64,000 bases of DNA from Thermococcus paralvinellae (lineage in GTDB: Archaea; Methanobacteriota_B; Thermococci; Thermococcales; Thermococcaceae), in contig NZ_CP006965.1 in NCBI RefSeq assembly GCF_000517445.1, positions 1,030,681 to 1,094,680 of the forward strand, in the 5' to 3' direction. Of the stretch, positions 1-64,000 are shown piece after piece. Made by a program: the position numbers and the translations under genes. How positions within the stretch are numbered: position 1 is the stretch's first letter; every line of letters begins with the position of its first letter. The notes beneath the pieces were generated by a model, which saw nothing but the letters and a program-made list of their open reading frames with translations, was not told where the DNA came from and did no database searches.

Positions 1-828
1 CTCATATATCTGCTCAAGGACAGGTACAAACTTATAGTGGTTGATGCGGATGCCGATGCTCCAAATCTCCACCTGCTCTTTGGGGTTGAAAAGTGGGAAG
101 AAGAGAAAGAGCTAACAGGAGCTAAAGTTGCAAGGATAAATCAAGATACGTGTATCAGATGCGGTATTTGCTATGAGAGATGTCCCTATGAAAGCATAAA
201 GCTTGTGGATGGAAAATACGTTGTGAATGAGCTCACATGTGAAGGCTGTGGGGTATGTAAACTCGTGTGCCCAGTTAGAGGGACAATAACTCTTGAAGAA
301 GCTCGCTCTGGAGTAATTAAGAAGACAACAACAAGGTATGGGTTCCCATTGATTTCGGCTCAATTGGACGTGGGGAGGCCAAACTCTGGAAAGCTCGTTA
401 CAGAGGAAAAAGAGTGGGCAAAAAGAATAATGCAGGAGCAGAGATTAGATCACATGATAGTCGATTCAGCAGCTGGAATTGGATGTCAAGTGATTGCCAG
501 CATTGGTGGAGCAGATGTCGCTATCCTTGTCGCAGAGCCAACTCCAGCATCACTGAGCGATGTTAAGAGGGTTTACAAGGTTGTCCAGCATTTTAGAGAG
601 CCCGCTTACTTAATAATCAACAAAGCAGACATTAATCCTGGCTTCAAGGGACTTTATGAGTTTGCGGAGCAAGAGGGAATACCAATTTTGGGTGAAATAC
701 CCTATGATAGGGCAATTCCATACAGTATGACAATGCTTAAGCCATTTGTTGAAGCATTCCCAGAATCAAAAGCTAGCAAAGCGCTTAAGGAAATTGCAAA
801 AGCTGTGGAAGATGAAATTTTAAAGTAG
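1..828 (+). CDS. MinD/ParA-family ATPase with inserted ferredoxin domain (5' partial)
   Basis: The reading frame is open from base 1, so the gene starts before the window and the first in-window GTG (37) is not the true start. The Walker A loop is missing, but the VVDADADAPN segment after it matches the MinD/Mrp fold. Two 4Fe-4S motifs of the CxxCxxCxxxCP type follow (CIRCGICYERCP and CEGCGVCKLVCP), inserted in the ATPase as in archaeal MinD-superfamily ATPases with a ferredoxin insert. A DSAAGIG segment and a NKAD motif then close the nucleotide site. The family is thought to act in Fe-S or metal-cofactor handling. Downstream lie a radical SAM gene, a DUF134 gene and NifX-like genes, which fits that role. 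Its exact substrate is unknown. Confidence 0.85.
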   Translation, partial: LIYLLKDRYKLIVVDADADAPNLHLLFGVEKWEEEKELTGAKVARINQDTCIRCGICYERCPYESIKLVDGKYVVNELTCEGCGVCKLVCPVRGTITLEEARSGVIKKTTTRYGFPLISAQLDVGRPNSGKLVTEEKEWAKRIMQEQRLDHMIVDSAAGIGCQVIASIGGADVAILVAEPTPASLSDVKRVYKVVQHFREPAYLIINKADINPGFKGLYEFAEQEGIPILGEIPYDRAIPYSMTMLKPFVEAFPESKASKALKEIAKAVEDEILK

Positions 829-845
829 TTTTAATTTTTATTTTC
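829..845 (+). terminator. Possible T-rich terminator after the MinD gene
   Basis: A T-rich tract directly follows the stop codon, as is common for Thermococcales intrinsic termination, which relies on oligo-T rather than strong hairpins. No stem is visible. The call rests on composition and position only. Confidence 0.3.
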
Positions 846-995
846 TCTAATCTAAATTATGTAATGATAAACTGTGACAAAAACATGTCTTGATAACATT
901 GAGATGGCCTTTTTGGTCCTGCTCGTCTTTAGGATCTTAATCTGTGTTATATCACTGGTTTAGTTGTTAGACACTACCGATAAGCCTAAAGCTAT

Positions 996-2113
996 ATGGG
1001 TGCAATATTACACGAAATGACAAAGTGCAAGTTGTGTGGTCATGAGTCCGAAGAGATAAGCAAATCAATTGGAGTATGTGTTAACTGCCTTAGAAAAGAT
1101 AAGCAAGCCGTGAAAACAGCAATGGAAAGCCACTTCAAGTGGCGCGAACTTATGGGGCTTCCCCCAGAGCCGCCAAAAAATGGAGAGCTTCAATGCAAAA
1201 TCTGTGTTAATGAGTGCAAGATTCCAAGAGATAGTTCAGGTTACTGCGGAATAATATGGAACAAAGGTGGAAGGTTAACCACAATAACTGGGACATTCGA
1301 TAAAGGTTATTTTCACTGGTATCTCGATCCTCATCCAACAAACTGTGTTGCTGAACCTGTCTGTCCTGAGCGAGAGCATTACGGCTTTTACAACTTGGCT
1401 GTCTTCTTTGCTGGATGCAACTTGAACTGCCTCTTCTGCCAGAACATCCACCACAAATACATGATAAAAGAAGGCAGAATTGATATGGGAGAAGGCGTTG
1501 TATTAAGTACTAATGAGCTTGCAAATATCGCTATGCAGAGACGGGTTACTTGTGTCTGCTACTTCGGAGGTGATCCAACACCGCACAGCATTTATGCCCT
1601 GAAAGTCTCAAGGAAAATTCTAAAGCGAACTGAAGAGAGTAAGAGAATTAAAAGAATTTGCTGGGAAACAAACGGTCTAGAGAATCCAAGGATAATGAAA
1701 GAGATGGCAGAACTCAGTCTCAAAAGTGGAGGAATCCTTAAGATTGACTGGAAAGCATATACGCCAAGAGTTTATCAAGCTCTGACAGGCATAAATGGGA
1801 AAAAGCTATCGAAAGGATAAAGGAGAACGTTAGGCTTGTCTTGAAGATGGGGGAGGGGAGAGAGCCACCTCTTTTGGTTGTCAGCACTCTTGTAGTTCCT
1901 CACTACGTTGATGAACACGAGATATTCAATATTGCAAACTATATAGCTGAAATAAATCCAGAAACGCCTTATGTACTGTTAGCTTTTGCTCCTCAGCACT
2001 TAATGCATGATGTCCCAACAACAAGCAGGAGGCAAATGGAAAAGGTTTACAAAGCAGCTCAAGAGGCTGGGCTAAAAAACATCTACATTGGGAATCCGTG
2101 GCTGTTGAGATAA
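996..2113 (+). pseudogene. Radical SAM protein (PflA-activase-like), split by a -1 frameshift
   Basis: The first part (996-1820) has an N-terminal Cys-rich zinc-finger-like segment (CKLCGH...CVNC), a second Cys pair (CKICVNEC) and the radical SAM cluster motif CNLNCLFC. It then runs out of frame. The second part continues in another frame from about 1808 to 2113 with KENVRLVLKMGEG and a C-terminal TIM-barrel end. Adding one G to the GGG run at about 1797-1800 joins them into one protein of about 372 residues, the expected family size. The lesion is either a sequencing error or a real mutation. The family resembles pyruvate-formate-lyase-activating enzymes, but the target is unknown. The stop codon abuts the convergent DUF134 gene. 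Confidence 0.75.
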
Positions 2114-2467
2114 TTATTCCTCGTTATCTGAGCTTTGAGTCTTTGGCACCTCGTTTCCCTGAGCCAAAATTATTAGCTCTCTTCCCTCAACAAGCATTTG
2201 TACAACTTTTTTTCTCGCTGAGCTTAAAGCTCTCCAGACCGTTCCTCTTGAAACGCCCATTCTCTTTCCTGCCTCTTCTTGAGTTAATCCCTCATAATCC
2301 ACTAATCTCAATGCCTCGAACTCCTCGTATGTCATGAAAATCGGCGGCTGAGGAGGTCCAATAGGCGGGCGCGCTGGATAGAAGTGCTTAATCTCTGGGA
2401 TGAGACCAATAAAGCGCATCTTTCTCCTTCGTCCTCTGCCTCTACCCCTTCCCATTCCCCAAGGCAT
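2114..2467 (-). CDS. DUF134 family helix-turn-helix protein
   Basis: This 117-residue protein begins with a basic Gly/Arg tract (MPWGMGRGRGRGRRRK). A conserved middle section with MTYEEFEALRLVDYEGLTQ follows, then a sigma-70 region-4-like HTH (EEAGKRMGVSRGTVWRAL). This layout is typical of DUF134. I chose the ATG at 2467 because a GGTG site lies six bases upstream. DUF134 genes often sit beside NifX/dinitrogenase-cofactor-type genes in anaerobes, as here (5228-6504), so it is a candidate regulator of this cluster. DNA binding is inferred from the HTH only. The gene converges on the radical SAM gene with no gap. Confidence 0.85.
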   Translation of the reverse strand: MPWGMGRGRGRGRRRKMRFIGLIPEIKHFYPARPPIGPPQPPIFMTYEEFEALRLVDYEGLTQEEAGKRMGVSRGTVWRALSSARKKVVQMLVEGRELIILAQGNEVPKTQSSDNEE

Positions 2468-2583
2468 TTTAACACCAAACAAGAATTCTCATTAGGATTT
2501 ATAGAGATTTCCCTTCAAGTTTGTTTGAAACTCTCAAAGACTTTTTAGCGCAATTAACCAAACCAAGGTTAGATGTGATAAAA

Positions 2584-2929
2584 ATGAAAAGGTTATTAAC
2601 AGCCATTGTTGTGCTGATTATTGTTTGGAGTCATTGTTGCCTACAATACGGAGGAGAAAAAAGTGATCATACTTAAAGCCACATTTAGAATGGGAGGTAT
2701 AACCTATGAGGGACATGAAGTGCAAGGAGACACTTTAATTTTCAAATTCAAGCGGACTGGAGATTTCTTCACCCAAACAATAGTGGAGAAGGAAGTTAAA
2801 GCAGAAGTTGATGAGTTTCCGGCTAAAGTCATTATGGAAGTTGACACCAACGGAAATGTTAAGAGATATGAGGCAGAATTAATTTTTGATGATGGCAATG
2901 AGAAAATTTACAAAGCCTCAGAGCTTTGA
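2584..2929 (+). CDS. Hypothetical membrane-anchored protein, N-terminal frameshift
   Basis: An ATG at 2584 starts a hydrophobic anchor (MKRLLTAIVVLII) that runs out of frame. The rest of the protein is read in the next frame from about 2621 (FGVIVAYNTEEKKVI onward). Removing one base near 2617-2625 fuses both into a protein of about 114 residues with one N-terminal transmembrane or signal segment and a beta-rich soluble domain. The intact open part is 2621-2929 with a TTG first codon. I do not recognise the soluble domain. The frame break may be an assembly error or real. Confidence 0.55.
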
Positions 2930-3050
2930 GTTTGTGTGTCCTTTTTGTGGATATAAGGCAAAGAGCCTTGAAGAGCTTAAACAGCATATCCTAGAGAGAC
3001 ATACCCTCAATAGAGAAGACATCAGAGATCCTAGGTTCATCAATATTTGA
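2898..3050 (+). CDS. Small C2H2-type zinc-finger protein (50 aa)
   Basis: A 50-codon frame starts at ATG 2898, overlapping the end of the preceding gene by 32 bases, and stops with TGA at 3048-3050. It contains FVCPFCGYKAKSLEELKQHI followed by LERH, giving a C-x2-C-x12-H-x4-H finger. A short polar tail ending in RFINI follows. Short single-finger proteins of this sort are common in Thermococcales. Function is unknown, but nucleic-acid binding or a protein-interaction role is likely. No strong ribosome binding site is visible, so it may be translationally coupled to the upstream gene. Confidence 0.7.
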   Translation: MRKFTKPQSFEFVCPFCGYKAKSLEELKQHILERHTLNREDIRDPRFINI

Positions 3051-3108
3051 TGCAAAGTACTTAGAAAGGTTAATAACTTCTCAAAAAGAACTTTCTGTGG
3101 TGAGTGAA

Positions 3109-3564
3109 ATGGAATTTAAGGTTGTAGAGAGAAAAATAGGATGGCACAAAGACTTTGATAGTTCGCATTTTTTAGTTCTGCCTTATGATAGCAAATGCTT
3201 GAGAATTCATGGGCATACTTACAACGTTGATGTCGAGATTTGGGGAGACTTAGATGAGAGAGGCATGATTTTTGACTTCAATCACTTAAGCAATCTCATT
3301 AAGGAAGTTGATCATCGCATTTTAACAAGTATCAAGTGGATTAAAGAGGATGGAGACTACATAATCATAGTTCAAAATGACAAAGAGCTCAAACTTCCAA
3401 AAAATGAAGTAGTGCTAATTGATGCTCCCAATGTTACTGCTGAGCTTATAGCGGAGTGGTTTGCAAAGAAGATAGCAGAAAAAGCCGGGAATAATGTAAA
3501 GCGAATAAAAGTCAAAGTCTGGGAAGATCCAAGAAGCTATGCCGAAATAATTTTGGAACGTTAA
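3109..3564 (+). CDS. queD: 6-pyruvoyl-tetrahydropterin synthase / QueD family protein
   Basis: The protein carries the family metal ligands: a His in the SSHFL segment and a CLRIHGHTY motif. Its Cys-x3-HGH spacing is that of QueD-like 6-carboxytetrahydropterin synthases. A later VDHRIL segment gives another active-site His. QueD makes 6-carboxy-5,6,7,8-tetrahydropterin from dihydroneopterin triphosphate on the route to preQ0 and archaeosine. I take ATG 3109, preceded by GGTGAG, over the upstream GTG codons, giving about 151 residues. Some archaeal members have other pterin roles, so the exact product is not certain. Confidence 0.8.
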   Translation: MEFKVVERKIGWHKDFDSSHFLVLPYDSKCLRIHGHTYNVDVEIWGDLDERGMIFDFNHLSNLIKEVDHRILTSIKWIKEDGDYIIIVQNDKELKLPKNEVVLIDAPNVTAELIAEWFAKKIAEKAGNNVKRIKVKVWEDPRSYAEIILER

Positions 3565-3649
3565 CGTTTTAATTTTTAACATTATTTTGATAATTTTGTT
3601 CCAAAAAAATTAAATTCTGTTTATCTTATTTCTTTTGAGGTGAAAAAAC

Positions 3650-4072
3650 ATGAGACTCTCAAGGGGAAGGAACTTCATGTTTAGGATTCCTGAAGGGGAA
3701 GAGTTTTTGACATTCATTAACAAATTTGCAGAAAAGAACAACATACTTATTGGAACAGTAACAGCAATTGGAACGCTTAGAAACCCAAAAATCGGGTATT
3801 TTGAAGAAGAAAAAGGCAAATATAAAGTAATTGAATTAAGTGGCACTTATGAACTCCTTTCTGCGCTGGGCAACATCAGTCTAAAGGACGGGAAGCCCTT
3901 TGTCCATATCCACGCAGCTTTGGGAGACAAAGAAGGCAGAGTCTGGGGTGGTCATTTAATTGAAGGAGAAGTATTTGTTGCTGAGGTTATCATCCATGAA
4001 CTACTTGGAGAACCATTGGAAAGAAAGCCTCAAGAAAACGGGCTGATGCTTTGGAATACAGAAGAAATTTAG
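3650..4072 (+). CDS. PPC/DUF296 domain protein
   Basis: This single-domain protein of 140 residues follows a clear GAGGTGA site. The PPC (plants and prokaryotes conserved) fold is recognisable from RIPEGEEFLTFINKFAEKN, the IGTVTAIGTL strand, and the metal-type HIHAALGD and WGGHLIEG motifs near the end. In plants the domain is paired with an AT-hook. The stand-alone archaeal versions are trimeric proteins of unclear role, often annotated as DNA-binding. No neighbour gives a firm clue. Confidence 0.8.
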   Translation: MRLSRGRNFMFRIPEGEEFLTFINKFAEKNNILIGTVTAIGTLRNPKIGYFEEEKGKYKVIELSGTYELLSALGNISLKDGKPFVHIHAALGDKEGRVWGGHLIEGEVFVAEVIIHELLGEPLERKPQENGLMLWNTEEI

Positions 4073-4086
4073 AAGAGTAAAAACTC

Positions 4087-4665
4087 TCATGCTTTCTTCC
4101 CTTTCTTTAAGATTTTTGCGAGTACCATATAGTGCCATATTACTATTCCAAAGATGCCTATGAACTCTGAAATTGCCACTCCGTTAAAGACTCTCATTGC
4201 CCAAAACCCAAAGATCCAGCTGAGAACAAATATTATGACAGTTATAATTCCGAGTTGCTTCTCTCCCTCAAGATATAGCCCAATTCCAGCCACCATTATC
4301 CCAAGACTTGCTGTAATGAAGAAACCCCAGCTGACATAATAATGAGGAGAGGTTCCTTCCGGGAAAATCCCAATTCCTGCTAGGAATACCAAGCCAAGGA
4401 TAAAAATCCCAATTCCCAGCTTTATTGTGGGGTGTTTTGCCTCCTTGAAAAGCCCTAAGGCATAATAGATACCTAAAACCGCTGCAACTACAATTGGAAC
4501 ATTCATCACCCAATTGTAAGGTAGGCCTACTTTTCCGAGGTCACTTATGGCGTTCTCTGTGAGGCTCCACCAAGAGCGATGTATGAATATTGCCGTGAAT
4601 ATCCCACCTAATCCAATAAATGGTGCACAGAGACCAGCCAGTTGTTGGCTTTTTCTCATTGGCAT
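4087..4665 (-). CDS. DUF998-type integral membrane protein
   Basis: About 192 residues with six hydrophobic segments, starting with QLAGLCAPFIGLGGIF. A conserved-looking loop WSLTENAISDLGK lies between the first two helices, as in the DUF998 family. I take the ATG at 4665, although the frame stays open upstream through a polar, low-quality stretch unlike the family. No strong ribosome binding site precedes it. The function of DUF998 proteins is unknown. The gene lies downstream of the ABM-domain gene on the same strand. Confidence 0.7.
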   Translation of the reverse strand: MPMRKSQQLAGLCAPFIGLGGIFTAIFIHRSWWSLTENAISDLGKVGLPYNWVMNVPIVVAAVLGIYYALGLFKEAKHPTIKLGIGIFILGLVFLAGIGIFPEGTSPHYYVSWGFFITASLGIMVAGIGLYLEGEKQLGIITVIIFVLSWIFGFWAMRVFNGVAISEFIGIFGIVIWHYMVLAKILKKGKKA

Positions 4666-4747
4666 CACTGATTTAATATGCTCCCCTCTACCTATAACCC
4701 TAACGCCTATTAGAGCTTCCGATAGGGCTTCAAATCCACAGCATGCA

Positions 4748-5047
4748 CTACTTCTCATAGAACACCCTATAGTGCTGAACGTACTTCTCCTTTTCCAGCA
4801 GAAAGTCGTCATCTTCGGGGTAGTACTTTGCGAGTTTAGGATTTTCGCCCGCGAACTTTTTAATTGACTCCATTGAGTCCCAGATGGTTACGAGAAGAAA
4901 ATGTGCCATATCCTCCTCATCTCTTCGCGTGAAATATAGCTTTAGCAGACCATCAACGGAGCTATAATCCGGTACTGCCCGTTCAATCAAAAATCTCTCG
5001 TATTCGTCAGCTTTTTCAATTGGAACCTTTCCGTGCCATAATCTCAT
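4748..5047 (-). CDS. ABM-like (antibiotic biosynthesis monooxygenase fold) protein
   Basis: A small alpha/beta protein starting MRLWHGKVP and containing KADEYERFLIERAVPDY and a TIWDSMESIKKFAG segment. This is the pattern of the dimeric ferredoxin-like ABM/EthD fold. Family members range from quinol monooxygenases to stress proteins without known substrate, so no reaction is assigned. The start is uncertain: ATG 5047 is used, but a TTG at 5056 with GGTGAT three bases upstream is also possible. The following DUF998 gene may be co-transcribed. Confidence 0.65.
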   Translation of the reverse strand: MRLWHGKVPIEKADEYERFLIERAVPDYSSVDGLLKLYFTRRDEEDMAHFLLVTIWDSMESIKKFAGENPKLAKYYPEDDDFLLEKEKYVQHYRVFYEK

Positions 5048-5082
5048 AATGGTCAAAATATCACCCACTTCACCTAATGCTC

Positions 5083-5116
5083 TATTATTATATTATATTA
5101 TTATATTATATATTAA
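5083..5116. repeat. AT-only low-complexity tract (TAT/TATTAT repeats)
   Basis: About 34 bases of imperfect TATTATATTAT repeats lie just upstream of the ABM-domain gene. It is pure A/T and may act as an easily melted promoter region or simply be a slippage product. No conserved structure is seen. Confidence 0.6.
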
Positions 5117-5227
5117 AAACCACCGCTACAATGCTCGCAGATACTTTTGCTCAAATCCCGTTGTCTCCAGTAAAAGTTTCCAAATTAAAGACAATGGAGA
5201 AATACCAAGAGAAAAAAGAAGCATATT

Positions 5228-5656
5228 TCACCAGTCGTTCACGCCATGTCTTCTACCCATACCACGTCCCATTCCTTTTCCTCGACCCCTCCCTCCACCT
5301 TCAGCTCCAAGTATTGGTTGTGTTAATTCTCCTCTGAGATATGCCTGAACAGCTTGTTCGACCGTCATAGTCGGTGGTGCTGAGACAAACTTTATGCCTG
5401 CAGCTTGAAGAACTTGTGAGGAATTTGGGCCAAACTGTCCAGCTATAACAATATCTACGCCTTCATTTATGCAGAGCTGTGCTGCCTGAATCCCTGCACC
5501 TTTTGGAGCAGTGTAAGCAGGATTTTGAACCACCTGAACATTTATTATGTTCCCGTTCTCGTCAACATCGACGATTGTGAAGGTTGAGGCTCTCCCAAAA
5601 GATTGGGTTACGAAATCGTCAAGCCCTCCTTTTCTCGTAGCTATGATAAACCTCAT
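5228..5656 (-). CDS. NifX/dinitrogenase iron-molybdenum cofactor family protein
   Basis: The 142-residue protein opens MRFIIATRKGGLDDFVTQSF and carries the FTIVDVDENGNI strand. It also has the IVIAGQFGPNSSQVLQAAGIKF segment typical of the NifX/NafY/NifB-C domain. A short Gly/Arg-rich tail (GRGRGKGMGRGMGRR) follows the domain. In nitrogen fixers this domain binds FeMo-cofactor or its precursors. Here no nitrogenase genes are seen, so a general Fe-S or metal-cluster role is likely. A GAGGTGA site precedes the ATG. A perfect 16-bp palindrome sits 45 bases upstream (5701-5716). Confidence 0.85.
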   Translation of the reverse strand: MRFIIATRKGGLDDFVTQSFGRASTFTIVDVDENGNIINVQVVQNPAYTAPKGAGIQAAQLCINEGVDIVIAGQFGPNSSQVLQAAGIKFVSAPPTMTVEQAVQAYLRGELTQPILGAEGGGRGRGKGMGRGMGRRHGVNDW

Positions 5657-5700
5657 TTTTTCACCTCCGTCTTAAAATTAGGACAGCCTAACTTAAAAAG

Positions 5701-5716
5701 TTTTGCATATGCAAAA
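5701..5716. promoter_or_regulatory. 16-bp palindrome TTTTGCATATGCAAAA, candidate operator
   Basis: A perfect palindrome centred on GCATATGC lies directly upstream of a TATA-like element (TTTTTAAG on the minus strand) for the NifX-like gene starting at 5656. The same core recurs in the promoter of the paralogous gene at 6504, so a shared regulator is likely. The regulator is unknown; the DUF134 protein is a candidate. Confidence 0.6.
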
Positions 5717-5724
5717 AATTAGAA

Positions 5725-5937
5725 CTACACTCTTGATCTTAAAAACTCCCTCAGCAGAAGCAGAACCACCAAAGTTATTACATACGGTGATGCAACAAGG
5801 AACAGTTTAATTAGGACGTACAGTATCGCAATTATAACCAAAAGATCTATGATTCCAAAAAATCCGCCGAATCTTCTAAAGCCCCAGAAGCTTCTCCTAC
5901 ATCCTCTTCCATATCCTCTATTCATCAATCTCGGCAT
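5725..5937 (-). CDS. Small membrane protein with Arg/Gly-rich N-terminus
   Basis: A 70-residue protein with a basic start (MPRLMNRGYGRGCRRSFWGF) followed by two hydrophobic helices (IIDLLVIIAILYVLIKLFLV and ITLVVLLLLREFL). It lies 30 bases after the NifX-like gene at 5968-6504 on the same strand and probably shares its transcript. The N-terminus resembles the Gly/Arg-rich DUF5320-type sequences that accompany NifX-like genes in anaerobes. That resemblance is weak. No function can be assigned. Confidence 0.65.
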   Translation of the reverse strand: MPRLMNRGYGRGCRRSFWGFRRFGGFFGIIDLLVIIAILYVLIKLFLVASPYVITLVVLLLLREFLRSRV

Positions 5938-5967
5938 TGTATCACCTCAAAAATGAAAAACAGGAAA

Positions 5968-6504
5968 TCACCACCAGCCATAAAGCCACCTAAGTGTCCT
6001 CCTGTTAGGCGTTCCTGTCCATGGGCAGTATCCTAACCGAGCGCCCCAGCCTCTTCCTCCTCTGCCGCCACCTCTTCCCCAACCACGGCCTCTACCCCAG
6101 CCGTAACCAAAGCCATAAGCTGGCCCATAGGCTGGTGCTGTAACTTGGGGCTGAGCTGTTTGAGGAGCACCCTTAATCACACTCTCAACGGCTTCTTTTA
6201 TTTGGGTTCCTGGTTGAAATGTATAAACCCTAATTCCCGCAGCTTGAATTGCCCCCAAAGCGTTTGGCCCAAATTGAGGAACAATTACTGTATCAATCCC
6301 TTCATTTATGAGCATTTGCACGGCCATTGCACCTGCCCCACTGGGAGCATTAACTGCCGGATTCTGAATTGTCTTGACATCCTTTATTTCGCCGTTTTCA
6401 ACTTCAATTATAGTGAAAACTGGTGCTCTGGCGAAAACTGGTGCAATTGTATCATCTAATCCCCCATTGGCTGAGCTTGGAACCGCAATTTTCATTCTTA
6501 CCAT
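5968..6504 (-). CDS. NifX/dinitrogenase iron-molybdenum cofactor family protein with Gly/Arg/Trp-rich tail
   Basis: Paralogue of the 5228-5656 product. MKIAVPSSANGGLDDTI, FTIIEVENGEIKDVK and VIVPQFGPNALGAIQAAGIR mark the NifX-type domain. A long C-terminal extension follows, with repeated GRGRGWGRGG units and an end rich in Trp (LGYCPWTGTPNRR, then WLYGWW) that resembles DUF5320. I chose the ATG at 6504 because it lies six bases after GGAGGTG; earlier in-frame codons fall within or before that site. A 22-bp palindrome overlaps the promoter region. The tail may bind nucleic acid, metal or a partner; this is inference. Confidence 0.82.
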   Translation of the reverse strand: MVRMKIAVPSSANGGLDDTIAPVFARAPVFTIIEVENGEIKDVKTIQNPAVNAPSGAGAMAVQMLINEGIDTVIVPQFGPNALGAIQAAGIRVYTFQPGTQIKEAVESVIKGAPQTAQPQVTAPAYGPAYGFGYGWGRGRGWGRGGGRGGRGWGARLGYCPWTGTPNRRTLRWLYGWW

Positions 6505-6534
6505 ATTCATCACCTCCACTTCCTAACATTTTCT

Positions 6535-6556
6535 ATTTTGTGCATATGCACAAAAT
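6535..6556. promoter_or_regulatory. 22-bp perfect palindrome, candidate operator
   Basis: ATTTTGTGCAT and its exact reverse complement form a gap-free 22-bp dyad centred on TGCATATGCA. It lies about five bases downstream of a minus-strand TATA-like element (CTTTTAAG), at the expected start of transcription of the 6504 gene. This is a classic position for an archaeal repressor. The core matches the palindrome at 5701-5716. Confidence 0.7.
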
Positions 6557-6587
6557 CTTAAAAGTTTTTCGGTTGACCTAACATACT

Positions 6588-6600
6588 GGTTTATAAATAC
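6588..6600 (+). promoter_or_regulatory. TATA box for hef
   Basis: TTTATAAATA lies about 30-40 bases before the hef ATG at 6629, leaving a very short leader. It faces away from the divergent NifX-like gene. Confidence 0.5.
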
Positions 6601-6628
6601 CGGAGATGAGAAGATAATTGAGATAACC

Positions 6629-8947
6629 ATGTATTTACGAAGGGATTTAATTCGGCCTCGTGTCTATCAGGAAGTCATTTATGCTAAGTGCAAGGACAAG
6701 AATAGTTTAATTGTTCTTCCAACAGGTTTAGGAAAAACGCTCATTGCAATGATGATTGCTGATTATAGACTGTCAAAATACGGTGGGAAGGTTTTAATGC
6801 TTGCCCCTACAAAGCCTCTTGCTCTTCAGCACAAAGAAAGCTTTGTTAGACTTTTTAACCTGCCACCTGAGAAAATAAACGTTTTAACAGGTGAGCTCTC
6901 ACCAGAGCAACGAGCCAAAATCTGGGAGAGGAGTATAATCATCACAGCAACTCCCCAGACGATTGAAAATGATCTGCTGGTTGGGAGAATAAGCTTAGAA
7001 GATGTTGTTCTGCTTGTCTTTGACGAAGCTCATAGAGCAGTTGGCAACTATGCATATGTTTACATTGCCAAAGAATATATGCGACAAGCGAAACACCCAC
7101 TTATTTTAGGTCTAACAGCTTCACCTGGTAATGATGAGGAAAAAATACGACAGGTTATTAAGAATCTCTATATTGAACATATCGAAATTAGAACTGAAAA
7201 TTCACCCGATGTAAGACCTTATGTCCAAGGTGTTAGATTTGAATGGATTAAAGTGGAACTGCCAGGAATTTACAAAGAGGTTAGAAAGCTCTTGAGAGAG
7301 ATGCTTAAGGATGCTCTAAAACCTTTAGCTGAAGCTGGCTTGGTTGATTCTTACTCTCCAGATATACCAAAGAAAGATGTCCTCAAAGCGGGGCAGATAA
7401 TCAATGCTGAAGTCGCAAAAGGGAATTACGAAATTGGGAAGCTTATGCTTTATCAGGCTAAAGCTATGAAACTCCACCACGCCATTGAGCTTTTGGAAAC
7501 TCAAGGACTAACAGCTCTAAGGGCTTATTTAAAAAAGCTTTACGAAGAGAGGCAGACAAAATCAAACAAAGAGCTCATGAGTGATCCAAGAATGAAGAGA
7601 GCAATATCTCTTTTAATTCAAGCTAGAGATTTAGGGCTAGACCATCCAAAAATGGACAAGCTGAAAGAACTCATAAAAGAGCAGCTTGATAAAAAACCTA
7701 ACTCAAAAATAATTGTTTTTACAAACTATAGAGACACCGCAAAGAAAATAGTTAAAGAGTTAGTTAATATGGGGATTAAAGTTTCACGTTTTGTCGGACA
7801 AGCAAGCAGAGAGAATGACAGGGGAATGAGCCAGAAAAAGCAGAAAGAAATCCTTGACCTTTTCTCTCAAGGAGTGTTTAACGTCCTTGTTGCTACAAGT
7901 GTTGGTGAGGAAGGTCTGGATGTTCCAGAAGTAGATTTGGTTGTGTTCTACGAACCAGTTCCTTCAGCGATTAGGAGCATACAGAGAAGGGGAAGGACTG
8001 GAAGGCACAAGCCCGGCAGAGTTGTGATTTTAATGGCAAAAGGAACGAGAGACGAAGCATACTACTGGAGTTCACGGCACAAAGAAAAGCAGATGATTGC
8101 TGTCCTTAAGAAGGTGAGTGAAATGGTTAAAAAAGAGAAGCAGGCTTCCCTTTTGGGATTTGTTAAGCCCAAAAAGGAGGAAGAAAAAAGAGAAATTATT
8201 GTAGAAGAAGAGAAAGAACAGCAGAAAGCTGAAGTTTCAACCGAGGAAGTCTATGAGAAACTTCCGGTTAAACCAATTTTTGTGAAAAAGCCTAAAGGGA
8301 TTGTCATCTATGTTGATTCTCGTGAGCTGAAGAGTCAAGTGCCCAAGTATCTTAAGGAACTTGGAGCCCACATTGAAGTCAAAACTCTGGATGTCGGTGA
8401 TTACATAGTCAGTGAAGATGTAGCTGTTGAGAGAAAGTCGGCAAATGATTTCATTCAGTCCATAATTGACGGCCGTCTCTTTGACCAAGTGAAGAGATTA
8501 ACAGAGGCATATGCAAGACCTGTGATAATCATTGAGGGACAGCTTTATGGGATTAGGAATGTTCATCCCAATGCAATTAGAGGAGCTTTAGCTGCCGTAA
8601 CCATCGATTGGGGTGTGCCGGTTCTCTTTTCTGCTGATGCTAAAGAGACAGCACAGTTTATCTATTTAATCGCAAAGAGAGAGCAAGAGGAGAGGAAAAA
8701 GGAAGTTGCTGTAAGAAGCGAGAAGAAGGCGTTGACTTTAGCAGATAGGCAGAGGCTGATAGTTGAAGGTTTGCCCTATATTTCAGCAACTTTAGCAAAG
8801 CGTTTGCTTAGACATTTTGGAAACGTTGAAAGGGTTTTCACAGCAAAAGAAAGTGAGCTCATGGAAGTCGAAGGCATTGGAGAGAAAATAGCGAGGGAAA
8901 TTAGAAAAGTTATTACTGCTCCCTACGTTGAGGACGAAGAAGAGTAA
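6629..8947 (+). CDS. hef: Hef: fork-structure DNA helicase/nuclease (XPF/FANCM family)
   Basis: A 772-residue two-part enzyme. The N-terminal SF2 helicase has Walker A PTGLGKT (about residues 31-37), a DEAH box (FDEAHRAVG), TASPG, and motif VI QRRGRTGRHKPG. A Lys/Glu-rich linker (about 510-555) leads to an XPF-type nuclease with VDSRE and the catalytic ERKSANDF motif starting near residue 601. Tandem helix-hairpin-helix repeats end the protein (GLPYISATLAKRLLRHFG and VEGIGEKIAREI). Hef processes stalled forks and branched DNA in archaea. All key motifs appear intact. The 3' end overlaps the opposing gene at 8923 by 25 bases. Confidence 0.95.
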   Translation: MYLRRDLIRPRVYQEVIYAKCKDKNSLIVLPTGLGKTLIAMMIADYRLSKYGGKVLMLAPTKPLALQHKESFVRLFNLPPEKINVLTGELSPEQRAKIWERSIIITATPQTIENDLLVGRISLEDVVLLVFDEAHRAVGNYAYVYIAKEYMRQAKHPLILGLTASPGNDEEKIRQVIKNLYIEHIEIRTENSPDVRPYVQGVRFEWIKVELPGIYKEVRKLLREMLKDALKPLAEAGLVDSYSPDIPKKDVLKAGQIINAEVAKGNYEIGKLMLYQAKAMKLHHAIELLETQGLTALRAYLKKLYEERQTKSNKELMSDPRMKRAISLLIQARDLGLDHPKMDKLKELIKEQLDKKPNSKIIVFTNYRDTAKKIVKELVNMGIKVSRFVGQASRENDRGMSQKKQKEILDLFSQGVFNVLVATSVGEEGLDVPEVDLVVFYEPVPSAIRSIQRRGRTGRHKPGRVVILMAKGTRDEAYYWSSRHKEKQMIAVLKKVSEMVKKEKQASLLGFVKPKKEEEKREIIVEEEKEQQKAEVSTEEVYEKLPVKPIFVKKPKGIVIYVDSRELKSQVPKYLKELGAHIEVKTLDVGDYIVSEDVAVERKSANDFIQSIIDGRLFDQVKRLTEAYARPVIIIEGQLYGIRNVHPNAIRGALAAVTIDWGVPVLFSADAKETAQFIYLIAKREQEERKKEVAVRSEKKALTLADRQRLIVEGLPYISATLAKRLLRHFGNVERVFTAKESELMEVEGIGEKIAREIRKVITAPYVEDEEE

Positions 8948-9670
8948 AGACAGGGAAGCCTGTAATCAGAACCATCACTCATTACAACTAGAATGCAAAT
9001 ATTTCTGTGCAGTGATATTTTGTAATTGTTAGTCTTGAATACAAGAGCAAAATAGTTCTTGGTAGCAAAAGGTGAAAGGTTAATTCTAATGGCATTGCTC
9101 CCTTCAATTTCAATTCTTCCACTACTTTCGCTGTAATCAAGTTCCCATTTTTCGGGAAATCTAACTTTTATCCTTTTTATATTGTTTATCCCACCAAAAT
9201 CAACCAAGCTCACGAAGAAAACTGCCCAGTTTGAGGTTACTAAACCAACCCCATCAATTCTCTGCGTCTGTTCTGGAGTCAGGGGGACATAGGTAAAGTC
9301 TATATCACGGGTTTCAGTTCTGTTACGAATATTAAGACAACCATACACCATGTGATTATCTTTAAACTCATATGACATGCCCCAGAACTGGGATGCCGGA
9401 ACCTTGTAGGTGTAAAGCTCCCTAACTATTTCAAGGGGATAATTCGGAGTGTTATATTCTTTGTAGGATTCCACGAGAATTTTTGCAACTGATGTTCCAT
9501 TCGACAAGATTTGTGCATGAGCTATATACCCTTCAACTTTCATTGAGTCAACTATGGGACATTACAGAGATAGAAGGATTATAAAAAGACACAGAAAGCA
9601 TCATTCCGACAATTAGGCCAAGGACAATCCCAGCAACAAAAAGTTTTAGGGCCTTCATTGCTGATCCCAT
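8923..9670 (-). CDS. Hypothetical membrane-anchored protein with N-terminal frameshift
   Basis: The main frame (8923-9543, 206 residues, starting MKVEGYIAHAQILSNG) is open, but its ATG lacks a ribosome binding site. Just upstream, another frame from ATG 9670 encodes a typical anchor (MKALKLFVAGIVLGLIVG) and stops at 9548. Dropping one C from the CCC run at 9556-9558 joins them into a protein of about 248 residues: a signal anchor plus a beta-rich extracellular domain. I do not recognise the domain. Either an error or a mutation separates the two. The promoter TATA element is shared with the structured RNA encoded divergently. Confidence 0.55.
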
Positions 9671-9687
9671 AGTAATTTAACTACAAA

Positions 9688-9698
9688 TGTTTATAAGA
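9688..9698. promoter_or_regulatory. TATA element between divergent gene and ncRNA
   Basis: GTTTATAAGAG lies about 30 bases before the GC-rich RNA at 9723. Read on the minus strand it gives CTTATAAAC, about 20 bases upstream of ATG 9670. One element may serve both directions. Confidence 0.5.
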
Positions 9699-9719
9699 GT
9701 TACTTTGTTTCATTGTCAA

Positions 9720-9795
9720 AATGTGCCCCGGGGGAGCGGAGGGAACTCACAGCTCGCCTCCGCGCTCATTCCCCACGGTTGCCCGGGGCATTATA
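9720..9795 (+). ncRNA. GC-rich structured non-coding RNA of unknown family
   Basis: In this AT-rich genome, bases 9723-9791 form an isolated GC-rich island, a known hallmark of structured RNA in hyperthermophiles. A perfect 9-bp outer stem pairs 9724-9732 with 9782-9790. A 7-bp inner stem pairs 9736-9742 (GCGGAGG) with 9757-9763 (CCTCCGC), closing a 14-nt loop. An asymmetric internal loop lies on the 3' side. A TATA box sits the right distance upstream and a T-rich stretch follows at 9829-9836. No tRNA arms are present and no open frame runs through it. It could be an H/ACA guide or one of the high-GC RNAs known from Pyrococcus, but no clear ACA box follows the stem. Ends are estimated. Confidence 0.6.
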
Positions 9796-9928
9796 AATTC
9801 CACGCATTTAAACTTAAGCTTTTTTCATATTTCATAACCATTAGGAATATTCATGAAGAAGAGTAATAATCACGGCTCATAAAAAAAGTTATATAGAGCT
9901 TTTTTCTTAAAATAAAGTGGTGATACGT

Positions 9929-10168
9929 ATGAAAATCGTTGAATTGGACATTAAGTTACCATATGACAAAAGAGGAAAAATTCTAAGCAAATTATGTGAT
10001 AGGGTTAGGGGTAAGATTAAGGATATACACTTCTTCCCACCCACAGCTTCTGGAATAAGTGAAATAAAGATGAAAGTTGAAACTGAAAATGTTCAAAAAC
10101 TTCTCCAAGACTTGAAAAGAATTATAAAAGAAGGGAAAATAAGCTTCAAAGTCTTGTCCGAGGCTTAA
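9929..10168 (+). CDS. Hypothetical protein (79 aa)
   Basis: The ATG at 9929 follows a GGTGAT site, and a TATA-like element (GTTATATAG) lies near 9888-9896. The product is a small alpha/beta protein (MKIVELDIKLPYDKRGKIL, then an FFPPTASGISEIKMKVE strand pair and a Lys-rich helix). This resembles a ferredoxin-like or ACT-sized fold, but no family is recognised. It lies downstream of the GC-rich RNA but appears to have its own promoter. Confidence 0.65.
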   Translation: MKIVELDIKLPYDKRGKILSKLCDRVRGKIKDIHFFPPTASGISEIKMKVETENVQKLLQDLKRIIKEGKISFKVLSEA

Positions 10169-10170
10169 CT

Positions 10171-11013
10171 TTAACGCTGAACTATTGCTCTAACTCCTGC
10201 AGCTGCAAACACTAAAAGCTCAAAGAGTCTGTATGCCTCTTCTACATTCTTTGCTTCAAATTCCACAGTTTTTCCATCAATTCTCTTCACAGTAGGTAAG
10301 AGCTCAGCCGTGTCCACCATTTCACTTCCTAAGAAGCGAAGCTTAACCTTTACGGGCTCTTCTGTTTTTAACGGTTTAGCTTCTCCACGTTTAAACTTTT
10401 CAACAGCTCTATTTACTGCCTCCATTAGCTCCTTTTCAAGCTTCGCTAAGCTTGGACTTTTGGCTGAGTATCTTGATAAAGCGTTTTTGAACACAACGCC
10501 CTCAGCCCAAGGGGTGAAACTTTTCACGTCTTCCTCAATCAGCTTTGCATCTCCACCCACAAGAACAACTGGAATGTTCCAGCTTCCTAAAAGGTAGCTG
10601 TTAAGGAGAAATTCGCTCACTTTAACCCCGTTTATCTCGAGATAATCAACAGTTGCACCGCTGTAAGTGTGATCAAAAGTTGCATAAGGAGTTCCAGCTT
10701 TCGCGTGATAGCCTAGGAACATTGCAATATCGCTTCCTTTAGCAAAAGCCACCATGCTTAATGGTCTTGGAAATCCTCTCACAAGTTCAACATACTCTGG
10801 CAGTTCTTCAACTAAGAGGTTGACCATAGGACCATGACTGTCTGCTATTATAATTTCCTCAAAACCTTTTTCATGAAGTGTTTCTGCAACAATCAGCGTT
10901 ATTTTGGTTGCTATTTTCCTTGCCTCGCTATATAAGGCTCCCTTAACAAAGAGATGCTCTCTACTGACAACAAAAGGCATGCCTTCTAAATCTATGGAGA
11001 TGAAGGCTTTCAT
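10171..11013 (-). CDS. M55 family peptidase (D-aminopeptidase DppA-like)
   Basis: The 280-residue protein begins MKAFISIDLEGMPFV, the M55 signature in which Asp and Glu bind the metal. It continues with IADSHGPMVNLL and YHAKAGTPYATFDHTYSGAT, matching the metal-binding His residues of DppA. Bacillus DppA is a decameric zinc D-aminopeptidase that releases N-terminal D-amino acids. Archaeal members may act on other small peptides. The start follows GGTGATG. It lies downstream of GGGP synthase on the same strand but is separated by about 57 bases. Confidence 0.85.
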   Translation of the reverse strand: MKAFISIDLEGMPFVVSREHLFVKGALYSEARKIATKITLIVAETLHEKGFEEIIIADSHGPMVNLLVEELPEYVELVRGFPRPLSMVAFAKGSDIAMFLGYHAKAGTPYATFDHTYSGATVDYLEINGVKVSEFLLNSYLLGSWNIPVVLVGGDAKLIEEDVKSFTPWAEGVVFKNALSRYSAKSPSLAKLEKELMEAVNRAVEKFKRGEAKPLKTEEPVKVKLRFLGSEMVDTAELLPTVKRIDGKTVEFEAKNVEEAYRLFELLVFAAAGVRAIVQR

Positions 11014-11070
11014 TTACATCACCAAGATAAATATCGAAACGATAAAAGAAAAGTTTTGTGGTAGAAGAAT

Positions 11071-11832
11071 TCAGCCTTTAACACCTTTGATTAAACTTTC
11101 AAGCCTTTTCCTAGCTTCTTCCAAAGAACCAGCTTTTTCAATAGCTGTTCCAGTAACAATAATATCCGCCCCGCTCTGGGCAACCTCTCTGGCATCTTCA
11201 TAAGTTCTTATTCCACCCCCAACGATAAGTGGAACATCAATAACACTCTTGACAACCCTAATCATCCTATTTGGGACGTGTTCGGGTGCCCCACTTCCAG
11301 CCTCAAGATATACTAGTCTCATCCCTAAATATTGACCAGCCAATGCATAAGCTGCAGCTATTTTTGGCTTGTGTCTGGGAATTGGTTTTGCATCTCCAAC
11401 CCAGCCAACAGTTTCACCAGGTTCTATGATAAGATATGCCATGGGGATTGGTTCAATGCAATATCTTTTTACAGTAAATGCACCTAAAGCTTGAGCACCC
11501 GTTATAAAGAATGGATTTCTCGAATTGAGAAGGCTCATGAAGAAAATTGCATCAGCATATTTGCTTATACCTCCATGAGAACCAGGGAAGAGTATTACGG
11601 GCAGAGAGGAGCTTTCTTTTATGGCCCTAACGACACTATCCAAAACCTCACCTTCGGCACCTGTTGAGCCTCCAACCATTATTGCATCTACTCCAACTTC
11701 TTCGCACATCTTAGCTATTTTTGAAGCCTCTTCTGGTGAAACATCATCAGGATCAAGCAGAACAAAGTGCAACTTTTCTTTTTCAAGCTTTTCGTGAATA
11801 TATGATTCAACCTTTCCGAGCTTCAGTTTCAT
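11071..11832 (-). CDS. Geranylgeranylglyceryl phosphate synthase
   Basis: A TIM-barrel enzyme of 253 residues. HFVLLDPDDVSPEEA, IMVGGSTGAEG, ILFPGSHGGIS and the phosphate loop LIVGGGIRTYEDA are typical of GGGP synthase. It joins sn-glycerol-1-phosphate to geranylgeranyl diphosphate, the first ether-lipid step in archaea. The substrate-forming G1P dehydrogenase is also in this window at 28164. Its ATG overlaps the stop of the upstream GIY-YIG gene (ATGA), so both are likely on one transcript. Confidence 0.93.
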   Translation of the reverse strand: MKLKLGKVESYIHEKLEKEKLHFVLLDPDDVSPEEASKIAKMCEEVGVDAIMVGGSTGAEGEVLDSVVRAIKESSSLPVILFPGSHGGISKYADAIFFMSLLNSRNPFFITGAQALGAFTVKRYCIEPIPMAYLIIEPGETVGWVGDAKPIPRHKPKIAAAYALAGQYLGMRLVYLEAGSGAPEHVPNRMIRVVKSVIDVPLIVGGGIRTYEDAREVAQSGADIIVTGTAIEKAGSLEEARKRLESLIKGVKG

Positions 11833-12272
11833 TTCTCTCCCTCCAATTTTCTAACTTCATTGGGACTTTTAACACTTTTCCACTTCAATCCCAATTTTTG
11901 GAGAATAGTAGTTAACAGGTTGTCAGGTTCATCTTTGAAATAATAGAGATTTGAGCCTATCCTTAAATCACTTGCTCCAAATCCCTTAACCGGCTTTCCA
12001 AATTTTGAAACTTCTCTTGAGAGTTCTTCTTCGATCTTTGCATCATTTGGAATTAAGTAGGCTCTCAGAAGCTCGGATTCTTTAAGAAGAAAATCAATGT
12101 GCCAATGAAGCTTTTTGTCTTTTTTAAAGTGTCTCTCAACTCTCTTCTCAAGGGAATTCATTGCAGAACCCACATAAACGTAATACCCAGCTTTAAGAGG
12201 AAACTCTTTTCTTTTGGTTCGTACAATCATGTCTCCCTCGACTTTAATGACTAGGAAATATGACCCTCTCAT
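11829..12272 (-). CDS. GIY-YIG nuclease-fold protein (DUF123 type)
   Basis: The 147-residue protein matches the DUF123 group of GIY-YIG proteins. The GYYVYVGSAMNSLEKRVERH segment supplies the YVG and Arg elements, and LHWHIDFLLK and KGFGASDLRIGSNLYYF follow. Some family members are fused to endonuclease III. Nuclease activity is not shown for most archaeal stand-alone members. It is the first gene of the operon with GGGP synthase, overlapping it by four bases. Confidence 0.8.
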   Translation of the reverse strand: MRGSYFLVIKVEGDMIVRTKRKEFPLKAGYYVYVGSAMNSLEKRVERHFKKDKKLHWHIDFLLKESELLRAYLIPNDAKIEEELSREVSKFGKPVKGFGASDLRIGSNLYYFKDEPDNLLTTILQKLGLKWKSVKSPNEVRKLEGEK

Positions 12273-12333
12273 AATATCACCTTGTAAAGAAGATTTTATA
12301 AACTAACCTCCAACCCATTATTAGGTGGAATTA

Positions 12334-12732
12334 ATGGATGAGAAAAAGAAGAAATCTGTGGATGAATTCGCCTGGCAGGAATATGATAAGGAGGAGTTTA
12401 AAGAAAAATTTCCTGCCTTGGCTAAAGAGCTTGAAGAAAGGGAAGGTATTGTTATTGAAGGTTATCGCGTAGATGAATTCCAGGTTCTTGAAGAGGAGGA
12501 GCTTGAAGAAGAGAAGATAGACTTTTCAGGATATAATCCCACAGTGATTGATTTCTTAAGAAGATGTGAAACCGATGAAGAGGCTTTAGAGATTATCAAC
12601 TGGCTTGAGGAAAGAGGGGAAATAACTCACGAAATGGCCAAGGACTTGAGAATTACCCTTGTCAAGAAAGGAGTTAGGGCCTTTGGGCCAAAGAAAGAGT
12701 GGGGTTGGTACGAAAGACATGGAAAGCATTAA
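12334..12732 (+). CDS. DUF2095-type conserved archaeal protein
   Basis: An acidic protein of about 132 residues with an N-terminal Lys/Glu-rich part, a central VIDFLRRCETDEEALEII helix pair, and a basic end (FGPKKEWGWYERHGKH). The pattern fits the Thermococcales DUF2095 family of unknown function. I take ATG 12334, seven bases after AGGTGG, over the GTG at 12325. It converges on the AMP phosphorylase gene 14 bases downstream. Confidence 0.7.
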   Translation: MDEKKKKSVDEFAWQEYDKEEFKEKFPALAKELEEREGIVIEGYRVDEFQVLEEEELEEEKIDFSGYNPTVIDFLRRCETDEEALEIINWLEERGEITHEMAKDLRITLVKKGVRAFGPKKEWGWYERHGKH

Positions 12733-12746
12733 AAGAAGGAAAGAAG

Positions 12747-14258
12747 TCAGATATTTCCTATTCGCTGAAGAACCATCCCTTCAATTCTTATTGGCTCTGT
12801 TCTCCTTGCATAGATGATAGCTTGGTCGAGTCTTGCCTCGCTCTCAGCGTATATTGTGAACAATGGATCACCTTCCTTGACTTTCTCCCCAACCTTAACA
12901 TAGAGCTCAAGTCCAGCTCCCTTGTCCTCTGGTGCTCCAGCTGCTCTTGCAATTCCTGTTATAGCCTTATTGTCAATGAAAGTGACATAACCGCTTGTTG
13001 GGGCTGTGAAAGTATAGGTTTTGTCCCCAATTGGGATTTCTTCTGGTTTAATATCTGGATTTCCTCCCTGCTCCTCAATGATTTCTCTCATCTTCTGGTA
13101 AGCTTTTCCGCTCTCAAGAATTTCTTTCGCCATTTTCTTACCCATTCCAGCTGGTGCAACTCCACCCATCTCTAAGAGAATTCCTGCCAAGCCTGTTGCC
13201 TTCTCAACGAGGCTTCCAGGGCCTTTTCCAGTCATGAGTGTCTGCAACGCTTCCTTAGCTTCAAGGGCTGGACCAACTGTGTGTCCGACTGGCTGTCCAC
13301 CATAAGTTATTGCAACCTCAACATATTGCCCCAATCTCTTTCCAAGCTCAATGAAGTCCCTTGCTAATGATCTTGCCTCTTCCATTGTTTCAACTTTGAC
13401 TCCCTTACCAGTTGGAATGTCAATTAAAATGTACTGAGATCCCATAGCATATTTCTTTGACATAATGCTTGCAAGCATTAAGCCTCTTGGATCAATGCTT
13501 AGGGCCCTCTCTGCCTTAATTGTTATGTCATCAGCTGGGGCTAAATTCAATGCTCCTCCCCACACGAGACAGGCACCAATCTTCTCAACAATTCTCTTAA
13601 TTTCGTCCAAGCTGAGTGAGACGTTTGTAAGGACTTCAACAACGTCAGCTGTTCCAGCTGCACTTGTGATAGCTCTTGATGATGTTTTTGGAATTGTTAA
13701 TCCAGCGGCAGCAACAATTGGGACAACAAGAATGTTTGTCTTGTTTCCTGGGACTCCACCAATACTGTGAACATCCATAATTGGCTTTCTGTCTATGTCC
13801 AACATATCACCTGTCTCTGCCATTGCAACGGTAAGAGCAGCGATTTCATCCATATCAAGACCATTAATCTCGAGAGCAGTGACAAATGCACTAATTTCAA
13901 TTTCTCTTAACTTCCTATCAACAATGTCCTTAATTATGCTTTCAATTTCAACTTTCCTTAACTTTTCTCCGTGCATCTTTTTCTTTATGTAGCGTATGCT
14001 TTCCGGAGTTCCTGCTGGAGCTATGTTCACAATCTCTCCTTGAGAAAAGCTGTGTACTTGGAGAATATCTTTGCTCAGTCCAATTTCTCCCTCTTCAACC
14101 ATGTTGCTTATAACAACATCCCCATACACCGTTTTTTTGCCACTCTCAATTTTAACCAAGTCCTCTGGGTGCAATTTAACCTTCTTTGCATCATTTTCAT
14201 TTATAACCACCGTAAATCTCCCAGTATATACATCAAGAATTCTTATTTTTGCCTTCAT
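12747..14258 (-). CDS. deoA: AMP phosphorylase
   Basis: A 503-residue protein with an N-terminal barrel-like domain specific to archaeal AMP phosphorylases. It is followed by the thymidine-phosphorylase fold with [35 protein letters not shown] and the C-terminal [20 protein letters not shown]. The enzyme converts AMP and phosphate to adenine and ribose-1,5-bisphosphate. Together with the isomerase and archaeal RubisCO this forms the nucleotide degradation route described in T. kodakarensis. Neither partner is in this window. A strong GGGGGGAGA site precedes the ATG. Confidence 0.93.
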
Positions 14259-14396
14259 TTATCTCCCCCCTAAAAGTCGGTAGTGTCTTATATTGAACAA
14301 ATCACTACTTAAAGATTTTTAACTAAATTATGAAAAACTTAAAGGAGAATAACTTCAGATAGTCACAAAAATCTGTAAAGAAAAATAAAATTCAAT

Positions 14397-14648
14397 TTAG
14401 GCAGTAACTCTCCTTGAAAAATCTGGTATGACAAATTTTAAAGCATTACCTTCATCAGAAATGGAATTAAATACTCTCAGAACATCATGTGCAACTTTCT
14501 TTAACTCTTCTGGAAGAACAGCATCTTTTCCATAGGCATAATAAAGGACTTCATCAAGGGGGGCACTTACAAGTTTACCGTTGAACAGATACACTTCTTT
14601 TTCTGTTATTTCTACTATGTGGTTTGGATACGCCAATTTCACTTTCAT
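14397..14648 (-). CDS. Hypothetical protein (83 aa)
   Basis: The ATG at 14648 follows GGAGGTGAG, a strong ribosome binding site. The product starts MKVKLAYPNHIVEITEKEVY and ends FVIPDFSRRVTA. It looks soluble and of mixed alpha/beta type, with a helix around LPEELKKVAHDVLRVFNS. I do not recognise a family. The stretches either side hold no other gene. Confidence 0.65.
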   Translation of the reverse strand: MKVKLAYPNHIVEITEKEVYLFNGKLVSAPLDEVLYYAYGKDAVLPEELKKVAHDVLRVFNSISDEGNALKFVIPDFSRRVTA

Positions 14649-14792
14649 AGCCCTCACCTCCAATATATAATTAATAATAATAGCTTATTTTTAAGATTAA
14701 CGCTGTAGAAGTTTTAGTTACAATTTGGGATTAATTAAGATTGATATTCGAAAATTAAAGATAAAAACTGGTAAAAAGAAACGAAAAAGACA

Positions 14793-15635
14793 CTACTCAG
14801 ACTTTTCTTCCTTTTTCTCTTTCTCCATCTCCTTTTCAAGCTTCTTTCTAGCAACTTCTGAGGTGTCAGCTAAGCTTCTAAAGAGCTTGAGCATTTCCAT
14901 AGGTAGTGTAAGCACTATGACATTGCTCTTGTCACTTGCAACATCGCTAATCGTTTGCAGTGTTCTCAATTGCAGTGCCATTGGATGTTCTGAGATTATC
15001 TCAGCAGCTTCTCTAAGCTTCTCTGCTGCCTGTCTCTCAGCCTCAGCAAGTGTTATCCTTGCTCTCCTTTCTCTCTCTGCCTCAGCTTGTCTTGCCATTG
15101 CTCTCTGCATTCCACTTGGTAACTCAACATCTTTTAACTCAACAGTTGTTACCTTGATTCCCCATGGATCTGTGGCCTCATCTATAATCCTCTGTAATTC
15201 TCTGTTCAGTTTTTCTCTTTCACTCAAAAGCTCATCCAAATGTGCCTGGCCTATTACACTTCTCAAAGTCGTCTGGGCAATTTGAGAAGTTGCCATAATA
15301 AAGTTCTTAACTTGTGTAACTGCCTTAATTGGGTCAACAACCCTAAAGTAAACAACTGCATTAACCCTAACTGGAACGTTGTCCCTTGTTATTGTTTCCT
15401 GCACTGGAACGTCTAAAACTTGGGTTCTCAAATCCACTATAACTGCTTTTTCAAAAATTGGTATTATGAAGAACAAACCTGGACCTCTAGCTCCAACAAC
15501 TCTACCTAGCCTAAAAATTACTGCCCTTTCATATTCCTTAACTATTTTCAGTGCTGAACCCAAAAACACTAAAATAAACAACAAAACAACTGCTGTTACG
15601 ATAAAGTTCCCACCAATAAAGCTTACCATTTTCAT
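14793..15635 (-). CDS. Slipin / stomatin-like SPFH protein
   Basis: The 280-residue protein has one N-terminal membrane helix ([17 protein letters not shown]) followed by the SPFH domain ([20 protein letters not shown]) and a coiled-coil tail rich in Ala, Glu and Arg. In Pyrococcus horikoshii the homologous p-stomatin (PH1511) is cleaved by the protease encoded next door (PH1510). Here the slipin ATG overlaps the protease stop codon (ATGA), the same order. It probably scaffolds membrane microdomains. Confidence 0.92.
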
Positions 15636-16981
15636 TCACCACCTTTACTTTCTTCCTCAAACTTTTTTTCTTTTTCCCTAACAACAATAAGCTTCAACCC
15701 CTCTATTCCCACAACTCTAACTTTTTCACCAATGTTTATGCTTTCTCCAGTTTTATTAACTGCCCTCCAAAGCTCGCCCCTTATTTTTATCATGCCTTCA
15801 GGCACTAATGGCTCAATAACTTCCCCTGTTAATCCTATCATTTCCTCTTTTCCAGTTTGGGCTTTTCTTCTGTGGGCTCTTATTACTGCTGCCATTCCGA
15901 AGGCAAAGAATAACGCCAATAGGATGCCAATTGTTATTATCACGAGTCTAAGCTGTGTGTACACTTCTTTGCTTACTAAATAATCCACGCCACCACCTCC
16001 GCTGAATAAGAATATACTGCCTAGAACAAACGAGATAAATCCAGCAACTGTGAACAAACCAAATGTTGGAGTCAATGCTTCAGCTATGAAAAATAGTATT
16101 GCCAAGAATATCAACAAAAGCCCAGCACTTCTATAGCCAAAGTATCCAAGGCCTATTATCGCAAGGACAATCATTATCGCTCCTGCAGTTTCTGGGACGT
16201 GCCATCCTGGACTTAAAAACCCTAGAATCAGTGCCCAGATTCCAAGAGTTAAGAGGACATATGCGATAACTGGGTCTGTGATGTATGTAATCAACTTGTC
16301 CTTAAGGGTGGGTTGCAAATACACAATTTGTGCACCTTTCAAATCCAGAGTTACATACCTTCCATTAACTGGGAGTTTTGTTTTCATTCCATCAGCTTTG
16401 TTAAGAAGATCGTTCAAATCATATGCTATGACCTCAATGATGTTGTACTTCAATGCCTCTTCAGGAGTCAAACTTAAATCTTCGGTTATGAATTTTTCAG
16501 CAATTGTTGCATTTCTTCCACTTGCCCGGGCCAAGCTCTTAATGTAAGCGATGTAAAAGTTTACAATCTTGTTTGGTGCTTCAATTATGCTTCCGTTTTG
16601 GGAGTAACCAAGAATTGGTCTACATGCCCCAATACCAGTTCCTGGAGCCATTGCTATCAGATGAGAGCCTAATGCTATATAAGTCCCAGCGGAGGCTGCC
16701 ATAGCTCCAGATGGGTAAACATAGACTATTACCGGAACTCTTGCAGTCTGAATTCTCTGTATTATGTTCTGCATTGCATCCCCTCTTCCCCCCGGGGTGT
16801 CAAGCTCGATGATTATAGCGTTTGCATTAGCTTTCTCAGCGGCAGTTATGTATCTATCGAATTGATCATAAGTATATGATGTTATTTGACCCCTGATCTG
16901 GGCTACATAAACTGTTTTAGCTTGGGCAAATCCAGGTGTGAGAAGGATAAGTAATGCTATAAACAGTAAAACTTTTCGCAT
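15632..16981 (-). CDS. Membrane-bound ClpP-class serine protease, NfeD family (1510-N type)
   Basis: A signal peptide ([20 protein letters not shown]) precedes a ClpP-like protease domain. The catalytic pair is visible as Ser97 in SGAMAASAG and Lys138 in EAPNKIVN, the same numbering as the studied P. horikoshii PH1510. Four to five membrane helices follow (about residues 230-375). A C-terminal OB-fold NfeD domain ends the protein ([20 protein letters not shown]). It cleaves the C-terminal region of the partner slipin in Pyrococcus. Both genes form one operon. Confidence 0.94.
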
Positions 16982-17120
16982 TTATCACCACCTTGTATAA
17001 AATTTGTTCCTTCAACCTAATTAAAGTTTTCTCTCAGATTTTCTTACTAGCGTTTAAATTTGGATTGAAATGTAGTAAAATCTCGAAAAAACTATAAAGA
17101 AGGAACGATATCTTTTATTG

Positions 17121-17411
17121 ATGATGAAAGAGGAAATTAAGAAATTTAAGGTTGTTAAAGGGAATGAAAAAATTAAAATCGCGTGGAAGGTTATACGAAA
17201 TGCAGCAAAGTATTCAAATAGAGAACCATTTTGGGAATTCCTGAGGGAACAGTTTGGGATAAAAGACAGAGAGATTAAAGAAATCATGTTGTTCTTAGAA
17301 GAGGCAGGTGAGTTGGAAATTAAGCGTTCTCAGGATGGAAAACGCCTTTATGTTTCTACCCTAAAGGATATAAAGGAAAATCCAATCAAACTTGATCAAT
17401 GGTTAAAATGA
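17121..17411 (+). CDS. Hypothetical protein, possible winged-helix fold
   Basis: About 96 residues. The middle FLREQFGIKDREIKEIMLFLEEAGELEIK resembles a winged-helix recognition unit and is followed by a short beta wing (DGKRLYVSTL). An ACTATAAAG element near 17090 fits a leaderless start at 17121. The end overlaps the start of the DNA glycosylase gene by four bases, so it may be co-expressed with a repair gene. DNA binding is inference. Confidence 0.6.
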   Translation: MMKEEIKKFKVVKGNEKIKIAWKVIRNAAKYSNREPFWEFLREQFGIKDREIKEIMLFLEEAGELEIKRSQDGKRLYVSTLKDIKENPIKLDQWLK

Positions 17412-18280
17412 TAGACCTCAAAAAGGTAATCCATGAGATGATAAAGAACAAAACTTGGAAATATGAGAATGGAATATTCTGGCAGGCTTTGGATTATGGC
17501 ATAGTTGGTTTTGATGGAGAGAACTTTTACCTGCCATATTATCTTTCATCAAAAGAAAAGAAAGACGCAAAAGAAAAAATTGAGTTCATTCTTGGGCTTA
17601 ATACTGATTTGGAAAAATTTTATGGTGAAATTCAAGATTCAAAGTTTGCATTTCTTATTGATGAGTTCTATGGATTGACAATTCCAGCTGCTCCATATAA
17701 GTATCAAGCTCTGGTTGAGACAATAGCCCAACAACAAGTTAGCTTTGAATTTGCCATGAGAACTATTAGGAATTTAGTCGAGCTAGCTGGCAAGAAAATT
17801 GGAGATCTATATGTTTTTCCAAAGCCAGAGGACATATCAAAACTAAGCATTGAAGATCTGAAGAAAGCGAAGCTCGGGTATAGAGCAGAATACATTAGAG
17901 AGCTTACTGACCTTTATCTAAAAGGGAAGCTCAATTTAAGCCTTGACCATTTAACAGAGCAAGAGGCAATAAAGTATCTTACAAAATTCCGAGGAATTGG
18001 GAAATGGAGCGCTGAGTTTTTCCTCCTTTATGGACTCAGACGAAATGTTTACCCAGCTGGGGATTTGGGGCTGAGGAGAGGTATTGCCAAAATTTTTGGA
18101 AAGAAAACTAAAGAAGTAAAAGAAAAAGACGTGAGAGAGATTATAGAGCCTTATGGAAAGTGGAAGAGCTTATTAGCGTTCTACATCTTATGCTATGACA
18201 GGAAGACTGAAATGGAGAAGAAAGAAAAAGGTGAATCCAATGGAGATAATTCTTCCAAAAGAAAAGTTCAAAGAGCTTAA
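17408..18280 (+). CDS. HhH-GPD DNA glycosylase (AlkA/Ogg-like)
   Basis: The protein has the HhH-GPD core: a first helical part (YKYQALVETIAQQQVSFEFA), the hairpin motif LTKFRGIGKWSAEFFLLYGL, and a catalytic Asp in PAGDLGLRRG. The lack of Lys in the hairpin where Ogg/Nth enzymes have one suggests a monofunctional AlkA-like glycosylase. The likely role is removal of alkylated or deaminated bases. ATG 17408 overlaps the upstream stop; ATG 17399 is also possible. The C-terminal tail is polar and overlaps the next gene by 41 bases. Confidence 0.82.
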   Translation: MIDLKKVIHEMIKNKTWKYENGIFWQALDYGIVGFDGENFYLPYYLSSKEKKDAKEKIEFILGLNTDLEKFYGEIQDSKFAFLIDEFYGLTIPAAPYKYQALVETIAQQQVSFEFAMRTIRNLVELAGKKIGDLYVFPKPEDISKLSIEDLKKAKLGYRAEYIRELTDLYLKGKLNLSLDHLTEQEAIKYLTKFRGIGKWSAEFFLLYGLRRNVYPAGDLGLRRGIAKIFGKKTKEVKEKDVREIIEPYGKWKSLLAFYILCYDRKTEMEKKEKGESNGDNSSKRKVQRA

Positions 18281-18566
18281 AAAGCTCAGCAAGATGGAAA
18301 TCATAAAATTAATCGAGGAAAATCTCAAAAAAGCTGAAAAAACGCTAAAAGCTGAACGAGAAACCTTTCTTAATGAGAAGAAAGCTAAGCTTGAGGAAAA
18401 GCTAAAAGAAATCGAAGAACAGCTTGAAGCTCTAGAGAGGTTTTATGAAAAAGCTCTGAAAGATAGAGAGTTTATGCGTGAGATGAGTGAAAAATTAAGA
18501 AAAGAAAATGCAGCTTTGAGAAAAGAGCTGGAGGAGAAAAAGCGTGCGCTTGAAAATAAAACCTGA
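18240..18566 (+). CDS. Coiled-coil protein of unknown function (108 aa)
   Basis: I start at ATG 18240, five bases after AAAGGTGA. After a short head (MEIILPKEKFKELKKLSKME) the protein is almost entirely charged Lys/Glu/Leu heptads, predicting a long coiled coil. It overlaps the glycosylase gene upstream and the next coiled-coil gene downstream. All three probably form one transcript. No family is recognised. Confidence 0.65.
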   Translation: MEIILPKEKFKELKKLSKMEIIKLIEENLKKAEKTLKAERETFLNEKKAKLEEKLKEIEEQLEALERFYEKALKDREFMREMSEKLRKENAALRKELEEKKRALENKT

Positions 18567-18939
18567 GAGAGGACTTGGAAAAATTGAGGTTGAGATTAAT
18601 GAAGACCTCTGGAAGAAAATAAGAGATCTCGGCGAAAAATACAAGGCTAGTGAAGACTACATTTTAAGGATAATTCTTACTGGAGAATTTAAAACTCCAA
18701 AAGGAGACATTGAGAAGCTGGAGAATGAGGTTAAAGAGCTTGAAAAAAAGGTTTATGAGCTTGAAAAGAAGTGGGCACCTCTTAGATACAAAGCCTATGG
18801 AGTTAGTGAAGATAATAAAATTTTGGCTATAGAGCTGAGCGGGCTTTTAGCTGAAAACACACAGCTTAAAAGGTTTTTAAGAAAAAAGATCAAGCCAAAT
18901 TTTGAGCTTAGAAAACTTATTGAATACTACATCCGATAA
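18544..18939 (+). CDS. Hypothetical protein with central coiled coil (131 aa)
   Basis: A GTG start at 18544 follows GGAGGAG and lies inside the upstream gene, suggesting translational coupling. The N-terminal 50 residues (KIEVEINEDLWKKIRDLGEK, then YILRIILTGEF) could be a ribbon-helix-helix-like fold. A coiled coil (EKLENEVKELEKKVYELEKK) and a mixed C-terminal part follow. The order suggests a partner of the preceding coiled-coil protein. Function is unknown. Confidence 0.65.
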   Translation: MRLKIKPERGLGKIEVEINEDLWKKIRDLGEKYKASEDYILRIILTGEFKTPKGDIEKLENEVKELEKKVYELEKKWAPLRYKAYGVSEDNKILAIELSGLLAENTQLKRFLRKKIKPNFELRKLIEYYIR

Positions 18940-18945
18940 AATTAT

Positions 18946-19002
18946 AGCGGATGATGAGTAAATTTAAGCGGAGTGATGAAGAACCCTATGAGCGCTGACG
19001 CT
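18946..19002 (+). ncRNA. C/D box sRNA guiding 2'-O-methylation of C34 in elongator tRNA-Met
   Basis: Box C (ATGATGA, 18951-18957), C' (GTGATGA, 18973-18979) and D (CTGA, 18995-18998) are present. They are enclosed by a 4-bp terminal stem: AGCG 18946-18949 with CGCT 18999-19002. Box D' is degenerate (perhaps CGGA, 18969-18972). The D guide contains CCCTATGAGC (18984-18993), the exact reverse complement of GCTCATAGGG in the tRNA-Met precursor at 30946-30955. The fifth base upstream of box D, G18990, pairs with C30949, the first anticodon base. Guided methylation of this position is known in archaea. The pairing crosses the exon-intron border, so the unspliced precursor would be the substrate. 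Confidence 0.88.
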
Positions 19003-19042
19003 TTATTTTCTTCTACTTTTAAAATTTAGGAGTGTGATAGCT

Positions 19043-22000
19043 ATGATGGGCTTAGCCGAGATTGAGAGAAAAGCTTTTGATTTAATGGCTACTTCTATTA
19101 GGAAATACAAACTCCTAAATACATGGGAATCAGAGGGAAAAACCATAAAGCTACCATTCCAGAGAGAAGCTGAGCCAAATACATTGGTAGTCTTTTCAAG
19201 AGAGATTGAAGTTCCTAACGATGGTCTTAAATGGTTTTTGAAAGTCTCTATGGAAGGAAATGCTTTAGTAAAACTTGACGGAATGGCATATGGAACAATA
19301 GATGATATTCACACTTACATCCCAATCCGTTCTGGAAAGCATAAACTTGAGCTCATAGTATCTCCTCTAACAATGTTTGGATACCACAAATGGCGTATTA
19401 AAATTGATTATGCAATGCTCGTTGGGATTATGTGGGAACCTTATGTCCTAGCTCAAAGACTGCTTGATTTAGTGAGCTTCATTGAGATAATCCAGGAAGA
19501 AGATTTGAAAGAAGCTTTAATGAAAGAACTCTCAGATATCCTTATTCGGGTTAAGAGCGTTCCAAGTATTAAGCAAATTACTCTTCTTAGAATGCTCCTT
19601 TATGATGGAGGTTTAGGAATTAAAGAGCTCAAAATTGGACGCTTTGATGTAAGAGAGGTCAGACCTGATTATATGTTTCTCTCTGCAGTGTATGGAATTG
19701 GTGCTATGAAAGGAAAAATTGAAGATATCCCCAAGCCGAAGAGAGAACACTACCTAAAAGAAATTGATAGGATTCATAAAGAGCTTGAAGATGCACTTAC
19801 CAGACTGAGAAGGGTATTCCCAAAAATTGGCAAAGCTTACGCTTTCGCACATTCTCACATAGACGCTGCTTGGCTATGGACATATGCCGAAACAAAACAG
19901 AAGATTCTGAGAACTTTTTCGACAATTGAGAGGCTCATGAGGAGGTATGGAATAACATACATCCAAAGCTCAGCCCAGTACTATGAATGGCTTGAGGAGC
20001 TTGACAAAGAACTTTTTGAGAAAGTTAAAAAGTATGTCAGAGAAGGAAAATGGATATTGGCTGGAGGAATGTGGGTCGAAAGTGATGTTCAGCTTATAGA
20101 CGGTGAATCCCTCGTGAGGCAGTTCTTGTACGGCCAAAGATACTTCCTTGAAAAATTCGGGAGAATAGCAAAGATAGGGTGGCTTCCTGATACCTTTGGC
20201 TTCTCTGCTTCTCTGCCACAGATAATGAAGAAGAGCGGAATTGAAGTCTTTGCTACATATAAGCTCTTATGGAATGAAAGGAACGAGTTTCCATATCATG
20301 CCTTCATATGGAAGGGAATTGATGGAACAGAAATCCCTGTTCACATTATGATGAGCTACAAGTCTTCAATGACTGCCAAAAGCCTCTACAAGCAGTGGAA
20401 GCGCTATAAGAACAAATATGAAGTTCCCTTTTTGCTCTATGTCTACGGATATGGTGATGGTGGCGGAGGAATTACATGGGAAATGGTTGAGATGATGAAG
20501 CACATGAACAAAGTCCCTCACATCCCAAAGATAGTCAAAGGGTACGAGGATGAGTATATCTCAGAATTTAAATCATGCATTGATAAGATGCCTACATGGG
20601 AAGGTGAGCTTTATGTTGAGGTACACAGAGGGACGTATACAACAAACCTTAAGATGAAGAAGTACATGGCAGACGCTGAATCAGTTTTGAGGAGTGCTGA
20701 AATCTGGAGCACAATAGCTGAGATGCTTGGACTGGTTGAATATCCAAAAGAGAAGCTTGAAAAACTCTGGAAGAGGGTTCTGCTGCATCAGTTCCATGAT
20801 GTTCTGCCCGGCTCCTCAATAAAAGAAGTTTATGATGAGGCTATTGAGGACTTAAAGAAAGTAATCAGAGAAGCAGAGGAAATAATTCACAGTGTATTGG
20901 AGAGAATTGCTGAGAAGGAAAGCAGTGCCCTAGTCTTCAATGACCTGCCTTGGGAGAGGAGAGAGGTAGTTGAGGTTAATGGAGAATATTACCTCCTTGA
21001 GGCTCCACCTCTGGGTTGGAAAGCCTTTGAGCCTATTGAAGTCAAAGAAGGTATTAAAGTCAAGGCTGAAGGAGATAAAATAGTACTTGAGAACGAGTAT
21101 CTAAGGGCAGTTATAAATAAGGATGGAGAGTTGATTTCCCTTTATGACAAAGAGAATAAGAGAGAGGCATTAAGAAGCACCAGCAATGTCTTGATGGCTC
21201 ATATAGATACGCCGGGCATGTGGGATGCTTGGGATATAAACGAGGACTTTCTGATTCAAGGTGAAAAGCTCAAAACACTTGAAGAAGCCAAAGTGATTTA
21301 CCAGAGTCCATTAATTGCGGTCATCAAAGTAGTCAAAGGCTATGGCAGTTCAAGGGTGACCCAGTTCATAAAGCTCCGCAAGGAATCAAAATTATTGGAG
21401 TTTGAGACTAAAGTCGACTGGAAGGACAAGGAAATTCTGCTTAAGGCATGGTTCAACTTCAACACACACAACTGGAGTTCCTTTTATGATATTCCTTATG
21501 GTGTAATAGAAAGAGCAGCAGTAAGAAACACTCCTTGGGAACAGGCCAAATTTGAGGTTCCAGCTTTGAGATGGGCAGATGTCTGCGATGGTGATTACGG
21601 AGTTGCTATAATTTGTACGTCAAGGCACGGTTACACAAACTGGGATTCAAAGATTGGACTTAGTTTGCTCAAGTCGCCAATTTATCCAAACCCATGGAGC
21701 GACTTAGGAGAGGGTGAATTCACATACTACATCTATCCCCACAAGGGAGATTGGTTTGAGGGAGAAGTTTACAAGAGAGCACTGGAAGTTTGGTCAAAGC
21801 TTAGGGTTGTCAAGGCTAGATGGGTTGAAGGAAAAGCTAAGGGGTTTAGTTTTATGAGAACAGATGCAGTAGTTGGAGCGTTGAAGAAGGCAGAAGATGG
21901 AAATGGATATATCCTAAGGCTGTACAATCCATCAAAAGAAGAGCTTGAAGTTGAACTGCCAAAAGAAGGCATCAAAATGGACATGATTGAACTCAAGGAA

Positions 22001-22066
22001 CTTGGAAAGGTTGGTAGAAAAGTCAAGCTAAAGCCCTTTGAGATCAAAACGATTAAGATTTCTTAG
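19043..22066 (+). CDS. Alpha-mannosidase, GH38 family
   Basis: A 1007-residue cytoplasmic enzyme without a signal peptide. The GH38 catalytic domain has [10 protein letters not shown] (metal ligands near residues 270-274), [12 protein letters not shown], and the nucleophile Asp383 in [15 protein letters not shown]. It also has [16 protein letters not shown]. Large beta-sandwich C-terminal domains follow. It removes alpha-linked mannose, perhaps in turnover of mannosylated compounds or N-glycans. ATG 19043 follows an AGGAG site; a GTG at 19034 is an alternative. The end overlaps the opposing nob1 gene by 14 bases. Confidence 0.93.
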
Positions 22067-22544
22067 TCTTTTTCCTTCTACTCTTCTTTCTTGGGAGTAA
22101 CCTAACAGGACTCCCGCAATCAGGGCAGATGCTCCCTGGTGGCTCACGCTTAAATTTCTTGTTGCATCCAATGCATACATATCTCCAGCGGATTACTTTC
22201 TTTATGCCTCTTTTGAGCGTTTTAAACCTTATTCCAAGGGTTTTGGCAATATTCTGGAGATTGTAATCATCAGTGAAAAGGACAGCTTTGAGTTCATAAG
22301 CAAGGGCAAGAACTTCAATATCTGCTTCGCTCAGCTCATCTAATTCCCCTGTCTCAAGGGCTTTCGTCTTAATAACCTCAATGCTCTCCTCTAAAGGCAT
22401 CAAAACTTTTACTTTGCCAGCACTGATTAAACTCTCCAGAAAGAGTCTCGACTCAGGGTCTTTCACTTCTTCCACTACTTTTGGTGTGGTATAACCTTCA
22501 ACATCAATTCCCTGAATAAATATTGCGGCATCAATAACGAGCAT
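22053..22544 (-). CDS. nob1: Endoribonuclease Nob1 (16S rRNA 3'-end maturation)
   Basis: A PIN domain opens with [12 protein letters not shown] and carries further acidic residues ([14 protein letters not shown] and [12 protein letters not shown]). A zinc ribbon follows (CIGC and CPDC pairs) with a Lys/Arg-rich end. This two-domain layout is that of archaeal Nob1, which cuts the pre-16S rRNA at site D. No ribosome binding site is seen before ATG 22544, so translation may be leaderless. Confidence 0.92.
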
Positions 22545-22611
22545 GATAAAAGTTCAACGTTAGGGTTAAAGCTTTATCCCCCAAATTGATTCTAATGTTA
22601 GGGGTGATTGT

Positions 22612-23133
22612 ATGAATGAAAGATTCCGCTATCCAATAAATACTGATGAACTTAACTTCTGGAGAAAGGTCTTTGGTGGAATTTTAGACGACTTGGATCT
22701 CAAAATATACTTTCTGCTTAGAGAAAATGGACGAATGAGCGATACTGAAATTGCCAAAAGACTTGGCGTCTCTGCAACGACAGTTAGGAGAAGGCGCTTG
22801 TTCTTACAAGAGAAAGGGTATCTTCAAATTATTGGAATCTTGATTTTACAAGAGCTTAATCTGGCATATGCTGATGTCTTGGTTAAATTTGAAAAAACTG
22901 CATCAGAGAAGGACATAGAGCAGTTCATTAATGATGCCAAGCAAAACTACAGAATCTTTGAAATTGCAGAGTATGCTGGAAAATATGATGTTCTACTTAG
23001 ATTCTTTGAGCGAAATTTACACATATTAACAAGAAGTGTACATAAGTTTCTATCTAAGTATCCGTATATAGCCGAATATGAAATCCTACCAGTAACTCAA
23101 AGCCCCAAAGCCTTTGATAAAAGATTAAAATAA
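22612..23133 (+). CDS. Lrp/AsnC family transcriptional regulator
   Basis: An N-terminal wHTH (DLDLKIYFLLRENGRMSDTE, recognition helix GVSATTVRRRRLF) is followed by the RAM-like ligand domain (YADVLVKFEKTASEKDIEQF). With about 25 extra N-terminal residues it is slightly longer than a typical Lrp protein. It lies just upstream of the symporter-pxpABC genes in the same direction, separated by 301 bases with a clear inverted repeat. It is a natural candidate for their regulator. Direct evidence for the ligand is absent. Confidence 0.88.
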   Translation: MNERFRYPINTDELNFWRKVFGGILDDLDLKIYFLLRENGRMSDTEIAKRLGVSATTVRRRRLFLQEKGYLQIIGILILQELNLAYADVLVKFEKTASEKDIEQFINDAKQNYRIFEIAEYAGKYDVLLRFFERNLHILTRSVHKFLSKYPYIAEYEILPVTQSPKAFDKRLK

Positions 23134-23434
23134 AGCATAACATAACATTACTGTCATTATTTATTTAGCTTTGAACATTGTAATACATTGGTGTGCTTTT
23201 TATTTTGAAAATTGTCATCATTTTAGAGCATTCGATTATAAATGCTCAACAATAGCGTTGAAATTTTACATTGCATTTAAGGGGCTTTAACTTTGTAAAA
23301 GAGATTATCCTTCGACGACATTGGTAAAATCAATTCTAATTTTGGACTGTGTCGAAAGTTCTTTTTTTAAAATAAGCTTTATATACCCTTAAAATAATAA
23401 TTCAACTTGCAACTATTTCCAAGGAGGGATTTGG
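23134..23434. other. 301-bp intergenic region upstream of the symporter operon
   Basis: No gene is seen here. It holds an inverted repeat at 23226-23247 and widely spaced TTCGAC/GTCGAA arms at about 23311 and 23353. A TATA element (CTTTATATAC, 23377-23386) gives a start about 25 bases before the ribosome binding site of the first gene. The length and repeats suggest a regulated promoter. Confidence 0.6.
23226..23247. promoter_or_regulatory. Inverted repeat GAGCATT-N8-AATGCTC
   Basis: Two perfect 7-bp arms flank an 8-bp spacer that itself resembles a TATA box (ATTATA). The size fits an Lrp-type dimer site. It lies about 190 bases before the first gene of the transporter-pxp set and 93 bases after the Lrp-like gene. 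Confidence 0.55.
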
Positions 23435-23647
23435 ATGAATGCAAAACCTTCTTGGATAAATGACCGAAATTTAGCGATTTTGACAATAGTGCTGTGGATA
23501 TTCCCTTTCGCAGTGTATCTCTTCAATACACCAGAACCCTCAATACTCAGCATGAGCAAACCATTCGCCTACTCAGTGATCTGGTGGATTATTGCCTTAG
23601 GTATGTTTGTTCTCTGGGGATATTATGATCTGAGAGGTGGTGAGTAA
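23435..23647 (+). CDS. Small two-helix membrane protein, symporter partner
   Basis: A 70-residue protein with two hydrophobic helices (LAILTIVLWIFPFAVYLF and FAYSVIWWIIALGMFVLWGY), preceded by AAGGAGGGA. It comes immediately before the Na+/solute symporter gene, with the symporter ribosome binding site inside its last codons. Small membrane subunits of this type (YhdT-like) often pair with SSS transporters. The pairing is inferred from position. Confidence 0.7.
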   Translation: MNAKPSWINDRNLAILTIVLWIFPFAVYLFNTPEPSILSMSKPFAYSVIWWIIALGMFVLWGYYDLRGGE

Positions 23648-23648
23648 T

Positions 23649-25190
23649 ATGGAAACATGGCAAATTGCCACAACAATTATAGTAATTTACAGTATCCTCG
23701 TGATAGGCATTGGTATTTTCGCTGGTAGAGTTCTTAAAAGATCCATGGAAGATTTCTATGTCCTTGGTAGAAAGGGAAGCACTCTGGTTACATTCTTAGC
23801 AACAGCGGCTACATACCACAGTGCATTCGCCTTTTTAACAAGTGTAGCAGTATTTGCAACGGCGGGAATTACCTTCTGGATCGTAGCTTCTGCTTGGACA
23901 GTTTTGGCTGGAGTGTTCATGTATCTCGTTGGCCCTAGAATCTACAGGATTGGAAAAGCCAGAGGTCATATAACACCTGCAGATATGCTCAGTGACTTCT
24001 ATGACAGTAAAACTCTTGGTCTCATAACTGCAATTGTCATGGCACTCTTCATCATTGCATACATAGTTGTTCAAGCAGTAGGACTAGGAATAATTTTAGA
24101 TGTTGCAAGCCAGGGGCATATTCCATACCAGTGGGCATCCCTTGTTTTAATCTTAGTTGCAGCAATTTACCTCTTCCTCGGAGGTCTTAGAGCAGCTTAT
24201 TGGACAGATGTTCTGCAGGGTATTTGGATGTATCTGGGAATCTTCCTTGCAGCTGCTCTAATTGTTGGAAAACTTGTTCCAGGAGGATTCACAGCTCTAA
24301 TGGATTCAGTCAGGGCGGTCAATCCAAAACTCTTGACAATGAACTGGACACCTCAAAAGACATTGGGAGCAATTTTGATCTATGGTCCCGGTTTGATGCT
24401 CTTGCAACACTTATGGATTAAATACTACATTGCCAAAGATGAAAGGTCTCTTAAAGCTTCTGCTATTGGAACTGCAATTTATCTCAGCACATACTACATT
24501 GCAGCAGCATTAATAGGTCTCTCAGCTGCAGTTGCCAATGTTAAGGGAGTCCCAGGAGTACTACAACCAGGGTTTATTTCAGCACTTAAGGCCCAATATG
24601 GAAGTGCAGATGCTGTTGCTGCAGTGATGATATACAAGCTCCTTAATCCGGTTTTGGCAGGTTTCCTCCTTGCAGGTGCAACAGCTGCTGCAATGTCAAC
24701 TCTCGACTCATTCTTAGGATCAACTTCAATGATCTTAGTTAGGGATATCTACCAGAAATACATCAAGCCTGATGCTGATGAGGGACACTATATATTCGTA
24801 AGTAGGATTTTCATGATAATCTGGGCCCTTATAGGATGGTATTTCGCCCTACTTAAGCCAGGTTTAATTTTCAACATAGCTGCAATAGCATGTGCTGGTG
24901 GACTACAGTTCTTGCCTTTAGTATTACAAGCTGTCATTCCAACAACAAAGAAGTATATAAACAAGAATGGAGCAATCTGGGGACTAATAGTAGGAAGCAT
25001 CTTGGCAGCATTCCTATCACCACAGATAGGAGGAAAGTTGCACCTTCCAGTTCTTGAACATCCAGCAGTTGCAGGGCTTGTTGGAGTTATCGCAAATGTT
25101 GTAATTGCCCTTATAATCAGTGCTCTAACAAAGCCAAGTGAAAAAGAAATTGAGATTATGGAAGCATATAAGAAAGTTCTTCAGGCATGA
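23649..25190 (+). CDS. Sodium:solute symporter (SSS family)
   Basis: About 513 residues with some thirteen hydrophobic helices. Family segments include an early GRKGSTLVTFLATAATYHSA loop and LAGATAAAMSTLDSFLGSTS, which carries the conserved Na+-site Ser/Thr residues. ATG 23649 follows AGGTGGTGA. Being directly upstream of pxpABC, it most likely imports 5-oxoproline or a related acid. The substrate is inferred only from context, because SSS members also carry proline, pantothenate or sugars. Confidence 0.88.
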   Translation: METWQIATTIIVIYSILVIGIGIFAGRVLKRSMEDFYVLGRKGSTLVTFLATAATYHSAFAFLTSVAVFATAGITFWIVASAWTVLAGVFMYLVGPRIYRIGKARGHITPADMLSDFYDSKTLGLITAIVMALFIIAYIVVQAVGLGIILDVASQGHIPYQWASLVLILVAAIYLFLGGLRAAYWTDVLQGIWMYLGIFLAAALIVGKLVPGGFTALMDSVRAVNPKLLTMNWTPQKTLGAILIYGPGLMLLQHLWIKYYIAKDERSLKASAIGTAIYLSTYYIAAALIGLSAAVANVKGVPGVLQPGFISALKAQYGSADAVAAVMIYKLLNPVLAGFLLAGATAAAMSTLDSFLGSTSMILVRDIYQKYIKPDADEGHYIFVSRIFMIIWALIGWYFALLKPGLIFNIAAIACAGGLQFLPLVLQAVIPTTKKYINKNGAIWGLIVGSILAAFLSPQIGGKLHLPVLEHPAVAGLVGVIANVVIALIISALTKPSEKEIEIMEAYKKVLQA

Positions 25191-25240
25191 TATCTTTTTA
25201 ATCTTTCAATTTTTACATTCTTTTGGTGGAGGTGATAATT

Positions 25241-26008
25241 ATGAAAGTTGACCTCAATTCTGATCTTGGTGAAAGCTTTGGAAGATACAAACTCGGCATG
25301 GACGAGGAAGTTATGAAATACATCACATCAGCCAACGTTGCATGCGGCTGGCACGCTGGAGATCCATCAGTAATGAGAAAAACCGTTACGCTTGCAAAAG
25401 AAAACGGCGTTGAAGTAGGTGCTCACCCAGGCTACCCAGACCTTATGGGCTTTGGTAGGAGATACATGAAGATAACAAGAGAGGAAGCGAGGAACTATAT
25501 TCTCTACCAAATTGGAGCTTTATATGCATTCGTTAAAGCAGAGGGCTTAACCCTACAGCATGTTAAACCCCATGGAGCTCTCTATAATGCTTTAGTCAAA
25601 GATGAAGAGCTTGCAAGGGGAGTTCTTGAGGGAATAGCAGATTTTGACAAAAAGCTGATTTTTGTAGGATTATCACTCTCAAAACCCTTAGAGATTGCTG
25701 AAGAGATGGGGCTTAAAGTTGCTCACGAGGTCTTTGCTGATAGGGCTTACAACCCAGATGGAACCTTAGTTCCAAGGAGCAAGGAAGGTGCAGTAATTCA
25801 CGATAAGGAGCTTATAGCGGAAAGAGTAATTTCAATGGTCAAGGATGGTGGCGTTAAAGCAATCAACGGTGAGTGGATTGAGCTTAAAGCTGATACAATT
25901 TGCGTCCACGGTGACAATCCAAAAGCTCTTGAGATTACAGCGTACATCAGAAAGCGCTTAGAGGAAGAAGGAATCAAGATTGTGCCAATGAAGGAAGTTA
26001 TAAGGTGA
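25241..26008 (+). CDS. pxpA: 5-oxoprolinase subunit PxpA (LamB/YcsF family)
   Basis: The 255-residue product starts [20 protein letters not shown] and has the family segments [29 protein letters not shown] and [12 protein letters not shown]. With PxpB and PxpC it forms the ATP-dependent prokaryotic 5-oxoprolinase that opens 5-oxoproline to glutamate. ATG 25241 follows GGAGGTGAT and gives the expected start. pxpB begins five bases after its stop. In hyperthermophiles 5-oxoproline forms spontaneously from glutamine, so the pathway has an obvious repair or scavenging use. Confidence 0.94.
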
Positions 26009-26012
26009 TTCC

Positions 26013-26705
26013 ATGTTCCCTCAGTTCAAACCAGCTGGAGACTCCGTTCTAGTTATAATTTTTGGGGACAGAATAGACGAGGGGATTAACAAAAAAGTCC
26101 ATGCAGTTGCCAATGCCATAGAAAAAGCTTCTCCAGATTGGCTTATTGAAGTTGTTCCCACCTATACAAGCATCTATGTGTATTATGACCCACTCAAGCT
26201 CAGCTATCAAGAAGCCCTCGATGCCATTAAGCCTTTCCTCTCAGCGGAACCAAAAGAGGAAAAGCCAAGGATTGTAAAAATCCCGACGGTTTATGGTGGA
26301 GAATTTGGACCAGACATTGAGTTTGTAGCTCAGCATAATGGTTTGACTATTGATGATGTCATTGAAATTCACTCAAAGCCACTCTACAGAGTTTACATGC
26401 TTGGATTTACGCCAGGATTTGCCTATCTTGGAGGAATGGATGAAAGAATTGCAACTCCTCGTTTAGAAAAGCCACGGTTGAAAGTGCCAGCAGGGAGTGT
26501 TGGCATAGCTGGAAAGCAGACAGGTATTTATCCCATAAAAAGCCCCGGCGGATGGAGACTGATTGGGAGAACACCGCTGAGACTTTTCACTCCAGAGAAA
26601 GATCCACCAACTTTGTTACAGCCGGGTGATTATGTCAAGTTCGTACCGATAAGTGAGGAGGAGTTTTGGAAAATTTATAAGAGAGAATGGGGCGAGCAGA
26701 AATGA
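26013..26705 (+). CDS. pxpB: 5-oxoprolinase subunit PxpB (KipI-type)
   Basis: A 230-residue cyclophilin-like protein of the allophanate hydrolase subunit 1/KipI family. FKPAGDSVLVIIFGDRID opens it, and the signature MLGFTPGFAYLGGMDERIAT and PAGSVGIAGKQTGIYP loops follow. In Bacillus the homologue KipI inhibits the sporulation kinase KinA; the enzyme role with PxpA and PxpC is the general one. Its stop overlaps the pxpC start by four bases. Confidence 0.93.
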   Translation: MFPQFKPAGDSVLVIIFGDRIDEGINKKVHAVANAIEKASPDWLIEVVPTYTSIYVYYDPLKLSYQEALDAIKPFLSAEPKEEKPRIVKIPTVYGGEFGPDIEFVAQHNGLTIDDVIEIHSKPLYRVYMLGFTPGFAYLGGMDERIATPRLEKPRLKVPAGSVGIAGKQTGIYPIKSPGGWRLIGRTPLRLFTPEKDPPTLLQPGDYVKFVPISEEEFWKIYKREWGEQK

Positions 26706-27697
26706 TTGAGCTCGTTAATGTTCCATCTCTCACCACAATCCAAGACCTTGGAAGATACGGCTACCAGAAGTTCGGAATCCCCGTTAGCGGAGTCATGGAC
26801 GAAGTGAGTGCGCGCTTAGCTAACTACCTCGTTGGGAATCATGATAACGCTCCCTTAATCGAATTTGTCTTAAAAGGTCCCACTATAAGATTTCACTCCT
26901 CAGCAGTTTTTGCAGTTGCTGGAGATGTTGAAGTCAAGCTCAATGGTGTTCCTATTGAGCCTTGGCAGAGCCATTGGGCTAAGCGGGGAGATGTTCTTGA
27001 GATAGGAACTCTAAAGAGTGGTGTTTATGGATATATAGCATTCGCTGGTGGAATTTTATGTGATAAAATCCTTGGAAGCTGCTCAACTTATTTGAGGGCA
27101 AAGCTTGGGAGAGCTTTGAAGCAGGGAGATAAGCTCAAGCTTGGATATGCAATTCTGACAGGGAAAGAAGGGAAAGTTCTGCCAGAACCATTAATCCCAC
27201 GCTACTCAAACGAAAGTGAAATTAGAGTGATTCTAGGCCCTCAGCTCGATCATTTCACAGAAAAAGGTATTGAAACTTTTCTAAGCTCAACTTATGAAGT
27301 CACGCCAAATTCAGACAGAATGGGCTACCGTCTGGAGGGTCCAGAGATAGAGCACTCCGAAAAAGGAGCAGACATAATCACCGATGCAATTCCTTTGGGA
27401 GCTATTCAGGTTCCAGCCAACGGGAAGCCAATAATCATGCTAGCTGATAGGCAGACAACGGGAGGTTATGCAAAAATTGGAGTAGTTGCAAGAGTTGATG
27501 TGCCAAAGGTTGCCCAGACGAGAGCAGGAGGAAAGCTGAGATTCAAAGCAATAAATGTGGAAGAAGCCCAAGAGCTGCTTAGAAAGAGGGGATTTTTATT
27601 CAGGAACATCAAGCGCCTCCTTGATGGAGAAGTGAGAGGTTACAAGATAAAAGCGCTTGGAAAAGAGTTTATGGTTTTTGTGGAAAAAGAGAAATAG
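26702..27697 (+). CDS. pxpC: 5-oxoprolinase subunit PxpC (KipA-type)
   Basis: A protein of about 331 residues of the allophanate hydrolase subunit 2 family. TIQDLGRYGYQKFGIPVSGV at the N-terminus and a C-terminal segment with TTGGYAKIGVVARVD and QTRAGGKLRF are the family signatures. I start at ATG 26702, which overlaps the pxpB stop (ATGA) and implies coupled translation. It ends the operon; the next gene is convergent. Confidence 0.93.
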   Translation: MIELVNVPSLTTIQDLGRYGYQKFGIPVSGVMDEVSARLANYLVGNHDNAPLIEFVLKGPTIRFHSSAVFAVAGDVEVKLNGVPIEPWQSHWAKRGDVLEIGTLKSGVYGYIAFAGGILCDKILGSCSTYLRAKLGRALKQGDKLKLGYAILTGKEGKVLPEPLIPRYSNESEIRVILGPQLDHFTEKGIETFLSSTYEVTPNSDRMGYRLEGPEIEHSEKGADIITDAIPLGAIQVPANGKPIIMLADRQTTGGYAKIGVVARVDVPKVAQTRAGGKLRFKAINVEEAQELLRKRGFLFRNIKRLLDGEVRGYKIKALGKEFMVFVEKEK

Positions 27698-27705
27698 AGA
27701 AGAAA

Positions 27706-28134
27706 TTACTCCTTTTCCCTCATAACTTTGACTACTTTGTATTTTTTACCGTTGCACTCGATTTCACCGACAATTTCAAGAATTTTAACAGTATCGCCCT
27801 CAAAAAGCCCCTCTGGCCTGATTACGTCCTTCTTTTCTGGGTCATCGCATTCAACGAAGTTAATTTTAATTTTTGAACCGACTATTGCAAGCCTGGACTC
27901 TATTGCCACCTCTATAGAAGGCTCAACAACCTCAACAACTCTGACTTTTCCTTCATGGAGGGGACAAGAGTGTTCTATGTTCCTTACTCGTACCACTTTG
28001 TACCTCCTTCCGGGTTCTAAGTTCCCAACGCAGACCCTAGCTAATCTGCAGGTTTTGCATGGGTCAGCTGGGCCGTAATAAATGAATTCAACACCAGGTT
28101 TAGCTAACTTTTCACCAACTAATGTGATTACCAT
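27706..28134 (-). CDS. UPF0179 family protein
   Basis: The 142-residue protein has a cluster of cysteines ([19 protein letters not shown] and [10 protein letters not shown]) and a later CDDPEKKD, suggesting metal or Fe-S binding. The layout matches the archaeal UPF0179 family, whose function is unknown. ATG 28134 follows AGGAGGTG. It lies just downstream of the G1P dehydrogenase gene on the same strand. Confidence 0.82.
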
Positions 28135-28163
28135 TCTGACACCTCCTATGTGAATGGTGATAA

Positions 28164-29204
28164 TCAAATAACTCCAGTGATTTTAGCAGCTTTTTCAGCC
28201 GCTTCTCGCGTTAAACCATCCTTTCCCAAGATAGTGTATCTCTCAGGTCTGATTGTATGCGCAATGGTTAGAGCTTCAATAATATACTCCGGATCAATAC
28301 CTAGTTCATATGCATTTGTTGGAGCGTTGACCTTCTTTAAGGTTTCCCTAATTTTCTGCCACTTCAGTCCGTGAAGATAAGCCATAATTATCGTTCCAAC
28401 ACCACACTGCTCACCGTGCAGAGCTGGCTTAGGGGCAATTAAATCCAGGGCATGGCTGAAGAGATGCTCAGCTCCGCTTGCTGGTCTCGAAGAACCGGCT
28501 ATGCTCATAGCAACACCGCTTGAAATTAAGCCTTTTATCACTTTTCTAACGCTTTCTTCATTACCCAGTCTTATAATGTCAGCGTTCTTTATCACCATTT
28601 TGGCACTCATTAAAGAAAGAGAAGCTGCATATTCACTGTAATATTCTCCTTTGAGCTTGTGAGCCAGTTGCCAGTCTTTTACCGCCGTTAGGTTGGAGAT
28701 CATGTCCCCAACTCCAGCGGCTAAGTAGCGGTATGGGGCAGTTTTGATGACTTTTACATCGGCGATAACAGCTATCGGTGGTTTTGCTTTTATCGAAGTC
28801 TTGGTATTAAGGTCTTTAATTGAAGCATTTGCGCTTGCTATACCATCATGAGAAGCAGTTGTGGGGAAGCTGATGAAAGGAATATTGCTCTTGAATGAGG
28901 CAAGTTTAGCAACGTCAATTATGCTCCCACCGCCGACAGCAACAACCCATTGAATATTCTCATTTTTTATCTTCTCAACTGTTTTCTCAACTTCTTTCAT
29001 TGAAGCTTTTTTAATTGTTAAACTGTGAACATCAAAGCTCTCTTTTAAGTGATGCTTAACTTCTCTTCCAGCAATCTCTTTAGTTTTAGGTCCGTAAAGA
29101 ATCAGGACTCTTTCGCCTAATTTTAGCCTTTTAGCAACTTCCCCGACCTTATCTTTCAAATTTTCTCCAAGAAGAACCTCGCGAGGTAATTCCATTAAGT
29201 GCAT
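28164..29204 (-). CDS. egsA: sn-Glycerol-1-phosphate dehydrogenase
   Basis: A 346-residue member of the iron-containing alcohol dehydrogenase fold. It has the NAD-binding [30 protein letters not shown], and the zinc ligands in [15 protein letters not shown] and the [11 protein letters not shown] motif. The enzyme reduces dihydroxyacetone phosphate to G1P, setting the archaeal lipid stereochemistry. ATG 29204 lies four bases after AGGTGAT. It feeds the GGGP synthase encoded at 11071. Confidence 0.94.
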
Positions 29205-29300
29205 GACCATCACCTTTGCTTATATTTCTCTCTCGAAGCTTAAAAATTAATTGGAAAGAAAAGCTTTAATTGGAAAGGGCAAACTCTTAGTGGTGATTAA

Positions 29301-30107
29301 ATGGGAGTAAGTGAGATATTCCAAGAGTACTTTGTGAATCCAATAAAATACAACACTGGCTATAATGTCGTTAACACATTAACATACGCAATCATTTTGG
29401 GAATAGCGGCACTGGCAGTTTATAAAATTCTAAAACGACTTGGAATAAAATATGACAATGCGTTTTTTAGAGCGTTAATCCCCTACATGATATTTGGAGC
29501 ATTTACGAGGGCATTAACTGATGCAACTATCTATCCAAGGACGTATTTGACAGTGACTCCTGGAATATATGTGCTTACTTTTGCAATAACCTTCACCGCA
29601 CTGCTCATTACACATAAGCTCTTTGAAGACTGGAGAAAGGTGTTTCTCTACTTTGGCTGGGCACTGGTAGGCTTTGATTTTGTCATGTTGCTGACACATT
29701 TAGATAAAGTTCACTTCACTTGGATTGTGCTGAAGTACTTTATCCCAGCTGTGATAATAGCAGAAGGAATCATCTATCTGATGACAAAGAAAATTGAACT
29801 CGTTAGAGAAAACAGCTACCTCTTCTATGCCCACTTTTATGATGCAACGACAACTTTTGTTGGCATCCAGTTCATGGGCTATTGGGAACAGCACGTCCTT
29901 CCAAGATTTTTAATTAATTTAACTGGAACAGCGGCGGTTATGTATCTCTTAAAGTTTGTAACCCTAATGATAGTGCTCTATCTCATGAAAGAACTGCAGG
30001 AAACTGAAAGTGACAAAGAGCTTATGGATTTCATCAAAACAGTAGTCTTTATTCTCGGATTTGCTCCGGGGACGAGGAATTTATTAAGAATGCTTATGGG
30101 GGTTTGA
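29301..30107 (+). CDS. DUF63 family integral membrane protein
   Basis: A 268-residue protein with about seven hydrophobic helices. The conserved FVNPIKYNTGYNVVNTLTY start and the FRALIPYMIFGAFTRALTDA loop match the archaeal DUF63 family. Function is unknown. It is closely followed by the inositol/fructose phosphatase gene with almost no gap, so they are likely co-transcribed. Confidence 0.85.
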   Translation: MGVSEIFQEYFVNPIKYNTGYNVVNTLTYAIILGIAALAVYKILKRLGIKYDNAFFRALIPYMIFGAFTRALTDATIYPRTYLTVTPGIYVLTFAITFTALLITHKLFEDWRKVFLYFGWALVGFDFVMLLTHLDKVHFTWIVLKYFIPAVIIAEGIIYLMTKKIELVRENSYLFYAHFYDATTTFVGIQFMGYWEQHVLPRFLINLTGTAAVMYLLKFVTLMIVLYLMKELQETESDKELMDFIKTVVFILGFAPGTRNLLRMLMGV

Positions 30108-30109
30108 AA

Positions 30110-30865
30110 ATGTATGAATGGAATGAAATTGCTCTAAGTATTGCAAAGGAAGTTGAGAAGGAAATACTCCCTCTTTTTGGGAAGCCAGAAGGTGGAAAAG
30201 TCATTGGAGTTAGTCCCAGCGGAGATAAGACAAAGCTCGTTGACAAGATTGCCGAGGATATTGTTCTTAACGCACTAAAACCTCTTGGCGTGAATATTGT
30301 TAGTGAAGAAATCGGAAATATTGATGCTGGAAGTGATTACACAATTGTAGTTGACCCTGTTGATGGTTCGTTCAACTTTATTCACGGCATTCCAATTTTC
30401 GGCTTCAGCTTTGCTGTGTTCAAAGGTAGCAAGCCAGAGTATGCAATGCTCTACGAATTCATGACAAAGAGCATTTATGAGGGAATTTCTGGGGAAGGAG
30501 CTTATCTCAATGGTAGACCGATCCATGTCAGAGAACTCAACGAGAAAGCAATAGCGATAAGCTTTTACACGAGAGGTAGAGGAGTAGAGCTTATAAACAA
30601 AGTTAAGAGAGTCAGAGTGCTTGGAGCTATTGCAATAGAACTTGCCTACTTAGCAAAAGGTTCTCTCGATGGAGTTTTAGACATTAGGAATTACGTGAGG
30701 CCGACAGACATAGCAGCGAGTGCTTTAATAGCTAAAGAAGCAGGGACGATAATAACTGATGACACTGGGAAGGAGCTAAAATTTGACTTAAGCGCCTCCG
30801 AAAAGCTGAACATCATAGCAGTTAACGACAAAAGATTGCTCAAGCTGATACTGGAAACCATTTAG
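30110..30865 (+). CDS. suhB: Bifunctional inositol-1-phosphatase / fructose-1,6-bisphosphatase
   Basis: A 251-residue protein of the IMPase superfamily with the metal sites DKTKLVDKIAED, VSEE, and DPVDGSFNFIHGIP, plus the late RPTDIAASALIAKEAG segment. Archaeal enzymes of this type hydrolyse both myo-inositol-1-phosphate and fructose bisphosphate. In Thermococcales they may serve di-myo-inositol phosphate synthesis. ATG 30110 is used. The upstream DUF63 gene ends only two bases before it. Confidence 0.9.
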   Translation: MYEWNEIALSIAKEVEKEILPLFGKPEGGKVIGVSPSGDKTKLVDKIAEDIVLNALKPLGVNIVSEEIGNIDAGSDYTIVVDPVDGSFNFIHGIPIFGFSFAVFKGSKPEYAMLYEFMTKSIYEGISGEGAYLNGRPIHVRELNEKAIAISFYTRGRGVELINKVKRVRVLGAIAIELAYLAKGSLDGVLDIRNYVRPTDIAASALIAKEAGTIITDDTGKELKFDLSASEKLNIIAVNDKRLLKLILETI

Positions 30866-30870
30866 CACAA

Positions 30871-30886
30871 CGAAAGATTTAAAAAT
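30871..30886 (+). promoter_or_regulatory. BRE/TATA promoter of tRNA-Met
   Basis: CGAAAGA (BRE-like) directly precedes TTTAAAAAT, which lies about 32 bases before the first tRNA base. The strength and spacing are typical of stable RNA promoters in Thermococcales. Confidence 0.7.
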
Positions 30887-30913
30887 GCATCACAAGGAGG
30901 TATATGCGGGCAT

Positions 30914-31021
30914 GCCGGGGTAGCTTAGCCTGGTCAAAGCGCCCGGCTCATAGGGCGACTCCCCTTCGGGGGAGCCTGAGAAACCGGGAGATCCGGGGTT
31001 CGAAGCCCCGCCCCGGCACCA
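30914..31021 (+). tRNA. tRNA-Met (CAT), elongator, intron-containing, CCA encoded
   Basis: The acceptor stem pairs GCCGGGG (30914-30920) with CCCCGGC (31011-31017). The discriminator A and an encoded CCA follow. The T arm is CGGGG-TTCGAAG-CCCCG. The anticodon stem CCCGG/CCGGG carries loop CTCATA..A with anticodon CAT at 30949-30951. A 30-base intron sits between positions 37 and 38. Mature length is 78. Elongator rather than initiator identity is supported by the G1-C72 closing pair, the intron (known for Pyrococcus elongator tRNA-Met), and the matching C34 guide RNA at 18946. Confidence 0.95.
30953..30982 (+). other. tRNA-Met intron (30 nt)
   Basis: The intron starts GGGCGACT and ends CCTGAGAA. 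Its core CTCCCC-TTCG-GGGGAG forms a stable UUCG hairpin, and GGC/GCC next to the junctions can form the central helix of a bulge-helix-bulge cleaved by the archaeal splicing endonuclease. Its first three bases (GGG) also pair with the C/D RNA guide. Confidence 0.88.
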
Positions 31022-31024
31022 TAA

Positions 31025-31047
31025 CAAACTTTTCTCGCGAAAGTTTG
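31025..31047 (+). terminator. Hairpin after tRNA-Met
   Basis: CAAACTTT and AAAGTTTG form an 8-bp stem with a 7-base loop just past the tRNA 3' end. It may be a transcription terminator or a processing signal in the 3' trailer. No long T run follows. Confidence 0.35.
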
Positions 31048-31099
31048 ACTAAAACTCCAGACACGTCACATTTTTAAACTCCCCCTCCAACCTCAATCC

Positions 31100-31591
31100 A
31101 TGCTTCTAACGAATCACGCAAAGCAGAGAATTGTCAAAAGGTTGTCAAAGAGGAGAAAGCTTGAGCGAGTTTATTCTGCACTTTTGGATTTCCTCAAAAA
31201 TGCAGAAAGGATTGAGATTAATGAAAAAATCGTCATTTTTACAGATAAGCGAAAATCCCTCGTATGTACAAAGCTTGATGCCGAGCTTTTGAACTTTAAT
31301 AAAATTATGGAAAGAATGGAGGATATCAACGAGACTTATGAATGCGTTTTCTGGGGAAAAGAGAAGTTTATAAAAGTTACAACACCTCAAAAGTTCCTTG
31401 AGCAAGTTTCCAAAGGCAAATATTACTTCTACATCAACAAGGAAAAGAAAGTCCTCTACATTGGAGATGAACCTCCACTGTTGGCAATAACCCTCAGGCC
31501 AGCAAAGAGAAAAGAGAGAATTTTGGAAGAAGAAACCAATCCTCAAGCTTCCACTGGAACGACATATATGTCCCCAAACGGTTCCTCCTGA
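31100..31591 (+). CDS. Hypothetical protein, DUF4258-like N-terminus
   Basis: The 163-residue product begins MLLTNHAKQRIVKRLSKRRK, reminiscent of the His-x3-Arg start of DUF4258/BrnT-type small domains. The rest (beta-strand rich, then YYFYINKEKKVLYIGDEPP) is not recognised. TTTTTAAAC near 31070 gives a nearly leaderless transcript. The last 49 bases overlap scpA on the opposite strand, so its polar C-terminal tail is probably not conserved. Confidence 0.6.
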   Translation: MLLTNHAKQRIVKRLSKRRKLERVYSALLDFLKNAERIEINEKIVIFTDKRKSLVCTKLDAELLNFNKIMERMEDINETYECVFWGKEKFIKVTTPQKFLEQVSKGKYYFYINKEKKVLYIGDEPPLLAITLRPAKRKERILEEETNPQASTGTTYMSPNGSS

Positions 31592-32202
31592 ATAAGCTCA
31601 ACCTTCCCCATGTTTGCTAAAAACAGCAGATAAAGGAAAGTTCTTGCAACTATCTTTGGACTTGGGTCAAACACAAGCTCCCAGAAGCTTATTTTCTCCT
31701 TAGTCTCCTCATAGAGCTTCCTAACAATTGCATACAGCCTGTTCACGTGCTTTTCAATGTCAACTCTGAAGTCATCAACAACAAAGATTTCCTCCTCAAT
31801 CTCAACCTTTTTCTTTGCCTTTGGTTTCCTTTTCTCCACATCTTCAAGAGCATCCATGAGAGCTTCAATCAAATCATCTAAAGTATAGTAGCGCTCGACT
31901 CTTCTGAGAGGGGGAACATAGGGTTCAACTTCTACCCTTATGCGTTCTTCTCCCTTTTCTTTTTCCTCTTCCTTTTCATCTGCATAAAGCAAAGCCTCAG
32001 TCTTCATTCTCAAAAGAATTGAAGCTGCAAGGATAGCTCTTGCTGAAAGCCTCAAATCAAGTTCCTTCATTTCTCTCAGACGTTCGATGTATTTCTCTGT
32101 TAAATCCACTATATCAATGTTCCAGGGGTCTACTTTGCCCATTGTGACGAGCTGTAAGAGAATATCAATGGGGGTTATTTCCTCTTCATACTTGCGTTCC
32201 AT
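31543..32202 (-). CDS. scpA: Segregation and condensation protein A (ScpA)
   Basis: A 219-residue kleisin. TPIDILLQLVTMGKVDPWNI and AILAASILLRMKTEALLYAD near the start bind the SMC neck. A charged linker and a C-terminal winged helix (FSFL-type ends replaced by FLYLLFLANMGKVELIQEEP) bind the SMC head. ATG 32202 follows AGGTGA and starts 13 bases after the smc stop. The pair forms the archaeal condensin core; ScpB is not visible here. Confidence 0.92.
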   Translation of the reverse strand: MERKYEEEITPIDILLQLVTMGKVDPWNIDIVDLTEKYIERLREMKELDLRLSARAILAASILLRMKTEALLYADEKEEEKEKGEERIRVEVEPYVPPLRRVERYYTLDDLIEALMDALEDVEKRKPKAKKKVEIEEEIFVVDDFRVDIEKHVNRLYAIVRKLYEETKEKISFWELVFDPSPKIVARTFLYLLFLANMGKVELIQEEPFGDIYVVPVEA

Positions 32203-32214
32203 TTTGGTCACCTA

Positions 32215-35200
32215 TTAAAGTCCTAGAGCACTCCTTTGCTTTGCCTTCTCAAGGTACTCCATTGCCTTCTCCAAGCTTAGGCTGACAACCCTTGAAATTC
32301 CATCTCTCATTGAAACACCGATTATCTTTTCAGCGTTTGCCATCATGACATCTCTGAGTGTTATAACTATAAACTGGCTGTGCTGGGATGCCTCTTTTAT
32401 TAGGTCAGCGACTCTCTTGACGTTTGCATCATCAAGGTGTGCATCAATCTCGTCGAAGAGGTAGAACGGAGCTGGTTTATACCTCTGGATTGCAAAGACA
32501 AATGCCAAAGCTGTCAAAGCTTTCTCTCCACCGCTCATTGCTTCTATTCTCTTCACTTCCTTTCCAGCAGGCTTTGCCTCAATCTCGAGACCACCACTGA
32601 ATGGGTCATCTGGATTCTCAAGGATTAACCTTGCACTCCCACCAGGAGAAAGCTTGGCAAACAATTCTGAGAAGTTCTTGGCTATTGCATTAAGCGTTGT
32701 CATGAAAACGTTCTTCTTTTGAGCTTCAATCTCATCTATGAACTCTAATATGCTCTCCTTCTCTGCCTCAAGCCTTTCCCTCTTTGATTTAAGCTCCATG
32801 TACCTCCTTTCGACAATTTCAAAGTCCTCGATAGCTTTCATATTAACTGGTTCAAGCTCCTTGATTTCCTCTTCCATCTGCTCAATCTCTTCCCTCAGCT
32901 TTTCAAGGTCAAGTGGAATTTCCTTCACTAGTTTTGTATCGTGGTGCTTGAGCTCTCTGTTCTTCTCTTGGAGCTGGGCAGTATACTGGGCAATCTTAAT
33001 CTTAAGCGTGTTTGCCTCAATCCTAAGCTCCTGCAGTCTGTTATTAAGTTTGTCTTTCTCCTCCCTTAGCTGGATTATCTCTTTCTTCAACTCTTCCCTT
33101 TTATCTCTTAAGGCCTTAAGCTCCTCTTTGACTTCACTCTCTTGTTCTTCTAACTTCCTCAGCTCTTCTTGGAGCTTTGATATGTCTTCTTCATTCTTTG
33201 CTATGCTCTGCTTGAATGCATTAATCCTATTTACAAGCCCTTCAATTTCCTCCTCAAGGTCAGCCTTTCTTGGAAGTAATTCCTCATTAATTCTCACATC
33301 AAGGTTCTCAAGCTTTGATTCAACTTTGCTTAACTCTTCCCTAAGTTTGCTTATTTCATGCTCAACTTCTCTAATCTTCTGATTGAGTTCTCTAGCCTCT
33401 GGATTATCTAAAGCTTTCTTTAACTTGTCTTTTTTCTTCTCCAAGCGCTCAATCTTTCCTTTGAGCTTTGCAAGCTCGCCTTTTGTATCATAGATTCTCT
33501 TTTCAAGAGCTTTAATTAGCTCTTCGCTCTCTTTAATCTCTTCACTCAGGAGTTTGTCTTCCTTCAGTAATCTGTCCATGTCCTTTTGAAGAACATCCAA
33601 GTCTTTACTGACATCACTCTTTTTCATCCTAAGCTCAAACAGCTCTCTCTCAAGACCTCTATACTCAACCTTTAATGCATTAATCTCAGCCTCAAGTCTT
33701 TCTTTTTCCCTTTCAAGATTTTCTACTCTCTTTTTCATCTCTTCAGTGTTCACGGCCAATCTTGCTTTGGGTTTATAATAACCACCAACTATGGCACCGC
33801 TCCTCTCAAGGAGCTCTCCGCCAAGTGTCACCATCCTGACTTTGCCTATTCCAACGGCTCTTGCTTCGTCCATGTCATTAACTATCAGTGTATCTCCAAG
33901 TGCATAAGCAACTGCATTCTGGAACTTAGGGTCATAATCTACAACATCCATCGCTGGAATCCCAAGGGAAGGCTCCTTTAGAGAGCGAGGTTTTATTTTG
34001 TTCAGAGGCAAGAAAGTTAATCTTCCAAGTCTATTTTCCTTTAGAAACTTGATTGCTTTCTCAGCAACTTTATCATCTTCAACAACAACATTATCAGCAT
34101 GAGAACCTAAAGCAACATCAATGGCAACAAGATAGTTATCATCCTTAATCCTGATTAATTCAGCTAAAGATCCATAAACTCCTGGGATATTTGCTTTCTT
34201 CAAAGCTTCAATTGCACTATTTCTGCTGACTTCCTTTTGAGCCTCCGCTTTTATCAACTCTTGCTTAGCTTTCTCCAGCTCAGGAACAACTTTTTGAAGT
34301 TTCTGCTGTTTTTCCTCAAGTTCTCTCTCAGCCTTTCTAAGTCTCGCTTCACTTTTCTGCATTTTGCTCTCTATCTCCCCAAGTTCAGCTTTTTTCTCAT
34401 CAATCTTTGTCTTAAGCTCTTCTATTTTGTTCTTTAGGGTTAGTCTTCTTGCGTTATTTTGGACAATTTTACTTTTCAGTCTTTCTATTTCTTCCTCAAA
34501 CTTTCTTATATCACTTTCTTTCATGTAAAAGTCACGCTTTGCATTTTCAAGCTCTTCTGTAACCTTATCGAACTCCTGCTTTGCTATAGTAAAGTTCTTA
34601 TCAATCTCACCAAGCTTTATAATCAGCTCATTTCTTTCTTTCTCTTTCTCCTCTATTTCCTTGAGCAGCTTTTCCTTCCTCTTGCTCCATCTCTGTATTG
34701 CAGATTTGCTTTTTTCAATTTCCTCTGAAATCTTCTTGAGTTCCTCTTTACTTTTAATGAGTCTTCTCTGGCTTTCCTCAATTTCCTTCTTAGCCAGCTC
34801 AATGTTCCTTTTTGCCATCTCAATCTTTGATCTTACATCACTTATCTTTCTCGTAAGCTCTAAAATGCCATCTTCACTTTTTTCCTCCAGCTCCTTTTCT
34901 ATTTTAGCTAATAGGTTCTCTTTTTCAATTATCTCCTTTACAATTTCTTTCAATCTACTCTCGACCTCTTTAGTTTCCTCTTCTATCTGCTTGTCTCTCT
35001 CTTCACTTTCTTTAATGAGCTTTTCAAGTCTCTTAATTTCTCCTACAAGGAGGGTAACCTTGGCTTTTTCTAGCTTCTCCTTCAAATCTAAGTAGCGTAA
35101 TGCATCGTTTCTTTCCTTCTCTAATTTGTCCAACTGCCTTTTGACTTCATGTATAAGCAGATCCACCCTTGCAAGATTTTCTTCTGCCTGCTTGAGCTCC

Positions 35201-35742
35201 TCCATAGCCTTCTTTTTCTTTGCATCATACTCGGCAATTCCAGATATCTCATCAATTATCATTCTCCTCTCAAGCGGAGACATTTTGATGAACTTTGTAA
35301 TATCACCCTGAAGAACCAAGTTGTATCCCTCAGGCGATATCATTGCAGCGCTCAAGATATCGAGAATATCACTTCTACTTGTTCTTTTACCATTAAGCCA
35401 GTATGTACTCCTTCCATCAGGATAGACTCTCCTCTTTATTACAACCTCATCCTCATCTACTGGAAATCCTCTATCTTCATTGTTAAAATAAATTGCAACT
35501 TCAGCATATTTAGCTGGAGGTTCCTTTTTAGTCCCTGCAAAAATTAGATCGCTTATCCTTGTGGCACGCATTGCTTTAGCAGAGAGTCCACCAAGAACAA
35601 AGAGTATAGCATCCCCAATATTACTCTTCCCACTTCCATTAGCACCAACTATTGCCGTGAATCCCCTAGAAAAAGGAACAACCACTTTTTTGTTACCATA
35701 TGATTTAAATCCTTTCATCTCAAGCTTTTCAATGTATGGCAT
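32215..35742 (-). CDS. smc: Chromosome segregation protein SMC
   Basis: A 1175-residue ATPase. Walker A is GANGSGKSN (residues 33-41) in the N-terminal head. Two long coiled coils flank a hinge (about residues 515-685, with GVYGSLAELI and GRLTFLPLNKI). The C-terminal head has the signature MSGGEKALTALAF and Walker B YLFDEIDAHLDD. The length is typical. ATG 35742 lies six bases after AGGTG. A palindromic GGCTATATATAGC near 35787 is the likely TATA region. It leads the smc-scpA operon. Confidence 0.96.
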   Translation of the reverse strand: MPYIEKLEMKGFKSYGNKKVVVPFSRGFTAIVGANGSGKSNIGDAILFVLGGLSAKAMRATRISDLIFAGTKKEPPAKYAEVAIYFNNEDRGFPVDEDEVVIKRRVYPDGRSTYWLNGKRTSRSDILDILSAAMISPEGYNLVLQGDITKFIKMSPLERRMIIDEISGIAEYDAKKKKAMEELKQAEENLARVDLLIHEVKRQLDKLEKERNDALRYLDLKEKLEKAKVTLLVGEIKRLEKLIKESEERDKQIEEETKEVESRLKEIVKEIIEKENLLAKIEKELEEKSEDGILELTRKISDVRSKIEMAKRNIELAKKEIEESQRRLIKSKEELKKISEEIEKSKSAIQRWSKRKEKLLKEIEEKEKERNELIIKLGEIDKNFTIAKQEFDKVTEELENAKRDFYMKESDIRKFEEEIERLKSKIVQNNARRLTLKNKIEELKTKIDEKKAELGEIESKMQKSEARLRKAERELEEKQQKLQKVVPELEKAKQELIKAEAQKEVSRNSAIEALKKANIPGVYGSLAELIRIKDDNYLVAIDVALGSHADNVVVEDDKVAEKAIKFLKENRLGRLTFLPLNKIKPRSLKEPSLGIPAMDVVDYDPKFQNAVAYALGDTLIVNDMDEARAVGIGKVRMVTLGGELLERSGAIVGGYYKPKARLAVNTEEMKKRVENLEREKERLEAEINALKVEYRGLERELFELRMKKSDVSKDLDVLQKDMDRLLKEDKLLSEEIKESEELIKALEKRIYDTKGELAKLKGKIERLEKKKDKLKKALDNPEARELNQKIREVEHEISKLREELSKVESKLENLDVRINEELLPRKADLEEEIEGLVNRINAFKQSIAKNEEDISKLQEELRKLEEQESEVKEELKALRDKREELKKEIIQLREEKDKLNNRLQELRIEANTLKIKIAQYTAQLQEKNRELKHHDTKLVKEIPLDLEKLREEIEQMEEEIKELEPVNMKAIEDFEIVERRYMELKSKRERLEAEKESILEFIDEIEAQKKNVFMTTLNAIAKNFSELFAKLSPGGSARLILENPDDPFSGGLEIEAKPAGKEVKRIEAMSGGEKALTALAFVFAIQRYKPAPFYLFDEIDAHLDDANVKRVADLIKEASQHSQFIVITLRDVMMANAEKIIGVSMRDGISRVVSLSLEKAMEYLEKAKQRSALGL

Positions 35743-35841
35743 CTCATACACCTAAGGGGAAAGATTGGAATAGAGGCTATATATAGCTTACTACACTACA
35801 TAACACTACAATATTGGAATGTCATGGAGATAATAAGACCC

Positions 35842-36300
35842 CTATCCCTCAACAATTCGTTTAAGAAGAGCAATCACCCTCTTGTCCAGTCCTTCACTAA
35901 TACTCACAATAAATCCAGAATTATTCAAAAGTGCCATGTCTCTAAGCTTTCCTGTAAATTTCAGTGCCGCTTCAAGACCCCGTTCCATCATCAAATATTC
36001 GAATGCATCCAAAACTATTATTGGTGATTCTCTCTCTATTATTTCCCAAACTTTTTGCTCAATAACATATAACTCCGAAGGGGAGACAGCATTGGGATGA
36101 TCCACCTTACTTACCCAAATCCAAAAAGAGTCATCTTGCTTATTTGGAGGGTTTCTACTTATTAGAACTTTTTTCCTATTAGGGAACCTGTTTAAGATTT
36201 CTGGCACCCTGGAATAATGAACTACTTGGAAAAGTGAATTCTTTTCTTGACATTTCTCATCATCAATGGAATTCATGTCTGCAATAAACATCTTGAACAT
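35842..36300 (-). CDS. DUF835 family protein
   Basis: The 152-residue protein has the DUF835 core: VVHYSRVPEILNRFPNRKKV, LISRNPPNKQDDSFWIWVS, and ESPIIVLDAFEYLMMERGLE, with a final TLRD-like KLRDMALLNNSGFIVSI. DUF835 resembles a degenerate ATPase or receiver-like fold found often in Thermococcales. Its role is unknown. GAGAGGGAT precedes the ATG. It lies alone between smc and the epimerase gene. Confidence 0.78.
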   Translation of the reverse strand: MFKMFIADMNSIDDEKCQEKNSLFQVVHYSRVPEILNRFPNRKKVLISRNPPNKQDDSFWIWVSKVDHPNAVSPSELYVIEQKVWEIIERESPIIVLDAFEYLMMERGLEAALKFTGKLRDMALLNNSGFIVSISEGLDKRVIALLKRIVEG

Positions 36301-36505
36301 TATCCATCCCTCTCTGGATATAGGTCCAACTTATATTGATTTTAACCTAATAGAATATTGACACTTATTGGAACATACAGATTTTAGGAATAGGACATCT
36401 TGCCAATAATTGATTAAATTCCAAATTTATAAAGCTTTGCCCTTATTTTTCAGTAAATGTATGCCCAAAAATATAGAAAAGATACAAGTTTTAACATAAT
36501 ATTGG

Positions 36506-36907
36506 TCATTCCTTTCTTTCACATAATTCTAACAAAACACCATTGACACTTTTTGGGTGAACAAACGCTATCTTTGCACCGCCTGCGCCAATTCTTGGCT
36601 TCTCGTCAATCAGCCTGAACCCTTCCTCTTTAAGCTTCTCCAAGTGTTCTTCAATGTTTTCAACGCCAAGAGCGATGTGATGAATGCCTTCCCCTCTCTT
36701 AGCAATGAACTTCGATATTGGAGAATCCTCACTTGTCCCTTCTAAAAGCTCAATTCTGCTTTCACCAACCTTAAATACAGCAACTCTAACTTTTTGGTCT
36801 GGAACTTCTTCAATCTCAGCAACTTTCAACCCAAGCTTTTCCCAAAGCTTTACTGCCTCATCCAAATTCTTAACGGCAATACCAACATGGTCAATTTTCT
36901 TTATCAT
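36506..36907 (-). CDS. mce: Methylmalonyl-CoA epimerase
   Basis: A 133-residue vicinal-oxygen-chelate protein. [20 protein letters not shown] gives the first metal His, and [18 protein letters not shown] and the [10 protein letters not shown] end supply the remaining ligands. It interconverts the two epimers of methylmalonyl-CoA. Its ATG overlaps the meaB stop (ATGA). The three genes 36506-38346 form a mutase-support operon. Confidence 0.93.
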
Positions 36908-37863
36908 ACCTTCACCCCCAGAGTTTCCTCCAAAACAACCTCAGCAGCAGAGTAAGGATCAATTTCTCTTTTTACGATTTTATCAATGAGTTTTGAGAGC
37001 TCTTTATCTCTGAGCTTTTCACTAATTTTCCTCGCAACGGAGTCAGAAACAATTGTCTTTATCTCCTCCTCTGCCCTAAACTTCTTTTTTCTCTCAATTT
37101 CCCCACTCTCTTCAAGGAATTTCTTGTGCTCCTTTATTGCTTCCCAGAGGTCTTTAATGCCTCTCATAGTGACTGCAACTGTCTCAACTATCGGCGGCCT
37201 CCATCCTCTTTTCTCCCACTTCTCCTTTTCAAGGTCAAGCATCAAATTGAGCTCAAAGAAAGTTGCATCTGCTCCCTCTTTATCAGCTTTGTTTATGACG
37301 AATATATCTGCAATCTCCATTAAACCCGCTTTGATTGCCTGAATGTCATCTCCTAAGCCGGGAACGGTTACTAACACTACAGTATCAGCTGTTTTAACGA
37401 TATCAATTTCAATCTGCCCAACACCAACAGTTTCAACAAAAATAACATCACATCCATAGGCATCAAGGACTTTTATTGCATCATTTGTTGCTTTTGCCAG
37501 TCCACCCAGACTTCCACGAGTAGCCATGCTTCTGATGAAAACTCCAGGATCCGTTGAGTGCCTCTGCATTCTAATCCTATCGCCAAGCAATGCACCACCA
37601 GTGAACGGGGAGGTGGGATCAATGGCAATGACTCCAACTATTAAGCCTTCATTACGAGCTTGTTTTATGAGTTTGTCAAGGAGTGTTGACTTCCCAGAAC
37701 CAGGAGGGCCAGTAATGCCGACAATATAAGCATTTCCAGTGTACTTGTAAATTTTTTTCACTATTTCACGGGCCTTTTCTTCATCATTCTCAACGAGAGT
37801 TATTAACCTTGCAGTTGCCTTCTTATCTCCCTTGAGCATCCTCCCAATTAAGTCGTCGATCAT
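36904..37863 (-). CDS. meaB: Methylmalonyl-CoA mutase-associated GTPase MeaB
   Basis: A G3E-type GTPase of about 319 residues. [18 protein letters not shown] is the P-loop, [17 protein letters not shown] and [14 protein letters not shown] the switch regions, and [11 protein letters not shown] the base-specificity motif. MeaB protects methylmalonyl-CoA mutase and gates its cobalamin loading. The start is chosen at [10 protein letters not shown] (ATG 37863); in-frame codons upstream are possible. It overlaps mce downstream by four bases. Confidence 0.94.
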
Positions 37864-37911
37864 TTGCATCACTTGGTTTAATTATCCAGCTTAAAAATAT
37901 AAAGTTTAGGA

Positions 37912-38346
37912 TTATGTCTCCTCCTTGAATCTCTTTAGGTTCTTAACACTCTCGTCTATGAACTCTATCACCTTATTCAATGGAGTTCCAGGACCAAACA
38001 CTTCGGCAACACCCATCTTTTTGAGCTCTTCCGCGTCATCAGGTGGGATTATTCCCCCAGCAAAAACAACTACGTCCTCGTTAATCTTCAAACCTCTCTC
38101 TTCGAGAAGCTTGAGAATCTTAGGAATAAGAACCATATGAGCTCCAGATAGGATGCTTATGCCTAGAACTGCGGCGTCTTCTTGGATAACTGTTTCTACT
38201 ATCTGCTCGGGAGTCTGCCTTATACCGGTGTAGATGACCTCGAAACCTGCGTCACGTAGTGCCCTCGCAACCACCTTAGCCCCCCTGTCATGGCCATCGA
38301 GGCCTGGCTTAGCTATTACAACTCGAACTTTTGAACGCTCGACCAT
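37912..38346 (-). CDS. mcmA2: Methylmalonyl-CoA mutase, cobalamin-binding small subunit
   Basis: A stand-alone B12-binding domain of 144 residues. [19 protein letters not shown] contains the DxHxxG motif whose His binds cobalt. [17 protein letters not shown] and [15 protein letters not shown] complete the Rossmann-like fold. In archaea the catalytic large subunit is a separate gene, not in this window. GGTGGAGGG precedes the ATG. meaB follows after about 40 bases. Confidence 0.93.
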
Positions 38347-38466
38347 TTCCCTCCACCAAGTTTTCCCTACTCTCTGTTCCTATTTAAAAGTTGTCAAAAC
38401 TAAAGGTTCAACTTTACATTGGATATTTTGTCCAGGGATTTGGAAAGTACAAAGTTTACAAAATCT

Positions 38467-38480
38467 GAACATACATGTTC
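38467..38480. promoter_or_regulatory. Inverted repeat GAACAT-AC-ATGTTC
   Basis: A 6-bp dyad with a 2-bp spacer lies near the middle of the 250-bp gap between the divergent mutase-subunit and PHP genes. It could be an operator for either side. Nothing else is seen in the gap apart from a CATTTAAT element near 38571, probably the PHP gene TATA box. Confidence 0.35.
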
Positions 38481-38596
38481 ATAATATGGCAATGGACAAA
38501 AAGAATAGATGGCATTTCTAACCTCAAATCTCGACAAATATTCACCATGTTTAAGTCTTAAACCAAAAAGCATTTAATTGACTCGGCATCTACAAT

Positions 38597-39262
38597 ATGC
38601 AGGTTTTTAGAATGATAGACCTGCACACCCATACTCAATATTCTGATGGCATTGGAATGATTAGAGATAATGTTGCTGAAGCGGAGAGAAAAGGGCTTAG
38701 GCTAGTTGGTATAAGCGATCACATTCACCATTTCACTCCCAAAAAATTCAATACATACATTTCTGAGATTGAACAGATAAAGAAAGAGAGTGAAATTACT
38801 GTTCTAGCTGGGATTGAAGCTAACATCTTCACAACAGGCGTTGATATAACCAGCGAAATGGCAAAAAAGCTTGATTATGTTATTGCTTCCGCCCACGTAT
38901 GGCTTGATCCTGAAGGAATTAACGTGTATCTTGATTTAATTAAAATAGCAATTCAAGACGAAAATGTAGACATAATTGGACATTTTGGAAACGTTTTCCC
39001 CTATATCGGATACCCAAGCTATGAGGAGTATTTAGAAATTGTTGAGCTCGCCGAAGAGTACGGCAAAGCCTTTGAAATCAGCTCCCGCTACAGAGTTCCA
39101 GAGCTGGATTTCATTAAGCTGTGCATCAGAAGGGGAATTAAGCTGACATTTGCAAGTGATGCCCATATTCCCAGTGATGTTGGGGCTATTAGGTGGAGCG
39201 AAAAGGTCTTCAAAAAAGCTGGTGGAACAAGGGAGGACTTGCTATTTTCAGAACTGCTTTAA
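38597..39262 (+). CDS. PHP domain metal-dependent phosphoesterase
   Basis: MIDLHTHTQYSDGIGMIRDN gives the first two PHP metal motifs. GISDHIHHF, LAGIEANIF, IASAHVW, DIIGHFG and FASDAHIPSDVG supply the others, so the trinuclear metal site appears complete. Family members include histidinol phosphatase and other phosphoesterases; the substrate here is unknown. The start may be ATG 38597 (leaderless, TATA 25 bases upstream) or ATG 38612. The 3' end overlaps the opposing maf gene by 15 bases. Confidence 0.85.
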   Translation: MQVFRMIDLHTHTQYSDGIGMIRDNVAEAERKGLRLVGISDHIHHFTPKKFNTYISEIEQIKKESEITVLAGIEANIFTTGVDITSEMAKKLDYVIASAHVWLDPEGINVYLDLIKIAIQDENVDIIGHFGNVFPYIGYPSYEEYLEIVELAEEYGKAFEISSRYRVPELDFIKLCIRRGIKLTFASDAHIPSDVGAIRWSEKVFKKAGGTREDLLFSELL

Positions 39263-39808
39263 CGGAAATCCCAGCTTTTTAAGCTCGAGCACAACTTTAA
39301 TTGGCAAGCCGACAACATTGTAAAAGTCTCCATGAATCCACTCTATGAAAATGGCAGCTTTTCCTTGGATTGCATAGGCTCCAGCTTTGTCTAAAGGCTC
39401 TCCCGTGCCTACATACCACTCAATTTCTTCCTCACTAAGCTCCCTAAACTTAACTTTCGTGACTTCAAAGCCGGTAATCTCCTTTCCTTTGTGGATTATG
39501 CAGTAGCCTGTGATAACCTCGTGAACCTTTCCGCCTAATAGCTTAAGCATTTTCTTTGCTTCTTCTTTATCTTTGGGTTTCCCAAGGACTTTGTTCTCAA
39601 GGACAACTATTGTATCAGCTCCAACAACAGTGCCTCCCGTTCTGTTGTACACTTCCCACGCCTTTCTCCTTGCGACTTCAATTGCCTTCTCTCGTGGGTT
39701 TTCCCCAATAACGTTTTCATCAGCGTTACTTGGCACTACCTTAAAGTTCTCAAAGAATCTCCCCAAAATTTCCCTTCGTCTTGGGCTTTGAGATGCTAAT
39801 ATGAACAT
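39248..39808 (-). CDS. maf: Maf-like nucleotide pyrophosphatase
   Basis: The 186-residue protein starts MFILASQSPRRREILGRFF, the Maf signature. VGADTIVVLENKVLGKPKD, the HEVITGYCII segment and DKAGAYAIQGKAAIFIEWI, which holds the QG motif, complete the active site. Maf proteins hydrolyse modified or canonical nucleoside triphosphates (dTTP, UTP, m5UTP), acting as house-cleaning enzymes. A short untranslated region separates it from the C/D RNA locus. Confidence 0.92.
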   Translation of the reverse strand: MFILASQSPRRREILGRFFENFKVVPSNADENVIGENPREKAIEVARRKAWEVYNRTGGTVVGADTIVVLENKVLGKPKDKEEAKKMLKLLGGKVHEVITGYCIIHKGKEITGFEVTKVKFRELSEEEIEWYVGTGEPLDKAGAYAIQGKAAIFIEWIHGDFYNVVGLPIKVVLELKKLGFPLKQF

Positions 39809-39844
39809 CGAAAGGGACTTAAGAACTTAGGATAAAAACCTTTC

Positions 39845-39901
39845 GGGCGATGATGACAATTTCGCTAGCTGAAGGTGATGACTACCCTCGCAACTGAGCT
39901 C
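39845..39901 (+). ncRNA. C/D box sRNA with canonical C, D', C' and D boxes
   Basis: Box C ATGATGA (39850-39856), D' CTGA (39869-39872), C' GTGATGA (39875-39881) and D CTGA (39894-39897) are all consensus. The flanks GGGC and GCTC form a 4-bp terminal stem including one G-T. The D' guide (39857-39868) contains AATTTCGCTA, complementary to UAGCGAAAUU, a highly conserved 23S rRNA segment (E. coli about 1931-1940, from memory). The N+5 rule points to the C in that segment. The D guide is CTACCCTCGCAA with no target recognised. It sits between two minus-strand genes. Confidence 0.88.
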
Positions 39902-39917
39902 TTGAAAATATTAAAAT

Positions 39918-41726
39918 TCAAAGGGAAGCCCAAATTTCAATTCCAGCTTCAAGCAAGCGCTTAAGCTCCCTTCCAATTGGTGTGTTCTTGTTCACCTTAA
40001 CTATGCCCTTCTTTGAGGGCGTTGCTGTGAACACATACTGCTCTCCACCGAAGAACTTCAAAGGCTTCTTTGCATAATCTGATGAAACTCTCAAGACAAT
40101 CTGCTTCTTCTTTTCTTCTACCTCAACTGGTATCTTCTCTTTTGGCATCTCCTTCATCTTCTCTTCAAAGCTCCTCACGTCAATGCTTATGCCCAATCTC
40201 TTCTCAATCTCTGTGATTCTTTTGCCCTTCTTTCCAATTATTGCCGGAATGTCAAACTCATCTGCATAGATCACTGCTTTGTGCGGGCTTACAAGCTCGA
40301 CTTCAGTATAAACATCTGGCAGGAATTTTTTGATTTCTTGCTTGAGCTTCTTCTCTGCTAATTTCATAGCTGGTGGCTTTTCCTTCTTTTTCACTGGAAC
40401 AACACTTATCTCTTCACCGTAGGTGTAGATTTCATATTCAAGCTCTCCGGTCTCAAAGTCTCTGACTTCAATTACTGGTCTTGCCAAGTCTTCCTCCGTC
40501 ATTCCGCTTGGCACCTTAACCTTATACTCAAGCGTCAGAACCTTGTCAACTTTTCCAGCCTTGATGAAAATCACTGTATCAACTATCTGCGGTATCATAC
40601 CCAATTCAACCCTTCCAATGAAACGTTGAATTGCATCAATAGGCTTAGTGGCATGAACCACACCAACCATGCCAACGCCAGCTAATCTTAGGTCAGCGTA
40701 AATTTTGAAATCACTTGTTTTTCTCATTTCGTCGAATATCGTGTAATCTGGTCTGACTAGGAGCAAAACATCTCCTGTTTTTTCCATTCTGCCACCAAGA
40801 GCTGTATATTGAGTTATCTCCTCGCTTACTTGCAAGTCTCTCGGCTTTTCCATTGTCTTAACTATTTTACCCATTGAGGCATAGTATTCAGCCAAAGCTT
40901 GGGCAAAGGTTGTCTTACCTTCCCCAGGAGCACCTGCAATAAGTATCCCTTGGGCTTTGTCTGTTAATCTTTCCAAAAGCTTATCTGAGAGCTCGTAATC
41001 TTCAATGCTGAGCTTTGTAATTGGTCTAACCGCTGTAATTTCAATTCTGTCAGCAAATGGTGGCCTTGCTATCACAATACGATAGTTTCTGAGCTGAACA
41101 ACAGTTGCTCCTGGCTCATCAAGTTCAATGAAAGACTCCGGATCTCTCTTTGCCCTTTCAACTATATCATCTGCTATTTCCTCAAGCTCCTCGTCCGTTA
41201 GTGGTTCATCTCTAATTGGAACTAAACGCCATTCACCAGGCTTTCCTTTCTTGGCTAATGGTCTTATTCCCGCCTTAAGATGAACACTCATGGTGTGTTC
41301 GTCAAAGAAGTCTTCCAAGCGATGTTTAACCTCTTTTCTGCCTGTTAGATAGACAACCTCAATTCCCTTGGCTATGGCAATATCCCTTTGAACTTGATCT
41401 CCGGTAATGAGGACTGCATTAAGCTCTCTCGCGACTTCTCTGACCATGTGGTCTATTTCTCCCGCCTTTGCTCTTCTAATCTGCCAGAGTTCTGGTCTCT
41501 CTCCATAAAATTCAAGCAAAATTTTATTTTCATCTGCCATCTTCCTTAGCTTCTTAAGCTCCTCCAGTCCCACATGTCCTATTGCTTTGCCTTCGTTAGC
41601 TTGATGTTCAATCTCAGCTATAACTGCTTCTGGAATGATTACTTTAACTTTCTCACCTAGACTCTCTAAATATTGAGTCAACCTCCCGTCTACAATCACA
41701 CTTGTATCTGCAACGAATACTTTCAT
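39918..41726 (-). CDS. PIN and KH domain ATPase (PINA type)
   Basis: About 602 residues in three parts. An N-terminal PIN domain opens MKVFVADTSVIVDGRL with later acidic residues (GDQVQRDIA). A central PilT/VirB11-like ATPase has Walker A GAPGEGKTTFAQAL and DEMRKTSDFKIYADLRLAG. A KH domain follows (PAIIGKKGKRITEIEKRLGI). The Sulfolobus PINA is a hexameric ATPase acting on Holliday junctions. ATG 41726 follows AGGTGAG; earlier in-frame codons lack this. It diverges from the MinD gene. Confidence 0.92.
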   Translation of the reverse strand: MKVFVADTSVIVDGRLTQYLESLGEKVKVIIPEAVIAEIEHQANEGKAIGHVGLEELKKLRKMADENKILLEFYGERPELWQIRRAKAGEIDHMVREVARELNAVLITGDQVQRDIAIAKGIEVVYLTGRKEVKHRLEDFFDEHTMSVHLKAGIRPLAKKGKPGEWRLVPIRDEPLTDEELEEIADDIVERAKRDPESFIELDEPGATVVQLRNYRIVIARPPFADRIEITAVRPITKLSIEDYELSDKLLERLTDKAQGILIAGAPGEGKTTFAQALAEYYASMGKIVKTMEKPRDLQVSEEITQYTALGGRMEKTGDVLLLVRPDYTIFDEMRKTSDFKIYADLRLAGVGMVGVVHATKPIDAIQRFIGRVELGMIPQIVDTVIFIKAGKVDKVLTLEYKVKVPSGMTEEDLARPVIEVRDFETGELEYEIYTYGEEISVVPVKKKEKPPAMKLAEKKLKQEIKKFLPDVYTEVELVSPHKAVIYADEFDIPAIIGKKGKRITEIEKRLGISIDVRSFEEKMKEMPKEKIPVEVEEKKKQIVLRVSSDYAKKPLKFFGGEQYVFTATPSKKGIVKVNKNTPIGRELKRLLEAGIEIWASL

Positions 41727-41830
41727 GATCTCACCTCGCAAGCCGTAATTATCTTGACTTATAACCTTTGTCATTCTCTATGGCTAAAACTTCATAAAGG
41801 TTTAGGAACATAGGGAATAAAGGTGAGAGA

Positions 41831-42562
41831 ATGGGAAGATTGATTTCAATTGTTTCAGGTAAAGGAGGAACCGGAAAAACAACCACCACAGCTAATCTTG
41901 CGATTGCTCTTGGCAAATATGAGCAAAAAGTTTGTGCTGTTGATGCTGACTTGACTATGGCAAACTTAAGTTTGGTTATGGGTCTTGATGACGTTGATGT
42001 CACAATTCATGATGTTCTTGCAGGAGAGGCAAAGATAGAAGATGCCATATACCCTACCAAATACGAGAATGTTGAAGTTGTTCCTGCAGCAGTTGATTGG
42101 GAAAATGTGATAAAAGCTGACCCTAGAAACTTGCCCAAAGTTATAGGACCTCTGAAAAATAGATTTGATTTCGTTTTAATTGATTGTCCCGCAGGTCTCC
42201 AAATGGATGCTATGAGTGCAATGCTCAGTAGTGAGGAAGCAATTATAGTTACAAACCCTGAAATATCTTGTATGACAGATTCAATGAAAGTAGGTGTTGT
42301 ATTAAAAAAAGCAGGCTTAGTTATATTGGGATTTATCCTAAATCGTTATGGGAGAAGTGAAAATGACATACCCCCAGATGTCGCTGAAGAAGTCATGGAA
42401 ATACCCCTTTTAGCTGTAATCCCAGAAGATCCTGCAGTTAGGGAAGCCACACTTGAGGGGATCCCTGTTGTTGCTTACAAACCAAAGTCTAAAGGAGCAA
42501 AGGCATTTCTGCAATTAGCAGAAAAAATAATTGAAATTGGAAAATGGGTGAGTCAAAAGTGA
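41831..42562 (+). CDS. MinD-family P-loop ATPase
   Basis: A 243-residue deviant Walker ATPase with SGKGGTGKTTTTANLAIALG (P-loop within residues 9-18), VDADLTMANLSLVMG, and DCPAGLQMDA. No ferredoxin insert is present, unlike the gene at the window start. The C-terminal amphipathic stretch (AFLQLAEKIIEIGKWVSQK) could be a membrane-targeting helix as in MinD. It may place proteins at the cell pole or membrane. It overlaps the GPN GTPase gene by 19 bases. Confidence 0.88.
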   Translation: MGRLISIVSGKGGTGKTTTTANLAIALGKYEQKVCAVDADLTMANLSLVMGLDDVDVTIHDVLAGEAKIEDAIYPTKYENVEVVPAAVDWENVIKADPRNLPKVIGPLKNRFDFVLIDCPAGLQMDAMSAMLSSEEAIIVTNPEISCMTDSMKVGVVLKKAGLVILGFILNRYGRSENDIPPDVAEEVMEIPLLAVIPEDPAVREATLEGIPVVAYKPKSKGAKAFLQLAEKIIEIGKWVSQK

Positions 42563-43302
42563 TAATAGTCTTTACTGGAACTGCAGGGAGTGGAAAAACT
42601 ACAATAACCACTAGGTTTGGAAAATATTTGGCTGAGAAGGGATATGAGGTTGGTTATGTGAACTTGGATACAGGAGTCAAGAAGCTGCTCTACAAACCCG
42701 ATATAGATGTGAGAAAAACTATAACTGTTGAGAAGATAATGAAAGAAGGCTATGGTCCTAATGGAGCAATTGTGGAGAGTTATGATAGATTAATGCCACA
42801 TATTGATGAATACATTGCTGGTATTTTAGAACTCAAGCAGAAAAAAGATTATGTTATCATTGATACGCCAGGGCAAATGGAAACATTTCTTTTTCACGAA
42901 TTTGGAGTTAAACTGATGGAAAATCTGCCAGAACCACTTGTTGTCTATTTATTCAGTCCAGAAATTTTAAGGAAGCTACATGACTACTGCTTTGTCCGTT
43001 TTTTTGCCTTAATGATTGATTTAAGGCTCGGAGCAACAACAATTCCAGCAATGAACAAAATTGATACCATTGATGACTTAGAGAGGCATAAAAAGTACAT
43101 TGAGGATTTGGAGTATTTAACAACTAGACTAAAACTTGATCCTTCAACGCATGGGTTATTAGCTTACAAGTTATGTACATTTCTACCAGAAGTTTCTCCA
43201 CCTATCAGGATCTTGTATCTTTCTGCAAAGACTAGAGAGGGATTTGAAGATTTAGAAACTGTTGCGTATGAGCACTATTGCACTTGTGGAGATTTAACTT
43301 AG
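42544..43302 (+). CDS. GPN-loop GTPase
   Basis: The 252-residue protein has P-loop GTAGSGKTTIT, the diagnostic Gly-Pro-Asn loop in EGYGPNGAIVESYD, IIDTPGQMETFLFHEFG, and NKIDT. The Pyrococcus abyssi homologue Pab0955 is the structural type for the family. Eukaryotic members help assemble RNA polymerase II. The gene starts inside the MinD gene. Two cysteines near the end (EHYCTCGDL) are unusual but their role is unknown. Confidence 0.92.
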   Translation: MGESKVIIVFTGTAGSGKTTITTRFGKYLAEKGYEVGYVNLDTGVKKLLYKPDIDVRKTITVEKIMKEGYGPNGAIVESYDRLMPHIDEYIAGILELKQKKDYVIIDTPGQMETFLFHEFGVKLMENLPEPLVVYLFSPEILRKLHDYCFVRFFALMIDLRLGATTIPAMNKIDTIDDLERHKKYIEDLEYLTTRLKLDPSTHGLLAYKLCTFLPEVSPPIRILYLSAKTREGFEDLETVAYEHYCTCGDLT

Positions 43303-43372
43303 TTCATGCTATCCTTAATTTCTCCGTTTGCTTTTTCAAAAACTTTTTAGTTTATTGAAAACGTTTGCAAAG

Positions 43373-43408
43373 AGAAAAGAAAAAATCTTTTCTACTTCAA
43401 CTATATAT
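43373..43408 (+). promoter_or_regulatory. asnB promoter region: 8-bp inverted repeat plus TATA box
   Basis: AGAAAAGA and TCTTTTCT (43373-43380 and 43386-43393) flank five A residues, followed by a TATA box ACTATATATCC (43399-43409). The repeat directly abuts the BRE/TATA, so it may be an operator. It could instead be a weak hairpin end signal for the upstream gene. Confidence 0.4.
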
Positions 43409-43433
43409 CCTACCATCCTTGGAGGTGAAGGTG

Positions 43434-44876
43434 TTGTGTCTAATAGCAGGAGGGATAGGGAAGAGTCTCAAAGAACGGATTGTCAAGATGATTTTAGCAG
43501 GTAAACACAGAGGAGAAGACTCTTTTGGTGTTTGGACAGATGAAGGGGTTTTAAAAAGCAATGACTTTTCTATGATTTATGAAATTCCAAATGGAAAAAT
43601 AGCACTTCTTCAGTGTAGATTGGCTATGACAGGATCAAAAGACTTTACTCAGCCATTTTATAACGAGTTCGTTCTTGTCCATAATGGGGAGATTTACAAT
43701 CACGTCCAAATTAGGGAATATTTAGAGAGACGGGGAGTTTCATTTGAAAGTAACGTTGACAGTGAAAGTATTCTGAGACTTTTGGAGTTTTTAATTCATG
43801 AAAAAAAGATGCCTTACATTGAGGCAATACAGAAAAGTATGAAAATACTGAACGGCGATTACGCAGTTGCTTTTTCTGATGGGAAAGAAATTTACCTTTT
43901 CAGAGACCCTATTGGAATTAGACCCTTATATTATTCACCAAACGGCTTCTTTGCCTCTGAGAAGAAGGTCTTATGGAGCATTGGTGAAGACGCTATTCCA
44001 GTAAATCCAGGTGAGGTTATTAGGCTTTCAAAGGGAAAAGTTGAGAGGTTTAAGGTCTTTGATGTCCTTGAGCTGAGAGATAGTTTCTTTCCCTACGAGA
44101 GAGCAAAGCAATCACTAATTAAAAGCTTGGAATATTCCGTAAAAATAAGGGCAGGAGAAAAAGTTGGGGTGCTGTTTTCTGGAGGATTGGACAGTTCACT
44201 TTTGGCTTTACTCTCATCAAAATATGCTGACGTGACATTATATACCGCCGGAGCAGAAGGAAGTCAGGACTTAGAGTGGGCACGCAAAGTGAGTGAGACT
44301 CTGGGATTAAAGCTGAAAGAATATATTTTTGACATTAATGATGTTGAAGAAGTTATTCCAAAAGTAGTCTTTGCTATTGAAGAGCCAAATCCAATGAACT
44401 TAGCAATTGGAATTCCTCTCTACTTTGCAACAAAACTCGCAAAAGAGGATAACTGCAAACTCTTGCTTAGCGGACAAGGGGCTGATGAGCTTTTTGGAGG
44501 CTACTTCAAATATCTTGAAAACCCAAATCTTATGGAAAAGGACCTAATTGAACTTGGAGAAAAAAATTTGGCAAGAGATGACAAGATTGCAATGATTAAT
44601 GGCGTTGAAGGTAGATTTCCATTTCTAGACCTGAACGTTGTTAGAACTGCACTAAGAACACCCATTGAGTTCAAAATAAGAAATGGAATTAGAAAAGCAA
44701 TTTTAAGAGAAGTAGCTCTTGAGTTGGGCTTGCCCAAAGAGGTGGCATATAGAGAAAAGAAAGCCTGCCAATACGGAACAAACTCACAAAAACTACTACA
44801 AAAAATTGCAAAAAGAAATGGGATGAAAACTAGAGAATTTGCAGAGAAAGTGTTCAGAGAGGTATTTAAACGCTAA
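43434..44876 (+). CDS. asnB: Asparagine synthase (glutamine-hydrolysing), class II
   Basis: A 480-residue two-domain enzyme. The class II glutaminase needs an N-terminal Cys, and the TTG at 43434, five bases after GGAGGTGA, places Cys second (MCLIAGG). Start codons further upstream would bury this Cys, so TTG is the functional start. VHNGEIYNHVQIREYL and NGDYAVAFSDG follow. The synthetase domain has the PP-loop LFSGGLDSSLLAL. It converts aspartate, glutamine and ATP to asparagine. Related amidotransferases with other acceptors cannot be excluded. Confidence 0.85.
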   Translation: MCLIAGGIGKSLKERIVKMILAGKHRGEDSFGVWTDEGVLKSNDFSMIYEIPNGKIALLQCRLAMTGSKDFTQPFYNEFVLVHNGEIYNHVQIREYLERRGVSFESNVDSESILRLLEFLIHEKKMPYIEAIQKSMKILNGDYAVAFSDGKEIYLFRDPIGIRPLYYSPNGFFASEKKVLWSIGEDAIPVNPGEVIRLSKGKVERFKVFDVLELRDSFFPYERAKQSLIKSLEYSVKIRAGEKVGVLFSGGLDSSLLALLSSKYADVTLYTAGAEGSQDLEWARKVSETLGLKLKEYIFDINDVEEVIPKVVFAIEEPNPMNLAIGIPLYFATKLAKEDNCKLLLSGQGADELFGGYFKYLENPNLMEKDLIELGEKNLARDDKIAMINGVEGRFPFLDLNVVRTALRTPIEFKIRNGIRKAILREVALELGLPKEVAYREKKACQYGTNSQKLLQKIAKRNGMKTREFAEKVFREVFKR

Positions 44877-45023
44877 TAAACGTTCTTAAACTCTCTCTAA
44901 CTCTAGTAGATGCAGAAAGCACTAAGCATTTGCTCTAATAAACAATTTCAGAGTTAAAGCGATGATTTCATGAAAAAAGCTTAAATATAAGGCTTTCGCA
45001 AGAATCAGAGAGGGTGAGAGACA

Positions 45024-46334
45024 ATGATGTATAAAAAAGTTTTAATATTGCCTTTCATATTCATGCTCATCCTCTCTCTACTTCCAAAATCACAGGCTGC
45101 AGAAATGAGGATTGTAATTTTCGTGAGTGACAATGAAGCAGACTCTACCTTAGCTGAAAGTGTCGCGAATATAATCGAGGCTGATGCTGTTATCAAAGTT
45201 CCATGGGGCGTCTATAATCCCGAGTATTCTGCTGAAGTATTGAAGTACGCTCCTGATAAGGTTATAATTATCGGAGGACCCACAGCAGTCTCTATTGACT
45301 ACGAAAAAGATTTCGAAGAGATAGGAATCCCATATGAAAGATGGTATGGAAAGAACAGATACGAGACCAACTTAGCTGTTGTCCAGAAGCTTGAAGAGGA
45401 ATTTCCAGAGGAGTTCTCTCAAATAGAAGCAGTTTACATTGTACATGGCAGAGATGTCCTCAGCATGCTTATGCAGAAATGGGCTGATAAATTGCCCAAT
45501 ACAGCCAAATATAAATCAATTTGGGTCTTTACAGGAGATGGGTATGAGAATTTGAGCCTTCAGGTTCTTGATGAGATACTTAAAGCATCACACAGACGTC
45601 CATGGGTGGAGATAATAGTAACCTCAAGATTTGTTCAGTTGGCTCATAAAGAAATTCCGAAACCTCTATTTGATGTTAATACAGACGCTATAACTAGTTT
45701 TCTGCGAGAAAGAGGATATGAGGTAAGCGTTGGAAACTATACACAGGAAGTTGATTTTACTGTCAAATATGCTATTCCTGGGAAGGATTTCGTCCTCGAA
45801 ACGTTGAAATTAGCCGATAACAAAACACAAACAGCAGAAAAGTTCCTTGACGGTCTTGACAGACCAGAAGCAAAGAGAAGACTAGATATGGCTAAAGAAC
45901 AGATCGCAAAAGCTTGGAAGCTCTACAGCTTAGGTAATTATCAGGAAGCTTACCTTCTTGCTGTTGCTGCAAATAGAAATGCAGACTTTGTAATAAGCAT
46001 TTCAGCTAAAGAGTGGAACAAAATAATACAAGGAAGGCCTGAAATACGATTGAAAAAAGAATTGCTAAGACTTGAGACCAAAGTGAAGGTGCTAAGAGAA
46101 TTGGGCATAGATGTCTCAGACATTGAAGACACGATTAGTGAAATCAAAGCTATCTTAAATAAGTCCGTTCTCTCCCCTGAAGACTACAAGAATCTTCTTG
46201 AAAAAATAGAAGAAGCCAAGGAAGAGCTTAGAGAGGTGTTCATTGAAGAGAAAAGAAATATAAGGCATACGCCAGTTGAATACGTACAGGAGAGGGATGA
46301 AAAAGACAAACATCCAAGAAAGTCAAGACCATAA
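45024..46334 (+). CDS. Secreted protein with CWB2-like cell-wall-binding domain
   Basis: A signal peptide (KKVLILPFIFMLILSLLP) is followed by one domain resembling cell wall-binding repeat 2: IVIFVSDNEADSTLAE, then DKVIIIGGPTAVSIDYE and ERWYGKNRYETNLAVVQKL, which carry the IIGG, AVS and NRYET hallmarks. The second half is helical, with KRRLDMAKEQIAKAWKLYSL and a C-terminal coiled coil ending in a basic tail. It is probably an envelope or S-layer-associated protein. CTTAAATATAAGG near 44980 is the TATA box and GGGTGAG the ribosome binding site. Confidence 0.7.
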   Translation: MMYKKVLILPFIFMLILSLLPKSQAAEMRIVIFVSDNEADSTLAESVANIIEADAVIKVPWGVYNPEYSAEVLKYAPDKVIIIGGPTAVSIDYEKDFEEIGIPYERWYGKNRYETNLAVVQKLEEEFPEEFSQIEAVYIVHGRDVLSMLMQKWADKLPNTAKYKSIWVFTGDGYENLSLQVLDEILKASHRRPWVEIIVTSRFVQLAHKEIPKPLFDVNTDAITSFLRERGYEVSVGNYTQEVDFTVKYAIPGKDFVLETLKLADNKTQTAEKFLDGLDRPEAKRRLDMAKEQIAKAWKLYSLGNYQEAYLLAVAANRNADFVISISAKEWNKIIQGRPEIRLKKELLRLETKVKVLRELGIDVSDIEDTISEIKAILNKSVLSPEDYKNLLEKIEEAKEELREVFIEEKRNIRHTPVEYVQERDEKDKHPRKSRP

Positions 46335-46382
46335 GGATAACTTTTTATCCCTCACTCTCCTATTTTTGCTGAGGATTGAAAT

Positions 46383-47417
46383 ATGAGAATTCTAATGGTT
46401 GGCCATTATCCCCCACATACAGGTGGTATTGCTAATCATCTCGACAATTTAGTTAGAGAACTTAGGAAAAGACATGAAGTCCATATCCTCACTTATGGAC
46501 CAGTAGTCCCTAGAGAGTTCGAAAAAGAGTTTGTCCACCAAGTTAAACCCCCAAACTTTTTTGGAATTAGGGGGATAAGTTTTACCCTATTGGCATCTAA
46601 GAAAATTGAGAAACTACATAGGGAACATGGATTTGACTTAATTCATGCTCATTTCATTGGTACAACTAGTTATGCTGGAATATTAGCCAAGGAGAAAGTC
46701 AGAGTTCCAGTTATTGTTACAGCACATGGCAGTGACCTTGATTTCATGTCCAAGCTTCCATTGGGCACATATTACGTGAAAAAAAGCCTGAGCGACGCAG
46801 ATGTAGTTATAGCAGTTAGCCATTATTTGGCTAAAAAAGCTCTTTCTCTTGGTGCAAAGAATGTGTATGTTGTTCCAAATGGTGTAAAAGAGTTCAAGCA
46901 TAAAAAAGATAAGCGAAGATATGTAACCTTTATTGGAGCGCTGAGACACTATAAAAGCCCAGAAACAGTTCTTAAACTAGCTGAGGTTTTTCCAGATGAA
47001 AAGTTTCTGATTGTTGGGGATGGCCCACTTAGAAATATTTTAGAAGAAAAAGCTCCTCCCAATGTCCAATTTTTAGGCTATCGAAGTGATATAGAGAATA
47101 TTCTTTCAAAAACTAAAATCTTAATCTTGCCTTCGAAAAGAGAAGGATTCGGGCTTGTTATAATTGAAGCTAATGCCCTGGGAGTCCCGGTAATTGGTAG
47201 GAAGGTTGGAGGAATTCCAGAACTAATTAGAGAAGGTAAAAATGGGGTTACATTTGAGGAATTCGAGGACTTGACTGAGAGGTTTCAAGAACTGCTAGCT
47301 CTGAAAAAACAACGTAAAATTGGAAGGTTTGGAAAGAATATTTCTAAAAAATATACTTGGAAAAACATAGCAAGAAAAATCGAAGAAATTTATGAAAATA
47401 CACTATGCTCTCCTTGA
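46383..47417 (+). CDS. Glycosyltransferase family 4 protein
   Basis: The 344-residue GT-B enzyme has the glycine-rich MRILMVGHYPPHTGGIANHL start, VTAHGSDLDFMSK, and the C-terminal PSKREGFGLVIIEANALGVP motif with the catalytic Glu pair. GT4 enzymes use nucleotide sugars and retain configuration. The acceptor is unknown, perhaps glycolipid or protein glycans. It follows the envelope protein gene by about 50 bases in the same direction. Confidence 0.88.
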   Translation: MRILMVGHYPPHTGGIANHLDNLVRELRKRHEVHILTYGPVVPREFEKEFVHQVKPPNFFGIRGISFTLLASKKIEKLHREHGFDLIHAHFIGTTSYAGILAKEKVRVPVIVTAHGSDLDFMSKLPLGTYYVKKSLSDADVVIAVSHYLAKKALSLGAKNVYVVPNGVKEFKHKKDKRRYVTFIGALRHYKSPETVLKLAEVFPDEKFLIVGDGPLRNILEEKAPPNVQFLGYRSDIENILSKTKILILPSKREGFGLVIIEANALGVPVIGRKVGGIPELIREGKNGVTFEEFEDLTERFQELLALKKQRKIGRFGKNISKKYTWKNIARKIEEIYENTLCSP

Positions 47418-47577
47418 GACATATTAAAGATAATGGCCTTCTCCTAACAGAACTTAATAGGGAACAATCTTTTTAGCTCTCTCATTGAATACTTAAATGC
47501 ATAATCAAACCTGTTCACCATGAGAAACACCAAGAGTATTTAACTTTTTGATTAAATAAACATTTGGGAGTGAGAAC

Positions 47578-48603
47578 ATGACAGTTGTAATAAACATGAG
47601 AGATGGATTTGATAAGAGAAAAATCAAAATCGCTGCAAAGTTCATTAGAGAGGGTAAACTTGTTGCCTTTCCTACCGAAACAGTGTATGGACTAGGAGCC
47701 GATGCATTAAATGAGGAAGCTGTTAGGAGAATTTTTGAGGCAAAGGGCAGGCCAGCTGATAATCCTTTAATTGTACATATAGCAGATTTTGATCAGTTAT
47801 ATGAGCTAGCTAGAGATATTCCTAGAGAAGCTAAAATTTTAGCGGAGTATTTCTGGCCCGGACCTTTAACTATAGTATTGCCAAAAAAGAGCAATGTTCC
47901 TAAAGTTACAACAGGCGGACTCGACACTGTGGCAATAAGAATGCCTGCTCATGAAATTGCCCTTGGTCTAATTAGAACAAGTAGGAGACCAATAGCAGCC
48001 CCTTCAGCGAATATAAGTGGCAAGCCTAGTCCTACTTTGGCAGAACATGTAGTGGATGATTTTTATGGAAGAATAGAGTGCATAATTGACGGAGGAGAAG
48101 TGAAAATTGGCGTTGAGTCCACAGTTTTAGATTTAACGACAAAACCACCAACTCTTTTGAGGCCCGGTGGTTTACCCTTAGAAGAGATTGAGAAAGTTAT
48201 TGGGAAGGTAAAGATTCATCCTGTAGTAAAAGGCAAGGCTGTAGATGTTGCAAAAGCTCCCGGAATGAAATACAAACATTATGCTCCAAATGCTCAAGTA
48301 ATTGTAATTGAAGGAAGCCGAGAAAGAGTCAAAGAGAAAATTAAGGAGCTTTTAAACGAATACAAAAGAGGAGGAGTAAAAGTTGGTGTTATGGCCACAG
48401 GAGATTTTTATGAAGCTGATGCATATATAAATTTGGGAAACAGTGAAGAAGAAATAGCGAAAAATCTCTTTAGAGCCTTGAGAGACCTTGACAAGTCTGG
48501 GGTTGATGTAATTCTTGCGGAAGGAATAGAAGAGAAAGGCCTCGGATTGGCAGTTATGAATCGTCTTAGAAAAGCTGCTGGATATAGGATTATTAAGGCA
48601 TAA
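47578..48603 (+). CDS. sua5: Threonylcarbamoyl-AMP synthase, Sua5 type
   Basis: A 341-residue protein: a YrdC domain with KLVAFPTETVYGLGADALN, AKGRPADNPLIVHIAD, and RPIAAPSANISGKPSPTL, then a linker and the Sua5-specific C-terminal domain. The linker includes GMKYKHYAPNAQVIVIEG. It makes threonylcarbamoyl-AMP for the t6A37 modification of ANN-decoding tRNAs, including the tRNA-Met of this window. GGGAGTGAG precedes the ATG. Confidence 0.94.
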   Translation: MTVVINMRDGFDKRKIKIAAKFIREGKLVAFPTETVYGLGADALNEEAVRRIFEAKGRPADNPLIVHIADFDQLYELARDIPREAKILAEYFWPGPLTIVLPKKSNVPKVTTGGLDTVAIRMPAHEIALGLIRTSRRPIAAPSANISGKPSPTLAEHVVDDFYGRIECIIDGGEVKIGVESTVLDLTTKPPTLLRPGGLPLEEIEKVIGKVKIHPVVKGKAVDVAKAPGMKYKHYAPNAQVIVIEGSRERVKEKIKELLNEYKRGGVKVGVMATGDFYEADAYINLGNSEEEIAKNLFRALRDLDKSGVDVILAEGIEEKGLGLAVMNRLRKAAGYRIIKA

Positions 48604-48679
48604 TCTTGAGAAACTCGCTAAAGTTTAGGATAGTAGGAGAAAGAAAGCAAATTCCTAAGTATACAAGAGTGAAGAATTT

Positions 48680-48904
48680 TATTGATTTACTCTTGTTCTT
48701 CTGTATCCCCTCCTTCTTGTGTCTCCCAAAAAGAAAACCTCTTCAACAAGTCCTTTCTGCTTCAGAATTCTCAATGCATAGCGAACAGTTCTTTCCGAAA
48801 GAGACGTCAGACGGGCAATTTCCTTAGAAGAGAGTGGTCTCTCACCTAAGCTTTCAAAAACTCGTATAGCTGAGGTAGGTAAAGCAAACTACATCCCCCC
48901 TCAT
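48680..48904 (-). pseudogene. Winged-helix transcriptional regulator with disrupted N-terminus
   Basis: The minus strand of this 363-base gap encodes a clear wHTH: LPTSAIRVFESLGERPLSSK, EIARLTSLSERTVRYALRIL, KQKGLVEEVFFLGD, and a basic end. The frame has no start codon; it opens directly after TAG at 48889-48891. A fitting start (ATG 48904 after GGTGGTGG) reads MRGDVV in another frame. Removing one base near 48888-48891 joins them into about 74 residues. Short regulators with LP.SA.RV and TVRYA motifs are common in Thermococcales. It may be a real loss or a base-calling error. Confidence 0.6.
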
Positions 48905-48966
48905 CTCCACCACCACTGAAAATTAAAAAAGAGAGGTTATAAAGTTTCCGATTAAGGCAAAGTAAG

Positions 48967-49386
48967 TCATTCTCTCGGCTTAAGTGCAACTCTTGGAAGT
49001 GGGATATGGTAAGGTATCTTCATGTCCTTGGCGGCAACCATCAAAAGTGGGGCAATTTCATTTGTTATGAAATTAACAATCTCGGCAAATATCTCCGGCT
49101 TAACTTTCTTTTCCTTCTCCCAAAGATCAAGAATTTCATCAATCTGCTCTTTTTGAGGAGGCAAGTAGAACACCATCCCCTTAACTACTGCACTCGCAAT
49201 CTCGGGGCGATAGTTTATTCTATACTCAAAGAGCACTTCAATCCCATTTATCTTTCCAGTAGGCATTCTTAATTCTCCAAGCCTAACATCTTCAATTTGT
49301 GGAGAGAGATTAACCTCAACTCTACCAATTGCTCCACCTTTCTTTTCAATCTCTATTTTTGTAATGTTTATTCCCAACACTGGCAT
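48967..49386 (-). CDS. Hypothetical archaeal protein (139 aa)
   Basis: The protein starts MPVLGINITKIEIEKKGGAI (ATG 49386, near GTGGTGAAA). It contains an antiparallel-strand-rich body (INGIEVLFEYRINYRPEIAS) and a helical C-terminus ending HIPLPRVALKPRE. The strand pattern recalls SecB-like folds seen in some archaea, but this is only a loose impression. TTTATAAGC near 49430 is the probable TATA box. Confidence 0.6.
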   Translation of the reverse strand: MPVLGINITKIEIEKKGGAIGRVEVNLSPQIEDVRLGELRMPTGKINGIEVLFEYRINYRPEIASAVVKGMVFYLPPQKEQIDEILDLWEKEKKVKPEIFAEIVNFITNEIAPLLMVAAKDMKIPYHIPLPRVALKPRE

Positions 49387-49477
49387 CTTTTTCACCACTT
49401 CAACTTCAACTGATGCTTATAAAACCTTATTGGTTCTCTTAGCTAAAAGTTAAAAGCTCACATGAGTAGTCTGGATT

Positions 49478-50185
49478 ATGCCAAGAGAGAAAGTTGTTCG
49501 TGTCTGGGATGAGCGTGAAATAGTGTATCCTCCGAAAAGATGGCGTTATTTATGGGAAAAGCGAGAGAAAGCGCTACAGATTATGGAACGCTTAGCTCAG
49601 TTTGACCCTCACGTTTACGGGAGTGTTGCAAGGGGAGATGTTAGAAAAGATAGTGACATTGATATTGTTATTCCCTACAAAGTGCCAAGCTATCTAATTG
49701 AGCTTGCTCTTGAAGGGATACCAATTCAAGCGAGAAGAATTGTTATGGCAACCCCTTGGCATCTTATAAAGGGGCATATTGAAATTGATGAGGAAACAAC
49801 TGTGACATTCTTCCTAACAAATCCAACAGATAAAGAGCTGGAATTTTACAAATGGGGTGGAATGGTTGATATCTGGGGGGTAAAAACCAAGCAGAGGGTC
49901 CCAGGAGTTAATAAAAAGCTGATTTTGATAATTCCAACAGAAAAGGGACATATTGAGAGGGAAGTTGTTGGAAGGGAAAGCGAGGTTGCAAAGATTTTAG
50001 GAGTTAGTGTGGAGCTTGTTAAGGAGAGGGTGCACATCCTAACTAGGAGAGATGCAATTGGGAGGACAGGAATTTACCTCAATGAAGAAGTCCCAGACTG
50101 GATGAGTTTTGAAGAAGCTTTAAAAATGATAGCTGATAGAGACCCAAACATTAGGAGGAAAGTCAGGGAGAGTGGGGGAATTTAA
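49478..50185 (+). CDS. Nucleotidyltransferase-fold protein
   Basis: A 235-residue protein with the pol-beta-type motif VYGSVARGDVRKDSDIDIV (GS at 48-49, DID at 60-62), so the catalytic site is intact. The remainder (KWGGMVDIWGVKTKQRVPGV and LNEEVPDWMSFEEALKMIAD) is shared with conserved archaeal proteins of unknown substrate. The end overlaps the opposing cyclase gene by four bases. Confidence 0.8.
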   Translation: MPREKVVRVWDEREIVYPPKRWRYLWEKREKALQIMERLAQFDPHVYGSVARGDVRKDSDIDIVIPYKVPSYLIELALEGIPIQARRIVMATPWHLIKGHIEIDEETTVTFFLTNPTDKELEFYKWGGMVDIWGVKTKQRVPGVNKKLILIIPTEKGHIEREVVGRESEVAKILGVSVELVKERVHILTRRDAIGRTGIYLNEEVPDWMSFEEALKMIADRDPNIRRKVRESGGI

Positions 50186-50748
50186 AGCAGTGCAATAGCC
50201 CTAACAGGACTTCCGGAGCCGTTTTTAATTTTAAGCGGAAATGCAATGAAAGTAAAGTTTTTCCCACTCAGCTTTTCAAGGTTTGTCAAGTTTTCAAAAA
50301 TTGGAATCTCAGCAGAGAGAAGAGTTCTATGGACTTCTTCGTTACCAATGCTCATTCCATCTGTCCCAACAGCTTTAATCTTAGCATTGACTAAAAACTC
50401 AGCAAGCTCTACACTTAGCTCTCTGCCTCTAGAATAAAATAGTACAATCTTGCCTTCTAAATCTGTTTTAGGGACTTCTTCAATAGTTATCTCACCTTGA
50501 CCATCAGAAGCGTCAATAACAATAGCTTTTCCAAAGAACTTTTCAAGAGGCAAATCATCTATTGTTTTTCCTCCTTTTATGAAGTGTGCTGGAGCGTCAA
50601 CATGAGTTCCGCTGTGTTCTCCAAAACAAAGGAAATTCATGTAATATCCGTCTTTTTCAAGGCTTGTCCATTCTTTAATTTTAATTTCTGGATCACCTGG
50701 ATAGACTTCAAGCTCTTCGCTCAAGGTTTTTGTTAAATCTACTATCAT
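50182..50748 (-). CDS. Cyclase / kynurenine formamidase-like hydrolase
   Basis: The 188-residue protein starts MIVDLTKTLSEELEVYPGDP and has the metal motif HSGTHVDAPAHF plus a TDGMSIG segment with the adjacent His-containing motif. The family hydrolyses amides such as N-formylkynurenine or isatin; its true substrate in archaea is unknown. ATG 50748 lies directly after GGTGGAGG. The gene diverges from SAH hydrolase. Confidence 0.85.
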   Translation of the reverse strand: MIVDLTKTLSEELEVYPGDPEIKIKEWTSLEKDGYYMNFLCFGEHSGTHVDAPAHFIKGGKTIDDLPLEKFFGKAIVIDASDGQGEITIEEVPKTDLEGKIVLFYSRGRELSVELAEFLVNAKIKAVGTDGMSIGNEEVHRTLLSAEIPIFENLTNLEKLSGKNFTFIAFPLKIKNGSGSPVRAIALL

Positions 50749-50803
50749 ATCCTCCACCAATCAATTTTTAACTTCTAAGCCTTAAAAGTGAGCGGGTGAT
50801 GTT

Positions 50804-52069
50804 ATGGACTGCACAAAAGATTACTGCGTCAAAGATATTAACTTGGCTCCAGAAGGAGAGAAGAAAATTGACTGGGTTTCTCGCTTTATGCCCGTCCTCC
50901 AGAGTATAAGAAAGGATTTCGAGAAAGAAAAGCCGTTTAAAGGTGTTAAGATTACTGCTTGCTTGCACTTGGAAATGAAGACTGCTTTTCTCCTTCTCAC
51001 GCTGAAAGCAGGTGGAGCGGAGGTTTCAGCAACTGCAAGCAATCCTCTAAGTACTCAAGATGATGTTGTCGCGGCTTTAGCTAAGGCTGGTGTTAAAGTT
51101 TATGCAATAAGAGGGGAAGATAGAGAGCAATATTATGAATTCATGCACAAAGCCCTTGACATAAAGCCAAATATCCTCATAGATGATGGAGCAGACATGA
51201 TAAGTGTTGTCCACAGAGAGAGACAAGAACTCATTGACAATATTTGGGGGGCAAGCGAGGAAACGACAACTGGAGTTATCCGCTTAAGGGCGATGGAAAA
51301 AGATGGAGTGCTTAGATTCCCAATCATAGCTGTCAATGATTCCTATACAAAGTACTTATTCGACAATCGCTATGGAACTGGTCAGTCAACGTGGGATGGG
51401 ATAATAAGAACTACCAACCTTCTTGTAGCGGGCAAAAACGTCGTTGTTGTTGGCTACGGCTGGTGTGGAAGAGGAATAGCAATGAGGGCAAGAGGGTTTG
51501 GAGCGACAGTCATAGTGGTTGAAGTTGATCCAATTAGAGCATTGGAAGCAAGGATGGATGGCTTTTTGGTCATGCCGATGAAGGAAGCAGCTAAGATTGG
51601 AGATATATTCATAACGGCAACCGGTGATATAAACTGCATCCGCAAAGAGCATTTTGAAGTTATGAAAGATGGAGTGATTTTAGCTAATGCTGGGCATTTT
51701 GATGTTGAGATTTCAAAACCTGACCTGGAGTCTTTAGCTATTGAGATCAGCAATCCAAGGCCTAACATAACCGAATACAAGCTCAAAGATGGGAGAAGAT
51801 TATACTTGCTTGCAGAAGGGCGTTTGGTAAACTTAGCGGCAGCAGATGGACATCCAGCTGAGATTATGGACATGAGCTTTGCTCTGCAAGCTATGGCGGC
51901 TAAATACATCAGGGATAACCACGAGAAGCTTGAAAATAAGGTCTACGTTCTGCCGAGAGAAATTGATGAGATGGTAGCGAGGATTAAGCTCAAAGCTATG
52001 GGAATCGAGATTGACCAGCTGACAGAAGAACAAAAGAAATACTTGGAAAGCTGGGAGCACGGGACATAG
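50804..52069 (+). CDS. ahcY: S-adenosylhomocysteine hydrolase
   Basis: A 421-residue enzyme. [20 protein letters not shown], the NAD-binding [31 protein letters not shown] and the late [20 protein letters not shown] are diagnostic. It splits SAH to adenosine and homocysteine, relieving methyltransferase inhibition. GGGTGATG precedes the ATG. All active-site segments are present. The C-terminal end lacks the eukaryotic YRY extension, as in thermophile enzymes. Confidence 0.95.
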
Positions 52070-52097
52070 TTAAGTTTTGTTCTTGTTCTTTTATAGT

Positions 52098-52358
52098 CTA
52101 AAGACCTAAAATGTTTCCAATAATCCAAATGACAACTGCACTAAAAACCATACCAACTGCTATCCCAACAGTTCTGAGCTTGGGGTATTTTAGTTCAAAG
52201 AGTCTTTGAAATCCGGAAATGGACAGATCAAATAGCAAGAACACAAAGAACCACCATAAAAATAAATAGGGCAAACTTAAAGATAGGATATTTCTGAATA
52301 GCAGTGTGAGAATCCCTGCTACAAGGAAATACCTTCCCATACGCTTTAAATATTCCAA
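52098..52358 (-). CDS. Small membrane protein (86 aa), third gene of the halocin-like operon
   Basis: It has three hydrophobic stretches (YFLVAGILTLLFRNILSL, LPYLFLWWFFVFLLFDLSI and VGIAVGMVFSAVVIWIIGNI). A TTG start at 52358 follows GGGAGGTG by seven bases. It lies 48 bases behind another membrane gene and the broken halocin-like gene on the same strand. A role in export of, or self-protection against, the peptide is plausible from position only. Confidence 0.6.
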   Translation of the reverse strand: MEYLKRMGRYFLVAGILTLLFRNILSLSLPYLFLWWFFVFLLFDLSISGFQRLFELKYPKLRTVGIAVGMVFSAVVIWIIGNILGL

Positions 52359-52406
52359 CCTTGAACACCTCCCTCAATTATGGGGTCCTTTATCTTCAGG
52401 GTTAGT

Positions 52407-52793
52407 CTAAAACAGAGTTGTATTATTTTTAATGCTGCCTCTTTTTTCTTCCATATAAACAAAGGGGATAACAAGGATTCCAATTATTCCGGCTATCAGA
52501 AAGTCTCTGCTGTATTGGCCATATCCAAGAATCTTTGTAAGTATGCTCCAAATAAACTCAATAGATACCGCAAATAATACAGCAATAGTAACTTTGAGCT
52601 TCTTTTTTTGAGCATAATAGAGAATTGCCAAAGGTGCTAAAAAGAATGCTGAGGCAAGTAAAATTCCTCGAATTAATTCGAACGATAATTCCAAAAATGT
52701 GGATGGTTTATGAACAATAATATCACTATACCCTATTGTCAGCATGAGGAAGAAGGAAAATACAAAAAGCTTTCTCACGTCTACCTTTCTCAT
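52407..52793 (-). CDS. Four-helix membrane protein, second gene of the halocin-like operon
   Basis: The 128-residue protein has four hydrophobic helices (LFVFSFFLMLTIGYSDIIV, LIRGILLASAFFLAPLAIL, VTIAVLFAVSIEFIWSIL and FLIAGIIGILVIPFVYM). ATG 52793, five bases after GAGGTGA, begins 11 bases past the halocin-like stop codon, so co-translation is likely. No family is recognised. Its place right behind a bacteriocin-like precursor suggests a transport or immunity function. Confidence 0.65.
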   Translation of the reverse strand: MRKVDVRKLFVFSFFLMLTIGYSDIIVHKPSTFLELSFELIRGILLASAFFLAPLAILYYAQKKKLKVTIAVLFAVSIEFIWSILTKILGYGQYSRDFLIAGIIGILVIPFVYMEEKRGSIKNNTTLF

Positions 52794-52803
52794 ATTGTTC
52801 ACC

Positions 52804-53520
52804 TCATGAGCCGTGATAAACACAAGCTGTGCCCCACTCTAAACAATTGCTATCAACACACCATGCACAATTAACAACTACACATGCTAGACATACAAAG
52901 CAACCTATCTTATGTATTATGCAGGTAGCACAAATTGCTCCACAGTTTCCTGCTTGCATACAACACCTAATAGCTTCATTCCAATTATGGACACAGCAAT
53001 ATCTCTCACAATATTCATTTACTCCACTACAATCGGAATTTGTGGAACATTCATGAGCACAAGAACTCAATGGAGTAATGTACCCATTTGTGCTTAGTGT
53101 CTGAGTCGTTACTTTGTTTTCCTCTAAACTGAACAGATATGCCCTTGTTTTGACTCCTTGTACGGGTTTTGAGAATTCGTAGTAAGCTATTACGTGCTTG
53201 CCATCTTTTAAGGGGATCCCCATGGCAAGCATTGTTATCTTCTCCCCATTATAATCTAAGGTGTGCTTCACTATTTTAACGTTCTTGTATTCAATCTCCT
53301 AGGGTTTTGCCAACCCTCTAATATCCTTGCTTAATACAGCCTTAAAGAACACATGAATCCTTGACCAATTCTCGGCCTTTCTTTCTAAAGGCTTAACTTC
53401 CCTAAAAGGATTCACACAGCCCTTAACTTCTGGAAGCTTTGGATTGTTCAAAGCATACGCTGCATACGCTCCAACCACCAATAATACTACAAAAATGACC
53501 AACAATGTCCTCTTCCTCAT
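52804..53520 (-). pseudogene. Halocin-C8-like bacteriocin precursor, interrupted by in-frame TAG
   Basis: From ATG 53520 one frame runs to 52804 (238 codons) with a single amber codon at position 74 (53299-53301). Before it are a signal or anchor segment (TLLVIFVVLLVVGAYAAYAL) and a polar part ending IRGLAKP. After it, EIEYKNVKIVKHTLDY leads through a propeptide to a C-terminal domain with 18 cysteines (for example CCMQAGNCGAICATC and CFVCLACVVVNCAWC). This composition and layout resemble the halocin C8 precursor, in which the N-terminal part gives immunity and the C-terminal part is the antimicrobial. No ribosome binding site precedes the GTG at 53271, so internal restart looks unlikely. Confidence 0.65.
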
Positions 53521-53558
53521 TCGCCCCCCCCAACGGGTTATCATATAACATTTGCAAC

Positions 53559-53573
53559 TAAAAAATATAAAAA
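53559..53573 (-). promoter_or_regulatory. TATA region for the halocin-like operon
   Basis: An A/T stretch reading TTTTTATATTTTTT on the minus strand lies about 40-55 bases before ATG 53520. A small dyad GTTAT-CAT-ATAAC (53537-53549) falls at the expected start of transcription and may be an operator. Confidence 0.4.
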
Positions 53574-53723
53574 TTTCGTGAACCAAAAGTTTAAAACTTT
53601 ACAAAATTCAGAAAGAGACAAATATTAAACCAAAAATAACTATGGAAAGTAATGATATCAAAATAAATGCAGACACTTTCCGCTGAGAAAATATTAAAAC
53701 GCTTAATGTATTAATTTTCAAAC

Positions 53724-54488
53724 ATGAGCATCAAACCTAACTGGTATTCTGCCCTGAACAAATTCCTCAAGGATTGGAAAGACAAAGACTTTGTCGAAGC
53801 CGCTTTGCTCACTGGGAGTTATGCTGTTGGACTACAAACCAAGTACTCTGATGTAGATGTTTACATCGTGCTTTCTGATAAAGTTGACTGGCGTGAGAGA
53901 GGGAACCTCGTTATAGATGGCGTTTTGATTGAATACTTTGCAAACCCAGTAAAACAAATTAGACATTACTTGGAAAAAGAATTCAAGCAGAATATAAGAA
54001 GCACTGCAAGAATCATCACAATTGGCAAAGTTCTCTTCGATAAAACTGGTATAACTAAGGAGCTCAAAAGAGAAGCGTTGGAATACATGAAAAAGCCCTT
54101 TGAGAAGCCTGATGAAGTCTGGGTAGAGACTGCTAAATACTTCCTCTGGGACATGCTTGACAGCCTAAAGGATGCAGAAGAAAGAAACGACCCAAGCTTT
54201 AGCTACCTTTATCACCTAACGCTTAACAAAGCCCTTGAGATTTATTCGAAGTTTTTATGTGTTGAAATTCCACCAACAAGCAAAGTTTATCGCCTCTTTA
54301 CCGATGAGAAATTTAGAAAAGCCTACATGTTTGAAGAATTTCCAAACAAAGAATTTGTTAAGCTATTCCTGAGTGCTATGAAAAGTAAGGAACTAAAAAA
54401 CCTCGAATTACTCATAGAGCACATCTTTGACAAAATGGGTGGCTTCAACATTAATGGCTGGCAACTGAGAACAAAAACTGAAGTATAA
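53724..54488 (+). CDS. Nucleotidyltransferase-domain protein
   Basis: The 254-residue protein has the minimal nucleotidyltransferase motif LLTGSYAVGLQTKYSDVDVY (GS at 31-32, DVD at 43-45). A mostly helical C-terminal half includes YLYHLTLNKALEIYSKFLCV, similar to kanamycin-nucleotidyltransferase-like helical domains. The substrate is unknown. It could be a toxin-type AMP-transferase, but no HEPN partner gene lies next to it. Confidence 0.72.
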   Translation: MSIKPNWYSALNKFLKDWKDKDFVEAALLTGSYAVGLQTKYSDVDVYIVLSDKVDWRERGNLVIDGVLIEYFANPVKQIRHYLEKEFKQNIRSTARIITIGKVLFDKTGITKELKREALEYMKKPFEKPDEVWVETAKYFLWDMLDSLKDAEERNDPSFSYLYHLTLNKALEIYSKFLCVEIPPTSKVYRLFTDEKFRKAYMFEEFPNKEFVKLFLSAMKSKELKNLELLIEHIFDKMGGFNINGWQLRTKTEV

Positions 54489-54588
54489 GTCAGCTGACTT
54501 TAATTCTCTCGACGAGTCTTCTTTAATTTCTTAACTTTTGAATTTGGGGTGCTTCAACTTTGTAGGAGCATTTGTGAACATTGTAAAA

Positions 54589-54611
54589 AATTTTATATAC
54601 ACCAATGTATA
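54589..54611 (+). promoter_or_regulatory. Promoter of the caspase-like gene with TATACA/TGTATA dyad
   Basis: A TATA box TTTTATATAC is fused to the dyad TATACA-CCAA-TGTATA (54596-54611). The start of transcription would be near 54620, just before GGTGAT and ATG 54631. A repressor on this dyad would block the TATA box. Confidence 0.5.
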
Positions 54612-54630
54612 CCTCGTGGCGGTGATATCC

Positions 54631-55566
54631 ATGAAGAGATTTTCAGCAATTTTGTTAATAGCCATAGTGTTGTTCAGCATGCCATTGGCATTTTCCCAAC
54701 CAAGACACAAGATAGACTTTTCAAAGCCACTTTATGCAGAAGACGTACATATTGGCAAGAAGATAACCGTCGATTACATCCCCAGAGCTGGAACTAGAGG
54801 ACGAGGTGGGCCCCCAAGCTCAACTACAACCTCAGCAGCCACCGGCATTTTAGGTGAACCTGTTGCCGGAGAAAAATACGCAATCGTGATTGGAATTGCA
54901 GATTATCCAGGTACTTCAAACGACCTGCAATACACAGATGATGATGCGCTATTAGTCTATGACACTCTTGTCAACGTCTATGGATTCAAGCCAGAGAACA
55001 TAATCCTCTTGATAAACATGAGTGCCAGCTTTGATAACATCTATAATGCTATTATGACGCTTAAATCAAAAGTAACCCCAGATGATGAAGTTGTCTTCTA
55101 TTTCAGCGGTCACGGTTCAACTGGCAGAGCAGCCGATGGGGACAGCGAAGTAATTGACGAAGCAATTGTGGTTCACGATGGAAATCCTGATGGGCAGATA
55201 TTGCTCATCTGGGATGGACAGCTCAAGGCATGGTTTGAAGACTTCCCAACAAGCAGAGTGATTTTCATCTTTGACAGCTGTTACTCAGGTGGAATGACTG
55301 ACCTAGCAGCAGACGGCAGAATAGTAGCCATGGCATCTGGAGAAAGAGAGTTCTCACTCGAAAGCGCTGAGTGGGGCCACGGACAGTTCACCTACTACTT
55401 CTTCCTTGAAGGCATTAACCTTGGCTATGCAGACGTTTATGACCATGACGGAGACCCAACAACTTCAGATGTCACAGTTGAAGAAGCATTTGACTATGCC
55501 TACGCAAACTGTGAGCAGCAGACACCAGTTATAGCGGATTTATTCACGAATGATCTGCTACCTTGA
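54631..55566 (+). CDS. Secreted caspase-like cysteine peptidase (C14 family)
   Basis: A 311-residue protein with a signal peptide (FSAILLIAIVLFSMPLAF) and a short polar linker rich in Gly, Thr and Ser. The caspase fold follows: KYAIVIGIADYPGTSNDLQY, VVFYFSGHGSTG with the catalytic His, and FIFDSCYSGGM with the catalytic Cys. An acidic loop (DVYDHDGDPTTSDVTVEE) may bind calcium. No interaction domains follow. Start ATG 54631 lies after GGTGAT. It is probably exported and may act on surface or foreign proteins. Confidence 0.88.
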   Translation: MKRFSAILLIAIVLFSMPLAFSQPRHKIDFSKPLYAEDVHIGKKITVDYIPRAGTRGRGGPPSSTTTSAATGILGEPVAGEKYAIVIGIADYPGTSNDLQYTDDDALLVYDTLVNVYGFKPENIILLINMSASFDNIYNAIMTLKSKVTPDDEVVFYFSGHGSTGRAADGDSEVIDEAIVVHDGNPDGQILLIWDGQLKAWFEDFPTSRVIFIFDSCYSGGMTDLAADGRIVAMASGEREFSLESAEWGHGQFTYYFFLEGINLGYADVYDHDGDPTTSDVTVEEAFDYAYANCEQQTPVIADLFTNDLLP

Positions 55567-55613
55567 GCAATATTTTTATCCCTCTTTTCTTAACTTTTTA
55601 TTTGGTGTTCTTG

Positions 55614-56384
55614 ATGATATACAAAGCCAAATTTGGGACTCCTAAAAGAGGGTGGATTATTCTGGTTCATGGTCTTGGAGAGCACAGCGGTAGATATGAG
55701 AAGCTAATAAACATGCTTGTGAGCGAGGGATTTGCTGTCTATACCTTTGACTGGCCTGGGCACGGAAGGAGTGGAGGGAAAAGAGGACATGCAACAATTA
55801 AACAGACTATGGAAATAATTGACGAGATTATTGAGAAAATTGGAGAGAAGCCATTTCTCTTTGGACACAGCTTGGGTGGATTAACAGTCATAAGATATGC
55901 ACAAACACGACCAGATAGGATTAGAGGAGTTATAGCTTCTTCGCCAGCTTTAGCAAGGAGTCCAAAAACACCTATCTTTATGGTGGCTTTAGCAAAAATT
56001 TTAGGAATCATTGCACAAAGCTTGACTTTAAGCAATGGAATTGATCCAAATCTATTGTCACGAAACAAAGAGGCTATTAGAAAATATATTGAAGATGAAC
56101 TCGTGCATGACAAAATTTCAGCAGCTTTGGGGAAGAGTCTGTTTGAAAATATGGAAAAAGCACACAAAGAGGCTGAGAAAATCAAAGTTCCAATATTAAT
56201 TTTAGTAGGCACTGAAGACATCATAACGCCTCCGGAAGGAGCAAAAAGGTTGTTTGAAAAGTTGACAGTTGAAGATAAAACATTCAAAGAGTTCGAAGGG
56301 GCGTATCATGAGATTTTTGAGGATCCAGAGTGGGGAGATGAGTTCCACAAAATTATAATCGAGTGGCTAAAAGAGCGTGCATAG
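55614..56384 (+). CDS. Alpha/beta hydrolase, monoacylglycerol lipase/lysophospholipase type
   Basis: About 256 residues. GWIILVHGLGEHSGRYEKL gives the oxyanion region, LFGHSLGGLTVIRYAQ the nucleophile Ser, TEDIITPPEG the Asp and GAYHEIF the His. This is the monoglyceride lipase pattern. ATG 55614 follows GGTG at a suitable distance; the hydrophobic upstream codons from 55563 have no ribosome binding site. It lies right after the caspase-like gene. Confidence 0.87.
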   Translation: MIYKAKFGTPKRGWIILVHGLGEHSGRYEKLINMLVSEGFAVYTFDWPGHGRSGGKRGHATIKQTMEIIDEIIEKIGEKPFLFGHSLGGLTVIRYAQTRPDRIRGVIASSPALARSPKTPIFMVALAKILGIIAQSLTLSNGIDPNLLSRNKEAIRKYIEDELVHDKISAALGKSLFENMEKAHKEAEKIKVPILILVGTEDIITPPEGAKRLFEKLTVEDKTFKEFEGAYHEIFEDPEWGDEFHKIIIEWLKERA

Positions 56385-56403
56385 AGATTATGCAGGGATT
56401 TTA

Positions 56404-57198
56404 ATGCTCATTGACACATTTCCAACTTTCCTTAAGCATTGGGATGGCACTATAAAAAGCTGGTTGCGGTATATTCAAGAGTATCCAGAGCTCTTTGAGA
56501 AAATTAAGTCGGACTATGAGCGATACAAAATGGACTGGAGGGAATATCTAAAGCTCCTCACCAAGAGAAATACCGACGAGCTTAAGCTTGCGTATGAGAG
56601 TCTGCTGAAAGTTCTCCCAGAGGTGAAGAGGAAAATTAAGATACTCTTTGACGTCAAAGACTACAACATTGTAGTCTATGTTGGTCTTGAGAACGGAGCC
56701 GGATGGGTAACCGAATTCATGGGAAAGCCCTCAATTCTTTTCGGCCTTGAAGCTATTGCAGAGCTTAAATGGTATGACAAGCTTGAAGGACTGATTGCTC
56801 ATGAGTTTGGACACTTAGTTCACTGGCTTTTACGAGGAGAAGACATAGAAAAGCTCGAAGATGAGCAGATAATATGGCTCTACACGGAAGGATTCGCTCA
56901 GCGCATTGAAGATTTAATTACCAGCAGACCTTGGCACTTTGAAGAAGAAGGATGGTTCAAGTGGTGCGAAGAACATGAGAAGCTCCTTAAAGAAGAGTTC
57001 TTGAGGAGGGTTAGAAAGGGAGAAGCTTTGAATCCATTTTTCGGCTCATGGTATCAGCTTTTTGGAAAACAGTTCTTAGGTTACTATCTTGGTTATAAGT
57101 TTATCCTAAAGCTTGAAGAAAAGTTTTCCTTAGAAGAGATCGCTAAGCTAGAAAAAGAGAAAATTAAGGAGGAAATCTTAAAGTTCCTGAGGGACTAA
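56404..57198 (+). CDS. Putative zinc metallopeptidase (HExxH)
   Basis: About 264 residues without signal peptide. [17 protein letters not shown] contains HExxH, and [14 protein letters not shown] supplies a downstream Glu as the likely third ligand, as in gluzincins. The N-terminal helical part ([20 protein letters not shown]) is unlike common families. It may belong with the DUF2268-like predicted Zn-dependent proteases. Start ATG 56404 is preferred; GTG 56377 overlaps the upstream gene. It overlaps purA (opposite strand) by four bases. Confidence 0.72.
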
Positions 57199-58214
57199 AT
57201 GTTTTCTCTCAAATCAATTATATGCTCAAGCTCTGGACCGGTCTTTATCAATGCCACAGGAACGCCGACTTTATCTTCAATCTCCTCTATGAACTCCTTT
57301 GCCTTCTTCGACAGTTTGTCGTAATCTGTTATGCCAAAGGCTTCTTTATCGTATTTGTCAAGCATCGTGATCGCAAGCATTGTAGCTCCGTTAATCTTTG
57401 CAGAATATCTTGCAAATTCAAAGTCAAACCAACCAACTCTCCTCCTTCTTCCCGTAACTGTTCCGTATTCAACTAACCCCCTTCTCTCTGCCTCTTCCAT
57501 TGGCATTTCTGTTGGGAATGGCCCAGCTCCTACTCTCGTTGGAAAGCTCTTGAAGACAACTACAACATCATCAACCCTTGTCGGCCCAATTCCAACGTCG
57601 CTTGCTATTGCTGAAGCTGAAATGTCTTTTGAAGTTACATAGGGATATGTGCCAAAATACAAGCTCAGTCCAAAGCCCTGTGTTCCCTCAACTAGAACGA
57701 GCTTTCCTTCATCTAAAGCGTCATTTACTTCCTGAGCAACGTCTGTCAAATAGGGCTCAAGCTCCTTAACGTCTTTAGCTTGTCTTGCCTTCCTCATTAC
57801 GCGGTCAGCATTTGCTGGACCACAACCACTTCCGGTCGTACCTATCTTTCCATGCAGATACCCGTTGGTTCTATCAAGCTCCTTGTGATGTGGCTCAATT
57901 ATTGCACACCTATAATCTATGCCAACCCTCTTGACAACATCGAACTCCTTGAGCTGCTCAAGCTCATGGAAGAAAACCTCTGGGTCAACCAAAACTCCAG
58001 CTCCAACCAAAAGCCTTGCTTCCCTGTTCATAAAACCCGTGGGCAGCTGTCTAACTGCGTATTTTTTCCCGTGTATAAAAACGCTGTGTCCTGCGTTTGT
58101 TCCTACTCCTCCGCGTGCAATGACTTCTGGTTTATCATGCAGAGCAAGATAGGCAATTACAGAACCTTTCCCCTCATCTCCCCATTGTCCGCCAACAACA
58201 ATAACACTCGGCAT
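57195..58214 (-). CDS. purA: Adenylosuccinate synthetase
   Basis: A 339-residue form, shorter than bacterial PurA (about 430) but usual for Thermococcales. [20 protein letters not shown] holds the GTP loop, [20 protein letters not shown] the IMP site, [20 protein letters not shown] the central switch, and [20 protein letters not shown] the late loop. It makes adenylosuccinate from IMP, aspartate and GTP. ATG 58214 fits the family start. Confidence 0.95.
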
Positions 58215-58320
58215 AGCTCTTACCCATAAATAAGTCAATAACACACTTAAAACAGTTTCGGAAAAATGAAAAATTAACAAGAAAATGTTAAATCTTAATT
58301 CTTATTAGAGGCATTGCCAA

Positions 58321-59988
58321 TCACCGCTGCATGTAGAATCCAATCTCATGGTGTGTTTTTCCGATGATAACATAGCTTGATGGGACATTATAGAACTTCC
58401 GGGCCATTTTTCTTGTGCTGTATCTGTCAATTCCAGCAATCAATATTATGAAGTTCTCACCGTTCCAAGGGTTTCTTATTACTTCAATGACTCCCAACGG
58501 ATACTCCTCCGGGATCTCTTCATTTAACGAAAGCTCTTTTATTGAGTCTCTCACAAAAAAGGCTTCAAACTTATTGACGACAACTGGTGCTCTCCTCAGC
58601 CTCCACGTTTCATTGAAAATGAAGGATATTGGCAATTTACTGGCAAGTTTCTCAGTAATTTTATTTGCTGCAGGCCCTCCAATTAGGAGTAGATTCTGCT
58701 TTAAATCTTCATCTGTCAAATTGGTGTCCGCTTTAATGAGGATTGTCGGTTTTTGAGGGTAAAAACCCTTAAACCGCTTTTCTAACGTGTCTTTAAGTTC
58801 AAATGCCGTTTCTTTATCGTATTCATTTCCTTCTCTAAGAGGATTCTGCGTTCCGTAGACAATAATAATCTTCCCCATGTAGTAAGCTCTATCCACAGCC
58901 CATTTGCTTGTAACTGGAACTTTCTGCTTGAAATAATCAGTTATATTCCCTGGAGTTGCCCACTTATGCATATGTTCAGCCAGAGTTGGCAAATAATCTT
59001 CAAAAGTTTCATTTGGCTTCTTGATTTTCTCAAAGTTTTCATATTCTTTAACAAAATCTTCTAAGAGGGGAAAATTCCATGACGAATACCACAGCACTCT
59101 ATATTTCACAACTGCTGGACTTATGTTTGAGTTCATTGCCAAGTAGACAGCAAATGCCTCGGTTAATGTTTCAGCGAAATAGGCATACTCTGAGCTGAAA
59201 TGATACATGTCATAAGTAGTCAAAATTGGAAACTCGTTTTTAGCCTCCGATAGATAGTAGCTCACATTTTCAAAAAGTTTCAGGTTTCTCTGCATGACTG
59301 GATTTATGAATTGATGAGAGAACTCATGAAATGCCGTAATAGCTTGAAACTGGATTGAAAAATTGTTTAAATTCTGTAGAGCAGTTCCAATATAGTATAG
59401 TGTGTCGTATCTGCGCCAGCTATGAGGATGGATCTTCAGAGAGTAAGAAAACTCAATTCTGTAGTTTTCATATATATAACCAAAGAACTCTCTGAATTTT
59501 TCGGGGAATTCATTACCAAACAGCTCTCTTAAGGGACTTACAGCTTTTTCATACTCTTCTCTGTGGGCATTATAGAATTTCATAAAGTTACTCTCTTTAG
59601 CAAAGCTTACCAAGGCTCTGAGCATATCACTTAACAATGGATCGTCTTCACTTTCATTTCCTAGATACGGAAGCGAACTTAGCTGGTTGCTCCAGCTCAT
59701 TATAGAGTCATCTCTCACATACAAAGATAAATCTCTAGGAAATGCTTCCCTTATTAAATAAACCGCCTCATGCTCTCTGTAAGGTGCGAAATATGTTAGT
59801 ACGTCCTTAACATAGCTTTGGGGTGCGATTATAAAGTAATCACTTCCATTAAATGCCAAGATATACACCACAGCGAACAGTTCAAGATTAGGATTTATCT
59901 CGACAATCACTTCTGGCTTTTCCTGCATGCCATATGTCAACTGTGATAGCAGGATAAGACCAACAAGAATCAATACTGTCTTGTGCAT
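58321..59988 (-). CDS. Secreted DUF4932-type putative metallopeptidase, copy 2
   Basis: A signal peptide (TVLILVGLILLSQLTYGM) precedes a domain with VIVEINPNLELFAVVYILAF and the HExxH motif in ITAFHEFSHQFINPV, with ETLTEAFAVYLAMNS as the likely third ligand. A separate C-terminal domain (IIIVYGTQNPLREGNEYD, NLLLIGGPAANKITEKL, LIAGIDRYSTRKMA) resembles S-layer-type surface domains of Thermococcales. The length and layout are the same as the upstream neighbour, so the two arose by tandem duplication. Only two bases separate the genes. Confidence 0.78.
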   Translation of the reverse strand: MHKTVLILVGLILLSQLTYGMQEKPEVIVEINPNLELFAVVYILAFNGSDYFIIAPQSYVKDVLTYFAPYREHEAVYLIREAFPRDLSLYVRDDSIMSWSNQLSSLPYLGNESEDDPLLSDMLRALVSFAKESNFMKFYNAHREEYEKAVSPLRELFGNEFPEKFREFFGYIYENYRIEFSYSLKIHPHSWRRYDTLYYIGTALQNLNNFSIQFQAITAFHEFSHQFINPVMQRNLKLFENVSYYLSEAKNEFPILTTYDMYHFSSEYAYFAETLTEAFAVYLAMNSNISPAVVKYRVLWYSSWNFPLLEDFVKEYENFEKIKKPNETFEDYLPTLAEHMHKWATPGNITDYFKQKVPVTSKWAVDRAYYMGKIIIVYGTQNPLREGNEYDKETAFELKDTLEKRFKGFYPQKPTILIKADTNLTDEDLKQNLLLIGGPAANKITEKLASKLPISFIFNETWRLRRAPVVVNKFEAFFVRDSIKELSLNEEIPEEYPLGVIEVIRNPWNGENFIILIAGIDRYSTRKMARKFYNVPSSYVIIGKTHHEIGFYMQR

Positions 59989-59990
59989 GC

Positions 59991-61661
59991 CTACCCCTCC
60001 AGATAAAATTGAATGTAAAAACCGCTTTCCACATAATCTCCGCTCTCAATGAGATAGCTTATCGGTTTCTCAACAAGCATCTCCCTTGCAATCCTTCTCG
60101 TGCAATATCTATCAATACCAGCGAGAACCATTATGAAATTGTTTCGATTCCATGGATTCCTTATAACTTCAAAAATTTGAAGTGGATAGGCGTAGGGAAC
60201 AATTGAATTCGCCGAAATTTGAGCAATGGAACCATTGAAGAATTGGAATGCATAAAATTCTTGGATATTGCTTAGATTTTTCTTTATTTCCCATCTTTTT
60301 TCATTAAATGCAAAATTTAGTGGTAGCGCGGGAGAGATCCTCTTGGCTATCTCATTAGCAACAGGCCCACCAATTAGGATTAGATTTTGCTTCAAGTCAT
60401 CTTTCGTTAGCTCTTTGTCAGATTTAACAGTAATAATTGGTTTGATAGAGTACTTCCCCCAAGCTACTGAATTCTCCAGCATCTTCTTAAGCTGAAATGC
60501 AGTTTGTTTGTCATATTCAACCCCAATCCTATCTGGATTCTGAGTTCCATAGACAATTATTATCTCACCCATTTTGTAGCTCCTGTCAAGAGCTAAAAAA
60601 CCAGTTATTGGAGTTCTCTCCCAGAAGTATTTTGTAACATTATTTGGAGTTGCCAACTTCCTCATGCGCTCTGGCAACTGAGAAATATAAATATCCAAAG
60701 TTTTATTCATCTTTTCAATATCAACAAGGAAATCCCCAACAAGAGGGTATCCAACTGCGGCATCTTGTAAGATACGCCATTTTGAAAATGCTGGATAATC
60801 CGAAAGGATAATATAATTAGCCACAGCCTCAACTAAGTTCTCCTCTATGTAGCCATAGTTAGTGTAGAAGTGTCCATCATAGGTCGCGTATGCCCATTCA
60901 TTTTTGGCTGCTTTGAGGTAGTAGTCAACACTCAGAAGCTCTTGAGCGTGCTTGTATATGATGGGATCGACAAAAGTGTGGGTGAATTCATGGATACCAA
61001 TCCAGGCATAGTAAAAGTTAGCTTGGGGTGTTGAGCTGATATGAACTGCATGTCCGATATAATAGGCTGTATTGTCTAGGATTGCCGCATGTTCACGAAT
61101 AGCCAAACTATATGAGAGTTCAACTTTATACTCTTGGTAGCTTTTGTTAAAGAGGGAATCAAGCTTAAGGATGTATTCTGGCTTTAATGCTTTTTTGCTT
61201 TGATTTATCGCTTGTTCATAATCTCCTTCATGGAGCTTATAAAAGTGTATGAAATCTGATTCCTTTGCAAAGTGAACAAGTTCCTTCAAAAGTCCGCTCA
61301 ATAACTCATCGCTTTCATTTCCCAGATATCTCATTCTAAAAAGCTGATCAGACCACCGCCGTATGCTTGTATCACGAAGATGCCAAGGTAAGTCCCTAGG
61401 AAAAGTTTCCCTCATGAGATAGACCGCTGGATGCTCTTTATAGGGAGCAAAATAAGTAAGCACATCCTTGATGTAATTTTTTGGCGCAATAATGAAATCA
61501 TCACTTCCATTAAAAGCTAAAATATAAACCACAGCAAACAATTCAAGGTTGGGGTTGATTTCTACCACAACTTGAGGTTGCTCTTCAGCTTTGATGAGGG
61601 GTGTTTGAGAGACAAGCAAGAGAAAGCACAAAATTAATGAAGCTTTCTTCACACTTACCAC
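59991..61661 (-). CDS. Secreted DUF4932-type putative metallopeptidase, copy 1
   Basis: A 556-residue paralogue of the following gene. The signal peptide is ASLILCFLLLVSQTPLIKA. VVVEINPNLELFAVVYILAF and IGIHEFTHTFVDPIIYKH form the conserved domain and HExxH site, with IEENLVEAVANYIILSD downstream. The C-terminal surface-type domain has NLILIGGPVANEIAKRI and VLAGIDRYCTRRIAREM. The protein is probably displayed at or released from the cell surface. Enzyme activity is inferred from the motif only. Confidence 0.78.
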   Translation of the reverse strand: MVSVKKASLILCFLLLVSQTPLIKAEEQPQVVVEINPNLELFAVVYILAFNGSDDFIIAPKNYIKDVLTYFAPYKEHPAVYLMRETFPRDLPWHLRDTSIRRWSDQLFRMRYLGNESDELLSGLLKELVHFAKESDFIHFYKLHEGDYEQAINQSKKALKPEYILKLDSLFNKSYQEYKVELSYSLAIREHAAILDNTAYYIGHAVHISSTPQANFYYAWIGIHEFTHTFVDPIIYKHAQELLSVDYYLKAAKNEWAYATYDGHFYTNYGYIEENLVEAVANYIILSDYPAFSKWRILQDAAVGYPLVGDFLVDIEKMNKTLDIYISQLPERMRKLATPNNVTKYFWERTPITGFLALDRSYKMGEIIIVYGTQNPDRIGVEYDKQTAFQLKKMLENSVAWGKYSIKPIITVKSDKELTKDDLKQNLILIGGPVANEIAKRISPALPLNFAFNEKRWEIKKNLSNIQEFYAFQFFNGSIAQISANSIVPYAYPLQIFEVIRNPWNRNNFIMVLAGIDRYCTRRIAREMLVEKPISYLIESGDYVESGFYIQFYLEG

Positions 61662-61751
61662 CGTATCAAGTTTAGAAAGTTAAAAATAAAAGTTTTATTG
61701 CAAAGGGTAAAGAATAAAACTCGAAAATACGAATGCTCTTAGGTGTTTAAA

Positions 61752-62678
61752 ATGATAAAAAACAAGCTCATTGTGGTAACTGGTGGAGCCGGCTTCATAG
61801 GCTCACACATTGCCGAAGAGCTCAGCAAAGATAATGATGTTATTGTTATTGACAACCTTTATTCGGGAAAAGTTGAGAATGTGCCAGAAAACGTAAAATT
61901 CATCCAAGCCGATATCAGGGACTATGAGAGCATAGCTGAGATTATGAGTCAAGCTGATTATGTCTTTCATGAGGCAGCACTTGTGAGTGTTGTCGAAAGC
62001 ATAGAAAGGCCAATTTTAACCGAAGAAATTAATGTTTTGGGAACGCTAAATATCCTGAAAGCTTTAAGCGAAGGGCATGGTAAGCTTATCTTTGCCTCAT
62101 CTGCCGCTGTATACGGTGACAATCAAAATCTGCCTCTGAAAGAGGATGATAAGCCCAGACCTCTGTCGCCCTATGGGGTTACAAAAGTCTCTGGAGAATA
62201 CTACTGCAGAGTTTTTTACGAACTTTATGGAGTCCCAACAGTAGCTTTGAGGTATTTCAACGTCTTTGGTGAAAGACAAGGATACAACCAGTATGCTGGA
62301 GTTATAAGCATCTTTATCAACCGTGCTTTGAAAAATGAGCCGCTGATAATTTTTGGAGATGGGAAACAGACGAGAGACTTCATTTATGTTAAAGATGTTG
62401 TTAAAGCAAACATCTTAGTTGCGGAGAAGGAGAGAGCAAACGGAGAAGTGTTCAATGTTGCTCGTGGTGAGAGAACGACAATCCTTGAGCTGGCTATGAA
62501 GATCATTGATGCAACAAATTCCTTAAGCTCAATAATCTTTGATAAACCAAGACCCGGCGATATAAAACACAGCCAAGCTGATATAAGTAAAATCAAGAAG
62601 CTTGGATTTAAACCAGAGTACTCTCTTGAGGAAGGACTTTTGAGAACGATTGAGTGGTACAGGAGGCAAAAAGCATGA
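61752..62678 (+). CDS. galE: NAD-dependent sugar epimerase/dehydratase (UDP-glucose 4-epimerase-like)
   Basis: A 308-residue extended SDR. VVTGGAGFIGSHIAEEL is the NAD loop, IFASSAAVYGDNQNLP and SPYGVTKVSGEYYCRVF give the catalytic Ser and YxxxK, and ALRYFNVFGERQGYNQYAG the sugar-binding region. It likely interconverts UDP-glucose and UDP-galactose or similar sugars for glycans. ATG 61752 follows AGGTG. It overlaps the next gene by four bases. Confidence 0.85.
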   Translation: MIKNKLIVVTGGAGFIGSHIAEELSKDNDVIVIDNLYSGKVENVPENVKFIQADIRDYESIAEIMSQADYVFHEAALVSVVESIERPILTEEINVLGTLNILKALSEGHGKLIFASSAAVYGDNQNLPLKEDDKPRPLSPYGVTKVSGEYYCRVFYELYGVPTVALRYFNVFGERQGYNQYAGVISIFINRALKNEPLIIFGDGKQTRDFIYVKDVVKANILVAEKERANGEVFNVARGERTTILELAMKIIDATNSLSSIIFDKPRPGDIKHSQADISKIKKLGFKPEYSLEEGLLRTIEWYRRQKA

Positions 62679-63448
62679 AAGTCTTGAGCATAACCCTAAG
62701 CTCCAAACTGTCGTCCTTTCTGAGGAGAAAGCTTGTTAAAGCCGTTGAAGAGTTCTCAAACAAAATTGAGGCTGAAGAAAATTTAATTATTCTGCCAAAG
62801 AAAGAAAAAGCCGAATTTGGAACATTCCTATGCTCAAGCAGCATAATAGCGGGGAAGCATATAGGGAGAACGTACTATGAAGGACTCATATTCTCCACAT
62901 CACGGAGATTTGAAAGAGAAGCAGAGATTACGGCAAAGGAACTGCTCCTTGAACCAAAAGAATACAGGGTGGAGGTTGACGTAAACGGAGCTGGAACCTT
63001 AAAATTGCCTGGCTTCAGATTGGAAAACGGCATTTTAATCCTCTACATACTACCCAAATACATTTTTGAATTCTCACAAGAGAATCTAACACTGGCAACT
63101 CAAGAAGATTATGCCCAGATAACATTTTCTCCGCTAGAATATGGATTTAGAGGGGAAGTTTCTCTGAGTCTGAATAAGGCGAAAGAAGTTAGAGTTCTTC
63201 TCAAGGGAAACAAAGCCGAGGAATTTCTGTTCTGGGATAATGAAAGCGGTTCATTCACCTATAACTTTATAGATGAACCGCTGGTAATTATCTCACATGA
63301 GAAGCTCATAACACCAAAAGAATTTGCCAGAAGTCTTGGAAAAGTCTCAATAATTAGCGGACACGGAGAATTTGGGATTGTAGGAGAAATGGTGCTGCCT
63401 CTAAAGAAAGAGGTAAGAGAAAGCATAAAGCTGGCGGTTACTTTTTAG
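62675..63448 (+). CDS. Hypothetical protein (257 aa) coupled to the epimerase
   Basis: ATG 62675 overlaps the epimerase stop (ATGA), implying coupled translation. The product is soluble, with an N-terminal helix ([20 protein letters not shown]) and alternating beta strands ([20 protein letters not shown] and [20 protein letters not shown]). It ends [14 protein letters not shown] do not recognise a family. The coupling suggests a sugar- or envelope-related job. The end overlaps the opposing prefoldin gene by 11 bases. Confidence 0.65.
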
Positions 63449-63884
63449 GAACCTTGAATCCCATTGCTTGTTCTTGCTGTATCTTTTGAGCTTTCTGTGC
63501 CAAATCTTGGAGTTTTTGCTCAATCTGCTGTAATGCATCTTGAGTCTTCTTTATTGCATCTTCGTATTCCTTGATTCTCGCATCTAAGTAAGCAATTGCA
63601 TCTTCTAAGCTTTTCTCAATTGCGTACCCAGCTCCAATGCTGACAATTGCGTGCTTTTTGTCAACTATCATGCCCTTTAGAAATGAGCCTGCTCCAACTG
63701 GAACCAATATCTCAGGCTTTTCGTCTTCAACCTTTTTAAGCTCTTCAAGGGTTTCCTTTACTGCTCTAAACTCATTCATTCCAAGAGTTAAGAGCTCTAA
63801 ATTCTGAGCCAAAAGCTGAGCTTGAGCCTGTAAGAGCTGATACTCATAAGCCAACCTTTCAAGCTGCTCCTGATTCTGCGCCAT
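63438..63884 (-). CDS. pfdA: Prefoldin alpha subunit
   Basis: The 148-residue protein is two coiled-coil helices ([20 protein letters not shown] and [20 protein letters not shown]) around a beta-hairpin core ([20 protein letters not shown]). This is the archaeal alpha-prefoldin layout. It forms the jellyfish-shaped alpha2-beta4 chaperone that passes unfolded proteins to the thermosome. ATG 63884 follows GGTGGTG. It lies behind the ribosomal-protein gene that runs off the window. Confidence 0.94.
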
Positions 63885-63964
63885 TTTCACCACCAAAGAA
63901 AAATTGAAGAGTTGCCTTTTAAGGGTTTGCATGATAAAGCTATACAAAAAAGAGGAACAGAAGT

Positions 63965-64000
63965 TAAGCAAGCTCTAGGCTAAGTCTCCTAACTACGGGA
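63965..64000 (-). CDS. Ribosomal protein L18a/LX-like, C-terminal end (partial)
   Basis: The last eleven codons of a minus-strand gene read [11 protein letters not shown] before a TAA stop. This resembles the C-terminus of archaeal L18Ae (LX), which precedes prefoldin alpha in Thermococcales genomes. The identification rests on these few residues and the gene order, so it is tentative. Confidence 0.5.

What the first reader, a model, noticed from the sequence alone, without database searches (positions are those of the whole stretch)
52804..53520. Halocin-C8-like bacteriocin precursor with an in-frame amber codon
The two open stretches are in the same frame, separated only by TAG at 53299-53301. 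The C-terminal domain has 18 cysteines in a halocin-C8-like pattern and the N-terminal part carries a signal or anchor. A hyperthermophile antimicrobial peptide locus would be of real interest. The stop could mean recent loss, readthrough, or a base error.
Basis: partly seen in the sequence, partly recalled or inferred. Interest (0 to 1): 0.75.

Follow-up and report, generated by a model that had tools for sequence, protein, structure and literature searches.

The report
Broken archaeal toxin with intact immunity
A heat-loving archaeon carries a secreted, cysteine-rich, probably antimicrobial protein gene killed by one stop codon next to an intact partner membrane gene; relatives show that the toxin-like end and its partner are swapped between species as a matched cassette, which suggests an unrecognised system of microbial competition.

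Summary
An in-frame TAG at 53299-53301 splits a 238-codon gene, and the C-terminal domain has 18 cysteines. All 28 intact relatives aligned have TGG (Trp) at that codon, so this is a single nonsense mutation or a base error. Conserved readthrough and a two-gene arrangement are not supported. 'Halocin C8-like' is not supported: TIGR04449 does not match, and profile comparison with real TIGR04449 proteins of other Thermococcus finds nothing.

The gene belongs to a Thermococcaceae-centred family without a Pfam or NCBIfam name: signal/anchor, conserved N-domain, hypervariable Cys-rich C-domain (always an even Cys number, 14-20). Directly downstream lies a small membrane protein whose sequence tracks the C-domain type (r=0.70), not the N-domain (r=0.10). 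DNA comparison shows clean cassette replacement between conserved flanks. Other loci hold orphan partner genes, arrays of up to four, and dead toxin genes beside intact partners.

Best reading: a polymorphic bacteriocin-immunity cassette system; the window is an immune non-producer with a recently killed type-A toxin and intact immunity gene (52407-52793). Killing and immunity are inferred, not shown. A 2019 survey I could not read may list the family.

The parts
52804..53520 (-). Toxin-like precursor gene, 238 codons with internal TAG, then TGA; a nonsense pseudogene as sequenced
53449..53517 (-). Signal peptide or membrane anchor helix (residues 2-24)
   Evidence: sequence; helix 2-24 in the model of intact relative L005
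53143..53418 (-). Conserved N-domain (about residues 35-126), helices plus antiparallel strands
   Evidence: alignment A1; model of L005
53299..53301 (-). In-frame TAG at codon 74; TGG (Trp) in 28 of 28 intact relatives
53083..53088 (-). Invariant Asn-Gly (residues 145-146) a few residues before the Cys-rich domain; possible processing site (inferred)
52807..53061 (-). Hypervariable Cys-rich C-domain, 18 Cys, type A (relatives L003, L004, L005)
52407..52793 (-). Predicted cognate immunity protein, 128 aa, four predicted membrane helices; starts 10 nt after the toxin stop, with GAGGTGA just upstream
52247..53139 (-). Approximate extent of the exchanged cassette (C-domain plus immunity gene): the stretch without DNA similarity between window and G090, with about 90% identity on both sides
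52098..52358 (-). Conserved 86-aa membrane ORF at and beyond the downstream cassette border; probably not part of the pair

Best explanation
The locus is one allele of a polymorphic bacteriocin-immunity cassette system of Thermococcaceae. Inferred working: the precursor is exported by its N-terminal signal/anchor; the conserved N-domain carries it; the disulfide-rich C-domain, perhaps released by cleavage near the invariant Asn-Gly, kills related cells, probably at the membrane; and the small multi-TM protein encoded directly downstream protects the producer. The C-domain and its immunity gene are replaced together as a cassette of about 0.9 kb by recombination between conserved flanks, and old immunity genes may be kept as orphans. 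In the window the type-A toxin has been killed by a TGG-to-TAG change while the type-A immunity gene stays intact, giving an immune non-producer. Shown here: the stop, conservation of Trp74, the co-variation, the DNA mosaics, orphan and array partner genes, and dead toxin genes beside intact partners. Inferred: secretion, cleavage, killing, membrane target, immunity.
For: Nonsense change: TGG in 28/28 relatives. Partner gene: all 29 loci have a co-directional TM protein directly downstream, 28 of them between a 54-nt overlap and a 13-nt gap and one at 126 nt. Co-variation: partner similarity correlates with C-domain similarity (r 0.70, 0 of 2000 permutations as high), not with N-domain similarity (r 0.10). 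Partners are detectably homologous in 20 of 26 pairs with the same C type and 1 of 380 pairs with different C types (pairs are not independent). The window partner matches a model of type-A partners, built without it, at 2.6e-17. Mosaic DNA: window vs G090 is about 90% identical up to nt 381 of the gene and again from nt 1273, with nothing between; same pattern in L005/L012, L007/L017, L010/L015. C types need 22 changes on the N-domain tree, as many as shuffled labels (22.4). Type-A partner found in 11 of 94 genomes: 3 with intact type-A toxin, 2 with it broken (window, G087), 6 orphans. Dead toxin remnants sit before arrays of different partner types. Retained partners show dN/dS 0.11-0.45. 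G087 lost the toxin by deletion but keeps a 98% identical partner. Even Cys counts in 29/29 C-domains.
Against: No killing, secretion, processing or immunity has been shown. No Pfam, NCBIfam, PDB or fold match names a toxin activity. Six same-type pairs have partners without significant pairwise similarity (e.g. L027 vs L006/L017; L014 vs L008), so partner replacement or undetected homology must be assumed. The window partner is only 26-36% identical to its type-A counterparts, and one cross-type pair (window and L011 partners) is also weakly similar. No dedicated exporter or protease is consistently linked. dN/dS values of orphan partners rest on few substitutions.
Confidence: 0.72

Rival explanations
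1. Polymorphic signal and receptor, or self-nonself recognition: the Cys-rich domain is a secreted or surface specificity factor and the small membrane protein is its matched receptor or partner, without killing.
For: The co-variation and cassette swapping fit any matched pair. A Thermococcales locus with variable C-terminal ends and matched membrane proteins, VARTIG, was left open between conflict, immunity and self-recognition (PMC8416519).
Against: Arrays of several different partner genes kept while the secreted protein is dead or absent are what is expected of immunity genes, less so of receptors. The partners have no recognisable signalling domain.
Confidence: 0.17
2. True halocin C8 family member: a bacteriocin of the TIGR04449 family that has diverged.
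For: Similar architecture: secreted precursor with conserved N part and Cys-rich C-domain; TIGR04449 genes do occur in other Thermococcus.
Against: No TIGR04449 match; profile-profile probability 0.2%; halocin C8 was reported to have production and immunity directed by a single gene (Sun 2005, title as cited in PMC12893001), whereas here a separate matched gene follows.
Confidence: 0.04
3. The TAG is a sequencing or assembly error and the strain is a producer (compatible with the cassette model, changes only the state of this copy).
For: Single base change, otherwise intact gene with dN/dS 0.036 just after the stop; no reads available here.
Against: Loss of the toxin with retention of the partner is common in the family: G087, G067, G050, G042, G070, G071, G082, G014, G016, G023, G061.
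Confidence: 0.25
4. Functional readthrough or recoding of the amber codon.
For: The downstream frame is intact and constrained.
Against: No relative has a stop at this codon (28/28 TGG); no PylS above its cut-off in the genome, only weak matches of the kind that ring in most control genomes. Amber-suppressor tRNAs were not searched genome-wide.
Confidence: 0.03

Closest known systems
Halocin C8 family (NCBIfam TIGR04449, halocin_C8_dom)
   Same: Secreted precursor, conserved N-terminal part, Cys-rich C-terminal domain; archaeal; a different gene of this family is found in seven Thermococcus genomes
   Different: No sequence or profile similarity in either domain; 14-20 Cys, always even, in the C-domain; separate matched membrane protein downstream
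Polymorphic toxin systems (Zhang et al. 2012, PMC3482391)
   Same: Conserved N part, exchangeable C-terminal domain, matched downstream immunity gene, orphan immunity genes and remnant modules
   Different: Small precursor (about 240 aa) with a disulfide-rich C-domain instead of a long delivery protein with an enzymatic toxin; no linked delivery machine seen
VARTIG modules of Thermococcales (PMC8416519)
   Same: Same archaeal group, hypervariable C-terminal end, inter-species recombination, subfamily-matched membrane proteins
   Different: VARTIG proteins are long Ig-domain proteins; here no Ig domain was detected and the variable part is Cys-rich
Immunity gene arrays of Vibrio cholerae T6SS clusters (PMC5361080)
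   Same: A new effector-immunity pair displaces the old effector while old immunity genes remain downstream
   Different: Contact-dependent injected effectors of a bacterium; here a putative secreted archaeal protein

Membership tests
Halocin C8 family (TIGR04449) | Match of the C-terminal domain to the TIGR04449 model | tested here: not met
   positive control L051 1.4e-11 and six genomes over cut-off
Halocin C8 family (TIGR04449) | Profile similarity to known family members over the precursor | tested here: not met
   hhalign A2 vs A3, probability 0.2%
Halocin C8 family (TIGR04449) | Production and immunity directed by one gene (title of Sun et al. 2005) | tested here: inconclusive
   Not testable directly; a separate co-varying membrane gene points the other way
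Halocin C8 family (TIGR04449) | Proteolytic release of an antimicrobial C-terminal peptide | not testable with these tools
   Invariant Asn-Gly before the domain is only suggestive
Polymorphic toxin system | Conserved N-terminal part joined to many unrelated or highly diverged C-terminal domains | tested here: met
   13 C types in 29 loci at the threshold used, N-C correlation 0.14
Polymorphic toxin system | Candidate immunity gene directly downstream that co-varies with the C-domain | tested here: met
Polymorphic toxin system | Cassette exchange by recombination and orphan modules | tested here: met
Polymorphic toxin system | Recognisable toxin domain | tested here: not met
   No Pfam, NCBIfam, PDB or fold match; hence 'works like', not 'is a proven member'
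Polymorphic toxin system | Toxicity and specific protection by the immunity protein | not testable with these tools
   Needs an experiment
VARTIG | Immunoglobulin domains | tested here: not met
   Pfam and PDB fold searches give no Ig match for the toxin-like protein

The most novel reading that the evidence does not exclude
An undescribed class of hyperthermophile bacteriocins, unrelated to halocins, in which a disulfide-rich toxin domain and its multi-TM immunity protein move between Thermococcaceae species (and perhaps to Archaeoglobus) as a recombining cassette at fixed chromosomal sites, producing producer, immune non-producer and immunity-hoarder genotypes.
Probability: 0.5. Interest if true: 0.75.

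Novelty: new variant of a known kind. Interest (0 to 1): 0.62.

Why it matters
Intermicrobial conflict in hyperthermophilic archaea rests on predictions; the 2021 review of Thermococcales modules says that archaeal polymorphic toxin systems had not been characterised experimentally (PMC8416519). This family offers small, secreted-looking, disulfide-rich candidates with named partner genes in cultivable Pyrococcus and Thermococcus, so killing and immunity can be tested directly. The natural series of intact, broken and orphan loci also allows a test of producer, immune-cheater and sensitive dynamics. If active, heat-stable Cys-rich peptides would be of practical interest.

Tried and rejected
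Halocin C8 membership: rejected. Conserved two-gene or conserved-stop arrangement: rejected. Recoding by pyrrolysine: no PylS above cut-off. Solved structures: only a chance-level match to omwaprin, a WAP-type peptide, E 0.24 over the first Cys motif; fold searches gave no match below E 0.1. Plasmids and viral contigs: none. A search with Pfam PF16122 was a wrongly guessed accession and is not evidence. The model of the window partner protein is low confidence (pLDDT 61), so only its four helices are used. The neighbouring caspase-like protein (54538-55566) was considered as the processing enzyme and set aside: it is found next to the gene only in the same-site genomes G089 and G090. Laying out the whole genome to look for suppressor tRNAs was not possible. 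The 2019 mBio survey of archaeal antimicrobial peptides and polymorphic toxins is not held.

Full report
WHAT IS THERE. The finding's coordinates hold, but the gene is on the minus strand. From 53520 down to 52804 the frame reads 73 codons, TAG (53299-53301), 164 codons and TGA. The product has a hydrophobic N-terminal stretch and a C-terminal domain with 18 Cys. Ten nucleotides after its stop, preceded by GAGGTGA, starts a 128-aa ORF (52793-52407) with four predicted membrane helices. The window lies in a single-contig genome of 1,957,742 bases in the Thermococcaceae.

THE STOP. A six-frame search of 94 Thermococcaceae genomes found matches in 48 at E<=0.01; 30 genomes other than the window's own hold an intact full-length gene. 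All 28 intact relatives aligned have TGG at the codon that is TAG here, so one base separates this copy from the family. Between window and G090, dN/dS is 0.14 before and 0.036 just after the stop within the N-domain, so the lesion is very young or a base error. No relative shows a stop there, and the genome has no PylS above cut-off; readthrough is unsupported. Reinitiation downstream would give a product without its signal (inference).

NOT A HALOCIN. NCBIfam and Pfam give no family for the protein. TIGR04449 does not ring in this genome but does in seven other Thermococcus genomes, in different genes. Profile comparison of the two families finds nothing. The model of an intact type-A relative is confident (pLDDT 86.9, pTM 0.80) and has no significant match in the PDB or viral libraries.

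A TWO-GENE CASSETTE. The first 125 or so residues are conserved across genera; the C-domain is not. In all 29 loci examined a small TM protein follows on the same strand, in 28 of them between a 54-nt overlap and a 13-nt gap. Its similarity follows the C-domain (r 0.70, 0 of 2000 permutations) and not the N-domain (r 0.10); N and C are themselves nearly uncorrelated (0.14). With C types clustered, partners are detectably related in 20 of 26 same-type pairs and 1 of 380 different-type pairs (pairs are not independent, so the exact p-value is not used). C types need 22 changes on the N-domain tree, no fewer than shuffled labels. At DNA level, window and G090 are about 90% identical through nt 381 of the gene, share nothing over the C-domain and partner, and are 91% identical again from nt 1273; the same is seen in L005/L012, L007/L017 and L010/L015. 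In L017 the partner of the L007 type survives, 93% identical in DNA, as a second gene behind L017's own pair. These are direct signs of replacement of C-domain plus partner as a unit.

ORPHANS AND LOSSES. A model of the type-A partner finds 11 of 94 genomes: three with an intact type-A toxin, two with it broken (window; G087, where nearly the whole toxin gene is deleted and the partner is 98% identical), four behind other toxin types and two without a toxin (most of these are rows of the model, so the informative parts are the absence elsewhere and the extra orphans). Remnant toxins sit before two to four partner ORFs of different types in G014, G016, G023 and G061. Other dead toxin genes beside partner-like ORFs occur in G067, G050, G042, G070, G071 and G082. 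Retained partners show dN/dS of 0.11-0.45 on small numbers of changes. Remnants of C-domains lie downstream in L062 and L043.

HOW IT PROBABLY WORKS. Even Cys counts in every C-domain (14-20) and exactly one Cys in every N-domain suggest full disulfide pairing (inference). An invariant Asn-Gly precedes the domain and may mark processing (speculation). With a signal/anchor, a matched membrane partner, orphan partner arrays and repeated loss of the secreted gene alone, a secreted toxin with a membrane immunity protein is the simplest account. The window would then be an immune non-producer. Killing, immunity, export and cleavage are not shown.

COMPARISON. The genetics match polymorphic toxin systems (PMC3482391), and orphan immunity arrays resemble those of V. 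cholerae T6SS clusters (PMC5361080). In Thermococcales the nearest published analogue I could read is VARTIG (PMC8416519), whose proteins are long Ig-domain proteins. I found no paper describing this family, but the survey most likely to mention it (mBio 2019, e00715-19) is not in the library, so novelty is provisional.

LIMITS. Genomes are one per species, so strain-level timing is unknown. Partner assignment uses simple ORF and hydrophobicity rules. The Archaeoglobus homolog rests on one MAG contig (L094). Six same-type pairs lack detectable partner similarity and remain unexplained.

Noticed in passing
L051-L055; L053 513-1007 (-): True TIGR04449 (halocin C8-type) genes occur in other Thermococcus genomes; their C-domains also vary, and in L053 a second, different C-terminal module lies downstream, so that family may use the same cassette logic.
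   Followed up: partly
L094 3995-4702 (+): A MAG assigned to Archaeoglobus (UBA230) holds an intact relative at 47% identity, followed by three small hydrophobic ORFs; possible transfer outside Thermococci, or contamination.
   Followed up: partly
window 53524-53531 (-) and upstream of relatives' start codons: A run of G just before the ATG (8 in the window, 2 to 12 in relatives, mostly 5-8) sits where a ribosome-binding site would be; a variable homopolymer there could alter translation.
   Followed up: no
L115 2980-3795 (-): In G022 the first 19 or so residues of this family are joined to an unrelated, apparently secreted 271-aa protein.
   Followed up: no
window 54538-55566 (+): A probably secreted caspase-domain protein (Peptidase_C14, 3e-14) is encoded close to the toxin-like gene on the opposite strand.
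   Followed up: partly
L113, L114, L116, L034: Arrays of two to four different partner (immunity-like) genes behind a dead toxin gene.
   Followed up: partly
L117 2988-3260 (+); L118 2957-3307 (-): Two Pyrococcus-group genomes without a toxin gene keep a distant or degraded type-A partner; L118 also has a C-domain remnant upstream (3325-3453).
   Followed up: partly
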